Source: Patescibacteria group bacterium
GTDB lineage: Bacteria; Patescibacteriota; Minisyncoccia; Phycocordibacterales; Phycocordibacteraceae
Assembly: GCA_019752595.1 (NCBI GenBank)
Contig: JAIELV010000001.1
Span: forward strand, 682,394 to 726,239
Reading direction: 5' to 3'
DNA length: 43,846 bases
Each line of letters opens with the position of its first letter. Within the stretch, counting starts at the first letter, position 1. This document shows, piece by piece, positions 1-43,846 of this stretch. The notes beneath the pieces were generated by a model. It saw nothing but the letters and a program-made list of their open reading frames with translations, was not told the DNA's origin and searched no databases. Made by a program: the position numbers and the translations under genes.

Positions 1-133
1 ATACCGAAAGTTTCTTACGACCCTTGCGACGACGTCTCTGGAGGACCTTCTTTCCTGTTGCTGAAGCCGTTCGCACTAAAAACCCGTGCGTTGTTTTTCT
101 CTTTCTTTTTTTGGGCTGGTACGTTCTTTTCAT
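1..133 (-). CDS. rpmH: 50S ribosomal protein L34 (stop codon lies just outside window)
   Basis: Minus-strand translation [44 protein letters not shown] is canonical L34; missing from ORF track because it is short and truncated. Confidence 0.95.
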
Positions 134-335
134 ATTCTTAGTGTGTATCCTAACATTTTCTTCTTCCAAACGGAAGAAAAAGATTTTTGAGAGACTAAGA
201 CTTGGGCAAACGCCCTGAAGTGGTCTCTCACAAAATGCTTTTTCTGTAGTGACTACTTATACACAGGTAATCCACATGTTAGTACCATGCAGGGGTGTTT
301 TCCGCAAGTTTGCCTTATTGCCCCCATAGAGGATA
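134..335. promoter_or_regulatory. Putative oriC / dnaA promoter spacer with DnaA-box-like sites (TTATACACA 257-265; TAATCCACA 268-276)
   Basis: rpmH-dnaA intergenic position; one match to TTATNCACA and an adjacent one-mismatch site. Confidence 0.6.
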
Positions 336-1694
336 ATGAACTTCACTATGGAGTTAGATACGAAGCAATTGTGGGAGAACACACTGACAAACATTGAACT
401 TTCCATATCTCCCGCGAGCTTCAAGATGTGGTTTGGTGAAACCCACATTGTTCGTATCGAGGATGGCGTCGTTTTTGTCGGGGTACCAAACCAACTTTCG
501 AAGGAGTGGATTTCCGAGCGATTCGGGAAGCTGGTATTAAAGACTTTGCGCGGGTTCGTCGACACAATACGCGGGACGGAATACATTGTTTCTAAGGAAA
601 ACCAGAGAAAAGCACCTGAAAAAGTAATTACTGAGCCAAAGTCTGAGTCAGAACTACCCCTTTCAGACTATTTCATCAACCGTTCCGATAATTTAAACCC
701 CCGATACACGTTCGAGGCATTCGTGGTGGGGCCGTTCAACGAACTTGCGTACACTGCGGCGCAAGTGGTGGTGAAAAACCCAGGAATCGCGTACAACCCC
801 CTCTTCATTTACGGAGAAACGGGGCGCGGGAAAACACACCTTATGCAGGCTGTGGGTAATCATGTGAAAAAAGCATACCCATCTAAAAAGGTCTTTTACC
901 TTACCGCTGAGCGTTTCGGCTTTGAGTTCATGAATGCGGTTAATAATCGCTCTATCCCGCAATTTAAGGAGAAATACCGCGGATACGACGTCTTGGTCGT
1001 TGACGATATTCAGTTCTTTTCAAAAAAGGGCACTATCCAGGAAGAATTCTTCCATTTGTTCAATACGTTGCATGATGCGAACAAGCAAATCGTTTGTTCT
1101 TCAGATAAACACCCAAATCTCATCCCCGATATCACCGAGCGCTTGAAATCGCGTTTTGTGGCGGGAATGGCTGTGGCTATCAATGAGCCCGACCACGAAT
1201 CGCGCATGGCAATCATAAAAACAAAAGCAGAGTCAATGAATTTAACGCTTTCAGATGCCACAATAGAGAACCTTTCTTTGGCGGTCCCTGGAAACATTAG
1301 GGAAATTGAGGGGATGTTGAATAATATTCTCTGCCAAATGCAGCTCAAGGGAACGCTTTCGGAAGAACAAATCCGCGATCTTATTAAAACCACCACACGA
1401 CCAAAGCGTACCGTGTCTGTGAAGCACGTAATAGCGAAAATTGCCGAGTTCTATAACATCGACGAGGTGCATATGTACGCAAAGACGCGCAAGCGGGAGA
1501 TTGTGAAACCGCGCCAAATTATTATGTTTATTTTGAGGGAGGATTTCCACCTGTCGTATCCTGCGATTGGTTCGGTGTTTGGGGGAAGAGACCACACAAC
1601 CGTTATTCATGCATGTGAAAAGGTGCGCGGTGACATTGCGGGGGACGAAGAGCTGCGCTCTCAGGTAGAAGAAATTCGCAGTATGTTGAAATAG
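336..1694 (+). CDS. dnaA: Chromosomal replication initiator DnaA (start could be 348)
   Basis: GETGRGKTHLMQAVGN Walker A, VDDIQFF Walker B, C-terminal DnaA-box binding helix GGRDHTTVIHA. Confidence 0.98.
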   Translation: MNFTMELDTKQLWENTLTNIELSISPASFKMWFGETHIVRIEDGVVFVGVPNQLSKEWISERFGKLVLKTLRGFVDTIRGTEYIVSKENQRKAPEKVITEPKSESELPLSDYFINRSDNLNPRYTFEAFVVGPFNELAYTAAQVVVKNPGIAYNPLFIYGETGRGKTHLMQAVGNHVKKAYPSKKVFYLTAERFGFEFMNAVNNRSIPQFKEKYRGYDVLVVDDIQFFSKKGTIQEEFFHLFNTLHDANKQIVCSSDKHPNLIPDITERLKSRFVAGMAVAINEPDHESRMAIIKTKAESMNLTLSDATIENLSLAVPGNIREIEGMLNNILCQMQLKGTLSEEQIRDLIKTTTRPKRTVSVKHVIAKIAEFYNIDEVHMYAKTRKREIVKPRQIIMFILREDFHLSYPAIGSVFGGRDHTTVIHACEKVRGDIAGDEELRSQVEEIRSMLK

Positions 1695-1908
1695 GTATGG
1701 AAAAGGTGAGGAAAAAACTACTTGAGCGCTGTGGGAAAGATTTGCTACGCGCGCAACACACACCCACCACAACACCTTACCCACTACATTTCTAATGTTT
1801 TCCACCGCGTCAAAAAATTAAAAACCTGGAAACACAAACAAAACAAAGACTTAAAAAGAAATCCCCACTTTAAACACCCCATAATAATAAAAATCTTTCT
1901 TTACCTTT

Positions 1909-3009
1909 ATGAAAATAGAAATCCTCAAAGAGAATCTGGAAAAAGCGGTGAGTGTTGTTTCGAGGGTAAGTAATAAGAATTTATCCCTCCCTGTGCTTGG
2001 GTGTGTGGTGTTTCAGGTTGAGAAAGATAGGGTGGTTTTGAAGGCAACGAATCTTGATGTGAGTATAGAAGTTACTTTGAAGGCTAAGGTTATGGAGGTT
2101 GGAGTGGTTGCTGTTCCCGCGCACACACTCGCACAAACTATTTCTGCACTCACCGACCAAAGACTTACCCTCAAGGTCACAGGGAACATGATGGTTTTAG
2201 AGGGGGAACGCGGTACAACCTCAATTACCACTATTGATTCTACTGAGTTCCCTACACTTCCTTTTGTGAAGGAGGGTTCTGGTAGTTCTGTTCGTTTATC
2301 AGCGCGCGACCTTACAACGGCGCTTCGCTCTGTCGCATTTGCAGCATCTGTTTCGAGTGTAAAACCAGAACTTTCCTCCGTGTTTCTTTCTTTTGAAGGC
2401 GGCAACTTGGTTGCGGCGGCGACAGACTCATTTCGTCTCGCGGAGGTAAAAATCCCAGTTTCCGTTAAAACAGCCATACAGGGCGTTCTTTTACCAGCTC
2501 GTAATGTGCCCGACATACTTAGAACCCTTGAGGGGGTCGCTGAGGTTGAAATTAGAGTAGGAGACAATCAGTGTTCGTTTTTTAGTGAAAACGGGTTTGT
2601 AACCTCACGTCTCATTGATGGGGCTTTTCCAGATTACAAAGCAATTATTCCGAAAGATTCAGTGGCGAGCGCAACGTGCCTCAAGGAAGACGCAGTCTCT
2701 GTCTTTAAAAAGGTTGCCATCTTTACTGATTCATTCAACCACGTGCATTTGTCCTTTAAACCATCAGACAAAGTGTTCACGGTTCGCGCGGCAAACACGC
2801 CCGTTGGGGAAACAGTCGACCACATCCCCGCGGCGCTTGAGGGAGAAGATATCGATATTAATTTCAATGCGCGCTACATAACCGATGCGCTCCCAGTTAT
2901 TGGTGGTGACAGTGTTACATTTTCAACCGCAGGGCACGGGAAACCCATGATTATGACCGACGTGCCCCACAAAGGATTCACGTACCTGGTAATGCCGATG
3001 AATCGGTAG
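1909..3009 (+). CDS. dnaN: DNA polymerase III beta sliding clamp
   Basis: 366 aa, DnaN architecture, C-terminal YLVMPMNR, immediately downstream of dnaA. Confidence 0.97.
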   Translation: MKIEILKENLEKAVSVVSRVSNKNLSLPVLGCVVFQVEKDRVVLKATNLDVSIEVTLKAKVMEVGVVAVPAHTLAQTISALTDQRLTLKVTGNMMVLEGERGTTSITTIDSTEFPTLPFVKEGSGSSVRLSARDLTTALRSVAFAASVSSVKPELSSVFLSFEGGNLVAAATDSFRLAEVKIPVSVKTAIQGVLLPARNVPDILRTLEGVAEVEIRVGDNQCSFFSENGFVTSRLIDGAFPDYKAIIPKDSVASATCLKEDAVSVFKKVAIFTDSFNHVHLSFKPSDKVFTVRAANTPVGETVDHIPAALEGEDIDINFNARYITDALPVIGGDSVTFSTAGHGKPMIMTDVPHKGFTYLVMPMNR

Positions 3010-3015
3010 TAGCGC

Positions 3016-3279
3016 ATGAAGCGAGCCGCTTCTTTTTTAGACAGGTTCCAAAATCTTACACCGCCGAATGATGCGGTGCGAAAAACAGTTGCAGAGGTGA
3101 TAAAAAATATCGCGGGGGTGTCCATTACGCGTGAGCAAGTAAAAATAACTCGCGATGTCGCATTTATTACATGTTCTTCCATTGCAAGAAATGCAATTCG
3201 AAGAGTGCGTAGTGATATTCTTGAAGAACTTGCAAAACGGTTGCCCAAAGCGCGCGAATTAGTGCGCGATATCCGCTAA
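3016..3279 (+). CDS. Small DUF721/DciA-like protein (putative)
   Basis: 87 aa; VKITRDVAFITCSSIARNAIRRVRSDILEELAKRLPKARELVRDIR resembles the DUF721 KH-like core; directly behind dnaN. Confidence 0.5.
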   Translation: MKRAASFLDRFQNLTPPNDAVRKTVAEVIKNIAGVSITREQVKITRDVAFITCSSIARNAIRRVRSDILEELAKRLPKARELVRDIR

Positions 3280-3301
3280 ACGTTAGTGAAAAATAGTAGG
3301 G

Positions 3302-5494
3302 CTACTGCAGAATAACGGAGCCGTCAGCGTATCCGTTCTGTGACGCCCAGGTGCGCACCGCCCACTCCCACCGCGGGAATTGGGGGTCGACGCTCTGCTC
3401 TCTCGGAGAAGGGCCACGCGGGTCATCTTTTGAGACCCAGTAGAGTATTGAGTGTACGTTTACGGTAATTCTATTTTTCGTTAACCCCTGGTATCCAGGT
3501 TGTATGGGTTGCCCGCTGAATGCATCCACTTTGGCAACTTGATCGCCCTGCCAAATACCACGCAGTATTGGTTTGTCCGTTTCACTCGTGGCAATTCTCG
3601 ATTCGGGGAACGGGGTGTCGGGGTATTTGGTGAATGCATATTCCATAAACTCATGCCACAACGGCGCGACGATAAACCCAGCGATTTTCTTTTCCATTGG
3701 AGAGTTGTCGTTATTCCCCGCCCACGCCCCCGCAACGACGTGCGGTGTGTAGCCCAAGACCCATGCGTCGCGGTAATCGTTCGTAGTACCCGTTTTTGCG
3801 GCCACGTGTTTGCCAGGGAAGTGTAGTGGTGACGCCGCCCCCAATTCTGGAGTACGCGCCACGTTGTCTGAAAGCACATCTGAAATTGAGAGCGCAACGT
3901 CAGGGTCAAGCGCCTGTTGAGGGGAAAGCGGGTACTCTTTTACCACGTTTCCTCCGCGGTCTTCTATTTTTATAATCGCGCGATGAGGGTTTCGTACGCC
4001 CTCATTTGCAAACACGCTATACGCCGACGTCATATCAAGCAAGGTTACTTCGCCCCCACCCAATACGAGCGTTAGTCCGTACCGATCGGGGTCGTTTAAG
4101 GTTGAAATCCCCATTACTTTCGCGAGGCGAAGTGCGTTTTGAATACCGACGAGGTAGAGCGCCTGGACTGCAGGAACGTTAATTGATTGTGCGAGGGCGT
4201 TTCGAATAGTCATCGGGCCGCGGAACTTATCATCGTAGTTCCCTGGTGAATAGCAGGGCGGTTCGCTCGAAAGATCAGTTACGGGGCATGCAGTTGAAAA
4301 CTGAATGGGTACATCAAAGAGCACGGTGTCGGGCGTGTACCCCGCTAAAAAGGCTGCGGCGTACACAAAGGGCTTAAAGCTTGAGCCTGGCTGTCGATTA
4401 GCAAGCGCAATGTTGTATGCCCCGTCGATATCATTGTTGAAGTAATCGCGAGAACCCGCCATCGCAAGGATGTCGCCCGTTTTTGGGTCAATCGCTACCA
4501 GCGCAGCGTTTGAGGCGTTAAAGTTTTTTTCGTTCTCTTCCCCGTATTTTTTCACCACCTCTTCGGCTTTTGCTTCAAGATCGGCGTCGAGGGTTGTGAT
4601 AATTCTCCAGCCAGATTCTTCAAGCGTTCGGCGCCCGTACTCACGCTCTAGCTGTTCGCGCACGTAAAATACAAAGTGGGGCGCGCGTACACCCGAGACC
4701 GCCTGAGGGGCAAACGTGACCACTTCTTTTTTCGCCACTTCAAATTCTTCGTCAGTAATCTTCCCGAGCTCTTTCATGCGGGCGAGCACTACATTTTTTC
4801 TGTTTTCGAGCGCGTCTTTGTGGTTGCCGTATGGAGAATAGTACGTGGGCGCTTGGGGTAGGGCGGCAAGGTAGGCTGCTTCCGCGAGGCTGACCTCTTT
4901 TGCGCTTTTGCCAACAAACTTTTGACTCGCTTCTTCAATGCCATACACTGAACCGCCGTACGGGCTTTCGTTCAAGTAGAGTTCCAAAATTTGGTCCTTC
5001 GTGAGCACTTGCTCAAGCTTTATTGAAAGCACCCACTCTTTAATTTTTCTAGTGACTGTTTGGTCGGTGGTGAGAATTGAATTTTTTACCACTTGCTGGG
5101 TAATAGTTGAACCTCCTTGGGTGTATCCCCCAGGAATCAGGTTTGCCAGAACCGCGCGGATAATAGAAGAAACACGGATGCCGTTGTGTTGGTAGAAATC
5201 CGCGTCCTCGATAGCGAGGGTTGCTGCCACTATATTTTTAGAAACTTCCGAAAGCGGGACGATAGTTCGAGTCACATCTTGGCTCAAATCGTCAAGAAGA
5301 ACCTCACCCGTACGGTCGTATATTTTTGTTGACTGCTCAACTTTTCGTTCTTGTAGGGATGCGATGTCGGGGATTTTTAACGTTGCTGCCCAAATTAAAA
5401 TTGCCCCCACGACAATGAGCGCTGAAGATGCGCCAATCAGAAAAATTTCTCGGCGTTTTTTGAGAGCTTTTCGCAACATGCCCATATGGTACAT
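3302..5494 (-). CDS. Penicillin-binding protein 1A (GT51 transglycosylase + transpeptidase); start 5479-5494 more likely than ORF start 5650
   Basis: EDADFYQHNGI, GGSTITQQVVKN, QPGSSFKPFVYAAA, AAKTGTTNDYRDAW. Confidence 0.93.
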   Translation of the reverse strand: MYHMGMLRKALKKRREIFLIGASSALIVVGAILIWAATLKIPDIASLQERKVEQSTKIYDRTGEVLLDDLSQDVTRTIVPLSEVSKNIVAATLAIEDADFYQHNGIRVSSIIRAVLANLIPGGYTQGGSTITQQVVKNSILTTDQTVTRKIKEWVLSIKLEQVLTKDQILELYLNESPYGGSVYGIEEASQKFVGKSAKEVSLAEAAYLAALPQAPTYYSPYGNHKDALENRKNVVLARMKELGKITDEEFEVAKKEVVTFAPQAVSGVRAPHFVFYVREQLEREYGRRTLEESGWRIITTLDADLEAKAEEVVKKYGEENEKNFNASNAALVAIDPKTGDILAMAGSRDYFNNDIDGAYNIALANRQPGSSFKPFVYAAAFLAGYTPDTVLFDVPIQFSTACPVTDLSSEPPCYSPGNYDDKFRGPMTIRNALAQSINVPAVQALYLVGIQNALRLAKVMGISTLNDPDRYGLTLVLGGGEVTLLDMTSAYSVFANEGVRNPHRAIIKIEDRGGNVVKEYPLSPQQALDPDVALSISDVLSDNVARTPELGAASPLHFPGKHVAAKTGTTNDYRDAWVLGYTPHVVAGAWAGNNDNSPMEKKIAGFIVAPLWHEFMEYAFTKYPDTPFPESRIATSETDKPILRGIWQGDQVAKVDAFSGQPIQPGYQGLTKNRITVNVHSILYWVSKDDPRGPSPREQSVDPQFPRWEWAVRTWASQNGYADGSVILQ

Positions 5495-5501
5495 TACCTT
5501 C

Positions 5502-6707
5502 ATGTTTGGGAAGTCCTTGCCCCCCGTATCTACCGACGAAGCAAAGATAGAGGAACTTACCTCGCGTGGCGTGGAGGAAATCATACCGTCAGCGGATTCT
5601 TTGAAAAAACTCTTGCGCTCGGGCAAGCGGTTGCGCATTAAACTCGGCATTGATCCTACGAGCCCACATTTACACCTTGGGCGCTCGGTGCCGCTTCTAA
5701 AATTAAGAGATTTTCAAAACCTCGGGCACACGGTTGTGTTCATTATCGGAGACGCGACAGGCGTGGTGGGAGATACATCTGACAAAGACGCTGAACGCCC
5801 GATGCTTACAGAAGCGCAGGTGAAAGAAAATTTGGCGACATATGTGGCACAAGTTTCAAAAATTCTGGATAAAAATCTTTTAGAGGTTCGCAGAAATTCA
5901 GAATGGCTCTTGAAATTGAATTATCGGGACATCGGCGAACATGCAGATCAGTTTTCGGTTTCAGATTTTATTGCACGCGACAATATAAAAAAACGCCTCG
6001 ACACGGGGAAGCGAGTGTCACTTCGTGAAGTTCTGTACCCCCTGATGCAAGGGTACGACTCCGTTGCGATACAGGCAGATGTCGAACTTGGCGGGACGGA
6101 CCAACGTTTTAATCTTTTGGCGGGAAGAGGGCTTCAAGAAAAATACAAACAGGCACCGCAACATATTGTGATGACTGAACTCATACTCGGGACTGATGGA
6201 AGGAAAATGAGCTCGAGTTGGGGGAATACCGTCAACCTTTCCGAAAACCCGCGCGACATGTTCGGGAAAATAATGAGCGTCCCCGACGATCTCGTTAAAA
6301 CCTACTTCACACACCTCACGCGGGTGTCTATGCCAGAAGTTGATATACATCTGGCAAAGCACCCCAAGGAGGCCAAGATGGCACTTGCGGAAGAGATAAC
6401 GCGCATGTACCACGGAGATGCTGTGGCAAAAAAAGCTCGCGCAGATTTTGATGTCGCTTTTTCAAAAGGGGGGGCGCCCGAAGACGTAACGACACTTGTG
6501 CTTGCAGGGACTCCCAAAGAAACCCTTGTTCTGAATGGCGTTGTTGCTTCAAATAGCGAATTTACAAGACTTATGACGAGCGGGGCTATAAGTTTGGTGG
6601 CTTCAGGTGAAAAAATTATATCCCCAGAAGCGTTTCCTATTGGTGAAGTGGTTCGTATCGGGAAGCATCGTTTTGTGAAAATAATTGTTAAACAAAATCC
6701 CGCCTAA
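5502..6707 (+). CDS. tyrS: Tyrosyl-tRNA synthetase
   Basis: GIDPTSPHLHLGRSVPLLKLRDFQNLGH, KMSSSWGN, C-terminal S4-like domain. Start trimmed to MFGKSL. Confidence 0.93.
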   Translation: MFGKSLPPVSTDEAKIEELTSRGVEEIIPSADSLKKLLRSGKRLRIKLGIDPTSPHLHLGRSVPLLKLRDFQNLGHTVVFIIGDATGVVGDTSDKDAERPMLTEAQVKENLATYVAQVSKILDKNLLEVRRNSEWLLKLNYRDIGEHADQFSVSDFIARDNIKKRLDTGKRVSLREVLYPLMQGYDSVAIQADVELGGTDQRFNLLAGRGLQEKYKQAPQHIVMTELILGTDGRKMSSSWGNTVNLSENPRDMFGKIMSVPDDLVKTYFTHLTRVSMPEVDIHLAKHPKEAKMALAEEITRMYHGDAVAKKARADFDVAFSKGGAPEDVTTLVLAGTPKETLVLNGVVASNSEFTRLMTSGAISLVASGEKIISPEAFPIGEVVRIGKHRFVKIIVKQNPA

Positions 6708-6722
6708 GGCGGGGTTTTGTTT
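6690..6722. terminator. Bidirectional terminator hairpin between tyrS and acidic microprotein
   Basis: aaacaaaatcccgcc-taa-ggcggggttttgttt inverted repeat; tyrS stop TAA is in the loop. Confidence 0.85.
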
Positions 6723-6894
6723 AAAATTTCTCTTCTTCAGCGATGTCATCCATCCACTCGTCCTCCTCTTCTTCGGGGATTTCCTCGGGTTCTTTCAGGG
6801 GGTCAACAACAGCATCTTCGTCGATGTCATCGTCGTCGGTTTTCTTTTTCTTGAAGTCGTCGTCTTCTTTCGGTTTCTTGGATTTTCCAGCCAT
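6721..6894 (-). CDS. 57-aa strongly acidic microprotein
   Basis: Minus-strand MAGKSKKPKEDDDFKKKKTDDDDIDEDAVVDPLKEPEEIPEEEEDEWMDDIAEEEKF*; below the track length cutoff; flanked by terminator. Confidence 0.65.
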   Translation of the reverse strand: MAGKSKKPKEDDDFKKKKTDDDDIDEDAVVDPLKEPEEIPEEEEDEWMDDIAEEEKF

Positions 6895-6980
6895 ATAGAT
6901 TAAGTGGCTACATTTCTAAAGATGCCTTGGGGACGGACTATTTTTAACAGAAACAGTGCATTTGGCAAGAAGGGGAAGAC

Positions 6981-7493
6981 CTACTTGTGGGGATTGCCTA
7001 AAACACGAATGGTGGCTGTGTGCGCAATGCCAAGCGCTATCGCATCGTATTCGTCGTCGTGACGTTTCTGTTTCGGAAGAATAATCAGGCGCTCCACCAT
7101 ACGAATGACCGCATCTTTCGTAGCATTACCCGAGCCAGTAACTGCAATTTTTACTGCTTGCGGTGAATACTCGGTCATTGTGAGTCCTTCATTTGCAGCT
7201 GCAAGCTGGATAACACCGCGCGCTTCAGCAACCTTCATTGCAGTCTTTTGGTTTTTTGTGAAAAAAAGCGTCTCGATTGCGAACGTCTCGGGTTCATATT
7301 TTTTTATCAGTTTCGTGAGATGTGCATAAATTTCCGCGAGTATTTTTGGGAAGGTATCTTTTTTGGGCGTAAAACATTCTGAGTGTACGAGCGCCTTTCC
7401 TTCAAACACCGCAATGCCGATGCGGTCGTATCCTGGGTCAATAGCGATGGAGACTGGTTTTCGGTTTCCTGTTTCTGGTTTTATTCTTTGCAC
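6981..7493 (-). CDS. ruvC: Holliday junction resolvase RuvC (N-terminal start uncertain)
   Basis: SIAIDPGYDRIGIAVFE, FAIETLFFTKNQKTAMKVAEARGVIQLAA. Confidence 0.93.
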   Translation of the reverse strand: MQRIKPETGNRKPVSIAIDPGYDRIGIAVFEGKALVHSECFTPKKDTFPKILAEIYAHLTKLIKKYEPETFAIETLFFTKNQKTAMKVAEARGVIQLAAANEGLTMTEYSPQAVKIAVTGSGNATKDAVIRMVERLIILPKQKRHDDEYDAIALGIAHTATIRVLGNPHK

Positions 7494-7541
7494 CTCCGTA
7501 TTCTATGCTGAAACCTAAGCCCTGGCACCTGGAACCTGGCT

Positions 7542-8075
7542 TCACTCGGCATTTGTGGATACGTTTTCAACATCATCGCGCGCTTCAAGTGCCTCTACGA
7601 GCACGTCTAGTTTTTCTGCGTCTTCATCAGAGAGGGGAATGGTTGTGGTTGCCTGCCATGCCCCCTCTGTGTCTTTAGAAAACGCCCACGATGCAGAACC
7701 AGGAGTTGCCAGAGCGTACCCCATTTCTGAGAGGAGGTGTTTCAATTCCTGCGACGTTCTGTTTTTGCTGTCGGTAAAAGTATCAATAAGTACGGCAACG
7801 CCTCCAGGCCCGTATGTTTCATAGGTAATTTGTTCTAGCGTTGCGCCCCCCGCCCCCGTACCGCGCTCTACTGCACGCGCGATGTTTTCTTTCGGCATAT
7901 TAATCGTGCGCGCCCGTTCGATAACGGTGCGTAAGTTAGGACTATTCACGTCGCCGTTTGCTAACCGCGATTCAACTGAAATTAAGCGAGCAAATTTTGA
8001 AAATTCCTTACTTCGCTTTTTGTCTTCCTTGCCCTTCTTTTCTTTTATCTGTTTCCACTTTGAATGGCCTGCCAT
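7542..8075 (-). CDS. yebC: YebC/PmpR (TACO1) family protein
   Basis: MAGHSKWKQIKEKKGKEDKKRSKEFSKFARLI; start trimmed from 8099. Confidence 0.95.
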   Translation of the reverse strand: MAGHSKWKQIKEKKGKEDKKRSKEFSKFARLISVESRLANGDVNSPNLRTVIERARTINMPKENIARAVERGTGAGGATLEQITYETYGPGGVAVLIDTFTDSKNRTSQELKHLLSEMGYALATPGSASWAFSKDTEGAWQATTTIPLSDEDAEKLDVLVEALEARDDVENVSTNAE

Positions 8076-8091
8076 AGAGGAGAGGATACCA

Positions 8092-8880
8092 CTACCCATC
8101 GGTTACGGGGGCAGAAAGCAAAAATCCGTTGGCAAAGGTTTCAGCCGCTCGGACATCAGCATATGCGCGCTCGTATATCTGCCTCCCCCAGCGCAGAGAG
8201 ATAATTTTTTTGTTGCGCTCGAGTCCGCTTCGCAGGATGGGTAATGCGAGTGCGTACTTTCTCATACTGTAATAGCCACCGTTATGTGCGGGGCGCGGGC
8301 GGGAAACGTTGTCGCACACGTCCGCAATTTTTACCAAAAGTGCCGCGGGGTTGCGAGCCACTTTTTGTGCATAGCTGGTATAGAGGAGTATTTTTGTATC
8401 TGGGTCTGCGCTTTCTGGACTTTTTCTTTTGCTGACCGCATCCACCAAATTTTTAACTGCAAAACCAAATTCACGCTTCACGTATTTAAGAGCCCCCGCG
8501 TGGTCGTCCGTGCCCGATGATTTTACGATCCGAGCAAGTTTTTCTGGATGGTCTTCTACAGAATCGTGAAGCCCGCCCGCAATAATAATGGTCGTATCTC
8601 GCACTCCGTACGTCACCGCAAGACGGTGCATCACACGAGCCACATGATTAAACGCAGGCGAGTTGTCGTCACGCGGGTCTTCTTCGGCATAGAGCCTTTG
8701 GAGAAGGTGGAACGTGCCCATAATACAGTCGCGGTTTCCGATGCGTCTACCTGCCAAGCGGTCTCGATTGTTAGGGATTTCTCGTATCGCCCCCCTTATT
8801 TCTACTTCAAGACGAAGACCCTCAGAATCAAGCGGAATGCCGTCTCGTCGAACGCGGTCTCGATGCGCAATTGCGTCCAT
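8092..8880 (-). CDS. HD-domain (p)ppGpp-hydrolase-like (MESH1/SAH-like) protein
   Basis: FNHVARVMHRL...GGLHDSVEDHPE...EFGFAVKNLVDAVSKRK...LLVKIADVCDNV matches RelA/SpoT hydrolase HD pattern; no synthetase or TGS domains. Confidence 0.7.
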   Translation of the reverse strand: MDAIAHRDRVRRDGIPLDSEGLRLEVEIRGAIREIPNNRDRLAGRRIGNRDCIMGTFHLLQRLYAEEDPRDDNSPAFNHVARVMHRLAVTYGVRDTTIIIAGGLHDSVEDHPEKLARIVKSSGTDDHAGALKYVKREFGFAVKNLVDAVSKRKSPESADPDTKILLYTSYAQKVARNPAALLVKIADVCDNVSRPRPAHNGGYYSMRKYALALPILRSGLERNKKIISLRWGRQIYERAYADVRAAETFANGFLLSAPVTDG

Positions 8881-8958
8881 ATAATCCGCCGACTATACGC
8901 TTCGAAACTACAAAGTCAAACTTGCCTGGCTACCACCACCGAGATTTTCTTAACGGCG

Positions 8959-9972
8959 CTACGTTTTAGAAAATCCAAGTGTGGTCGTCTGCGAGCCACC
9001 GCCTATATGTTGGCGGGCTTTTTGTGTCACCACTCTCCCGCGCGGGGTTCTTTCCAAAAATCCTTCTTGCATCAGATATGGCTCGTACACATCTTCTATC
9101 GTTTCTTCCTCTTCACTTGATGCAGCCGCAAGAGTTTTCACGCCAACTGGCCCGCCACCAAATTTTTCAATAAGCGCCTCAAGAATTTTTCTGTCAGAGG
9201 GAGTAAGCCCTGCTTCATCAATACCAATCATGCCGAGCGCTTTCTCCGCTGCCGCGAGTGTGAGTTTTGTTCTGTCTAACTGTGCAACGTCGCGCGAGCG
9301 TTTCAAAAGATAGTTTGCGGTTCGCGGAGTTTTGCGTGAACGTTTTGCAATTTCCGCGAGCGCGTCTTCATCCGCTTCAATGCCAAGAATTTTTGCAGAA
9401 CGCGCCAGAATTTTTTGTATTTCTTTTTCGGTATAAAAATTTAACTGGAATACACCGCCAGAAAAGCGTGAGCGAAGTGGGGCAGAAATAAGGCCGATGC
9501 GTGTCGTTGCGCCAATGAGCGTAAATGGGGGGAGTGCGAGCTCAATGGTGCGCGCTGAGGGGCCTTTACCGATAATAATGTCGAGCTTGCCCGCTTCCAT
9601 CGCGGGGTACAGAATTTCTTCAACTGTTTTGTGCAGACGATGAATTTCATCGATGAACAAAATGCCGTTTGGTTCAATGTTGGTGAGGACTGCTGCAAGG
9701 TCACCAACACGTTCAATCACTGGCCCTGCGGTTGCGCGCATAGAAACCCCAAGTTCTTTTGCCACGAGGTGGGCGAGTGTTGTTTTACCCAAGCCTGGCG
9801 GGCCATACAGGAGGGTGTGTTCAGGAGCGTGAGAGCGCTCCTTTGCTGCTGTTATCAAAACGCGGAGGTTTTCTTTAATGTCTTCCTGCCCCACGTAGTC
9901 ATTCCAGGCGGAAGGGCGGAGCGTATGGTCCAGGGCGCCTTCAATCTGCGGTTCGGTAGGGGGGGTTGACAT
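8959..9972 (-). CDS. ruvB: Holliday junction helicase RuvB
   Basis: [41 protein letters not shown]. Confidence 0.97.
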
Positions 9973-10040
9973 ATCTAGTTCTCTATGCTAACATTTATTA
10001 TAACCCGAAAGCGGGTTTTTCTTTTGCTCTTTGTAGAAAT

Positions 10041-10169
10041 CGCACCCATCTAAACGACGCCGTGGCATTGCCGTACGGATGCGCTGGTTACAGGTTCGCC
10101 TGCTCTACTGGCTCTCCCCCGACCGGTCTTCCACCTCTGCAAAGTGTCGTTTAGAGGGGTGCGTTTTTT
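10041..10169 (+). ncRNA. Candidate structured RNA, family unassigned
   Basis: 20-nt closing arms CGCACCCATCTAAACGACGC / GTGTCGTTTAGAGGGGTGCG (19 of 20 pair including one G-U), followed by TTTTTT on the plus strand; no coding explanation. Confidence 0.6.
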
Positions 10170-10180
10170 AAATTGGTAGC

Positions 10181-11845
10181 TTAATTTTCTTCAACGCTTA
10201 CCACACGGATAAGCTCATCCCAGCTGGTGACCCCGTTCAATGCTTTAACCACGCCGTCCTCCGCGAGCGTCATAAATTCTCGTTTCTTTTGCAACGCGTA
10301 TATTTCTCGTTCTGATGGCGATGTGCGTAAAAGTTCGTCCAACTCATCGTCCATAACAATTGCCTCAAAGATACCGATACGGCCCTTGTAGCCCGTTTTG
10401 TTGCACGCCTCACACCCGACGGGTTCATACAAAAATCCTGCTTCAGCTGGAACGACACTTTTATTTCGCAAGCCCCCAACAATCTTCTCCGCAATTTCTT
10501 TATTTTTCCCTTCAAGTGGGACTTTCTTTTTGCACGAAGCGCACAGCACGCGCACTAATCGTTGTGCCATCGCGACGCTGATTGCCGAGCTAAACACTTT
10601 GGGGTCAATTCCTAAGTCTGAAAGACGGGGGAATGTGCCTGCAGCTGCGTTGGTGTGAAGTGTAGAAAAGACGAAGTGGCCTGTGAGTGCAGCATCAACC
10701 GCAGTACGCGCAACTTCAATGTCGCGGATTTCTCCAATCATAATAATGTCGGGGTCTTGGCGCAGAGCTGAGCGCAAGCCGTCAAGCCACGAGTAGTTCT
10801 TTTCAACTTGCGTCTGTACCACCCCTTGCACGTGGTACTCAATCGGGTCTTCAATCGTAATAATTTTAATTTCAGGTGAATGCACTTTCTTCAAACATGC
10901 GTACAGCGTGGTGGTTTTTCCGCTTCCCGTCGGGCCAGTGTTCAAGAGCATGCCGTTTGGGCTTTTAATCTCCCGCTCAACCAGCGCTTTCAGCGCGGGC
11001 TCCATACCAAGCCCTTCAAATGGAACAGAAATGGCAGCAGGGTCAAGAAGACGCATTACCACTGTTTCGCCGTACGCACCGGGGATGACTGAGGTGCGAA
11101 TCTCAGTTTCTTTTCCTGAGAGCTCCACTGAAAATCGTCCGTCTTGTGCTGCGTCACGAACATTTAACTTTAATCCCGAAAGAAGTTTTAAGCGCGACAT
11201 CAGCAATCCATGTGTCTCGTGGTCGATAGTCATAATGTCATGGAGAACGCCGTCCAAGCGGTAGCGCATGCGCACGTTTTCAGCTTCCGTTTCAATATGA
11301 ATGTCTGAGGCGTCAACCGCGAATGCCCCTGCAAGAACAACTTCTAAAATTTTTGAAATACGGTACGCTTTTTTCAAAGTCGCCACTTCTGCAATAGAAT
11401 TTTTTATATCATCAACCGTTTTTATCTTCGCCATTGTTGCCCCCAGTTCTTCCGATGAAATATCGAGCGCGCCCTCCTTGCTCTTCATTGCAAAGGATAA
11501 ATCTTTGTATCGCTCCCATGCACGCTCCAAACTCGCGCGTGAAACCATAAAACCCGCGGTCTCGTACCCGTGTTCTTTGAGGTCTTGAAGTACAGGAGGA
11601 AGTTCGGGGTGATTCGGAGAGCGCATCGCGAGCGATATTTTTTTACCGACAATGTCAAAAGCTGCCACTTCGGCCTTGCGTGCGTCCGCCTCTGTAATAA
11701 GTCGCAGGGCGTCGCTGTTTATAGAAGAGCGTGTCAAATCTCGATACGAAAGTCCGTATTTTGAAGAAAGTACCTCTGCCAATTCCTCTTCCTCGCGTCG
11801 CCGAAGTTCTGCCAAGTGCTGTTCGGTCTTGTCTGAGAGCGCCAT
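10181..11845 (-). CDS. pilB: Type IV pilus assembly ATPase (PilB/GspE family)
   Basis: GPTGSGKTTTLYACLKK, TIEDPIEYHVQGVVQTQV, zinc-binding CASCKKK...CEACNKTGYKGR. Confidence 0.93.
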   Translation of the reverse strand: MALSDKTEQHLAELRRREEEELAEVLSSKYGLSYRDLTRSSINSDALRLITEADARKAEVAAFDIVGKKISLAMRSPNHPELPPVLQDLKEHGYETAGFMVSRASLERAWERYKDLSFAMKSKEGALDISSEELGATMAKIKTVDDIKNSIAEVATLKKAYRISKILEVVLAGAFAVDASDIHIETEAENVRMRYRLDGVLHDIMTIDHETHGLLMSRLKLLSGLKLNVRDAAQDGRFSVELSGKETEIRTSVIPGAYGETVVMRLLDPAAISVPFEGLGMEPALKALVEREIKSPNGMLLNTGPTGSGKTTTLYACLKKVHSPEIKIITIEDPIEYHVQGVVQTQVEKNYSWLDGLRSALRQDPDIIMIGEIRDIEVARTAVDAALTGHFVFSTLHTNAAAGTFPRLSDLGIDPKVFSSAISVAMAQRLVRVLCASCKKKVPLEGKNKEIAEKIVGGLRNKSVVPAEAGFLYEPVGCEACNKTGYKGRIGIFEAIVMDDELDELLRTSPSEREIYALQKKREFMTLAEDGVVKALNGVTSWDELIRVVSVEEN

Positions 11846-11915
11846 AATTTTGTTAGTGTGAGGCGCTTAGAAAATTACCAGTACTCGTAGGGTGCGCCAT
11901 AGGCAAAATGTTACC

Positions 11916-12353
11916 ATGCGGTTTATGGAGATGACCCTTACTGAATTAAACGATTTTGCGAAGCGCGTAGTGCTTGAGCTCCCCAAATCAAAAGGAACGA
12001 CAGCACATGTCATCGGTCTTTCAGGCCCTTTGGGCGCGGGCAAAACAACGTTTGTGCAGATGGTCGCAAAAGAGCTCGGGGTCACTGCTACTGTTCCGAG
12101 CCCGACGTTTACATTGGTGCGACCCTATGAAATGACGCACCCCATCTTCAAAAGATTGATTCATATTGATGCGTATCGTTTAACAGATGCTGATGCGCGC
12201 GGGATAGGGTGGGAAGAGTACACAAGGAACCCCGACAACTTGATTATTGTCGAGTGGCCAGAAAATTTGGGTGAAAAAACAGCACACAACATACCCACCA
12301 TTCGTCTCGGAGTTATTTCTGAAAATACGCGGAGTGTGGCCCACTATGCCTAA
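11916..12353 (+). CDS. tsaE: tRNA threonylcarbamoyladenosine biosynthesis ATPase TsaE
   Basis: GLSGPLGAGKTTFVQMVAKELG, VPSPTFTLV, HIDAYRL. Confidence 0.92.
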   Translation: MRFMEMTLTELNDFAKRVVLELPKSKGTTAHVIGLSGPLGAGKTTFVQMVAKELGVTATVPSPTFTLVRPYEMTHPIFKRLIHIDAYRLTDADARGIGWEEYTRNPDNLIIVEWPENLGEKTAHNIPTIRLGVISENTRSVAHYA

Positions 12354-14769
12354 AACAAAAGACACAAAGAAAAAACGAGAAACGCTCGTTCTTTTGGACA
12401 CGCACGCCATCATTCATCGCGCGTACCATGCGCTTCCCCAACTCACCTCACCGTCGGGGGAACCCGTAGGAGCTTTGTACGGCCTTTCAACGATGCTGAT
12501 GAAAATTGTGAAGGACATGAAACCAGATCACGTGGTTGCAGCATTCGATTTACCAGGCGCAACACACAGGCATGACGTGTACAAAGAGTACAAAGCAAAA
12601 CGACCAAAAATTGACGACGCATTAGTGGCACAAATTACTCGTGCACGCGACGTGCTTTCAGCGTTTGGTATCCCGCTGTACGAAGCTCCTGGGTTTGAAG
12701 CTGATGATGTGATCGGCACCATCGCGCTCAAAGCAAAAAAAGATTTTGACGTCGTTATTGCCTCTGGCGACATGGACACACTTCAGCTTGTCGACGGAGA
12801 GAAAGTAAAAGTGTTCACTTTAAGAAAAGGAATTCAAGACACAGTTTTGTATGACGAACCAGCAGTTCTCGCGCGTTTTGGGTTTCTCCCCGAACGGATC
12901 CCCGACTACAAAGGATTCGCGGGCGATAATTCCGACAACATCGTTGGCATTCCTGGTATTGGAGAAAAAACAGCCACGCTTCTCATTACTACGTTCGGCT
13001 CAATGGAGGGGGTCTACAAGGCGCTCAAGAAATCCCCCGAACTTTTGAAGAAGGCAGGAATAAAAGAGCGCGCACTCCAACTCATTACCGAACACGAAGA
13101 TGAAGCTGAGTTTTCAAAAGTGCTCGCAACGATTCGTACTGATGCCCCCGTGGCTTTTGTTGAACCGACAAAAAGCTTTTTGGAAACCCTCGATACAGAA
13201 AAAGTGACCGCGCTTATGACCGAGCTCGGGTTTCGCTCACTCATCGCGCGACTCAAAAGTTTAACTGGCGCAGAAGAGAGAAGCGCCGAACCTGCAAAAG
13301 AAAAAATAGACGCCCCACTCAGCTCTTCTTTGTTTGCACCCGTTCTGAGCGCTGAAGAAGAACAGATACTAAAAGAAGCGAAGATAATGTTGTGGCTCAC
13401 GCAATCGGAACTCACCAACCCGAACCTTGAAGACGTTTTGAATAACACAAAGTCAAAGACACTTGCCGAGGCGCACGAGAAACTTTCTGCACTCATTACA
13501 AAAGAACAGTTGGAGAAAGTATGGAAGGAAATTGAAAAACCGCTAATTCCAGTAATTGACGCCGTCAATGCGCACGGGGTCATGGTTGACGCGGGCTATC
13601 TGAAAGCACTCAGTGCGGAATACCACATAGAGCTCGATAAGTTGTCCGCAAAAATCTACAAAGAAGCAGGTGAAGAATTTAATATTAATTCCCCCAAACA
13701 GCTTGGGGTAGTGTTGTTTGAAAAGCTGGGGTTAGGCAAAGAAAGCGGGAAACGACAGAAGAAAACAGCGACAGGGCAACTCTCAACACGCGAATCAGAG
13801 CTTGCGAAGTTGAAAGGGGAGCATGCAATTATTGATTCTATTCTTGCGCATCGCGAACTCCAGAAACTGCTTTCAACGTATATTGACGCCATCCCACCAC
13901 TGTTAGATGCGGAGGGCAGACTTCACACTACATTCGTGCAAACGGGAGCTGCCACGGGGCGACTTTCTTCGCAGAACCCGAACCTTCAAAACATTCCGAT
14001 AAAAACCGAGTTGGGGCGTCGCATTCGAAAAGCGTTTGTTGCTCCCAAAGGGAAAGTACTTCTTGCATTCGACTATTCGCAAATAGAATTGAGGCTTGCC
14101 GCGTTTCTTTCGGCGGATGTAAAACTTACGGAGATTTTCAAGCGTGGTGAAGACGTACACTCGGCGGTCGCTGCGGAAGTGTTCGGCGTTCCGCAGTCTG
14201 AAGTGACGTATGACATGCGTCGTAGTGCGAAAGTAATTAACTTCGGGATTTTATACGGTATGGGGGTCAACGCGCTCCGTGAAAGCTTGGGCACTGATAG
14301 AAAAGAAGCGCAGGATTTCTATAATCGCTACTTTGAAACATTCTCTACACTCGCTGAGTACATGCAAAAAACGAGGACGTCTGCCACGCGCCTTGGGTAT
14401 ACGCTGACGTATTTTGGAAGAAAGCGGTATTTCCCAGGCATCAAGTCAAAAATTCCGTACGTACGCGCGTCCGCAGAACGCATGGCAATTAATGCCCCAC
14501 TTCAGGGGACACAATCTGACATCATTAAAATTGCGATGACGCGTATACACGATGCGTTTAAGAAAAGATATCCAAATCGCGCCGCGATAGTACTGCAAAT
14601 TCATGACGAATTAATTTTTGAAGTAAAAGAAGAAGACGTGGGAGCCGTAGCTGAGGAAGTGCGCGGGATTATGGAGAATGTCTTGACCAAAGAAGAATTG
14701 AACGGCATTCCTATTCTTGTCTCAGGAGAATCAGGGCAAAATTGGGGTGAGATGAAAGCGCTGGGCTAG
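12346..14769 (+). CDS. polA: DNA polymerase I (5'-3' exonuclease + polymerase; 3'-5' exo region reduced)
   Basis: LLDTHAIIHRAYHALP, GFEADDVIGT, TGRLSSQNPNLQNIPI, FDYSQIELRLAA, QIHDELIFEV. Confidence 0.96.
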   Translation: MPKTKDTKKKRETLVLLDTHAIIHRAYHALPQLTSPSGEPVGALYGLSTMLMKIVKDMKPDHVVAAFDLPGATHRHDVYKEYKAKRPKIDDALVAQITRARDVLSAFGIPLYEAPGFEADDVIGTIALKAKKDFDVVIASGDMDTLQLVDGEKVKVFTLRKGIQDTVLYDEPAVLARFGFLPERIPDYKGFAGDNSDNIVGIPGIGEKTATLLITTFGSMEGVYKALKKSPELLKKAGIKERALQLITEHEDEAEFSKVLATIRTDAPVAFVEPTKSFLETLDTEKVTALMTELGFRSLIARLKSLTGAEERSAEPAKEKIDAPLSSSLFAPVLSAEEEQILKEAKIMLWLTQSELTNPNLEDVLNNTKSKTLAEAHEKLSALITKEQLEKVWKEIEKPLIPVIDAVNAHGVMVDAGYLKALSAEYHIELDKLSAKIYKEAGEEFNINSPKQLGVVLFEKLGLGKESGKRQKKTATGQLSTRESELAKLKGEHAIIDSILAHRELQKLLSTYIDAIPPLLDAEGRLHTTFVQTGAATGRLSSQNPNLQNIPIKTELGRRIRKAFVAPKGKVLLAFDYSQIELRLAAFLSADVKLTEIFKRGEDVHSAVAAEVFGVPQSEVTYDMRRSAKVINFGILYGMGVNALRESLGTDRKEAQDFYNRYFETFSTLAEYMQKTRTSATRLGYTLTYFGRKRYFPGIKSKIPYVRASAERMAINAPLQGTQSDIIKIAMTRIHDAFKKRYPNRAAIVLQIHDELIFEVKEEDVGAVAEEVRGIMENVLTKEELNGIPILVSGESGQNWGEMKALG

Positions 14770-14841
14770 GCCGCAGGTGTTAGGTTTCAAGTGTCAGCGT
14801 AAAACCTGGAACCTGGAACCTGGAACCTGTATCCTGTCTAT

Positions 14842-15531
14842 ATGCTGTACGTACTCATTGGGTCTGATTTCGGAAAAATAAAAAAACGAATCGCAGAAAT
14901 TGCGAAAGGGCATGAGGTAGTGCGCTTTGGTGAAGGGGCTGAAGCATTCTCTGGGGCGCCCGCACGACTGAACGCCTCAGGACTTTTTTCTTCAAAAATC
15001 GCATTACATTTAGATCGCCCACTTGAAGACGCGGACTCAAAAGCATTTTTCATTGAGCATGTAAAAAATTTCGCCAATGCAAACACGATAGTGATTGCGA
15101 CCACTCTTGCACTTGATGCGGAAACAAAAAAGAAAATACCAAAGAATGCGGGCGTAGAAACATTCGATTTGAAAGAAGAAAAAGACGAACCTGCGCCGAA
15201 TGCGTTTGCCCTCACCGACGCGTACGTGAAAGGCGATAGAAAACAGATGTGGGTTTTGTATAGAAAGTTTATTGAGTCAGGGATGTCGGCCGAAGAAATT
15301 CATGGCGTTCTTTCGTGGCAGGTGCGCGCGTTGGTGCTTGCTTCAAAAACAAAGAGCGCGATTGAGGCGGGTTTAAAACCGTTCGTGTATACAAAAGCGA
15401 AGTCTGCGCTTGCAAATATGCAACGTCCACCCGAAGAGATTTCACGAGAACTCGTTTCTCTGTATCACCAATCGCGTGCAGGGCAGGGAAGCCTAGAAAA
15501 CCTCCTGGAGGTTTTTCTATTGAAAAAGTAA
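14842..15531 (+). CDS. holA: DNA polymerase III delta subunit-like
   Basis: LYVLIGSDFGKIKKRI N-terminus, SAEEIHGVLSWQVRALVLASKT, YTKAKSALANM helical C-terminus. Confidence 0.7.
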   Translation: MLYVLIGSDFGKIKKRIAEIAKGHEVVRFGEGAEAFSGAPARLNASGLFSSKIALHLDRPLEDADSKAFFIEHVKNFANANTIVIATTLALDAETKKKIPKNAGVETFDLKEEKDEPAPNAFALTDAYVKGDRKQMWVLYRKFIESGMSAEEIHGVLSWQVRALVLASKTKSAIEAGLKPFVYTKAKSALANMQRPPEEISRELVSLYHQSRAGQGSLENLLEVFLLKK

Positions 15532-15560
15532 ATCCGTCATCACAACCTCGGGCTGTGTAA

Positions 15561-15586
15561 ACAAAAACAGTGCACAGGCACTGTTT
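15561..15586 (-). terminator. Terminator downstream of tRNA-Lys
   Basis: Minus strand AACAGTGC-ctgt-GCACTGTT followed by TTTGTTT. Confidence 0.75.
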
Positions 15587-15597
15587 GTTGATTCAAG

Positions 15598-15670
15598 TCC
15601 GCCCGGCAGGGCTCGAACCTGCGACCTCGTCCTTAAAAGGGACTCGCTCTACCAACTGAGCTACGGGCGG
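15598..15670 (-). tRNA. tRNA-Lys (anticodon TTT)
   Basis: Cloverleaf on minus strand; acceptor CCGCCCG/CGGGCGG, loop CTTTTAA; CCA not encoded. Confidence 0.97.
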
Positions 15671-15743
15671 GAGTGAGAAGGAAAATGGCGACTCGTCGAC
15701 ATTTTCTTCAAACGACCGCACGGAAGCTGTTGCTTACGGGCGG
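15671..15743 (-). repeat. tRNA-Lys 5' module: minihelix (15716-15743), AAAATG hairpin (15682-15705), 13-nt leader (15671-15683)
   Basis: Minus strand CCGCCCG-TAAGC-AACA-GCTTC-CGTGCGG; AAAATG..CGAC-GA-GTCG..CATTTT; TTCCTTCTCACTC abutting tRNA. Confidence 0.7.
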
Positions 15744-15798
15744 CACCCTTTGGTGGGATTTCTGGATTATGCGCTAAAAAATCGGTTTTTTCCAGTCT

Positions 15799-16143
15799 TT
15801 AGTATGGCAAATCAAATGCCAACCCCCCAGGGCCAGTGACAAGAAGGAACAAAAGGATAGCGAGCGTGAGCAAGAGTGTCGCGCGCGTGCCAAATACCGA
15901 TTCGTTTTTTGCGCGCATAAAGAGGAGAATTGCCTGTACGCCTGCCGCAATAACTGCTACTTGCGTGAAAAGCCCAATAGCAATCAATAGCCCGCAAACA
16001 CCCGATACAACCGCGAGGTATTTTTTCTTACTCGACTTCCACAGCGCGCGTGCGTCAAAGAGAAACAGTACCGCAACCGCAACGCGAATGATGATAGGGG
16101 CAAAGAATCCAAGGAAAAAAAGTCCTGGGAAAATGCTTTCCAT
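15799..16143 (-). CDS. DoxX-like small membrane protein
   Basis: Four hydrophobic segments and C-terminal LLVTGPGGLAFDLPY. Confidence 0.6.
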   Translation of the reverse strand: MESIFPGLFFLGFFAPIIIRVAVAVLFLFDARALWKSSKKKYLAVVSGVCGLLIAIGLFTQVAVIAAGVQAILLFMRAKNESVFGTRATLLLTLAILLFLLVTGPGGLAFDLPY

Positions 16144-16157
16144 GGTGGCACTATATC

Positions 16158-16637
16158 ATGATGGCTCAAAAGCAAATCTCACTCATCCTTCACGACATTC
16201 GGAGTTCCGAAAATGTTGGGTCCATGTTCCGCACGGCGGACGCCGCGGGGGTTAAAAAAATATATCTAACAGGCTATACTCCCGCCCCGCTTGATCGTTT
16301 CAAAAGGAAAAATTCAAAATTGGCTAAGGCGGCTCTCGGCGCCGAAGAATCCGTTCCGTGGGAACGCGCGGGAGACGCTGGGATCCTCATTGAAAAACTG
16401 AAAGGAGAAGGGGTTTCGGTGTTTGCGGTTGAACAGGATCCGCGCGCTGTTTCGTATGAGGAAGTGCATATCCCCACGCAGGTAGCGCTTGTCATGGGGA
16501 ACGAAGTGGAAGGGGTTTCAAAAAATATTCTTGATGCATGCAATGCTATTTTGGAAATCCCGATGTACGGCAAAAAAGAATCGCTGAATGTCTCAGTTGC
16601 AGCGGGTATCGTTCTTTTTCGCGCACGCGACTTCTAA
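16158..16637 (+). CDS. SpoU/TrmH-family RNA 2'-O-methyltransferase
   Basis: DIRSSENVGSMFRTADAAGV, VALVMGNEVEGVSKNIL, IPMYGKKESLNVSVAAGI. Confidence 0.93.
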   Translation: MMAQKQISLILHDIRSSENVGSMFRTADAAGVKKIYLTGYTPAPLDRFKRKNSKLAKAALGAEESVPWERAGDAGILIEKLKGEGVSVFAVEQDPRAVSYEEVHIPTQVALVMGNEVEGVSKNILDACNAILEIPMYGKKESLNVSVAAGIVLFRARDF

Positions 16638-16682
16638 TCGCTTCGCTTTACAAATCTATATAGAGCACCTACCCTAGGCTAT

Positions 16683-16973
16683 ATGTCAGGTCAGGAAAAA
16701 AGAATAGTGCGGGGGCGCGAGACGCATGTTGAAACAGCTGCAAAACGCAAAGCACATGCACTGGCGCAAGGTTTTGTTGATGGAGTAACGGTCTATCAAT
16801 TACCGAACGGTAAAATCCCGTTTACGGTTGTGGGGAAGTTAGATACACCTGTAAAATTTCTTCTCTATATTCAACACCGAGGCGGTTCTCAAACGAGAAC
16901 GGTGAGTGCAAATCCTTTTCTACTCACTAAGGAGCGTCCGAAAAAAGCAAAAAAGCCAGGAAGTCGTCACTAG
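16683..16973 (+). CDS. Hypothetical basic protein, 96 aa
   Basis: Uninterrupted ORF in a gap between genes; no motif recognised. Confidence 0.45.
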   Translation: MSGQEKRIVRGRETHVETAAKRKAHALAQGFVDGVTVYQLPNGKIPFTVVGKLDTPVKFLLYIQHRGGSQTRTVSANPFLLTKERPKKAKKPGSRH

Positions 16974-17938
16974 TAAGTCAGGGAACCAATAAGTTTTCCA
17001 TTCTCGTCTAAGAGACGGATTTGTTCGTGCGTATTGTTCCAAAGTTCTTGTTGGCGGTTTAAGAATACGCGCCACTCGTTTATGTAAAAGTCAGGATCAT
17101 TTCTGTGGCGGTTCACGCACCCGTTGTAAGACAAATCATTCAGTATGAAATCTCTACACTGCGAACCCACTTCGTAAGGGATAGTGTCTGCATACAACTC
17201 ACATCTGCGCACATTATCTATGAAATCAATGCAGGCAGTATTTGTTCCTGTCTTTTGTGGGTTGGCGAGAGCTTCGTCCGCTGGGTCGGGGCAGTCGGCG
17301 TCCAACCCTGGTTCGAAATCCTGATATTGCTCGAGGTAGCCAGAACATTTGTTTATTCTGAAAGAAGCACCGTTGGGCGATCTCCCTGTGGTTATGTAGA
17401 CAATTGAATTAGGCCCAATAGTGATAGGGAGTTCAGAACTAACGCCTCCAAGCATAAAAACCTGAGCAGCTGAACCAATAGGCGCTCGTATCCCCGTAGT
17501 TCTGCTCTCCAACATCCACCCGGTAATCGTAATGTTTCGCGTCATACTGCGTGACGTTTCGATGATGATGTACTCCTCGTTTGGATTTGCTGCATCAGAA
17601 TTTCCTCGTCGTATTTCTACATCGTTTGCGTACGGAGAGTCCGCAGTATTTGTCCCACCCTTGGGGTTATTGAAAAAATAATTTAAAAGCGAATCTGCCT
17701 CAACAGTCACTTCACGAATTGTTGTTCCGTCAGCCTCAAAGGTGCTTCCTTTCACAGCGCCTTCCTTAAGTTCCACTCCAGGTGCGGTAGGGGGTTTCAA
17801 GAATGGTCCTGAATGAGACAGGGAGCGTTGAGGTCCGCCCGTAGCCGCCCATAAAATACCCAAAAACACGAGGAATAGGAGGAAAACAATCAGTGCACCG
17901 AGTGCCCCAATTCCACGTTCCGTGTGGTGTGCTTGCAT
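16970..17938 (-). CDS. Membrane-anchored protein with lamin-tail-domain-like segment and Cys-rich C-terminus
   Basis: N-terminal TM; NPNEEYIIIETSRSMTRNITITGWMLES...TIGPNSIVYITTGRSPNGASF; multiple Cys. Confidence 0.55.
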   Translation of the reverse strand: MQAHHTERGIGALGALIVFLLFLVFLGILWAATGGPQRSLSHSGPFLKPPTAPGVELKEGAVKGSTFEADGTTIREVTVEADSLLNYFFNNPKGGTNTADSPYANDVEIRRGNSDAANPNEEYIIIETSRSMTRNITITGWMLESRTTGIRAPIGSAAQVFMLGGVSSELPITIGPNSIVYITTGRSPNGASFRINKCSGYLEQYQDFEPGLDADCPDPADEALANPQKTGTNTACIDFIDNVRRCELYADTIPYEVGSQCRDFILNDLSYNGCVNRHRNDPDFYINEWRVFLNRQQELWNNTHEQIRLLDENGKLIGSLTY

Positions 17939-17995
17939 AAAAGCAGTGTACGCGTGTTTTGCGGAGGGTTCAAACCGATGGAGGGGTTATTCTTT

Positions 17996-19276
17996 CTACT
18001 GGTTTTTCTTAAGGAGTTTTTTTAGCTCTTCACGCGCAATCGCTGAATCACTCCACGGAGTTCTTTTCTCGTTTGCTCCCATAATGAAGGGGTCTGTACC
18101 CTTGCCTGTAATCAACACTGCGTCACCTGCCCGCGCCAAAGAAAGCGCAGTGTGTATTGCCTCGCGCCTATCCATAACGACGCGTGGTTTTTTTGTCATA
18201 CCTTTCGCCATTTCGGCCACAATTTTTTCAGGAGCTTCATCATACGGGTCTTCGTTTGTCAGAATCACTTCTGCGCACGCATCTTCTGCAATCTTTCCCA
18301 TCTCGGGGCGTTTCCAGGAGTCACGTCCGCCACCAGTGTTTCCAAGAACACATATCTTTCTCTTTTCTTTATACGCTCCGTAGAGTGCGCGCAAAGAATC
18401 GGGGGTATGCGCATAATCAACGATGACTGAGAAAGGTTGCCCCTCGTCTATTTTTTCCACGCGTCCTGATATCTTCTCCATTTTTGAAAGAGCCTTGCCG
18501 ATTAGTTTGGGGTCAATGCCAAGCTCATACGCGATTGTCGCGGCGGCAAGCGCATTCAAGATCGAAAATTCTCCAGGGAAGGGGATTTCAAATGTTGTCC
18601 CGCGGAATGTCATTGATACTTTTCCATCACCCAACGTGTACGGAGATGCGTCTTGCAGTGTGAACGAAAGTTTTTTCTCTACAGGGAGTGCAAGCATACG
18701 CTTTCCTACGTCGTCATTCGGGTTCGCGACAATAGTGCGGGGGCGTTTGAATGACCCAACAAGCGACCGACCGATGTCCACCTTTACGTTTTTGTAGTTT
18801 TCGTATGAGCCGTGCGATTCAATGTGTTCAGGCTGAATATTCGTGAATATAAGCGCATTGAGGAATGTCCCGACGTCCCGAAACTGCACATGCCCCTCTG
18901 AAGTCAGCTCGAGAACGGCATGTGTGCAATCAGCGCGTACGGCTTCCGAAAGTACTTTTTGTACATACCCGCGACCCTGCATTGTCATTTTGAAAAGATT
19001 TGGGCGCGATTCTTTGTCCACCTTGAAACGAATAGTTGAGGCAAGCGCGGTTCGGTACCCCGCTTCTTCAAGGATTGCGTTCACCATTTCGGCGGTCGAC
19101 GATTTTCCTTTAGTTCCCGTAATCCCGATGACAAATAATTTTCGTGCTGGAAATCCGTAAAAAAGAGCAGCTCCCCAACCGAAGAGAAAATGATAGGTAA
19201 TTGAAAACGCCCGAAAAAGCGGGGCAGGGAGTACTTTTTGTATTATTTTTTTTAGAACGTTCAGCACGGTATACAT
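17996..19276 (-). CDS. murE: Mur ligase (UDP-N-acetylmuramyl-tripeptide synthetase-like, MurE)
   Basis: VIGITGTKGKSSTAEMVNAIL, NIQPEHIESHGSYENYKNVK, VDYAHTPDSL, LTNEDPYDEAPEKI. Confidence 0.88.
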   Translation of the reverse strand: MYTVLNVLKKIIQKVLPAPLFRAFSITYHFLFGWGAALFYGFPARKLFVIGITGTKGKSSTAEMVNAILEEAGYRTALASTIRFKVDKESRPNLFKMTMQGRGYVQKVLSEAVRADCTHAVLELTSEGHVQFRDVGTFLNALIFTNIQPEHIESHGSYENYKNVKVDIGRSLVGSFKRPRTIVANPNDDVGKRMLALPVEKKLSFTLQDASPYTLGDGKVSMTFRGTTFEIPFPGEFSILNALAAATIAYELGIDPKLIGKALSKMEKISGRVEKIDEGQPFSVIVDYAHTPDSLRALYGAYKEKRKICVLGNTGGGRDSWKRPEMGKIAEDACAEVILTNEDPYDEAPEKIVAEMAKGMTKKPRVVMDRREAIHTALSLARAGDAVLITGKGTDPFIMGANEKRTPWSDSAIAREELKKLLKKNQ

Positions 19277-19848
19277 TATCGCCCCGTGTTCGAGGCAATA
19301 CGAATTGCTTCGCGAATACGTGCCTCAGTTGTTTGTGTTTCTTTTGGCACCGCGCGCACTGCTTCACGCGCTTCGCGTACGGAATATCCCAAACCAACCA
19401 AGGCATCGATCACGTCGCCATCTGATTCTCCTGCACGTCGCGCCTCACCACCACCAATTTTTCCTTTGAGTTCAAGGACTATTTTCTCGGCTGTTTTTTT
19501 CCCGACGCCGTGCGCCTTTGAGAGCCCTGCGGGGTCGTTCGTGGCTATTGTTTTCTCTAATGAAACAGTATCGACAGTATTCAAAATCGCAAGCGCTGAT
19601 TTTGGTCCGATACCCGATACTGAGAGTAAAAGTTCAAACCAGTGGAGTTCGTCTTTTGTCTCAAAACCGTATAGATCTTGAGAGTTTTCTCGAACCGCTA
19701 GGTGTGTCCAAAGAAAGACAGGGTCATTTTCTGAAAGTTTTGTCAGCGTAGAAACAGGGGAGGCCACACGGTATCCCACTCCCCCGACATCAATAACAAC
19801 AGTGTCACGCAGGAAACCACGAACGACGCCTTGCAAGGACCCAATCAT
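19276..19848 (-). CDS. ruvA: Holliday junction DNA helicase subunit RuvA
   Basis: MIGSLQGVVRG, LLSVSGIGPKSALAIL, GVGKKTAEKIVLELKGK. Confidence 0.96.
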   Translation of the reverse strand: MIGSLQGVVRGFLRDTVVIDVGGVGYRVASPVSTLTKLSENDPVFLWTHLAVRENSQDLYGFETKDELHWFELLLSVSGIGPKSALAILNTVDTVSLEKTIATNDPAGLSKAHGVGKKTAEKIVLELKGKIGGGEARRAGESDGDVIDALVGLGYSVREAREAVRAVPKETQTTEARIREAIRIASNTGR

Positions 19849-19904
19849 GACCGCATTCTATCACTCTTGCTTTTAGCCATATTTCACGGTACATTCCTTC
19901 AACA

Positions 19905-20171
19905 ATGGCAATAACAAAAGGAGCAAAGAAAGCACACCGTTCGTCCCTAAGGAAGCGCGTGTTTAATGTTCGCAGAAAACGTGCGATGGCAGAGTCTTTG
20001 AAAAGTGCTCGCGGAACTGCAGGAAAAGACCGCGCAGCTCAGGCAGAAGCGCTCAAAGAGGCATACCAAGCAATCGATAAGGCTTTAAAGCGCGGGGTTA
20101 TAAAGAAAAACACCGCGGCACGCAAAAAAGCACGCCTTTCCGCTCTTCTCAAGAAATCGTCAGCAAAGTAA
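19905..20171 (+). CDS. rpsT: 30S ribosomal protein S20
   Basis: MAITKGAKKAHRSSLRKRVFNVRRKRAM...GVIKKNTAARKKARLSALLKK. Confidence 0.95.
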   Translation: MAITKGAKKAHRSSLRKRVFNVRRKRAMAESLKSARGTAGKDRAAQAEALKEAYQAIDKALKRGVIKKNTAARKKARLSALLKKSSAK

Positions 20172-20201
20172 CAAAAACCCGACTCAGTCGGGTTTTTGTT
20201 T
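20171..20201. terminator. Bidirectional terminator rpsT / DUF1028 gene
   Basis: acaaaaacccgac-tca-gtcgggtttttgt. Confidence 0.85.
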
Positions 20202-20837
20202 GTATAGTTCGAGGTGTAATTGCAAAAGGCGCCCTAACTCCTGAACGGGGGCTTGATGATCGTCAACACGTAAGTCAACAACGCGGTCGGATTTTCCGTC
20301 GAGACCACCTCCAGCTTTCACCACAAGAAGTGCAGCTGATTGTTTTCCTCGGCTATCGCCGCCCGCCAATTCTCCTGCAACCAATGCTGCATACAGACGT
20401 TTTGCAAAAACATCTTCCGACTCAGTTCTGCTCTCATGTAGTGCTCGGACCACATCTTCGCCAGTCAGAGTATTCCCCTGGGCCGCAATCCCGTTTCCCG
20501 CTAATCCTCCAGCCCATTGAAGACATTTCTCCCCTGTGTATGTTGCCGCGTGTCCGTTTTTATCTACAACACCAAGTTGGCGAGATTCACGCTCAGGGTC
20601 GTTTTTTAAAAGCGCAGTAATCACTTCTTGGGCAGACGCCCCAGTTTCAAGTAAATCTAACCCACGAGGACCAAAAGAAACATTGGTGAATGCTTGTGTG
20701 GCTATCGCTCCCGCGTCTGCACGCGCGTATGCACACAGAGAGCCTACCGCGAGCCATTTGCTTGCCACCGCCACTCCCCAACTTTTTGTTGCATGATCAT
20801 ACGCAACAACTGAGTACGTGTTTAGGTACGGGTCCAT
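20184..20837 (-). CDS. DUF1028 family protein (Ntn-hydrolase-like)
   Basis: NTYSVVAYDHATKSWGVAVASKWLAVGS, AATYTGEKCLQWAGGLAGNGIAAQGNTL. Confidence 0.9.
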   Translation of the reverse strand: MDPYLNTYSVVAYDHATKSWGVAVASKWLAVGSLCAYARADAGAIATQAFTNVSFGPRGLDLLETGASAQEVITALLKNDPERESRQLGVVDKNGHAATYTGEKCLQWAGGLAGNGIAAQGNTLTGEDVVRALHESRTESEDVFAKRLYAALVAGELAGGDSRGKQSAALLVVKAGGGLDGKSDRVVDLRVDDHQAPVQELGRLLQLHLELYKQKPD

Positions 20838-20965
20838 AGCAAAAGCATAGCACTAGCTTTTTGTGCTCTCGGTGCACGTATGCCGATTCGCGGCGCTCGG
20901 AAATGAAGCCCTCAAGGAGTTTTCTTTTTTATATCTGCTTCACCGAACAAGCTCGGTTCGCAGTC

Positions 20966-20999
20966 TTAAAAAAAGAAAACCGCCCCCAAAGGGGCGGGC
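20966..20999 (-). terminator. Terminator downstream of tRNA-Arg(GCG)
   Basis: Minus strand CCGCCCCTTTGGGGGCGG followed by TTTTCTTTTTTT. Confidence 0.8.
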
Positions 21000-21016
21000 C
21001 TCATTTCTCTCGCTTG

Positions 21017-21088
21017 TGCTCTCGGTAGGAATCGAACCTACATTACAAGCTCCGCAAGCTTGCGTCCTATCCATTGAACGACGAGAGC
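21017..21088 (-). tRNA. tRNA-Arg (anticodon GCG)
   Basis: Acceptor GCTCTCG/CGAGAGC, anticodon stem CAAGC/GCTTG with loop TTGCGGA, T-arm GTAGG-TTCGATT-CCTAC. Confidence 0.95.
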
Positions 21089-21253
21089 GAGTGAGAAGGA
21101 ACATGAAAATGCTAGCATTTTCATACTCTTCGAGCGAGCTTTCGGTAGCTTTAGCTACAGAGAGCGACTCTTTCTTCGAGCGAGCTTTCGTTGGTATAAA
21201 CCAAAGAGAGCGAACTCTTTAACGAGCTTTCGGTAGCTTTAGCTACAGAGAGC
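21089..21253 (-). repeat. tRNA-Arg 5' module: three minihelices (21138-21165, 21184-21211, 21226-21253), palindrome 21103-21124, 13-nt leader 21089-21101
   Basis: Minus strand GCTCTCT-GTAGC-TAAA-GCTAC-CGAAAGC (x2) and GCTCTCT-TTGGT-TTAT-ACCAA-CGAAAGC; ATGAAAATGCTAGCATTTTCAT; TTCCTTCTCACTC. Confidence 0.8.
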
Positions 21254-21316
21254 GACTCTTCTCGGACCTCATTTGAGGTTATGCGAATGTACCACAAACT
21301 TTGCGGTATTTGTACC

Positions 21317-21775
21317 TTACAGTCCAATGCTTCTTGCCACCCTGTCGACGAGGGTATCGAGTTTATCTTCTTCAGGAATATTGTGATTCTTCATTTCCAT
21401 GCGAATTTCTCTATAGTCCACTCCTTCAAGCGGGGCGCGTACGACACCAATGAGTGTTTTACTCTCGACAGTCAGGTGTCGTGGTTCGTCTTCAGAAATT
21501 GAAAACCGAGTAATTTTGTCGAACGGAATCATATCTTTCCCAACCATAAAACCGCTTTCGGTTAGGCTATACGTGTGTCGTGATGGACGAGCTGAACCCG
21601 CAAGCATGATGGTAAAACCACCAATGACACAGATGACTGCAAAAAGATAGTTTTGAAGAATGAGCGACGCTATTGCTATACCGCTTGCCACAAGCCCTAC
21701 CGCCCAGTACCACGGCCTGTCCTTTTCTCTGTGCTCGTATTCATGCCCCTGCCAGCGCACGACGATATGTTCCAT
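21317..21775 (-). CDS. Hypothetical two-TM membrane protein with cytoplasmic PH-like tail
   Basis: 152 aa; two hydrophobic stretches followed by YSLTESGFMVGKDMIPFDKITRFSISEDE. Confidence 0.6.
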   Translation of the reverse strand: MEHIVVRWQGHEYEHREKDRPWYWAVGLVASGIAIASLILQNYLFAVICVIGGFTIMLAGSARPSRHTYSLTESGFMVGKDMIPFDKITRFSISEDEPRHLTVESKTLIGVVRAPLEGVDYREIRMEMKNHNIPEEDKLDTLVDRVARSIGL

Positions 21776-21797
21776 ACCTCTTATTATAACCCTCTAA

Positions 21798-22538
21798 TTG
21801 CATGCAAAGTTTGGTATTATGCGCTCCGATATGGAACATGCAGATCCGAAAGGAGAAGAGCTGGCGCATACCCTCAAAGACGAAGCTGAGCTCCTCGCAT
21901 TTAAGTCTAAATATGATGGATACAAGCCAGGAATCGTTCCGCGCATCCTTGGCTCACTGTTAGTTTTCTGTGGTGATGCCGTGTATGGCAAAAAACCGTC
22001 ATATCTAAAATTTCGTGCCGTTGAAGTTATTGCACGTATCCCGTACCACTCATGGGAATCTGCTGCGTTCACACTTCTCACATTGTTTTTTATGAACGAA
22101 AAGAAAGCGCTTGCACTTTCAAATGTGTCTTGGTTTGCGCGAATGGCATCCGATAACGAAACGATGCATGTGGTCGTTATATCGCAGCTTGCCCATAAAG
22201 CGGGCGGAGGGAATTGGTTTGTGCACACACTCATACCAATGGTGTTTGCGTTCTTCTACTTCTGGGCGGCGTACTGGCTGTACCTTTTCAGTCACAAAGC
22301 AGCATTTGAACTAAATTATCTTTTCGAGCAACACGCGTTTGACCAGTATTCAGAATTTTTAAAGACCAATGAAGCGGATTTAAAGAGTAAAAAAATGGAG
22401 AGCGATTATCTTGCGTGGTACGGCAGGAAAGCAGAAACGGAATACGATTTCTTCATGCTCGTCAGAAATGACGAAATAATTCATCGCAATAATTCAATCG
22501 CGCATATTGAGGAACGCGCAGCTATGAAGGCAGGTTGA
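21798..22538 (+). CDS. Alternative-oxidase (AOX)-like di-iron carboxylate membrane protein; start may be 21831
   Basis: Ligand pattern WESAAF, DNETMH, LFEQHAFDQYSEFL, RNDEIIHRNNSIAH with hydrophobic segments, matching LET / NERMHL / LEEEA / ADEAxHR. Confidence 0.75.
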   Translation: MHAKFGIMRSDMEHADPKGEELAHTLKDEAELLAFKSKYDGYKPGIVPRILGSLLVFCGDAVYGKKPSYLKFRAVEVIARIPYHSWESAAFTLLTLFFMNEKKALALSNVSWFARMASDNETMHVVVISQLAHKAGGGNWFVHTLIPMVFAFFYFWAAYWLYLFSHKAAFELNYLFEQHAFDQYSEFLKTNEADLKSKKMESDYLAWYGRKAETEYDFFMLVRNDEIIHRNNSIAHIEERAAMKAG

Positions 22539-22869
22539 AGTATTTTTTCACGCTTGCCACATCAGCCGCAATGGCGCTCTGAAGCGATTCATCATCACTG
22601 AATGTTCCGTGTTCGCGGATTTTTTCAATCAAGGTGAACGTTGCATGCTTGCCGTACAGATTGCCTGAGAAATTAAGAATGTACGCCTCAAGAAGCCCGC
22701 GCTTTTCGTCACCGAAAAGCGCGGCGAAGTATTCCTTTCCCTCTACAAAAACAGTCCCCGCATATATTCCGTTTACAGGTTCACTGACGGTGATGTTTGC
22801 AGTAGGGAAGCCAAGCGCCGAAGCTTTTTTTGAACCCTCAATAATGATGCCTGTAAAAGTTTTTTTCAT
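22522..22869 (-). CDS. Stand-alone riboflavin kinase (RibF C-terminal type)
   Basis: GSKKASALGFPTANITV, NGIYAGTVFVEGKEYFAALF, EAYILNFSGNLYGK; no FMN adenylyltransferase domain. Confidence 0.85.
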   Translation of the reverse strand: MKKTFTGIIIEGSKKASALGFPTANITVSEPVNGIYAGTVFVEGKEYFAALFGDEKRGLLEAYILNFSGNLYGKHATFTLIEKIREHGTFSDDESLQSAIAADVASVKKYFNLPS

Positions 22870-22872
22870 ACG

Positions 22873-24228
22873 CTACGGTGCAAGCCACTCTTGCTTCCAT
22901 GACGCACCTCGTTTTGTATAGAGCATTCGCTTGTGCAGACGCCCTGAATCACCTTGTTGCCAAAACTCGCACTCACGCGGGGTAAGGCGATACCCACCCC
23001 AGTGTGGAGGCAGAGGAATTTTTTTACCATCAAACTTTTTTCGTAAAAGATGCATTGCTTCTTCGAGGGACTCAGGGTTCTTTAGAGGGAAACTTTGTTC
23101 TGACGCCCATGCGGATAGCTGGCTTTCGCGCGGACGAGTGCTGAAATACGCAGCCGATTCTTTTTTTGAGACGCGTGATATTGCTCCTGTTACGCGCACC
23201 TGGCGGGCTACTGTAGGCCAATAAAATACGAGCGCCGCGTTTGGATTTTCGGAAAGCTCACGGGATTTTCTGCTTTTATAGTTTGTGAAGAATGTGAACC
23301 CGCGGGTGTCCTGATTTCGGAGAAATACAATACGTGCCGATGGCAGTGCTTTTTTTGTTGCTGTCGCGAGAATCATCGCATTGGGCTGAGTTTCGGTTCC
23401 CGTTTCAGCAAACCACTTTTTAAATTGATGGAGCGGGTTCTTATCGTAGCCACCTTCTTCAGGAATAGGGGTGTTTGGATTCAATGCTTTCGCGTATGCG
23501 CGTACTGTCTGAGAAAATCCCAACCTAAGCGCGTCAGCAGTGAGCTCGTGCCCGATTGAGGCTTCGGAAACGTATGCGGAGGTTTCTTTTATGAGTGGAG
23601 GAATATTTTTCAGATTCAGGTCGTGTCCGATGTGTACGTCAAATCCCAACTCGCGCGCTCGCCTCGCAGTTGATGTAATTTTTTTGATTTCAGCTGCATG
23701 CTTACCCAAAGTAAAAAGCCGTGCGTATTCACCCGTGTAGATTTCTACACCATCTGCGCCCAAAGTGCGCGCTTTCTCAAAAGCAGAAAATCCAGGGTCA
23801 ACAAAAAGAATTACTCGCGTTTTGAATGTGCGAAGTTTTTTCATCACCCCTTTCAGGTGCGTCATCTGCGACGCAGTTAAGTCCCACCCCTTTTCAGAAG
23901 TGAAAGCGGATGCAGCGTCTGGCACGAGCGTGCACTGCTCAGGTTTCACTTTTGAAACAAGTTTTATCCATTCTGAATCAGGATAGCCCTCTATATTGAG
24001 CTCTTTGTGCGGGCGTAACGGGCGCATTCGTTTTGCAATCAGCGTGACGTCACTTCTGCGTACGTGGCGTTCATCAGGGCGAGGGTGGAGCGTAATTCCT
24101 GTAGAGCCCGCCTCAAGCGCGATGTCAGCAAAATTCAAAACATTCGGCACATTGGTGTGGCGCGCGTTTCTGAGAAGCGCCACCTTGTTCAGATTTACGC
24201 TCAGGCGGATGTGCTTTCGGGCAGGCAT
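22873..24228 (-). CDS. PdxJ-PdxH fusion: pyridoxine 5'-phosphate synthase + pyridoxamine/pyridoxine 5'-phosphate oxidase
   Basis: PdxJ: LSVNLNKVALLRNAR, GITLHPRPDERH, ELNIEG, VEIYTGEYA, VHIGHDLNL. PdxH: QPNAMILATATKKALPSARIVFLRNQD, FFTNYKSRKSRELSENPNAALVFYW, FSTRPRESQLSAWAS, PLPPHWGGYRLTPRECEFWQ, RLHKRMLY, WLAP. Track ORF begins at 24258. Confidence 0.92.
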   Translation of the reverse strand: MPARKHIRLSVNLNKVALLRNARHTNVPNVLNFADIALEAGSTGITLHPRPDERHVRRSDVTLIAKRMRPLRPHKELNIEGYPDSEWIKLVSKVKPEQCTLVPDAASAFTSEKGWDLTASQMTHLKGVMKKLRTFKTRVILFVDPGFSAFEKARTLGADGVEIYTGEYARLFTLGKHAAEIKKITSTARRARELGFDVHIGHDLNLKNIPPLIKETSAYVSEASIGHELTADALRLGFSQTVRAYAKALNPNTPIPEEGGYDKNPLHQFKKWFAETGTETQPNAMILATATKKALPSARIVFLRNQDTRGFTFFTNYKSRKSRELSENPNAALVFYWPTVARQVRVTGAISRVSKKESAAYFSTRPRESQLSAWASEQSFPLKNPESLEEAMHLLRKKFDGKKIPLPPHWGGYRLTPRECEFWQQGDSGRLHKRMLYTKRGASWKQEWLAP

Positions 24229-24247
24229 AGAAGTCGTAGTGATTCGC

Positions 24248-24505
24248 TCACGAATCACTACGTATAGTACTTAAGAAGTGTCTTTTGAGAAACGCGCCCC
24301 CAGAGCCGGTTTTAAGATACTTTTCGAACCCAAATGCGCGATATTTATTTTTGAAAGCGGTATAGGTAAGCAATTCTACAGGTCTTCGATTCTTTGTGGC
24401 TGGTACGTGTCCTTTCTCGTGTCGCTCCAACCTTTCTTTCAGGTTATCCGTACAACCCGTGTAAGGTTTTTTGTCAGCACAACTGAGAGTGTAAACGTAA
24501 TACAT
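24248..24505 (-). CDS. GIY-YIG nuclease-like protein
   Basis: MYYVYTLSCADKKPYTGCTDNLKERLERHEKGHVPATKNRRPVELLTYTAF. Confidence 0.85.
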   Translation of the reverse strand: MYYVYTLSCADKKPYTGCTDNLKERLERHEKGHVPATKNRRPVELLTYTAFKNKYRAFGFEKYLKTGSGGAFLKRHFLSTIRSDS

Positions 24506-24531
24506 AGTCACTCCATTGTCGCGGACTTCAT

Positions 24532-24587
24532 GCGGACATTGTCCGCCGAAGCCCACGAGACCTTGGCGAATCCCGACTTCGCCAAGG
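24532..24587. repeat. Two palindromes between GIY-YIG gene and tRNA-Ser
   Basis: GCGGACattGTCCGC (24532-24546) and CCTTGGCGAAtcccgacTTCGCCAAGG (24561-24587). Confidence 0.8.
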
Positions 24588-24603
24588 CTACGTCGGGCAA
24601 AGG

Positions 24604-24690
24604 CGGAGGAGGTGAGATTCGAACTCACGGTCCAGTTTCCCGGACGCCGCATTTCAAGTGCGGTGCGTTAGACCACTCTGCCACTCCTCC
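24604..24690 (-). tRNA. tRNA-Ser (anticodon TGA)
   Basis: Acceptor GGAGGAG/CTCCTCC, loop CTTGAAA, long variable arm. Confidence 0.95.
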
Positions 24691-24760
24691 GTTCGGGCTA
24701 GAGTACCGTAGCTTCTGCGCTGGAGCAAACTCTATACACTCGGGATATACTGAAAGAGCA

Positions 24761-25147
24761 GTGGCAAAGCTCATTGGTATAGATTTCGGTACGAAGAGGG
24801 TGGGGGTTGCCGTGTCCGATGAGAGCGGCTCTGTAGCATTCCCCAAAACGACTTTGGCGAATGATCGGGCTCTCATTCCAACCCTTGCCTCACTCATTCG
24901 ATCTGAGAATGTCTCAACTGTAATTGTGGGCGAATCGCACGATATGAATGGGAACGATAATGCAGTTATGGATGCAGTGCGGAGTTTTGTAGCGAATTTA
25001 GAGAAGGTAATTGCCGTTACAATAGTGTATGAGCCTGAGTTTTATTCTTCACGCGAAGCGCGTAGAGAAGGCCAGCAGGGCTCGGTAGATGCGCAAGCTG
25101 CAGCAATCATCTTAAACAGTTTTATTACTCGCACGAAAAAAACATGA
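24761..25147 (+). CDS. ruvX: Holliday junction resolvase-like RuvX/YqgF (GTG start)
   Basis: AKLIGIDFGTKRVGVAVSDESG, STVIVGESHDMNG, REARREGQQGSVDAQAAAIIL. Confidence 0.9.
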   Translation: MAKLIGIDFGTKRVGVAVSDESGSVAFPKTTLANDRALIPTLASLIRSENVSTVIVGESHDMNGNDNAVMDAVRSFVANLEKVIAVTIVYEPEFYSSREARREGQQGSVDAQAAAIILNSFITRTKKT

Positions 25148-25470
25148 CTATCACCCTCGACGATTTCAAAAATGCGGTCATTCAGATCGGCACTGTTCGT
25201 TCTGCGGAGCCCGTTCCTGAAACAGATAAACTTCTACGACTCGAAGTTGATTTTGGTGAAGGAACCGTGCGTCAAATACTTTCGGGGATTGCTGATCACG
25301 TGAAGCCCGTTGATTTAGTGGATCGACAATTTCCATTCATCACGAACATGGAGCCGCGCGTGATACGCGGGCTTGTATCAAACGGGATGCTTCTTGCGGT
25401 GGGTGAAGGTGAAACATTTGCACTTTTATCACCAACGAAACCAGTTTCTCCAGGAAGTCGAATCCGGTAA
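25144..25470 (+). CDS. tRNA-binding OB-fold protein (MetRS-beta/Trbp111/CsaA-like)
   Basis: IQIGTVRSAEPVPETDKLLRLEVDFGEGTVRQILSGIADHVKPVDLVDRQFPFITNMEPRVIRGLVSNGMLLA. Confidence 0.88.
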   Translation: MTITLDDFKNAVIQIGTVRSAEPVPETDKLLRLEVDFGEGTVRQILSGIADHVKPVDLVDRQFPFITNMEPRVIRGLVSNGMLLAVGEGETFALLSPTKPVSPGSRIR

Positions 25471-25518
25471 GTCTCGAATTTTTCTGTTTCATGCTTTTTC
25501 TCACCGTATAATAGACGC

Positions 25519-26607
25519 ATGTCCGTACGCGGTGCGCTTCTTTCTGTATTTCCCACACCTCCGCAGGTAGCGATGCTATCGGGCGGTATTGATATTTCGC
25601 AAGGCTCGGTGAAGTGCGTGCTTTTAAGTGAGCGCGGCGACAACGTTACGTTAAAGTCTTTTGCCGAAACAGCTCTTCCTGAGGGGGTAGTAGTGAACGG
25701 TGACATAGAAAAGGAAGATACTTTGGTTGAGGTGTTGCGCTCATTCCGTCTTCGAAACGGCATTCACTATGCGAGCGCATCATTACCAGAAAAGAAAGCC
25801 TACATTTATCAAACGCTCGTACCTCGAGAGACAAAAAATCTAAAGTCAGGTGTCGAATTTGATTTTGAGGCGCACGTACCACTCCCACCCAAAGAAGCTA
25901 TTTTCGATTTTGAACCCGTCAGACGTTTGGAGTCAGGGACTGTTGTTTCAGTAACCGCCTACGCAAAACGTATCGTGCAGGAATATCAGTCCGTGTTTGA
26001 AAAAGCAGGCATGACACTTCGTTCTCTTGAAGTTGAATCCCAAGCGCTCGCGCGCGCTGTTGTTGGTGCTTCCGATAGAAATAAAACCGTTCTCATGATT
26101 GATTTTGGGAAACACACGACGCGCATTGCGATTGTGCAGTATGGTGTCGTGGCATTTACGGCAACTGTAGATGTTGGCGGGGATGCAATGACGCAGGCTG
26201 TTATGAAACGAATAAATGTGCCAGAGCCCGAAGCAGAACAGGTTAAAAACGAAAAAGGATTTTTAATGAGCCCAGGCAACAAAGATTTAGTGGAGGCACT
26301 TATGTCCACGGTTTCGGTGGTGAAAGATGAAGTAGTGAAGCATATGTCGTACTGGAACAACCCTGCGTCTGACGATGTGCCACGAAAACCGATAGAACGC
26401 GCAATTATTTGTGGCGGAAACGCCAACCTTCGCGGATTCCCAGAATATCTCGAAGGATTTTTAAATGTGCCTGTATCTATTGCAAACGTGTGGGGGAATG
26501 CGCTCTCGTTTGACACGTATGTTCCGCATATGCAATTTTCAGATTCGCTTGAATACGCAACTGCAATTGGCCTCTCGCTCCGCGGACGCTCTTCAAACTC
26601 GTGGTAA
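25519..26607 (+). CDS. pilM: Type IV pilus assembly protein PilM
   Basis: GGIDISQGSVKCVLL; LMIDFGKHTTRIAIVQYG; ERAIICGGNANLRGFPEYL. Confidence 0.9.
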   Translation: MSVRGALLSVFPTPPQVAMLSGGIDISQGSVKCVLLSERGDNVTLKSFAETALPEGVVVNGDIEKEDTLVEVLRSFRLRNGIHYASASLPEKKAYIYQTLVPRETKNLKSGVEFDFEAHVPLPPKEAIFDFEPVRRLESGTVVSVTAYAKRIVQEYQSVFEKAGMTLRSLEVESQALARAVVGASDRNKTVLMIDFGKHTTRIAIVQYGVVAFTATVDVGGDAMTQAVMKRINVPEPEAEQVKNEKGFLMSPGNKDLVEALMSTVSVVKDEVVKHMSYWNNPASDDVPRKPIERAIICGGNANLRGFPEYLEGFLNVPVSIANVWGNALSFDTYVPHMQFSDSLEYATAIGLSLRGRSSNSW

Positions 26608-26622
26608 TCGGCGCGTAACTTT

Positions 26623-27171
26623 ATGGTGAACATACTTCCACATAAAACGCAGAATGAGCTCAAGCTCATGTACTACTCGAGGTTATTCGGGGCGCTTTTT
26701 CTCGCGGGGGCTTTTGTCATGCTTGTCGGTGCGGGGGTTTTGATCCCTGCGTATTTCCTTGCGCAGGAAGAAGCTGATGCGTCGAAACGGTACGCGGAGG
26801 CACTTTCACAAACACTTTCTTTAAGTGAAGGCTCGAGTGCGGGGAAGACAGTTACCACACTCGCAGAACAGCTGACCTTGATGCGCGCGTACAGAGCAGA
26901 ACCTGTGCTTTCGCGCGGTTTGTCTGCAATCGTTGCTGGGATTCCCGATGATGTCAGTATTCGTGAGTTAGGTTTTAAATTTACCAGCACCTCTGAAGGG
27001 GACGTTATCGTGACAGGAAACGCTGAAACGCGTTCAGCGCTTATTGCGTTTGTTGACGCTTTGAAAAAAGAGCCATTGTTTAAAGGGGTGAGCGTTCCTG
27101 TTGCTGACCTTGTATCTGACACAGATTTACCGTTTACGCTCAGGTTCTCAATTGCAGCAAAAACACCATGA
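26623..27171 (+). CDS. pilN: PilN-like
   Basis: VNILPHKTQNELKLMYYSRLFG followed by one TM; position after pilM. Confidence 0.8.
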   Translation: MVNILPHKTQNELKLMYYSRLFGALFLAGAFVMLVGAGVLIPAYFLAQEEADASKRYAEALSQTLSLSEGSSAGKTVTTLAEQLTLMRAYRAEPVLSRGLSAIVAGIPDDVSIRELGFKFTSTSEGDVIVTGNAETRSALIAFVDALKKEPLFKGVSVPVADLVSDTDLPFTLRFSIAAKTP

Positions 27172-27683
27172 AGCACCTCATCTTTTTAGTAATCTCCGTT
27201 ATTATTTTTCTTGCCGCAGTTGGGGGATACTGGTTTATGCTTCAAAATATTTCACTCGGAGTAAACCAAATTGCAGCGGCGCGCGCGGAAGCCGATGCCG
27301 CAAATGGCAGAGAACAGTTTGCGCGCGCCGCAAGTTCGTTCTTGTCAGACACCTCGCTTGAACGTGAAGAATTGGAAACATTTGTCGTGCAGGACGCGGA
27401 TGTGGTGGCAGCAATAGAAACAATAGAAGCGTCTGCAAAGCGTGAAAAGATTACCGCGTCAGTGTCTTCCGTGAACGTAAACACAAAAGGACAGCAGTTT
27501 CATGAAATCGTCACTATGACCGTTTCCGCGCGCGGTTCTTTTGCCGCATTGAACGCATTCGCTTCGTCGCTCGAATCTCTACCGTTCGCGTCACGCATCC
27601 TCTCACTTTCTTTGGAAGAATCAGCAGAGCGTTCGTGGTTTCTATCTGCAAGTTTGGAATTTGTAAAAAGAAAGGCCCAATAA
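27168..27683 (+). CDS. pilO: PilO-like
   Basis: Single N-terminal TM, PilO size and order. Confidence 0.7.
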   Translation: MKHLIFLVISVIIFLAAVGGYWFMLQNISLGVNQIAAARAEADAANGREQFARAASSFLSDTSLEREELETFVVQDADVVAAIETIEASAKREKITASVSSVNVNTKGQQFHEIVTMTVSARGSFAALNAFASSLESLPFASRILSLSLEESAERSWFLSASLEFVKRKAQ

Positions 27684-27704
27684 AACCAAACAATACATAC
27701 AGGT

Positions 27705-27971
27705 ATGGAAACATTTCAAAAACTTTTCTCTTCTTTCATAACACCGTTCCCTGCACGTGATTGGGCAATTGCGCTCATTCTCCTCATTGCGCTTTTTGTT
27801 GGGCTCGTGAGTTATGCCGCGTACCTGTTTATGGGCATACGCGCAGGAACGATTGTCGGCGAAGCACCCACAATTTCTGGTGTTCTTCCGAATGTATCGC
27901 GCGCCGACCTGATGAACACTTTGGAAGTCTACAGAATCAAACGCACGAAATTTGAGTCGGGAGAGTTTTAA
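27705..27971 (+). CDS. Small single-TM protein in pil operon
   Basis: 88 aa, TM LILLIALFVGLVSYAAYLFM, follows pilO. Confidence 0.6.
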   Translation: METFQKLFSSFITPFPARDWAIALILLIALFVGLVSYAAYLFMGIRAGTIVGEAPTISGVLPNVSRADLMNTLEVYRIKRTKFESGEF

Positions 27972-28041
27972 CTAACAGCCAGATTAGTTTTTTTGTGGGG
28001 TATGTGGAATAGAAGTATTCCAGTTTATTACTCGGGTTAGA

Positions 28042-28380
28042 GTGAATATGTATAACCTTATGCCGTACAAACTACGCTCCGATTTATACAAGGCTCAGAA
28101 GCGTTTCAGAGTGATGATTCGTCGAAAACTTTTTGATTTTTTGCGTGCGAAAGCGTGTCTGGATTGTGGCGAGAGCGACCCGGTAGTTCTCGATTTTGAT
28201 CACAAGAACCCAAAAGAAAAATTTAAATCCGTAGCTCGGATGTTGTCGGGGCATTATTCATGGGCAAAAATCTTGATTGAGATAGAGAAGTGCGAAATCC
28301 GTTGCGCGAATTGCCACAGACGACGTTCTCATATCCAATTTGGATATTTTGGTCGAACATCGGGCGAGACTCAACTATGA
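28042..28380 (+). CDS. HNH-endonuclease-like zinc protein
   Basis: CLDCGESDPVVLDFDHKNPKEK...CEIRCANCHRRRSH. Confidence 0.75.
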   Translation: MNMYNLMPYKLRSDLYKAQKRFRVMIRRKLFDFLRAKACLDCGESDPVVLDFDHKNPKEKFKSVARMLSGHYSWAKILIEIEKCEIRCANCHRRRSHIQFGYFGRTSGETQL

Positions 28381-28421
28381 GCCTGCAATAAACCAAAAAG
28401 TGTGTAATATTAAAACACTAC

Positions 28422-28493
28422 GGCCCTGTAGTTTAATGGATAAAACAGCGGACTTCTAAGCCGTTGATCGAGGTTCGATTCCTCGCTGGGCCA
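28422..28493 (+). tRNA. tRNA-Arg (anticodon TCT)
   Basis: GGCCCTG..., loop CTTCTAA, T-arm CGAGG-TTCGATT-CCTCG. Confidence 0.93.
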
Positions 28494-28514
28494 CAAATCA
28501 TATCTCCTTTCGGG

Positions 28515-28587
28515 TGGGCGCTGAGGGACTTGAACCCCCGACCTTCTCTGTGTAAAAGAGTTGCTCTACCAACTGAGCTAAGCGCCC
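28515..28587 (-). tRNA. tRNA-Val (anticodon TAC)
   Basis: GGGCGCT/AGCGCCC, loop TTTACAC, T-arm intact. Confidence 0.96.
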
Positions 28588-28637
28588 GAACACTGACTGA
28601 ACTCATACAATACGCGAATCTGGAGTATTCTTCAAAT

Positions 28638-28913
28638 ATGTTCGGGATAAAAGCGGTTATTTCAGGTAGAGTCCAACTCGTTATGTTTCGGGACTTTGTA
28701 CAGAGAAAAGCTTCGCTTTTGAAGCTTTCGGGTACTGTGCGGAACGTATCTAACGGCACGGTTGAGGTTTTTGCCGAAGGTGAAAAAGAAAACCTAGAGA
28801 CTCTTATTGTGCATTTGCAGAAAGGCCCCGTTTTGGCGCGCGTTGATGGTGTTGCAGTAGAGTGGGTGGAACCAAAAGGCGATTTCCAAGGTTTTACTAT
28901 TAACTATTCATGA
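28638..28913 (+). CDS. acyP: Acylphosphatase-like
   Basis: AVISGRVQLVMFRDFVQRKASLLKLSGTVRNVSNGTVEVFAEG. Confidence 0.85.
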   Translation: MFGIKAVISGRVQLVMFRDFVQRKASLLKLSGTVRNVSNGTVEVFAEGEKENLETLIVHLQKGPVLARVDGVAVEWVEPKGDFQGFTINYS

Positions 28914-29617
28914 ACTCCATCCGTTCAATAGGCATCATTCTTGACGGCAATCGTCGGTGGGCGAAAGCAAAGGGCGTGCCGTCGCTTGAAGGACATCGTG
29001 CAGGGTATGAGGCTCTCAAAAAACTGGTCGAGCATACTCCGCACCTCAAAGAAAAATACGGCCTGGAATTTGTAACACTTTATGCGTTCTCAACTGAAAA
29101 TTGGAATCGCGCGGAGGAAGAAGTTGGCTACCTGATGTCGCTCTTTGAAGAGGCACTTTCTTTTGTTTTGGAAGAAGGAATACGCGATGGAGAAAAAGAC
29201 CCAGAGAACGCCGTTCGTCTGAAAATTATCGGTCAGCGCGAGCGCTTTTCAGAAAAGATTCAGACACTAATGAGTGAAGCAGAAGAGAGAACAAAAAACT
29301 TCGGCGGTATCACCGCAGCATTAGCGCTTTCATACGGCGCTCGCGCTGAAATTCTTCAAGCAGTAGAGAAAATGCGCGCAGAAAATGTTTCTGCAACAGA
29401 GGAGAATTTTACGAACACGCTATGGACGGCAGGAATCCCAGACCCAGACATTATTATTCGTACGGGAGGGGAGCAGAGGCTTTCAAATTTTCTTGCGTGG
29501 CAGTCAGTATATTCTGAACTCTTTTTCCCCGAAACACTGTGGCCTGATTTCACGGTTGAACACTTAGAAAAAATTTTCGAAGAGTATTATGCACGTGAAC
29601 GTCGTCATGGAACATGA
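28910..29617 (+). CDS. uppS: Isoprenyl (undecaprenyl) diphosphate synthase
   Basis: IGIILDGNRRWAKAKGVPSLEGHRAGYEAL, LYAFSTENWNR, DIIIRTGGEQRLSNFLAWQSVYSELFF. Confidence 0.95.
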   Translation: MNSIRSIGIILDGNRRWAKAKGVPSLEGHRAGYEALKKLVEHTPHLKEKYGLEFVTLYAFSTENWNRAEEEVGYLMSLFEEALSFVLEEGIRDGEKDPENAVRLKIIGQRERFSEKIQTLMSEAEERTKNFGGITAALALSYGARAEILQAVEKMRAENVSATEENFTNTLWTAGIPDPDIIIRTGGEQRLSNFLAWQSVYSELFFPETLWPDFTVEHLEKIFEEYYARERRHGT

Positions 29618-29660
29618 ACGCAACTATAGAGCGGTCCATGACCTCTCACTATGTTGCTCA

Positions 29661-29682
29661 CTGATATGATATATCATATCAG
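29661..29682. repeat. Perfect 22-bp palindrome
   Basis: CTGATATGATATATCATATCAG. Confidence 0.85.
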
Positions 29683-29732
29683 CGATAACGTAAGATAGAG
29701 TAGGGAGAAGTGAGTAAAAAAGAAAGAAACGC

Positions 29733-30488
29733 ATGTTGAAACCTGAAATACTTTTTGAAAATGATGACGTTCTCGTCATCAACAAACCTGCTGGTTTGAT
29801 CGTTCATTCAGACGGGCGCACAAAAGAATATTCTGTTGCCGAGTGGGTGTTTGAAAATTATCCTGAAATGAAAGATGTGGGCGAACCGTGGACCTCGCCA
29901 CAAGGAGAAGTGGTTCCTCGTCCTGGAATTGTGCACCGCTTAGATCGCACCACATCGGGTGTGATGATTTTGGCAAAGACCCCAGAGGCGCATGCGTTTT
30001 TGAAACAGCAATTCCAAGATAGAACGACGGAGAAAATCTACACCGCATTTGTGTATGGAAACTTGAAAGCGGATTCAGGCGTTATTGAAAAAGAAATTGT
30101 GCGAATAAAAAGCGTTCCTCCGCGTTGGGGGGTAGCGCGCGATGGGCAAGACAATAAAAAGCGCGAAGCGGTTACGCATTGGAGGGTGCTGACGCGCGGG
30201 AAAGACCCTATAAGCGGGGAGGGGGTAACTATTCTCTCGGTTTCTCCTAAGACAGGGAGAACTCATCAAATACGCGTTCACCTCAAAGCGATTAATTATC
30301 CTATCGTTGCGGATCATTTGTATGCGTCAGCGAAGCCAGAAATTCTTGGATTTATCCGCCCCGCGCTCCATGCCTCAAAACTTTCAATTACACTCCCCAG
30401 TGGAGAAAAAGCCTCTTTTGAAGCCCCACTACCTGCCGATATGGTGCAGGCAACGGCTCAGATACAGGGGTTTGCGGAAAACGCCTAG
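29733..30488 (+). CDS. RluA/RluD-family pseudouridine synthase
   Basis: VINKPAGLIVHSDGRT, PGIVHRLDRTTSGVMILAKT, GRTHQIRVHLKAINYPIVADHLY. Confidence 0.95.
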   Translation: MLKPEILFENDDVLVINKPAGLIVHSDGRTKEYSVAEWVFENYPEMKDVGEPWTSPQGEVVPRPGIVHRLDRTTSGVMILAKTPEAHAFLKQQFQDRTTEKIYTAFVYGNLKADSGVIEKEIVRIKSVPPRWGVARDGQDNKKREAVTHWRVLTRGKDPISGEGVTILSVSPKTGRTHQIRVHLKAINYPIVADHLYASAKPEILGFIRPALHASKLSITLPSGEKASFEAPLPADMVQATAQIQGFAENA

Positions 30489-30508
30489 GCGTGCTATTTT
30501 TCTCCTTC

Positions 30509-31096
30509 ATGAACGTATTGGCACCCAAGAAATCGACCTCACCAGTCAATGTGGACGAGAGAAAAGGCCTTCCTATTAAGGCGGGGGATATCGTTCGCGT
30601 ACACCAGAAAATCAAGGAAAAAGGGAAAATTCGTATTCAGATATTCGAGGGTTTGGTTTTGGCTCGCAAGCACGGCACCGAAGCAGGGGCGACGTTCACT
30701 GTTCGCGCAACGCTTTCAGGTGTTGGTGTTGAGAAAATTTTCCCACTGTATTCGCCCTCAATAGATAAAATTGAAATTGTTCGCCGTTCACAAATGCGTC
30801 GCGCGAAACTCTACTACGTTCGCGATCAGGTTGCCCGCGAAATGCGTCGCAGTTTGCGCAACATGATTAACGTGGCTATCGCAACAAAATCTGAGCGCGA
30901 AGAAGCGGACAAAGCGGTTGCAGAAGCCGAAGCACTCAAGGCTGCTCAGGAAGCACAAGCAAAGGCAGACGCAGAAAAGGAAGCAGCTGAAGCGGCAGCG
31001 AAAGCTGAGAAAGAAAAAGCAGAAGCCGAGGCGGCAGCTCCCGCTCCGGAAACGGCAGAAGCCGAAGCTCCGAAGGACGAAACAAAAGCTGAATAA
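30509..31096 (+). CDS. rplS: 50S ribosomal protein L19 with Ala/Glu/Lys-rich C-terminal extension
   Basis: GDIVRVHQKIKEKGKIRIQIFEGLVLARKHG...TFTVRATLSGVGVEKIFPLYSPSIDKIEIVRR; tail KAAQEAQAKADAEKEAAEAAAKAEKEKAEAEAAAPAPETAEAEAPKDETKAE. Confidence 0.95.
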   Translation: MNVLAPKKSTSPVNVDERKGLPIKAGDIVRVHQKIKEKGKIRIQIFEGLVLARKHGTEAGATFTVRATLSGVGVEKIFPLYSPSIDKIEIVRRSQMRRAKLYYVRDQVAREMRRSLRNMINVAIATKSEREEADKAVAEAEALKAAQEAQAKADAEKEAAEAAAKAEKEKAEAEAAAPAPETAEAEAPKDETKAE

Positions 31097-31100
31097 ATTA

Positions 31101-31128
31101 AAATCCTCACTACGTTGGGGATTTTTTT
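31101..31128 (+). terminator. rplS terminator
   Basis: AAATCCtcactacgttgGGGATTTTTTTT. Confidence 0.7.
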
Positions 31129-31139
31129 TGTAAGATTAA

Positions 31140-31823
31140 TTGGTATACGTTATATACTTGAGGTATATGGGAGTTCGCGGGGCTCGACCGAAGAGGAAAA
31201 GTATCTCCTGGTCAGCAAAACTCGCCTATGCCGTAGGGCTGATTGCAACTGACGGTTGTTTATCTGGAGATGGAAGACACATAGAGCTCACTTCAAAAGA
31301 TAAAGAGCAACTGCTTACTTTCATGCAATGTGTTGGGAAGAAAGTGAAAATTAGTACCAAAAAGTCTGGATATACCAGGAAGTTGACGACAAGAATTCAA
31401 TTTAGCGATGTAACGCTCTATTCGTTCTTTATATCTGTTGGTCTTACCCCGAACAAGACAAAGACGATAGGGAAATTAGAGATCCCAGATAAATATTTCT
31501 TTGATTTTTTGCGAGGCTCACTTGATGGTGATGGTTCGTTCTACTCGTACTGGGATCCGCGCTGGCGCTCAAGTTTTATGTTCTACTTGTCTTTCGTAAG
31601 TGCAAGTATGGCGCATCTGAACTGGATTCGAAGTGTTTTGACAAGATTAATATCTGTACGCGGGCACAAAACCAATGCGAAAGGGAAGAGTTGGTATCAA
31701 CTGAAGTACGCAAAGAAAGAGTCTTTAAAAATCATAAAAAAGATGTATTATTCCAATTCGGTTCCTTGCCTACAGAGGAAAAGAAAGAAAATCTTTCTGG
31801 CACTCAAACGGCAGAGGACTTGA
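31140..31823 (+). CDS. LAGLIDADG homing endonuclease-like (start possibly 31167)
   Basis: LAYAVGLIATDGCLSGDGRHIELTSKDKEQL and FFDFLRGSLDGDGSFYSYWD (two LAGLIDADG-like motifs). Confidence 0.85.
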   Translation: MVYVIYLRYMGVRGARPKRKSISWSAKLAYAVGLIATDGCLSGDGRHIELTSKDKEQLLTFMQCVGKKVKISTKKSGYTRKLTTRIQFSDVTLYSFFISVGLTPNKTKTIGKLEIPDKYFFDFLRGSLDGDGSFYSYWDPRWRSSFMFYLSFVSASMAHLNWIRSVLTRLISVRGHKTNAKGKSWYQLKYAKKESLKIIKKMYYSNSVPCLQRKRKKIFLALKRQRT

Positions 31824-31831
31824 TCAATCTT

Positions 31832-31915
31832 GCCCAGGTGTTGAAATTGGTAGACATCACACCTTGAGGTGGTGTGGCCCGCAAGGGCGTGGAGGTTCGA
31901 GTCCTCTCCTGGGCA
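31832..31915 (+). tRNA. tRNA-Leu (anticodon GAG)
   Basis: GCCCAGG/CCTGGGC, anticodon stem ACACC/GGTGT, loop TTGAGGT, variable arm. Confidence 0.93.
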
Positions 31916-31917
31916 CT

Positions 31918-31963
31918 AGCATTGTTAGGACGTACGCGAAGCGTATGTTCGTTACAATGCTTA
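31918..31963. repeat. Long hairpin after tRNA-Leu
   Basis: AGCATTGT-TA-GGACGTACGC-GAA-GCGTATGTTC-GTT-ACAATGCT. Confidence 0.75.
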
Positions 31964-32084
31964 GCGGGGGAGGACGAGAAAGGCACAGCTAGTTTTTCCG
32001 TTTCGGAAAACAGCGAGCCGGGGCAGCGACCGAGGCGAACGCAGGTGAGCCGAGAGTTGTGGCCGAGTCCGAACTCCGTAGCAT

Positions 32085-32158
32085 GGTGGCTATAGTGTAA
32101 TGGTTAGCACTAGAGTTTGTGGAACTCTCAGTTCGGGTTCGAATCCCGATAGCCACCC
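32085..32158 (+). tRNA. tRNA-His (anticodon GTG)
   Basis: GGTGGCTA...AGAGT-TTGTGGA-ACTCT...TCGGG-TTCGAAT-CCCGA-TAGCCACC. Confidence 0.96.
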
Positions 32159-32200
32159 AAAATAACAAACCCCCGCTTTGTGCGGGCTTTGTTATTTTGG
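32156..32200 (+). terminator. Hairpin after tRNA-His
   Basis: ccAAAATAACAAACCCCCGC-tttgt-GCGGGcTTTGTTATTTTgg. Confidence 0.7.
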
Positions 32201-32323
32201 GGGCTAAGCGAGCAACGCTCGCGGGCGGATTCGAAAGCCGGAGCATATCGCAGGGCGATGCGAGGCGGGGTCGAGAACACTTAGGATTTTACGAGCGAGG
32301 CGAGTACAATCCTTAGTGATTCG

Positions 32324-32346
32324 TGACCGAATCCCGATAGCCACCC
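32324..32346 (+). repeat. Second copy of tRNA-His 3' end (exact match 32328-32346)
   Basis: CGAATCCCGATAGCCACCC identical to 32140-32158; similarity extends upstream with mismatches. Confidence 0.85.
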
Positions 32347-32381
32347 CAGTTCAAATAACGTCCCGTAACGGCTTTGATACT

Positions 32382-34040
32382 ATGACTCTAATGAAAAATG
32401 CTCCGCCTACAGGCAAGAAGCTTATTGTGGTCGGGAGCGGAATCTCGGGGATTATGACCGCGTGGCAGGCTTCAAAAGCGGGATATGAGGTTGAGATTTT
32501 TTCAAAGAGCCCTGACCCGAGAATTGAAACTCGATTGGAAGTTGAAAAAGAATCGTCAACTTTCGACAGTAAAAACGACCAGCGATACGTTACGATTTTT
32601 GAGGGGCATCCATATTTGGAATTAGATGGATACGTAAACAAAGTGTATCCGGGAATCGCGAACGATTTCCGCACGGGTGTTTTAGAGGGGGGAGTGCTTG
32701 TTTCCTCTTTGGAAGAGTTTTCAAAAGAAACACAAGAGTGGCTTCATGAGCGATACAGTTTGAACGAAAGACTGTTACAAAAAAATAAAGAAGATGTCGA
32801 ACGCGTCGCAGAACTTTTCGGTTCATACTCAAGAGAAAACCGCACCGCAATGGAAGAGTGGTTCAACATAATGATTGAACTGGTGCAGCGTTCGCCTGAG
32901 CTCATTCAAGACTTGTCGCTTCACACGGACGGAATTGTAAGACTCTACGACAACGCCGAAGTTTTTGAAGAATCACGTGACTCCCACAAGAAAGAAGAGG
33001 TGTTTATAAAGGAATACACCCCGCAAGAACTAGTCGAGGCGTACCCTGCATATCGGGAAGGTGTGGAGCGGGGGTTTATTAGGGGAGGTGCAATAGAGGT
33101 GTATGGGCTAACGTTTGCTGTAGGAATCTTTTGCCGTGCGATTTTAAATCAACTCGAAGAGAGTGGGGCAAAAATTCACTTCAACAAAGAAGCTAAGGCT
33201 GTCGTAGTAGAAAACGGAAAGGTTACAGGACTAACACTTTTTGAGGACGACGTGTTACATGTTGCCGACTACTACGTGTTTCATACGGGTGCATTTGTTG
33301 GACCTGAACTCTTTGAAGCGATACCGCAGGCTCACAACAAATTGGCCGCGGTTGAAGGGTATTGGATAACGGTAAAAAATGCAGATGCCCTGGTAAGGGG
33401 AATGGGAGGTAAACCGAACAAAGTGCACGGTAAAAAGAGTCTTGCAGAAATGCTCGGCATGGTGGACGCAGATTCAGCAGCAGAATACAAACAACGTTTT
33501 GAGAATCTTGGTGTGAACATTGATAACCTCGCTACCATCGCACCAATCGTAGACTTCAACAACATGCCTATCAATAAAGGCGGGGAGTGGGTTCTTGGTG
33601 TCGGGAGCGGTTATGTGTTTAAGGGTTTGGCTTTACGAGGTAAAAGCGGGAAAGTAGTTTTCCCTGACCATTCGCAAAGTGAACCGTTCGTTCTTGCGGT
33701 TATGGAGCTGTGGCTTGAGGCACTACACGGGAAGAAATTGTTGGGAGAAATGATTATTCATCCTGTTGGATGCAAGCGTTCATATACGCCTGACGATAAA
33801 GAACTTGATGTAAATTTGCCAACCGTTTCAGGTGGTCTGTGCATGATTCATGACGGAGGGAACACAGGTTCGACAACCAAATCCCCGTTTATTGCGAAAT
33901 ACATCCTTGAGAAAATGCGCGCAGGTTCGGGCTTTGAGTTTGCTGATATCCGCGCGAAGCTCGCGAAAACTCCCGAACAGATTCCTGCACGCCGTTGGCA
34001 GAAACTTTCCGAAGAATTACGTGACGCAAGCAAAATCTAA
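32382..34040 (+). CDS. FAD-dependent oxidoreductase (DAO superfamily)
   Basis: KLIVVGSGISGIMTAWQASKAGYEVEIFSK Rossmann motif; C-terminal SGGLCMIHDGGNTGSTTKSPFIAKYILEKM. Confidence 0.8.
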   Translation: MTLMKNAPPTGKKLIVVGSGISGIMTAWQASKAGYEVEIFSKSPDPRIETRLEVEKESSTFDSKNDQRYVTIFEGHPYLELDGYVNKVYPGIANDFRTGVLEGGVLVSSLEEFSKETQEWLHERYSLNERLLQKNKEDVERVAELFGSYSRENRTAMEEWFNIMIELVQRSPELIQDLSLHTDGIVRLYDNAEVFEESRDSHKKEEVFIKEYTPQELVEAYPAYREGVERGFIRGGAIEVYGLTFAVGIFCRAILNQLEESGAKIHFNKEAKAVVVENGKVTGLTLFEDDVLHVADYYVFHTGAFVGPELFEAIPQAHNKLAAVEGYWITVKNADALVRGMGGKPNKVHGKKSLAEMLGMVDADSAAEYKQRFENLGVNIDNLATIAPIVDFNNMPINKGGEWVLGVGSGYVFKGLALRGKSGKVVFPDHSQSEPFVLAVMELWLEALHGKKLLGEMIIHPVGCKRSYTPDDKELDVNLPTVSGGLCMIHDGGNTGSTTKSPFIAKYILEKMRAGSGFEFADIRAKLAKTPEQIPARRWQKLSEELRDASKI

Positions 34041-34625
34041 ATGGACCCCAAAACAATCTTTTTTCTGATCGCATTCTGTCTCGCTGTTTCTGCGTACATT
34101 CCGTATTTTCTCGGGATTTTCAAAGGGGAAACAAAACCGCACGCGTATACGTGGCTCATATGGACCATTACCACAGGCATCGGTACGGCGGGAGTATGGT
34201 ACGGAGGTGGGGGGTTGCCGGCAATTACTTTTGCAACAACAACTCTGCTCACGTTTATTATTTTCCTTCTCTCGCTTAAATTTGGAACCAAAAATATAAC
34301 CGCAGGGGACACCATAACCCTTCTCGCAGCGCTCACTGCGGTTTTTGTTTGGGTCGGATTAAATAATCCTTTGTGGAGTGTCATTCTCGGAATCTCGATT
34401 GATCTCATTGGCTATTGGCCAACAGTACGGAAGGCTTTCGCGGAACCGTGGAGCGAATCATCACTCGCATGGGTTTTGTGGACACTTGCTCCACTTTTCT
34501 CACTTCTCGCCCTAGATACCTATAGCTTACTGACTACTGCTTACTACTGGCCTATTTTTGTAGTAAACGCACTCTGTGTGGTGATGTTCTCGATTCGCCG
34601 CCACACGCTTCCTAAGCCAGTATGA
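34041..34625 (+). CDS. Multi-pass membrane protein with two PQ-loop-like repeats
   Basis: AYIPYFLGIFKGETKPHAYTWLIWTI and GYWPTVRKAFAEPWSESSLAWVLWTL. Confidence 0.55.
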   Translation: MDPKTIFFLIAFCLAVSAYIPYFLGIFKGETKPHAYTWLIWTITTGIGTAGVWYGGGGLPAITFATTTLLTFIIFLLSLKFGTKNITAGDTITLLAALTAVFVWVGLNNPLWSVILGISIDLIGYWPTVRKAFAEPWSESSLAWVLWTLAPLFSLLALDTYSLLTTAYYWPIFVVNALCVVMFSIRRHTLPKPV

Positions 34626-35137
34626 GTATCTATCTTGCTCTTCCCGACGCTCGCTATAAAGACAGTTATCTTGCTGGGCTTCGCGAATACCACGAAGAGG
34701 GTAGATACCTGCAAGATTCTGTAGAAGAAGCAGAGAAAGATTTTTCTGCGTACGTTGAAAAAGAAAAAGGAAAAGCGCACGGTGAAAATCTGCCCGCAGG
34801 TTTTGTTCCCGAAACACGCTACTGGTTGATTGATGGTAATGAGTGTGTAGGTGAGATAGGCATTCGGCACACGCTCACCGAGCACTTATTGAAAATCGGA
34901 GGCCACATAGGGTATTCAATTCGTCCGTCAAAAAGAAAACAGGGGTACGGAAAATTAATTTTAAGACTCGGACTCGAAAAAGCAAAAGAAATGGGATTTG
35001 AAAAAGTGTTGCTGACCTGTGATGTGACAAACGAGGGCTCACGAAAAATAATTGAAGGGAACGGCGGCGTTTTTGAGAACGCGATACCGAACCCGGGGCA
35101 ACCCGACAAAGCCCGCTTCTGGATCGATGTCGTCTAG
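34622..35137 (+). CDS. GNAT acetyltransferase
   Basis: GHIGYSIRPSKRKQGYGKLILRLGLEKAKEMGFEKVLLTCDVTNEGSRKIIEGNGGVFEN. Confidence 0.9.
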   Translation: MSIYLALPDARYKDSYLAGLREYHEEGRYLQDSVEEAEKDFSAYVEKEKGKAHGENLPAGFVPETRYWLIDGNECVGEIGIRHTLTEHLLKIGGHIGYSIRPSKRKQGYGKLILRLGLEKAKEMGFEKVLLTCDVTNEGSRKIIEGNGGVFENAIPNPGQPDKARFWIDVV

Positions 35138-35880
35138 CCGATTTTTTGAGAGTCTAGGTTATTCCATAGCTTCCCCCACACATCACGAAGAGTTTCCGCG
35201 ATGTCTTGGTCTTCTATAAGGACGCAAAACGGAGTTCGTGTACGGAAACTCATAAGCGCCACCTTGTTGCCGTAAATATTAATTTCCGTCTTCCAGTCCG
35301 CACTTTTTACAAGCTTCGATTCCCTCAGTAAGCGAATATTGTTTTTTGCAAACTCTTTCGCTGTCTCCGAATCACGAGATATTGATCTAAAAGGTATCCC
35401 TCTGCGAGCTCGCTCAGGAGGGAACCAATCATAGAATTGTTTCGGAAGCCCCGCCCGCATATGTTCCAAATCTTCAAAGGCGATAATTTCTTTCTTATCA
35501 TTCAGCATGTCGCCGTACACTTCCTTTATGCCGACGATACCCTCATAGAATGAAACTCTTGGTTTAGTGCGCGACTTGTTTTTTATCGCCCTGAGTTCTG
35601 GTAGCGATCTTTCAAGTTCTGCGACCCGCGTTTTTTCTAATTCAACTAACTGTTCAGGGTCAACGCCACTGTAAAGCTTTCTTTTGCGCTTTGCGGTTTC
35701 AAGGATTAGCCCGCGTTCTTTTAATTCATCTATAAAATTATAAATACTGGTCCTCTTCACTCCCGACTTACGGGATAACTGCTGGATATTGGCGCCCCCT
35801 AACTCCAACGCAGCAAAATACACCGCCGCCTGATGAGGCGATAGGCTGAGGCTTTTTAGTAGAGTTTTAGATAACTGCAT
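35134..35880 (-). CDS. TrmB-family transcriptional regulator
   Basis: N-terminal wHTH (SPHQAAVYFAALELGGANIQQLSRKSGVKRTSIYNFIDELKERGLI) plus TrmB-type sensor region. Confidence 0.8.
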   Translation of the reverse strand: MQLSKTLLKSLSLSPHQAAVYFAALELGGANIQQLSRKSGVKRTSIYNFIDELKERGLILETAKRKRKLYSGVDPEQLVELEKTRVAELERSLPELRAIKNKSRTKPRVSFYEGIVGIKEVYGDMLNDKKEIIAFEDLEHMRAGLPKQFYDWFPPERARRGIPFRSISRDSETAKEFAKNNIRLLRESKLVKSADWKTEINIYGNKVALMSFRTRTPFCVLIEDQDIAETLRDVWGKLWNNLDSQKIG

Positions 35881-36019
35881 AAAGTGACGTATTTTTAGAC
35901 ACTAATTAATATCAGAAATATCTTTGTTTGTCAAAGTATTTTCTCTAACTATGCTTCACTTTGCAATTTTTTGTTTCAAAATATAGACATTTTTAAGTAT
36001 ACGAGATAGGGTATCTGGT

Positions 36020-36391
36020 ATGAAAAAGATAGAAAAGAAGCCGTGTCTCGGCCACGTACCGCTCGCCTCGTATACGGAGGAGTTGAAAAAACCAGGCAGA
36101 CGAAGCGTCGTGAAGTCAGATGTCGAGTGGGTCTTTGCCCATCGGAAGCAGGCTATACGCGAGCTACGGATGGAAAATAAATACTATTGTTTCCCGGGTA
36201 ATCCAAAGGAGGATACCCATGCCGTCTTCGCGTTTCGTTGCGGAGAAAATAATGAAACCCTCGGGTCTTTTACAGACCCAGGTCTGGTCGTCCTTGACTC
36301 CCAAGTTAGAGTTGTTGTTGCATACAGTCGTTGGAGAAAGTTCTTACTTTCACTCAAAAGCCTCAAAGGACCGCGTCTTCGGAAGGAATAA
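36020..36391 (+). CDS. Hypothetical protein
   Basis: 123-aa ORF after an AT-rich intergenic region; no motif recognised. Confidence 0.45.
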   Translation: MKKIEKKPCLGHVPLASYTEELKKPGRRSVVKSDVEWVFAHRKQAIRELRMENKYYCFPGNPKEDTHAVFAFRCGENNETLGSFTDPGLVVLDSQVRVVVAYSRWRKFLLSLKSLKGPRLRKE

Positions 36392-36495
36392 AACTTACTA
36401 AACATCCTTTTCAGTAAGAAACGAGCGTTTAGTTTTCCACCTAAGCGTTTCCATTTTTTCACCTCGTTCGCTTCTATGCGTGGTACTACAAGTAT

Positions 36496-36705
36496 ATGCG
36501 TGAGCATTTCATCGCCTCTTTCAAAGTTTCGCTCGAGTGGCGCGTTATTGCTTTTTTTGTAACGAATGCGTATCTCTGGGCTACCACAGGCTCATTTTGG
36601 GAAGCCACCGCCACCGCGCTCGTCCTCCAAGGGATACTCTTCGTTGTTCATTTTTTCTGGGTACTGTGGCGTTACGGGAAACACGGACTCACTGAAAATC
36701 ATTAA
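36496..36705 (+). CDS. Small two-TM protein (DUF2061-like?)
   Basis: SFKVSLEWRVIAFFVTNAYLWATTGSFWEATATALVLQGILFVVHFFW. Confidence 0.5.
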   Translation: MREHFIASFKVSLEWRVIAFFVTNAYLWATTGSFWEATATALVLQGILFVVHFFWVLWRYGKHGLTENH

Positions 36706-36759
36706 TAGTGCCTCCGATTTCGCGCGTTACAATAACGTCTAAGGCATGAGCCTTTTCTT

Positions 36760-37845
36760 TTGAAACCCTACGTCTTAAAACTAAAAACCTTTATTGGCGA
36801 TAATGAACGGGTGCTGTTGCCTGTCTTTTTGCTTCTCGGATTTGCTGTCGATAGCATTACGCTTCGAAAAGCAGACCTTTTGCCAGAGACGATACTCATT
36901 TACACGTATCTCGTAGTTGCGGGCGCAGTTATTCTATTGATGCACCTCAAAGAGGTGGGTATATTCCAAGGACAGTTTTCAAATAAAGTTGCGCCGTTTT
37001 TGCCTTTGGCAATGACGTACGCGTTCGGGTCTCTGTTTAGCGCATTTGTAGTTTTTTATACCAAAAGCGCATCAATCACGGACAGTTGGCCGTTCATTCT
37101 TGCGTTAATTTCCGTGGTTGTGGGTCTCGAGCTTTTGAAACAGTATCGCTCACGACTCATTTTTAATCTCACGGTATATTTTTTGGCACTTTTTTCTTTT
37201 TCTATTTACACCGTTCCGCTGTGGGTCGGGAGAATGGGCTCTGATATTTTTCTCCTGAGTGCTGCCGTCGCTCTCGCAGTTCTTACAGGTTTTTGTTTCG
37301 TTTTGTATCTCACGGGGAAATCTCAATTTAAGGAAAACATAAAAGGAATTGTGTATAGCGTTGGGGTCGCACTCACTGCAGTAGTGCTTGCATACAATGC
37401 AAATCTTTTGCCGCCGATTCCGTTGGTTCTCAAAGACGTTGGGCCGTATCACTATGTGGCGCGCGATGGCGAGATGTATCGACTTCTTGGGGAGGAGACA
37501 CCACTGCTCGATAGGCTGTTTGGTGTGACGGTGCACTTAGTGAAAGGTGAACCGCTCTACGTGTTCAGCTCTGTATATACTCCCGTTCGTATCGACACCG
37601 ACATTGTGCATCGTTGGGAATACTGGAGTACGGTTGAGAATGATTGGGTACTTTCTAACACCGTCTCGTATCCCGCCGAAGGAGGAAGAGAAGAAGGATA
37701 TCGGGGGTACTCATTCAAGCGAGGCATATTTGAGGGCAAGTGGCGCGTATCGATTGAAACTCCAGACGGTCTCAAAATTGGGAGAACAGAATTTACCGTT
37801 CAAGAAGTAGTACAGGCACCCAAGCTTTTGACGACCACTCGCTGA
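36760..37845 (+). CDS. DUF2914-type membrane protein (TTG start)
   Basis: Multiple TMs, C-terminal VYTPVRIDTDIVHRWEYW...GYSFKRGIFEGKWRVSIETPDGLKIGRTEFTV. Confidence 0.75.
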   Translation: MKPYVLKLKTFIGDNERVLLPVFLLLGFAVDSITLRKADLLPETILIYTYLVVAGAVILLMHLKEVGIFQGQFSNKVAPFLPLAMTYAFGSLFSAFVVFYTKSASITDSWPFILALISVVVGLELLKQYRSRLIFNLTVYFLALFSFSIYTVPLWVGRMGSDIFLLSAAVALAVLTGFCFVLYLTGKSQFKENIKGIVYSVGVALTAVVLAYNANLLPPIPLVLKDVGPYHYVARDGEMYRLLGEETPLLDRLFGVTVHLVKGEPLYVFSSVYTPVRIDTDIVHRWEYWSTVENDWVLSNTVSYPAEGGREEGYRGYSFKRGIFEGKWRVSIETPDGLKIGRTEFTVQEVVQAPKLLTTTR

Positions 37846-37875
37846 TTTAAGAAATTTCTGATAGCATTAACAAAC

Positions 37876-38877
37876 GTGGAAGCAGATATTGTTGTTGACC
37901 TCCAATACGGCGACTCAGGGAAGGGTAAAGTAACCCATTTCCTTGCTAAATCAGGCGAATATACGCACGTTCTTCGCTACAACGGCGGGGCAAACGCAGG
38001 GCACACTATTTTTCACAACGGGCAGAAGTTCATTACCCAGCAGATACCCGCGGGAGTCTTTTTTGGTATACGCTCAATCATCGGTTCAGGGTGCGTGGTG
38101 AATCCCGAACAGTTTTTCAAGGAAATCGACATGCTCGAGAAGGGCGGAATCGACACAAAAGGCAAAATATTCATTGCCGAAAATGCGCATGTCATTACTC
38201 AGGCACATAGAGAGGAAGATAAAAAAGGTGGTGGTGCCATAGGAACGACGGGGAGCGGAAACGGGCCTGCGTATCGTGAGAAGTACGGGAGAACTGGGGT
38301 GCGTGCGGCGGATGTCCCTGAATTGAAGCCCTATCTCATTAATCTGTATCAGGAGTGGTACACCACGGGGGAGGTTCGCATTCTTGCAGAAGGTGCGCAA
38401 GGTTTTGGGTTAGATATTGATTGGGGAGATTATCCGTTTGTTACTTCAAGCCACTGCACAACTGCGGGCGCGCTTTTGAATGGTTTGCCTCCGCAGTCGG
38501 TTCGAAAAGTATGGGGTGTAGCAAAAATATATGAGACGTACGTAGGGAGTAAGAAATTCCAACCTGAGGACGAGGTATTTAATAAAATTGGCGACGTTGG
38601 TGAAGAATTTGGTGCTGTCACTGGGCGCCGTCGTCAAACAAATTGGATAAATATGCAGACACTCGAGCGCGCTATCCGTATGAACGGAGTCACGCACTTA
38701 GTGTTTTCAAAGGTGGACGTACTTCGCACTGTCGGTGTGTGGGCAGCATATGATGCTGACAAAGAAATTCGCTTCGGTTCAGAAAAAGAAATGAAAGATT
38801 TTATAACTACCCGCTTTACTTCAATCGGCATCGCTCCCGAGAATATTTTCTTTTCGGAGGATAAAGATAAAATTTAA
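37876..38877 (+). CDS. Compact adenylosuccinate synthetase family protein (PurA-like; GTG start)
   Basis: DIVVDLQYGDSGKGKV, GGANAGHTI, GTTGSGNGPAY, AEGAQGFGLDIDWGDYPFVTSSHCTTAG, TGRRRQTNWI, FSKVDVL. Confidence 0.88.
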   Translation: MEADIVVDLQYGDSGKGKVTHFLAKSGEYTHVLRYNGGANAGHTIFHNGQKFITQQIPAGVFFGIRSIIGSGCVVNPEQFFKEIDMLEKGGIDTKGKIFIAENAHVITQAHREEDKKGGGAIGTTGSGNGPAYREKYGRTGVRAADVPELKPYLINLYQEWYTTGEVRILAEGAQGFGLDIDWGDYPFVTSSHCTTAGALLNGLPPQSVRKVWGVAKIYETYVGSKKFQPEDEVFNKIGDVGEEFGAVTGRRRQTNWINMQTLERAIRMNGVTHLVFSKVDVLRTVGVWAAYDADKEIRFGSEKEMKDFITTRFTSIGIAPENIFFSEDKDKI

Positions 38878-38886
38878 ATAAGTGCT

Positions 38887-39885
38887 ATGCAGTCGATTTT
38901 CAAACATTTTTGGTTTTCCATCTTGGCGACTCTTGTCGGTCTCGTGGCACTTTTCTTGTATGGAGGATGGGCGGCATTTTTCATTGCGGTTCTTTTGTTT
39001 CTTCTTGAAATCACCCTCTCCTTCGACAATGCTGTTGTAAATGCCAGAGTGCTTCAAAAAATGACCCCCGCGTGGCAGCAACGCTTTTTGACGTGGGGGA
39101 TTTTGATTGCGGTCTTTGGTACACGTTTTGTATTACCAATCGTCATAGTGAGTGTTATTACCCTTACGAATCCATGGGCGATTACCCAAATGGCGCTTTT
39201 TGATACTGCGCAGTACGGGCATCTGATTGAGGGGGCAAAGCACGCGATTCATGCGTTCGGTGCCACCTTCCTCCTCTTGGTAGCTTTGAAATATTTCTTC
39301 GATAGCAGCAAAAAACTTCACTGGTTGCAATGGGTTGAAGAACATCTGGCTAAGTGGGGGCGCGTAGAGGCAATTGAAATCATTGTGGCGCTTTTGGCTC
39401 TGACTGGTATTGCATTTCTTGTCCCACATGAGGAACAGGGAACGGTTATGGTTGCGGGTGTGTTCGGGGTCGTTCTCTTTGTAGTTATGCAGGGCATCAC
39501 GAGCGCGTTTTCTATTGAAGCGAAAGAAACGGCCTCCCATAGCTTGGCGCTCTTTATGTATCTTGAAGTTTTGGATGCCTCGTTCTCCTTGGATGGAGTT
39601 ATTGGTGCTTTTGCACTGACCTCAAACATTGCCATTATTGCCGTCGGTTTGGGTATCGGGGCGTTCTTTGTTCGATCTCTCACCGTCTATATGGTTCATG
39701 AACGCACGCTTGATACATTGAAGTATCTCGAGCACGGTGCACATTGGGCGATTTTCGGCCTCGCTATTTCAATGTTGGTATCGATGCTCACTGATGTCCC
39801 AGAGCTTGTGACTGGGTCTATCGGCGTCTTGTTTGTTGTTGCTGCGTACTACTCCTCATTGGGGACAAAAAAGAAGCAGGCGTAA
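38887..39885 (+). CDS. DUF475/TerC-like integral membrane protein
   Basis: LLEITLSFDNAVVNARVLQKMTPAWQQRFLTWGI; SFSLDGVIGAFALT. Confidence 0.88.
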   Translation: MQSIFKHFWFSILATLVGLVALFLYGGWAAFFIAVLLFLLEITLSFDNAVVNARVLQKMTPAWQQRFLTWGILIAVFGTRFVLPIVIVSVITLTNPWAITQMALFDTAQYGHLIEGAKHAIHAFGATFLLLVALKYFFDSSKKLHWLQWVEEHLAKWGRVEAIEIIVALLALTGIAFLVPHEEQGTVMVAGVFGVVLFVVMQGITSAFSIEAKETASHSLALFMYLEVLDASFSLDGVIGAFALTSNIAIIAVGLGIGAFFVRSLTVYMVHERTLDTLKYLEHGAHWAIFGLAISMLVSMLTDVPELVTGSIGVLFVVAAYYSSLGTKKKQA

Positions 39886-39906
39886 GAACTGCTACACTGA
39901 ATTTGG

Positions 39907-40497
39907 GTGAAGTACTTTGTCGCTCATCTTCTGACTGGAGATGCGAAGACGTATCACGAACGTCTGACGCGCGATATTGCATACCGATACGGAGTGTATC
40001 CGCTCCACGAACGAGTTGTCCCGCACTTCACGGTCAAAGCGCCGTTCGAATGCGATAAAGAAGGGATTAGTGAAGTAGAGCGTGTACTGCGCTCTTTTGC
40101 TCACAATGAGTTTTCTGTGCCGTATATCATTCGTGGTTTTGGGAAATTTGGTTTCCGAACAGCCTATTTAGATGTGCACCGCTCGCCTGAGGCGGTTTCA
40201 CTAGTCAGGCGCGCGATACGCACCGTGAACGACAACGTGTCGTGGATTCCGCGTTCGCCGTTGGAGGGTAATAAACTCCACGCCTCCGTGGCGCGTTTTA
40301 TGACAAGGAAACAATCACGAAGAGTGGGGCGCTACTTATCCGCGCAACATGCTTTGTTCAATCAGCGGTTAGATAATATAGCTATTCTAAAAAAACACGA
40401 GCGTGTGTGGAAAGTTGAAACGGTTATTTCGCTTCGCTCTGAATCGCCAGTGTTCCTAGGTTCACAGTATGAAGAGGCGCCGATTTTGGCACTCTAA
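39907..40497 (+). CDS. 2'-5' RNA ligase superfamily (LigT-like; GTG start)
   Basis: Two H-x-T/S motifs: PHFTVKAPF and LHASVARF. Confidence 0.75.
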   Translation: MKYFVAHLLTGDAKTYHERLTRDIAYRYGVYPLHERVVPHFTVKAPFECDKEGISEVERVLRSFAHNEFSVPYIIRGFGKFGFRTAYLDVHRSPEAVSLVRRAIRTVNDNVSWIPRSPLEGNKLHASVARFMTRKQSRRVGRYLSAQHALFNQRLDNIAILKKHERVWKVETVISLRSESPVFLGSQYEEAPILAL

Positions 40498-41264
40498 AAT
40501 TCAAGGTAAGTGAGAAGAAACATCAACAAGATGCCGATAATGAATGACAGAAGTTCGAGTGCTCCTCGTCTTGGGTCGTTTGTTTTGTGCAATTCAGGGA
40601 TTAAGTCGGTTGCTGCAATATAAATAAAGGCACCAGCGGTGAATGCTGTGATAAGTCCTTCAACTGATTCAAAAACTCCGTGGAGCCCAAAGACGATGAA
40701 CGCTCCTAGAAACGCAGTGAGTGCCGATAGAAAGTTGTAGATGAGCGCTTTTGTGCGTGAGAGTCCGCTGTGAACCAGAAGTGCGTAGTCTGCAATTTCC
40801 TGAGGAATCTCATGTAAAAACACAGCAACGGTTGTCGCAATTCCTATAACTGGAGAGACTAGGAAGCTAGCAGCAATAACTGCGCCGTCGACAAGATTGT
40901 GAATGCCGTCCGCAACTAAGACCATTGGGGCGAGGTGGCGCGGATGGTTATGCGCCTCCTCTTCAGTGTGCTCTTCTTCAGGCCCATGGTGGGCATGATG
41001 CCATCGGAGGTATTTTTCAAGTACGAAAAAGACAATAACACCGCCTAAGAGCGCGAGTCCGAATGTACGCTCGTCCCCGATCGCTTCGAGAGATTCTGGG
41101 ATTAAATGGATGACCGCGTCTCCAATAAGTGTACCCGCTGCAAGCCCAACAAGAATAAAAAGGATTTTTTTCATTACGTCTTGTCGTAGCGAAAAGGCTG
41201 CGATGCCTGCAAACGAGACGAGGCTTACAGCGCCGATACTCAATAGCGTATAGATTGTTTCCAT
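40494..41264 (-). CDS. ZIP family metal transporter
   Basis: His-rich loop HHAHHGPEEEHTEEEAHNHPRH, ADGIHNLVDGAVIAASF, FLHEIPQEIADYALLVHSG. Confidence 0.93.
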   Translation of the reverse strand: METIYTLLSIGAVSLVSFAGIAAFSLRQDVMKKILFILVGLAAGTLIGDAVIHLIPESLEAIGDERTFGLALLGGVIVFFVLEKYLRWHHAHHGPEEEHTEEEAHNHPRHLAPMVLVADGIHNLVDGAVIAASFLVSPVIGIATTVAVFLHEIPQEIADYALLVHSGLSRTKALIYNFLSALTAFLGAFIVFGLHGVFESVEGLITAFTAGAFIYIAATDLIPELHKTNDPRRGALELLSFIIGILLMFLLTYLEF

Positions 41265-41269
41265 ATAAT

Positions 41270-41701
41270 TTATTTTTTACTGCACGGCGTACACATTCCG
41301 AATAATTCTAATGAATGATGTGTGACGCTAGAAAACCCTACTGTTTGCCGCAGTGCTTTTTTCACCAGCGCGTCATAGTCGCACCCCGTGAAGTCTTCTA
41401 CGGTGTCACAGTTGATACAGACGATGTGGTGGTGATCCTTTCGCCCCTCACTCAGTTCGTAGTATGCCCGCCCGCGCTGCAACTCAACCTGCGTAACTAT
41501 CCCTGCTGTTTTAAATGATTCCAACGTGCGGTAGGTGGTCACCATGTCTACTTTTTTTGTGCGTACCGCTTTTGCAACGTCGTGCGCACTCATGGGGTAC
41601 TTTGTTTTTCGAAGCGCAGACAAGACTGCAAGACGTGGGGTAGTGGCTCGCATTTCGTGCGCGCGCAAAAGGTCGGCGTCAGAGGTTGTAGGCATTGGCA
41701 C
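41270..41701 (-). CDS. Fur-family metalloregulator (Zur-like by context)
   Basis: TPRLAVLSALRKTKYPMSAHDVAKAV, KDHHHIVCINCDTVEDFTGCD, FGMCTPCSKK. Confidence 0.92.
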   Translation of the reverse strand: MPMPTTSDADLLRAHEMRATTPRLAVLSALRKTKYPMSAHDVAKAVRTKKVDMVTTYRTLESFKTAGIVTQVELQRGRAYYELSEGRKDHHHIVCINCDTVEDFTGCDYDALVKKALRQTVGFSSVTHHSLELFGMCTPCSKK

Positions 41702-41715
41702 TCAGCATGTACTAT

Positions 41716-41732
41716 TTGCAACTTATTTGCAA
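41716..41732. promoter_or_regulatory. Candidate Fur-family operator
   Basis: Two palindromic TTGCAA hexamers with 11-nt spacing between fur and the divergent YibE/F gene. Confidence 0.45.
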
Positions 41733-41769
41733 GTACAATTATTTCCAGACGATGTGTACAATAGACTTT

Positions 41770-42858
41770 ATGAAAAAAGCCGTCTTCCTGTTGCTGCTGA
41801 CAGGCTTCCTAGTTGCGCCCCTCTATTTGTATGCGGAAGAAATCTCTGAAAGCTACGTCACAACGGAACTCGCTAAAGTCATCTCCATTGAACTCCAAGA
41901 AGAACGGCCTGTGCCTGGAACTGATGTTCGCGGTCTTTTTCAAACGCTTCGCGCAGAGATTCTTGAAGGAGAAAATGCGGGGGCAGTGGTCATCGTGCAG
42001 AATGACTATCTGAAGCTCAATACGGGAGAAAAGTTCTACGCACTCCACACCGTTGATACGGTAACAAATACGGATACGTATGCCGTTTCAGAGCCGTATA
42101 GGTTAGATAGTTTGTATTTTTTACTCGGGCTTTTTGTGGTTGCGGTGTTTATTTTAGGGGGCAAGCAGGGAATTCGCGGCCTTCTCGCACTCGTCATTAG
42201 TTTTTGTTTGATTGGGTACGTATTGTTGCCCGGGATACTCGGAGGGGTTTCACCACTTTTGGTTATTTTGGGCGTTACGTCATTAATAGTGATTCTCGGG
42301 TCGTACATTACACACGGTTTTAATAGGGTTACTACCTCAGCGGTTATTGGCATGGTGATTACACTCGCCATTACCGCTCTTCTTGCGCATTTCTCGGTCA
42401 TCGTGTCGAGGCTTTCTGGCTTTGTTTCAGATGAGGCCGTGTATTTAAACTTGAACACAGGTGGCACTATAGATTTTTCTGCACTTTTATTAGGAGGAAT
42501 TCTCATCGGGCTTCTCGGAGTTCTCTACGACGCAGCTATCGGGCAGGCGGTTTCGGTTGATGAAATTTCACACGCCGCACCAGAGGCTTCACGGAAAGAA
42601 TTATTTTCTCGCGCTATGCGAATTGGGCGGGAGCACATCGGCGCATTAGTAAATACATTAGCGATTGCGTATGTCGGGGTCGCCCTCCCGCTCCTCCTTC
42701 TTTTTTATAGTGTGAACTCTGACAGTTCCATCCTCATAACGTTAAATCGAGAGGTTTTTGCGAATGAGATTGTACGCATGGTCGTTGGCTCAATTGGCAT
42801 TATGCTCGCCGTCCCCATTACGACCCTTGTGGCTGTCTTGCGGGCTGAAAGAAAGTAG
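41770..42858 (+). CDS. YibE/F-like membrane protein
   Basis: Signal-like N-terminus; TSLIVILGSYITHGFNRVTTSAVIGMVITLAITALLAHFSVIVSRLSGF; LLGVLYDAAIGQAVSVDEI. Confidence 0.85.
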   Translation: MKKAVFLLLLTGFLVAPLYLYAEEISESYVTTELAKVISIELQEERPVPGTDVRGLFQTLRAEILEGENAGAVVIVQNDYLKLNTGEKFYALHTVDTVTNTDTYAVSEPYRLDSLYFLLGLFVVAVFILGGKQGIRGLLALVISFCLIGYVLLPGILGGVSPLLVILGVTSLIVILGSYITHGFNRVTTSAVIGMVITLAITALLAHFSVIVSRLSGFVSDEAVYLNLNTGGTIDFSALLLGGILIGLLGVLYDAAIGQAVSVDEISHAAPEASRKELFSRAMRIGREHIGALVNTLAIAYVGVALPLLLLFYSVNSDSSILITLNREVFANEIVRMVVGSIGIMLAVPITTLVAVLRAERK

Positions 42859-42952
42859 CCCGACCATCGTCTTGTATGCAGGTAATCATAGGGGATTCCT
42901 CTGTTTTTGCCATGTAGTACACTACAATTTATACAAATAATTCAGTCTAGAT

Positions 42953-43765
42953 ATGCAAAATGAAGATAAGGGCCACATGAGAAAAGGTGTTCTTGAAAAC
43001 CCGTGGGTGGGCAAGCTCGCCGCTCTCTTTCTCGTCATGGCAATCATTTTTATGGCAGCAAAAGCCGTAAATGCGGTTATAAATTTTGATGCAATTACCA
43101 CTCCGCCCTCAAATGTGATTACGGTTACTGGCGAAGGTAAGGTTTCTGCAGTTCCTGATATTGCTCAGATTTCGTTCACTGTTTCCGAAGAGGCGGTTAC
43201 GGCGTCTGGTGCGCAGGATTTGGCAGCGAAGAAAATCAATGTCGCACTCGCGCTTCTCAAGGAAAAGGGAGTAGAGGAGAAAGACATCAAAACGAGCTCG
43301 TACAATATTTCTCCGAAATATGCGTACCAGCCTCCGTGCTACACCTATCCGTGTCCATACAACGAAGCTTCAAAGATCGTTGGCTTTACCGCTTCTCAGA
43401 CTGTTGAAGTCAAAGTTCGTGATATCGACAACACAGGTGATGTTCTTTCAAGTTTGGGGGATGCGGGTGTCTCTAACCTCTATGGGCCGAACTTCATGAT
43501 TGAAGACGAAGACGGTCTTCAGGCAGAAGCACGCGAAGAGGCAATCAAAGAAGCACGCACACAAGCTGAACAACTTGCCAAAGCTCTCGGTGTTCGCGTT
43601 ACGCGTGTGGTGAATTACTCTGAAAACGGTGGGTATCCAGGTCCGTTCTACCGCGCTGATACGATGAATATGGCGATGGGTGGTGCTGAAAAAGCAGTAC
43701 CTTCTATCCCAGCAGGGGAGAACGAAATCATGGTTTCCGTTTCGGTGACCTACGAGGTTCGTTAA
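42953..43765 (+). CDS. SIMPL-domain (DUF541) membrane-anchored protein
   Basis: ITVTGEGKVSAVPDIAQISFTVS...AREEAIKEARTQAEQLAKALGVRVTRVVNYSENG. Confidence 0.92.
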   Translation: MQNEDKGHMRKGVLENPWVGKLAALFLVMAIIFMAAKAVNAVINFDAITTPPSNVITVTGEGKVSAVPDIAQISFTVSEEAVTASGAQDLAAKKINVALALLKEKGVEEKDIKTSSYNISPKYAYQPPCYTYPCPYNEASKIVGFTASQTVEVKVRDIDNTGDVLSSLGDAGVSNLYGPNFMIEDEDGLQAEAREEAIKEARTQAEQLAKALGVRVTRVVNYSENGGYPGPFYRADTMNMAMGGAEKAVPSIPAGENEIMVSVSVTYEVR

Positions 43766-43779
43766 ACGTTAAAAATCTC

Positions 43780-43817
43780 AAAAACCCCCGCCTGCTCAGA
43801 GCAGGCGGGGGTTTTTG
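43780..43817 (+). terminator. Rho-independent terminator after SIMPL gene
   Basis: aaaacccccgcctgctc-aga-gcaggcgggggttttt. Confidence 0.9.
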
Positions 43818-43846
43818 TTACCTTGCGAAATGCTTGACAAGTATCT

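What the first reader, a model, noticed from the sequence alone, without database searches (positions are those of the whole stretch)
21138..21253. Three tandem tRNA-acceptor-mimic minihelices upstream of tRNA-Arg(GCG)
On the tRNA strand there are three 28-nt hairpins, each 7 + 5 bp stem and 4-nt loop: GCTCTCT-GTAGC-TAAA-GCTAC-CGAAAGC (twice) and GCTCTCT-TTGGT-TTAT-ACCAA-CGAAAGC. The outer 7-mers match the acceptor strands of the tRNA-Arg just downstream (GCTCTCG / CGAGAGC) at 6 of 7 positions each. In two copies the inner 5 bp (GTAGC/GCTAC) resemble its T-stem (GTAGG/CCTAC). The middle copy replaces the inner stem with a different, still paired one, which is covariation-like evidence for structural constraint. 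The geometry is that of a tRNA acceptor/T-arm minihelix with the D and anticodon arms removed. They could be RNase P or EF-Tu decoys, processing elements, recombination footprints or acceptor-targeted mobile palindromes.
Basis: partly seen in the sequence, partly recalled or inferred. Interest (0 to 1): 0.85.

Follow-up and report, generated by a model that had tools for sequence, protein, structure and literature searches.

The report
Hairpin insertions copying tRNA gene starts
Tiny hairpin-shaped DNA insertions sit at the start of about a fifth to a quarter of the tRNA genes of this small bacterium and its relatives, each carrying forward and backward copies of the first letters of the very tRNA it sits on; they look like mobile DNA with an unexplained way of copying its target.

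Summary
The three hairpins are real but are one case of a wider pattern. Leaders X–hp1–X'–hp2–X(tRNA) were curated at 34 tRNA genes in five genomes of this genus, with further cases in other families of the order. X is the first 7-8 nt of the adjacent tRNA, X' its reverse complement, hp1 and hp2 palindromic hairpins. X' tracks its own tRNA (36 mismatches; minimum of 20,000 permutations 78). At non-Watson-Crick acceptor positions X' follows the 5' strand 13 times and the 3' strand 3 times, so it is not a shrunken tRNA. Sister genomes have precise empty sites at four tRNAs: the leader is an insertion, usually after U8, that duplicates the tRNA start. Similar hp2 copies at different tRNAs each carry the local X', so X' follows the site. 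Best reading: miniature palindromic insertion elements targeting tRNA 5' ends; the 'mimic' is the displaced tRNA start plus an inverted copy that may keep it from disturbing tRNA folding. The enzyme is unknown: no reverse transcriptase, IS110 transposase or Cas1 found, and Y1 transposase is missing from one element-rich genome. No earlier description was found in the papers searched.

The parts
21226..21253 (-). Distal unit X-hp1-X' (GCTCTCT GTAGC TAAA GCTAC CGAAAGC)
21184..21211 (-). Middle unit X-hp1-X' with a different inner stem (TTGGT/ACCAA)
21138..21165 (-). Proximal unit X-hp1-X'
21089..21137 (-). hp2 with its feet (TCGCTC - GAAGAGTATGAAAATG..CATTTTCATGTTCCTTC - TCACTC), abutting tRNA nt 1; related copies lie upstream of other tRNAs in the same genome
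21016..21088 (-). tRNA-Arg(gcg); nt 1-7 (21088-21082, GCTCTCG) is the X copy that the mature tRNA uses
15716..15743 (-). Second instance in the window: X-hp1-X' of tRNA-Lys(ttt), CCGCCCG TAAGC AACA GCTTC CGTGCGG
15671..15715 (-). hp2 with feet in front of tRNA-Lys(ttt)
15597..15670 (-). tRNA-Lys(ttt), target of the second instance
20861..20873 (-). Second copy of the tRNA-Arg 3' end (ACCGAGAGCACAA), 140 nt beyond the tRNA; possible mirrored insertion on the 3' side

Best explanation
These are miniature, non-autonomous palindromic insertion elements that insert into tRNA genes near the 5' end, usually right after U8 and sometimes in the D-loop. They leave the original first ~8 nt of the tRNA upstream (X, called M5) and a complete tRNA downstream. 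Shown: precise empty and filled sites, duplication of the tRNA start, arrays of serial inserts, and tRNA-linked placement of the hp2 families tested. Also shown: between its two hairpins (hp1, usually AAGC..GCTTT; hp2 with TCRCTC/CTCRYTC feet) each insert carries a 7-nt inverted copy of its own target (X', called M3) that follows the site and not the hp2 lineage. Inferred: X' is made during insertion by foldback copying of the target's 5' end, hp1 and hp2 acting as hairpin turns. Also inferred: X' helps the host tolerate the insert by pairing with the displaced tRNA start, which would otherwise compete for the tRNA's 3' acceptor strand. The enzyme is unknown.
For: Empty versus filled sites in sister genomes G009 and G005 with near-identical flanks at tRNA-Arg(tcg), Trp, Ala(cgc) and Gln(ttg); for Gln the first 20 nt of the tRNA are duplicated. 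34 curated leaders over 24 acceptor sequences; X' mismatches to own acceptor total 36, against a minimum of 78 in 20,000 permutations. X' follows the 5' strand, 13 against 3. Similar hp2 (80-93%) at tRNAs with different acceptors, each with its own X', e.g. G000 Arg(cct)/Met. Arrays of units with different hp2 at one tRNA: G009 Lys(ctt) and G178 Ile. All 10 genus matches of one hp2 family are upstream of a tRNA on the same strand; 9 are leaders ending at a tRNA start or tandem copies of such. Leader BLAST hits with E below 0.01 are all tRNA leaders. Scrambling X' in silico lowers acceptor-helix probability from 0.40 to 0.16 (p = 0.0016). Same architecture in families f1, f42, f72 and f82 of the order.
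Against: No enzyme is identified: RT, IS110 and Cas1 have no match in the genomes searched, and Y1 transposase is absent from G002, which is rich in elements. Direction of change (gain or precise loss) was not polarised with an outgroup. tRNA-Arg(gcg) itself, the tRNA of the finding, carried a leader in every genus genome where it was seen, so it has no empty site here. The folding benefit is partial (0.40 with leader, 0.95 without, 0.64 with both arms scrambled), and X' also competes for the tRNA 5' strand. In 8 of 12 cases where M5 and the tRNA start differ, X' fits the tRNA start better than M5, so the M5:M3 hairpin is not clearly what is conserved. Templating at insertion itself was not observed; it is read from end states.
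Confidence: 0.65

Rival explanations
1. An IS200/IS605- or RAYT-like single-strand transposition: M3 is a DNA guide 5' of the hp2 foot that pairs with the cleavage sites M5 (left flank) and A5, the tRNA start (right end). A variant of the mobile-element reading with a named mechanism.
For: In IS608 the cleavage sites pair with guide sequences placed 5' of the base of each end hairpin, the left cleavage site stays in the flank, and targets can be reset by changing the guide (PMC5934647). The order of parts here is the same. Y1 proteins occur in 9 of the 10 genus genomes searched.
Against: No Y1 match in G002, complete and element-rich. A guide and right end that come with the element would not explain why similar hp2 copies carry a different, local X' and X at each tRNA. 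The guide is 7 nt, not 4.
Confidence: 0.15
2. A structured regulatory or processing leader RNA: X' pairs either with M5 (tRNA folds) or with tRNA nt 1-7 (tRNA is misfolded), giving a switch that controls tRNA maturation.
For: Both pairings are available in most leaders; in 8 of 12 informative cases X' fits the tRNA better than M5; hp1 and hp2 vary but stay paired; predicted acceptor-helix probability falls from 0.95 to 0.40 with the leader.
Against: Presence differs at the same tRNA between sister species; the tRNAs carrying it are an assorted set that differs by genome; the leader also stands before a decayed tRNA-Arg (L030).
Confidence: 0.1
3. Replication errors alone: template switching at tRNA genes makes inverted and direct copies and later repair perfects the palindromes, with no mobile element.
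For: X-hp1-X'-hp2-X is what two successive foldback copies would leave; quasi-palindrome correction would keep X' matched (established knowledge, not tested here).
Against: hp1 (AAGC..GCTTT), the feet (TCRCTC/CTCRYTC) and whole hp2 families recur at unrelated tRNAs; junctions are regular (tRNA nt 1, and after U8); hits are tRNA-linked.
Confidence: 0.08
4. Remnant of a tandem tRNA duplication whose copy lost everything but the acceptor stem.
For: M5 and M3 resemble the two acceptor strands.
Against: At non-Watson-Crick acceptor positions M3 is the complement of the 5' strand 13 times and the 3' strand copy 3 times; empty sites show insertion of hp1/hp2 sequence and not loss from a duplicate.
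Confidence: 0.02

Closest known systems
IS200/IS605 elements (IS608) and their guide sequences
   Same: Hairpins with a short sequence 5' of the foot that is complementary to the sequences at both junctions; left copy remains in the flank (PMC5934647).
   Different: The complementary stretch is 7 nt and follows each individual tRNA site, the insert is ~70 bp without a gene, and a genome without a detectable Y1 transposase carries it.
REP/REPIN elements with RAYT transposases
   Same: Short palindromic, non-autonomous, families of near-identical copies in one genome.
   Different: REPs are described as interspersed extragenic palindromes with tags such as GTAG (abstracts of PMC3733652, PMC2817692, PMC3116915). 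These sit at tRNA 5' ends, duplicate the target and carry an inverted target copy.
Mitochondrial double-hairpin / repetitive hairpin-forming elements (RHE)
   Same: Double hairpins, tandem insertion, presence differing between close relatives, mechanism of mobility unsettled (PMC2800124).
   Different: No tRNA-start targeting and no target-templated arm described in the passages read.
CRISPR arrays
   Same: Serial insertion next to a fixed gene end with duplication of the adjacent short sequence (analogy only).
   Different: No Cas1 found; inserts are hairpin families, not foreign spacers; the duplicated sequence is a tRNA start.

Membership tests
Miniature palindromic insertion element (MITE/REP-like, broad sense) | Precise empty sites in close relatives | tested here: met
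   Four tRNA loci, G005 versus G009
Miniature palindromic insertion element (MITE/REP-like, broad sense) | Multiple near-identical copies in one genome | tested here: met
   hp2 identity 80-93% within G000 and G002; 10 exact-pattern matches in 3 genomes
Miniature palindromic insertion element (MITE/REP-like, broad sense) | Cognate autonomous element or transposase | tested here: inconclusive
   Y1 in 9 of 10 genus genomes but not in G002; RT, IS110, Cas1 absent; other families not tested
IS200/IS605 family | Y1 HUH transposase in the element-bearing genome | tested here: not met
   G002 has elements but no PF01797 match at E <= 1e-3
IS200/IS605 family | Guide 5' of hairpin foot complementary to both cleavage sites | tested here: met
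   X' complementary to M5 and to tRNA nt 1-7; the cleavage sites themselves are inferred from junctions only
IS200/IS605 family | Right-end sequence belongs to the element and is constant between sites; no target duplication | tested here: not met
   The right-end copy equals the local tRNA start at every site
tRNA minihelix / truncated tRNA copy | 3' arm identical to the tRNA 3' acceptor strand | tested here: not met
   13 of 16 diagnostic positions follow the 5' strand
Known Rfam leader RNA | Match to a family above its gathering score | tested here: not met
   Only tRNA matches in the window
Bridge-RNA IS110 element | IS110 DEDD transposase | tested here: not met
   PF01548 absent in five element-bearing genomes

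The most novel reading that the evidence does not exclude
A class of tRNA-targeting mobile palindromes that writes an inverted copy of each new target into itself at insertion, so that the displaced tRNA start is neutralised and the host tRNA survives, using an enzyme or host pathway not yet described.
Probability: 0.35. Interest if true: 0.9.

Novelty: new variant of a known kind. Interest (0 to 1): 0.75.

Why it matters
A DNA insertion that contains a fresh inverted copy of whatever site it lands in does not fit the standard transposition schemes, where the element is constant and only a direct duplication of the target is made. If templating at insertion is confirmed, it points to an unrecognised step (foldback synthesis or hairpin capping) in tiny-genome bacteria, and gives a readable record of insertions at tRNA genes. 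It also warns that conserved-looking leader hairpins before tRNAs in this group may be insertion scars and not regulators.

Tried and rejected
Truncated tRNA copy: rejected by diagnostic acceptor positions. Known RNA family: no Rfam match other than tRNA. Retro-mechanism with genome-encoded RT and IS110 bridge RNA: no such genes in five bearing genomes. Cas1-type integration: no Cas1. Absence of RNase P as a reason for special leaders: RNase P RNA is present in all five genomes, although below the curated cut-off in four. Phage origin: viral contigs gave three stretches carrying one identical match with no tRNA at the junction, and none for the second pattern. A GTDB-wide pattern scan gave 51 stretches; only the Patescibacteria/Parcubacteria hits that correspond to genomes of this genus have the leader architecture, the rest look like chance matches. 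M5:M3 covariation as proof of RNA function: weak, 4 compensated against 40 one-sided changes. Literature: searches found no description of these elements.

Full report
Observation. On the - strand the window has three 28-nt hairpins at 21226-21253, 21184-21211 and 21138-21165, followed by a longer hairpin (hp2, 21089-21137) and tRNA-Arg(gcg) at 21088-21016. The stem is less perfect than stated on the tRNA strand (C.A and U.C mismatches) and pairs better as + strand RNA (-13.7 against -9.9 kcal/mol). The motif is above chance.

It is a recurrent leader. A BLAST search with the leader hit other tRNA leaders in the same genome (Arg-CCT, Met, Leu-UAG, Glu) and in sister genomes. All 40 tRNAs of the genome were then read, and most tRNAs of three sister genomes G002, G005 and G009. 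The common plan is X-hp1-X'-foot-hp2-foot-tRNA, where X is the tRNA's nt 1-7, hp1 is usually T|AAGC-loop-GCTT-T, the feet are TCRCTC and CTCRYTC, and hp2 is a variable palindrome. 34 instances were curated in G000, G002, G005, G006 and G009, covering 24 acceptor sequences. In the own genome 9 of 40 tRNAs have a matched X/X' pair at two or fewer mismatches, against 0.9% of mismatched tRNA-upstream pairs. The window holds a second instance at tRNA-Lys(ttt) (15671-15743).

X' follows the site. X' has on average 1.06 mismatches to the reverse complement of its own acceptor 5' strand and 2.98 to others. The total, 36, was not approached in 20,000 permutations, whose minimum was 78. Related sequences are present among the leaders, so the permutation p-value is indicative. 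At 16 positions where the tRNA acceptor pair is not Watson-Crick, X' follows the 5' strand 13 times and copies the 3' strand 3 times. So X' was made from the 5' strand and is not a leftover tRNA 3' end. Leaders with similar hp2 (80-93% identity) occur at tRNAs with different acceptors, each with its local X': G000 Arg(cct) and Met share 88% of hp2, their acceptors differ at 4 of 7 positions, and each X' is exact for its own tRNA.

It is an insertion. G005 and G009 have near-identical flanks at four tRNAs where one has the leader and the other does not: Arg(tcg), Trp and Ala(cgc) filled in G005, Gln(ttg) filled in G009. In the empty site a promoter-like region stands directly before the tRNA. 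In the filled site the same flank is followed by a copy of the tRNA start, then hp1-X'-hp2, then the whole tRNA. For Gln the repeated stretch is 20 nt, ending in the D-loop. So M5 is the former tRNA start. Arrays with different hp2 at the same tRNA, as at G009 Lys(ctt) and G178 Ile, show serial insertion. One hp2 family had 10 matches in the genus. All lie upstream of a tRNA on the same strand: nine are leaders or tandem copies of leaders, and one belongs to what looks like an older, decayed insertion before tRNA-Lys(ctt).

Range. A short hp1 pattern over 299 genomes of the order matched 21. Inspection of contexts showed true leaders in G178 (family f82, perfect GCGCGTG/CACGCGC), G016 (f1, another genus) and G151 (f42), and a mirrored case on the 3' side of a tRNA-Gly in G248 (f72); most of the other matches inspected had no tRNA at the junction and look like chance. 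A GTDB-wide scan with a strict hp2 pattern found leader architecture only in Patescibacteria records that correspond to genomes of this genus.

How it may work. Shown: insertion, target duplication, an intact tRNA downstream, and a site-matched inverted copy. Inferred: the inverted copy is made by foldback synthesis on the target's 5' end at insertion, hp1 turning the strand on the U8 side and hp2 on the nt-1 side. The IS608 scheme is the closest known anatomy: guides 5' of the hairpin feet pair with cleavage sites, and the left site remains in the flank (PMC5934647). But in that scheme the right-end sequence is part of a constant element, which does not fit the site-matched copies here, and the Y1 family has no match in G002. 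Reverse transcriptase, IS110 and Cas1 were not found in bearing genomes.

Effect on the tRNA. In partition-function folding of leader plus tRNA, the mean probability of the acceptor helix is 0.95 for the tRNA alone, 0.40 with the native leader, 0.16 with X' scrambled, 0.39 with M5 scrambled and 0.64 with both scrambled. So the displaced tRNA start is harmful in silico and X' partly offsets it. This ignores co-transcriptional folding, modification and processing. RNase P RNA is present in the five genomes tested, so a long leader could be removed in the usual way.

Limits. Gain and loss were not polarised. M5:M3 compensation after insertion is weak, and where M5 has diverged X' more often fits the tRNA than M5 (8 of 12), which leaves room for an RNA or guide role of the X':tRNA pairing. 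tRNA-Arg(gcg), the tRNA of the finding, carried a leader in every genus genome where it was seen, with different hp2 families, so no empty site is available for it.

Verdict. The minihelix resemblance is explained as displaced tRNA start plus inverted copy. Mobility is well supported by comparison; the copying step and the enzyme are open.

Noticed in passing
window 20861-20873 and 21014-21026: The tRNA-Arg 3' end (ACCGAGAGCACAA) is repeated 140 nt downstream, with sequences resembling hp2 feet between the copies: possible mirrored insertion at the tRNA 3' end.
   Followed up: partly
L199, 3' side of tRNA-Ile: Inverted and direct copies of the T-arm/acceptor 3' half (CAGGGATCGAACC ... TCCCTGGCACGCGCAC) downstream of the tRNA, a mirror image of the 5' leaders.
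   Followed up: partly
L030 / L073 (G005): tRNA-Arg(tct) that lost its proper 3' acceptor strand but still has a leader with an exact X' (CAGGGCC).
   Followed up: no
L199, unit 1 of the G178 tRNA-Ile array: X' of the oldest unit (CTTTGCC) is exactly complementary to the diverged X of the next unit (GGCAAAG), so X' and the following X changed together.
   Followed up: no
L227 / L024, upstream of tRNA-Lys(ctt) (G000): Remnant that looks like a tRNA-Lys 5' half interrupted in the D-arm by an element of the CTCGGACG hp2 family; now a relic 38 nt upstream of the working tRNA.
   Followed up: partly
tRNA upstream regions without leaders in G000, G002, G005, G009: A -10-like box lies about 9-12 nt before tRNA nt 1 in many empty sites, so primary leaders are probably only a few nucleotides long.
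   Followed up: no

Follow-up and report, generated by a model that had tools for sequence, protein, structure and literature searches.

A single gene joining PdxJ and PdxH in a Patescibacteria genome, a putative late module of vitamin B6 synthesis

The gene pdxJ is the signature of the DXP-dependent pathway of vitamin B6 synthesis and is almost confined to Gracilicutes and cyanobacteria (PMC9997740). According to the same work there are many holes early in this pathway, PdxH is mostly tied to genomes that have PdxJ, and Epd and PdxB/PdxR are often missing even in genomes that are truly DXP-dependent. The highly unstable intermediate of the route is 3-phosphohydroxy-1-aminoacetone (PHA), which lies between PdxA and PdxJ, and PdxJ is a reported bottleneck in B6 engineering (PMC10471632). 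PdxH has also been reported in five CPR MAGs from groundwater (PMC12577380).

Two kinds of described system are close to the case treated here. The first is a pdxST deletion strain of B. subtilis which, with only pdxJ and pdxH of E. coli, evolved PLP synthesis without PdxA, and which needed two genomic (suppressor) changes for this (Rosenberg 2018, as described in PMC7954711). The second is the fusion of consecutive enzymes, a pattern known in B-vitamin metabolism, with the RibF synthetase/kinase as an example (PMC4921024).

The genome considered in the present study carries one gene in which PdxJ and PdxH are joined, and it thus shares the consecutive-enzyme pattern with those fusions (PMC4921024). 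It is also like the B. subtilis construct, as described in PMC7954711, in having PdxJ and PdxH without PdxA or PdxST. The construct differs in that it is laboratory-made and consists of separate genes, and in that Dxs and SerC are included in the figure of that review, while neither was found in our genome. The fusion resembles the construct more than it resembles the normal pathway, and it is a possible natural counterpart of it. Each of the two enzymes is known. Their union in one chain was found neither in the collections nor in the literature searched, and it is seen in one genome only. As will be argued below, the fusion is a rare, probably acquired and shortened late B6 module, not a complete pathway.

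The fusion gene and its two halves

The window, that is, the whole stretch of DNA that was analysed, is 43,846 nucleotides long. In the preliminary description, one uninterrupted ORF at 22873-24228 had been assigned as a PdxJ-PdxH fusion. These coordinates are right; the strand, which had not been given, is the minus strand, and the residue numbers used there are those of a 461-residue version that begins at an in-frame GTG at 24258. This alternative start adds 10 codons. Numbered from the ATG, the parts of the gene are the following.

22873..24228, minus strand: PdxJ-PdxH fusion gene, 451 aa, with the ATG start at 24228 and the stop ending at 22873
23485..24207, minus strand: PdxJ (pyridoxine 5'-phosphate synthase) domain, residues 8-248, from Pfam, NCBIfam and AF2
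23440..23481, minus strand: linker between the domain ends, residues 250-263, NPNTPIPEEGGYDK, about 15 residues
22876..23439, minus strand: PdxH (PNP/PMP oxidase) domain, residues 264-451, from Pfam, NCBIfam and alignment

No stop or frameshift was seen within the ORF (24228..22873, minus strand); frame 1 of the plus strand has many stops over the interval 22873-24228. The domain searches bear out the assignment of both enzymes to this one ORF. With Pfam, PdxJ (PF03740) is matched at residues 8-248 (E=1.3e-73), PNPOx_N (PF01243) at 281-384 (E=7.3e-23) and PNP_phzG_C (PF10590) at 410-451 (E=2.6e-14). With NCBIfam, the PdxJ half scores 287 bits for NF003626 (cut-off 222) and 202 bits for TIGR00559 (cut-off 192.75), and the PdxH half 231 bits for TIGR00558 (cut-off 180) and 240 bits for NF004231 (cut-off 129). 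The PhzG model gives the PdxH half 150 bits, well under its cut-off of 270. Both halves are complete. The curated equivalog cut-offs are exceeded, and the scores are far above chance.

The active sites were examined by alignment. For the PdxJ half, what we take to be the active-site residues of the E. coli enzyme, from its structure, was used as the list. In the alignment to 1m5w, the residues matching N9, R20, H45, R47 and H52 are kept, as are the counterparts of E72, T102, E153, H193 and H216, and the same ten residues are identical in 80/80 fetched relatives. For the PdxH half, the PLP-contact residues reported for the E. coli enzyme are Y129, R133, S137, R197 and H199 (PMC10969823), and they align with Y361, R365, S369, R430 and H432 of the fusion. 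The catalytic motifs of both domains, described earlier as apparently intact, thus look intact by alignment as well, with no loss of a tested PdxJ residue or of a PLP-contact residue.

Compared with E. coli PNPOx (TIGR00558; 1dnl/1g76), both Pfam domains and the five checked PLP contacts are alike. The present oxidase differs in forming the C-terminal part of a fusion, in having Arg304 where the E. coli enzyme has Lys72, and in lacking the N-terminal lid segment (Arg14/Tyr17). The PdxH of Thermomicrobium likewise has Arg at this position, and a short Sphingomonas PdxH is likewise without the lid. Judging from these sequences, Lys72 and the lid residues appear not to be universal in the family, and we have not treated their loss as disqualifying.

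In the PdxJ half, Asp11 and His12 of the E. coli enzyme have Asn14 and Lys15 as their counterparts. This change, together with the absence of the canonical precursor enzymes (see below), could be taken to mean that the PdxJ half has acquired a new function, in which other substrates undergo a different condensation and the PdxH half acts on its product. However, Asn and Lys are the usual residues of this NK-type PdxJ subfamily, being found in 79/80 and 66/80 of the relatives, respectively. A crystallised enzyme of Stenotrophomonas maltophilia, 6w6a, which is deposited as a PNP synthase, is also of the NK type. In addition, two NK-type relatives have neighbours that look like B6- or serine-pathway genes. 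Labelled by reading the sequences, a MocR-like regulator adjoins one of the five alphaproteobacterial PdxJ genes with which the fusion groups (see below), and SerC-like and SerA-like genes adjoin an NK-type PdxJ outside that group. A new function of the PdxJ half is therefore considered quite improbable.

The AF2 model of the PdxJ barrel has pLDDT values mostly above 90, and its best PDB match by Foldseek is 6w6a (rmsd 1.3, target TM 0.93). The half thus has the full-length TIM barrel of the NK-type enzymes (NF003626; 6w6a), and all tested active-site residues are common to both. The linker is modelled with low confidence. In the full-chain model the PdxH half is unreliable, PdxH rows being lacking; modelled alone with one relative, it matches PNP oxidases with a TM of about 0.69 and moderate confidence.

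The variable slot and the origin of the fusion

The genes and features surrounding the fusion are the following.

22522..22869, minus strand: stand-alone riboflavin kinase (FMN-forming), 115 aa, Flavokinase PF01687 with E=4e-22
21798..22538, plus strand: alternative-oxidase-like di-iron protein (PF01786), a convergent neighbour, conserved in position in four congeners
24248..24505, minus strand: small GIY-YIG protein, 85 aa, PF01541 with E=5e-12, directly upstream of the fusion
24235..24262, minus strand: perfect 28-nt inverted repeat, the only one in the window at a tolerance of up to 3 mismatches
24602..24690, minus strand: tRNA-Ser(TGA), the border of the variable gene slot
24761..25147, plus strand: RuvX/YqgF, a syntenic flank that locates the slot in congeners
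21317..21775, minus strand: DUF5673-like membrane protein, the syntenic flank on the opposite side

The ATG of the riboflavin kinase lies 3 nt past the stop of the fusion. Judged solely by this spacing, the two genes would be co-transcribed. FMN, the product of the kinase, is the cofactor of PdxH, and with co-transcription FMN would be made alongside the oxidase. The 28-nt inverted repeat is situated 6 nt upstream of the ATG of the fusion and overlaps the end of the GIY-YIG gene; it is a possible RNA hairpin. A search of the fusion region gave no consensus promoter. The requirement of PdxH for O2, which had been pointed out in the preliminary description, fits the alternative-oxidase-like neighbour, and this neighbour is consistent with an O2-exposed lineage. 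A search for alternative oxidase in Parcubacteria gave no match among the papers covered. Elsewhere in the window, at 31140-31823 (plus strand), a LAGLIDADG-like ORF lies directly 3' of the gene for ribosomal protein L19 and upstream of a tRNA-Leu.

In four congeners (G005, G006, G007 and G009) both the riboflavin kinase and the alternative-oxidase-like gene are retained, and PdxJ and PdxH are absent. The order of the flanks is also conserved in the congeners, with RuvX and the tRNA-Ser on one side, and the riboflavin kinase, the alternative-oxidase-like gene, the DUF5673-like gene, a tRNA-Arg and RuvA on the other. Between the tRNA-Ser and the riboflavin kinase, the fusion genome has the small GIY-YIG gene and the fusion. 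An aldo/keto reductase is found in this slot in G005, in G009 and in one contig of G007, a Vut_1 transporter also in G005, an endonuclease/phosphatase in G006, and an ORF that reads as DUF202-like in another contig of G007. Since the fusion is absent from these congeners while the kinase is kept, we read the fusion as an insertion into a slot of variable content, which lies upstream of the resident gene for FMN formation. The kinase was also considered as cargo acquired together with the fusion, but this was rejected because it is resident in congeners that lack the fusion.

Two observations on the slot can be added. Its contents differ among congeners (L112, L113, L114, L117 and L118) in the manner of a small integration or exchange hotspot, at 24248-24602 of the window. 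In G007 there are two contig ends with tRNA-Ser and riboflavin kinase (L117 and L118) whose slots are unlike, which suggests duplication or mixed strains. No long direct repeats that could mark the boundaries of a mobile element were found bracketing the insert.

It is important to consider whether pdxJ and pdxH could have been joined artificially, by contaminating DNA or an assembly chimera. Contamination does occur in such MAGs, and a foreign-looking contig with pdxH is found in the bin of congener G006. That PdxH match (L002), on a contig of 1,078 bp with a DnaJ-like start, is probably contamination and was rejected as a relative. The fusion, on the other hand, is a single clean ORF on the contig C1, which makes up 831,433 of the 903,456 bases of an assembly in three contigs, and its flanks are syntenic on both sides in congeners. 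The codon usage of each half is native-like, as the halves rank 12 and 15 within the spread of 34 genes of the window. Their GC contents are 0.497 and 0.490, compared to 0.475 for the window. Moreover, the end of one protein is joined exactly to the start of the other via a short linker, and a near-identical pdxJ or pdxH is absent from every collection searched. The large contig, the native-like codon usage and the congener synteny make a misjoin or contaminant very unlikely, and the frameshift that had been named as a refuting condition is not present in this ORF.

A tree built from 85 PdxJ sequences places the PdxJ half in one group with five PdxJ of Alphaproteobacteria (support 100/98), on a long branch (0.89). 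The nearest PdxJ sequences are from Rhodospirillales, Acetobacteraceae and Sphingomonas (L014-L018), with 52-56% identity. As no other sampled genome of the phylum has PdxJ (see below), horizontal transfer into the lineage is the simplest reading, and we infer that the PdxJ part arrived in this way. The gene sits in the variable slot between the tRNA-Ser and the riboflavin kinase. With at most 49% identity of the PdxH half to anything found, the fusion may have been assembled within this lineage.

Distribution of the fusion

PdxJ scores above the cut-off in the fusion genome only, that is, in 1/384 genomes of a phylum-wide sample and in 1/388 of a class-wide sample that overlaps with it. The C-terminal domain of PdxH is likewise found in this genome only among the 384 genomes phylum-wide, and the full-length fusion has a match in it alone among 398 genomes of the order. 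Weak PdxJ matches in two other genomes (G061 and G625) are partial and under the family cut-off, and they were rejected. These numbers agree with the earlier remark that vitamin cofactor synthesis is unexpected in a reduced CPR-like lineage, as far as PdxJ in the sampled genomes of the phylum and class is concerned. PdxS, of the DXP-independent route, is present in 23/309 phylum genomes, all outside the class of the fusion genome.

Outside the phylum samples, the 80 nearest PdxJ loci were inspected. Among the matches listed, none of them has a fusion to PdxH, or a separate PdxH or riboflavin kinase within the fetched DNA. No record among 72,556 plasmid or 50,697 phage records covers at least 80% of the query. 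Scans of viral contigs gave no match for the fusion, and for the oxidase half alone one unrelated PdxH. None of the papers covered by the literature search describes a PdxJ-PdxH fusion, and the main text of the work on B-vitamin gene fusions (PMC4921024) contains no pyridox- or pdx- term. The survey for many identical fusions elsewhere, which had been suggested as a measure of novelty, thus gave none in the genome, plasmid and phage collections searched.

A stand-alone PdxH occurs in G842, a genome of the same order, beside a gene that reads as LemA-like. The N-terminus of a stand-alone PdxH in a genome of the order (L126, 59-691), SIPEE, resembles PIPEE in the linker of the fusion, which is possibly a relic of a PdxH start.

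Missing partners and the role of the fusion

We now consider what the fusion could do in this cell. The signature gene of the DXP-dependent pathway, pdxJ, is present in the genome. However, PdxA was not found in a family search with positive controls, nor were a true Dxs, SerC, PdxK or another pyridoxal kinase, or PdxS of the DXP-independent route. Several matches in these searches were rejected. Namely, the DXS-domain matches are the N-half of a transketolase and an acetolactate synthase, the Aminotran_5 matches considered for SerC are an IscS/NifS-type cysteine desulfurase and a glycine C-acetyltransferase, and the pyridoxal kinase match is a PfkB-type sugar kinase. As the assembly is in three contigs, the absence of the partners is strong, not absolute. 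The earlier placing of the fusion in DXP-dependent B6 synthesis is not supported in the sense of a working pathway in this genome, and the pdxA, serC and dxs that were to be looked for are not found.

In the mechanism that we propose, a single bifunctional polypeptide would have an N-terminal PdxJ barrel and a C-terminal FMN-dependent PdxH. The PdxJ half would condense DXP and PHA to pyridoxine 5'-phosphate (PNP), and the PdxH half would oxidise PNP (and PMP) to PLP with O2. Since there is no canonical PdxA, Dxs or SerC, DXP and PHA must in this mechanism come from promiscuous or non-orthologous enzymes, or else from a host or neighbour. A bifunctional enzyme that serves as a late module, with substrates from elsewhere, is the reading that we consider probable, and in it both activities would be present in vivo. 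The narrower proposal that the fusion alone makes PLP, with promiscuous or non-orthologous enzymes providing PHA and DXP in a natural shortened B6 route, is in our judgement unlikely.

The main alternative is that the gene serves salvage only. The selected activity would then be that of PdxH, re-oxidising PMP and PNP that are imported or set free by PLP enzymes, and the PdxJ half would be a passenger without substrates. This would account for the missing PdxA, Dxs and SerC, and it agrees with the PdxH without PdxJ in G842 of the same order, with the PdxH reported in several CPR MAGs (PMC12577380), and with the presence of PLP users, such as cysteine desulfurase and glycine C-acetyltransferase. 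However, the PdxJ half is full length and keeps all tested active-site residues, and a passenger on so long a branch would not be expected to do so. Furthermore, no B6 kinase was found, which means that only vitamers that are already phosphorylated could be used, and PdxH in general mostly accompanies PdxJ (PMC9997740). Salvage is thus possible but rather unlikely, and we retain the bifunctional late module as the preferred reading.

One gene pair in the genome can be mentioned in connection with PdxA. At L124 (952-3335), a glycine C-acetyltransferase gene lies beside a threonine-3-dehydrogenase-like gene, the product of which is below the Tdh equivalog cut-offs. The conversion of threonine by threonine dehydrogenase is similar to that of 4-phosphohydroxythreonine by PdxA. 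By its reaction chemistry this dehydrogenase-like enzyme could be a candidate stand-in for PdxA; nothing links the gene to B6.

As to why the two enzymes would be fused, it had been suggested that the intermediate could be channelled. The unstable intermediate is PHA, upstream of PdxJ (PMC10471632), whereas it is PNP that passes between the fused domains, and channelling is therefore weakly motivated. Fixed stoichiometry, the tying of a slow synthase to the oxidase, and gene compaction would each explain a fusion just as well.

Finally, the meaning of the finding depends on which of the activities matters. If it is that of the PdxH half alone, the gene would be a rare but ordinary salvage acquisition. 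If both halves work, B6 engineering would have at hand a natural chain in which PNP synthase and oxidase are already combined, and the question of which host metabolites feed PdxJ without PdxA, a gap in the present picture of the pathway (PMC9997740), would become testable at the bench. A bacterium with a minimal genome would in that case have gained full or partial B6 independence from a single acquired gene.
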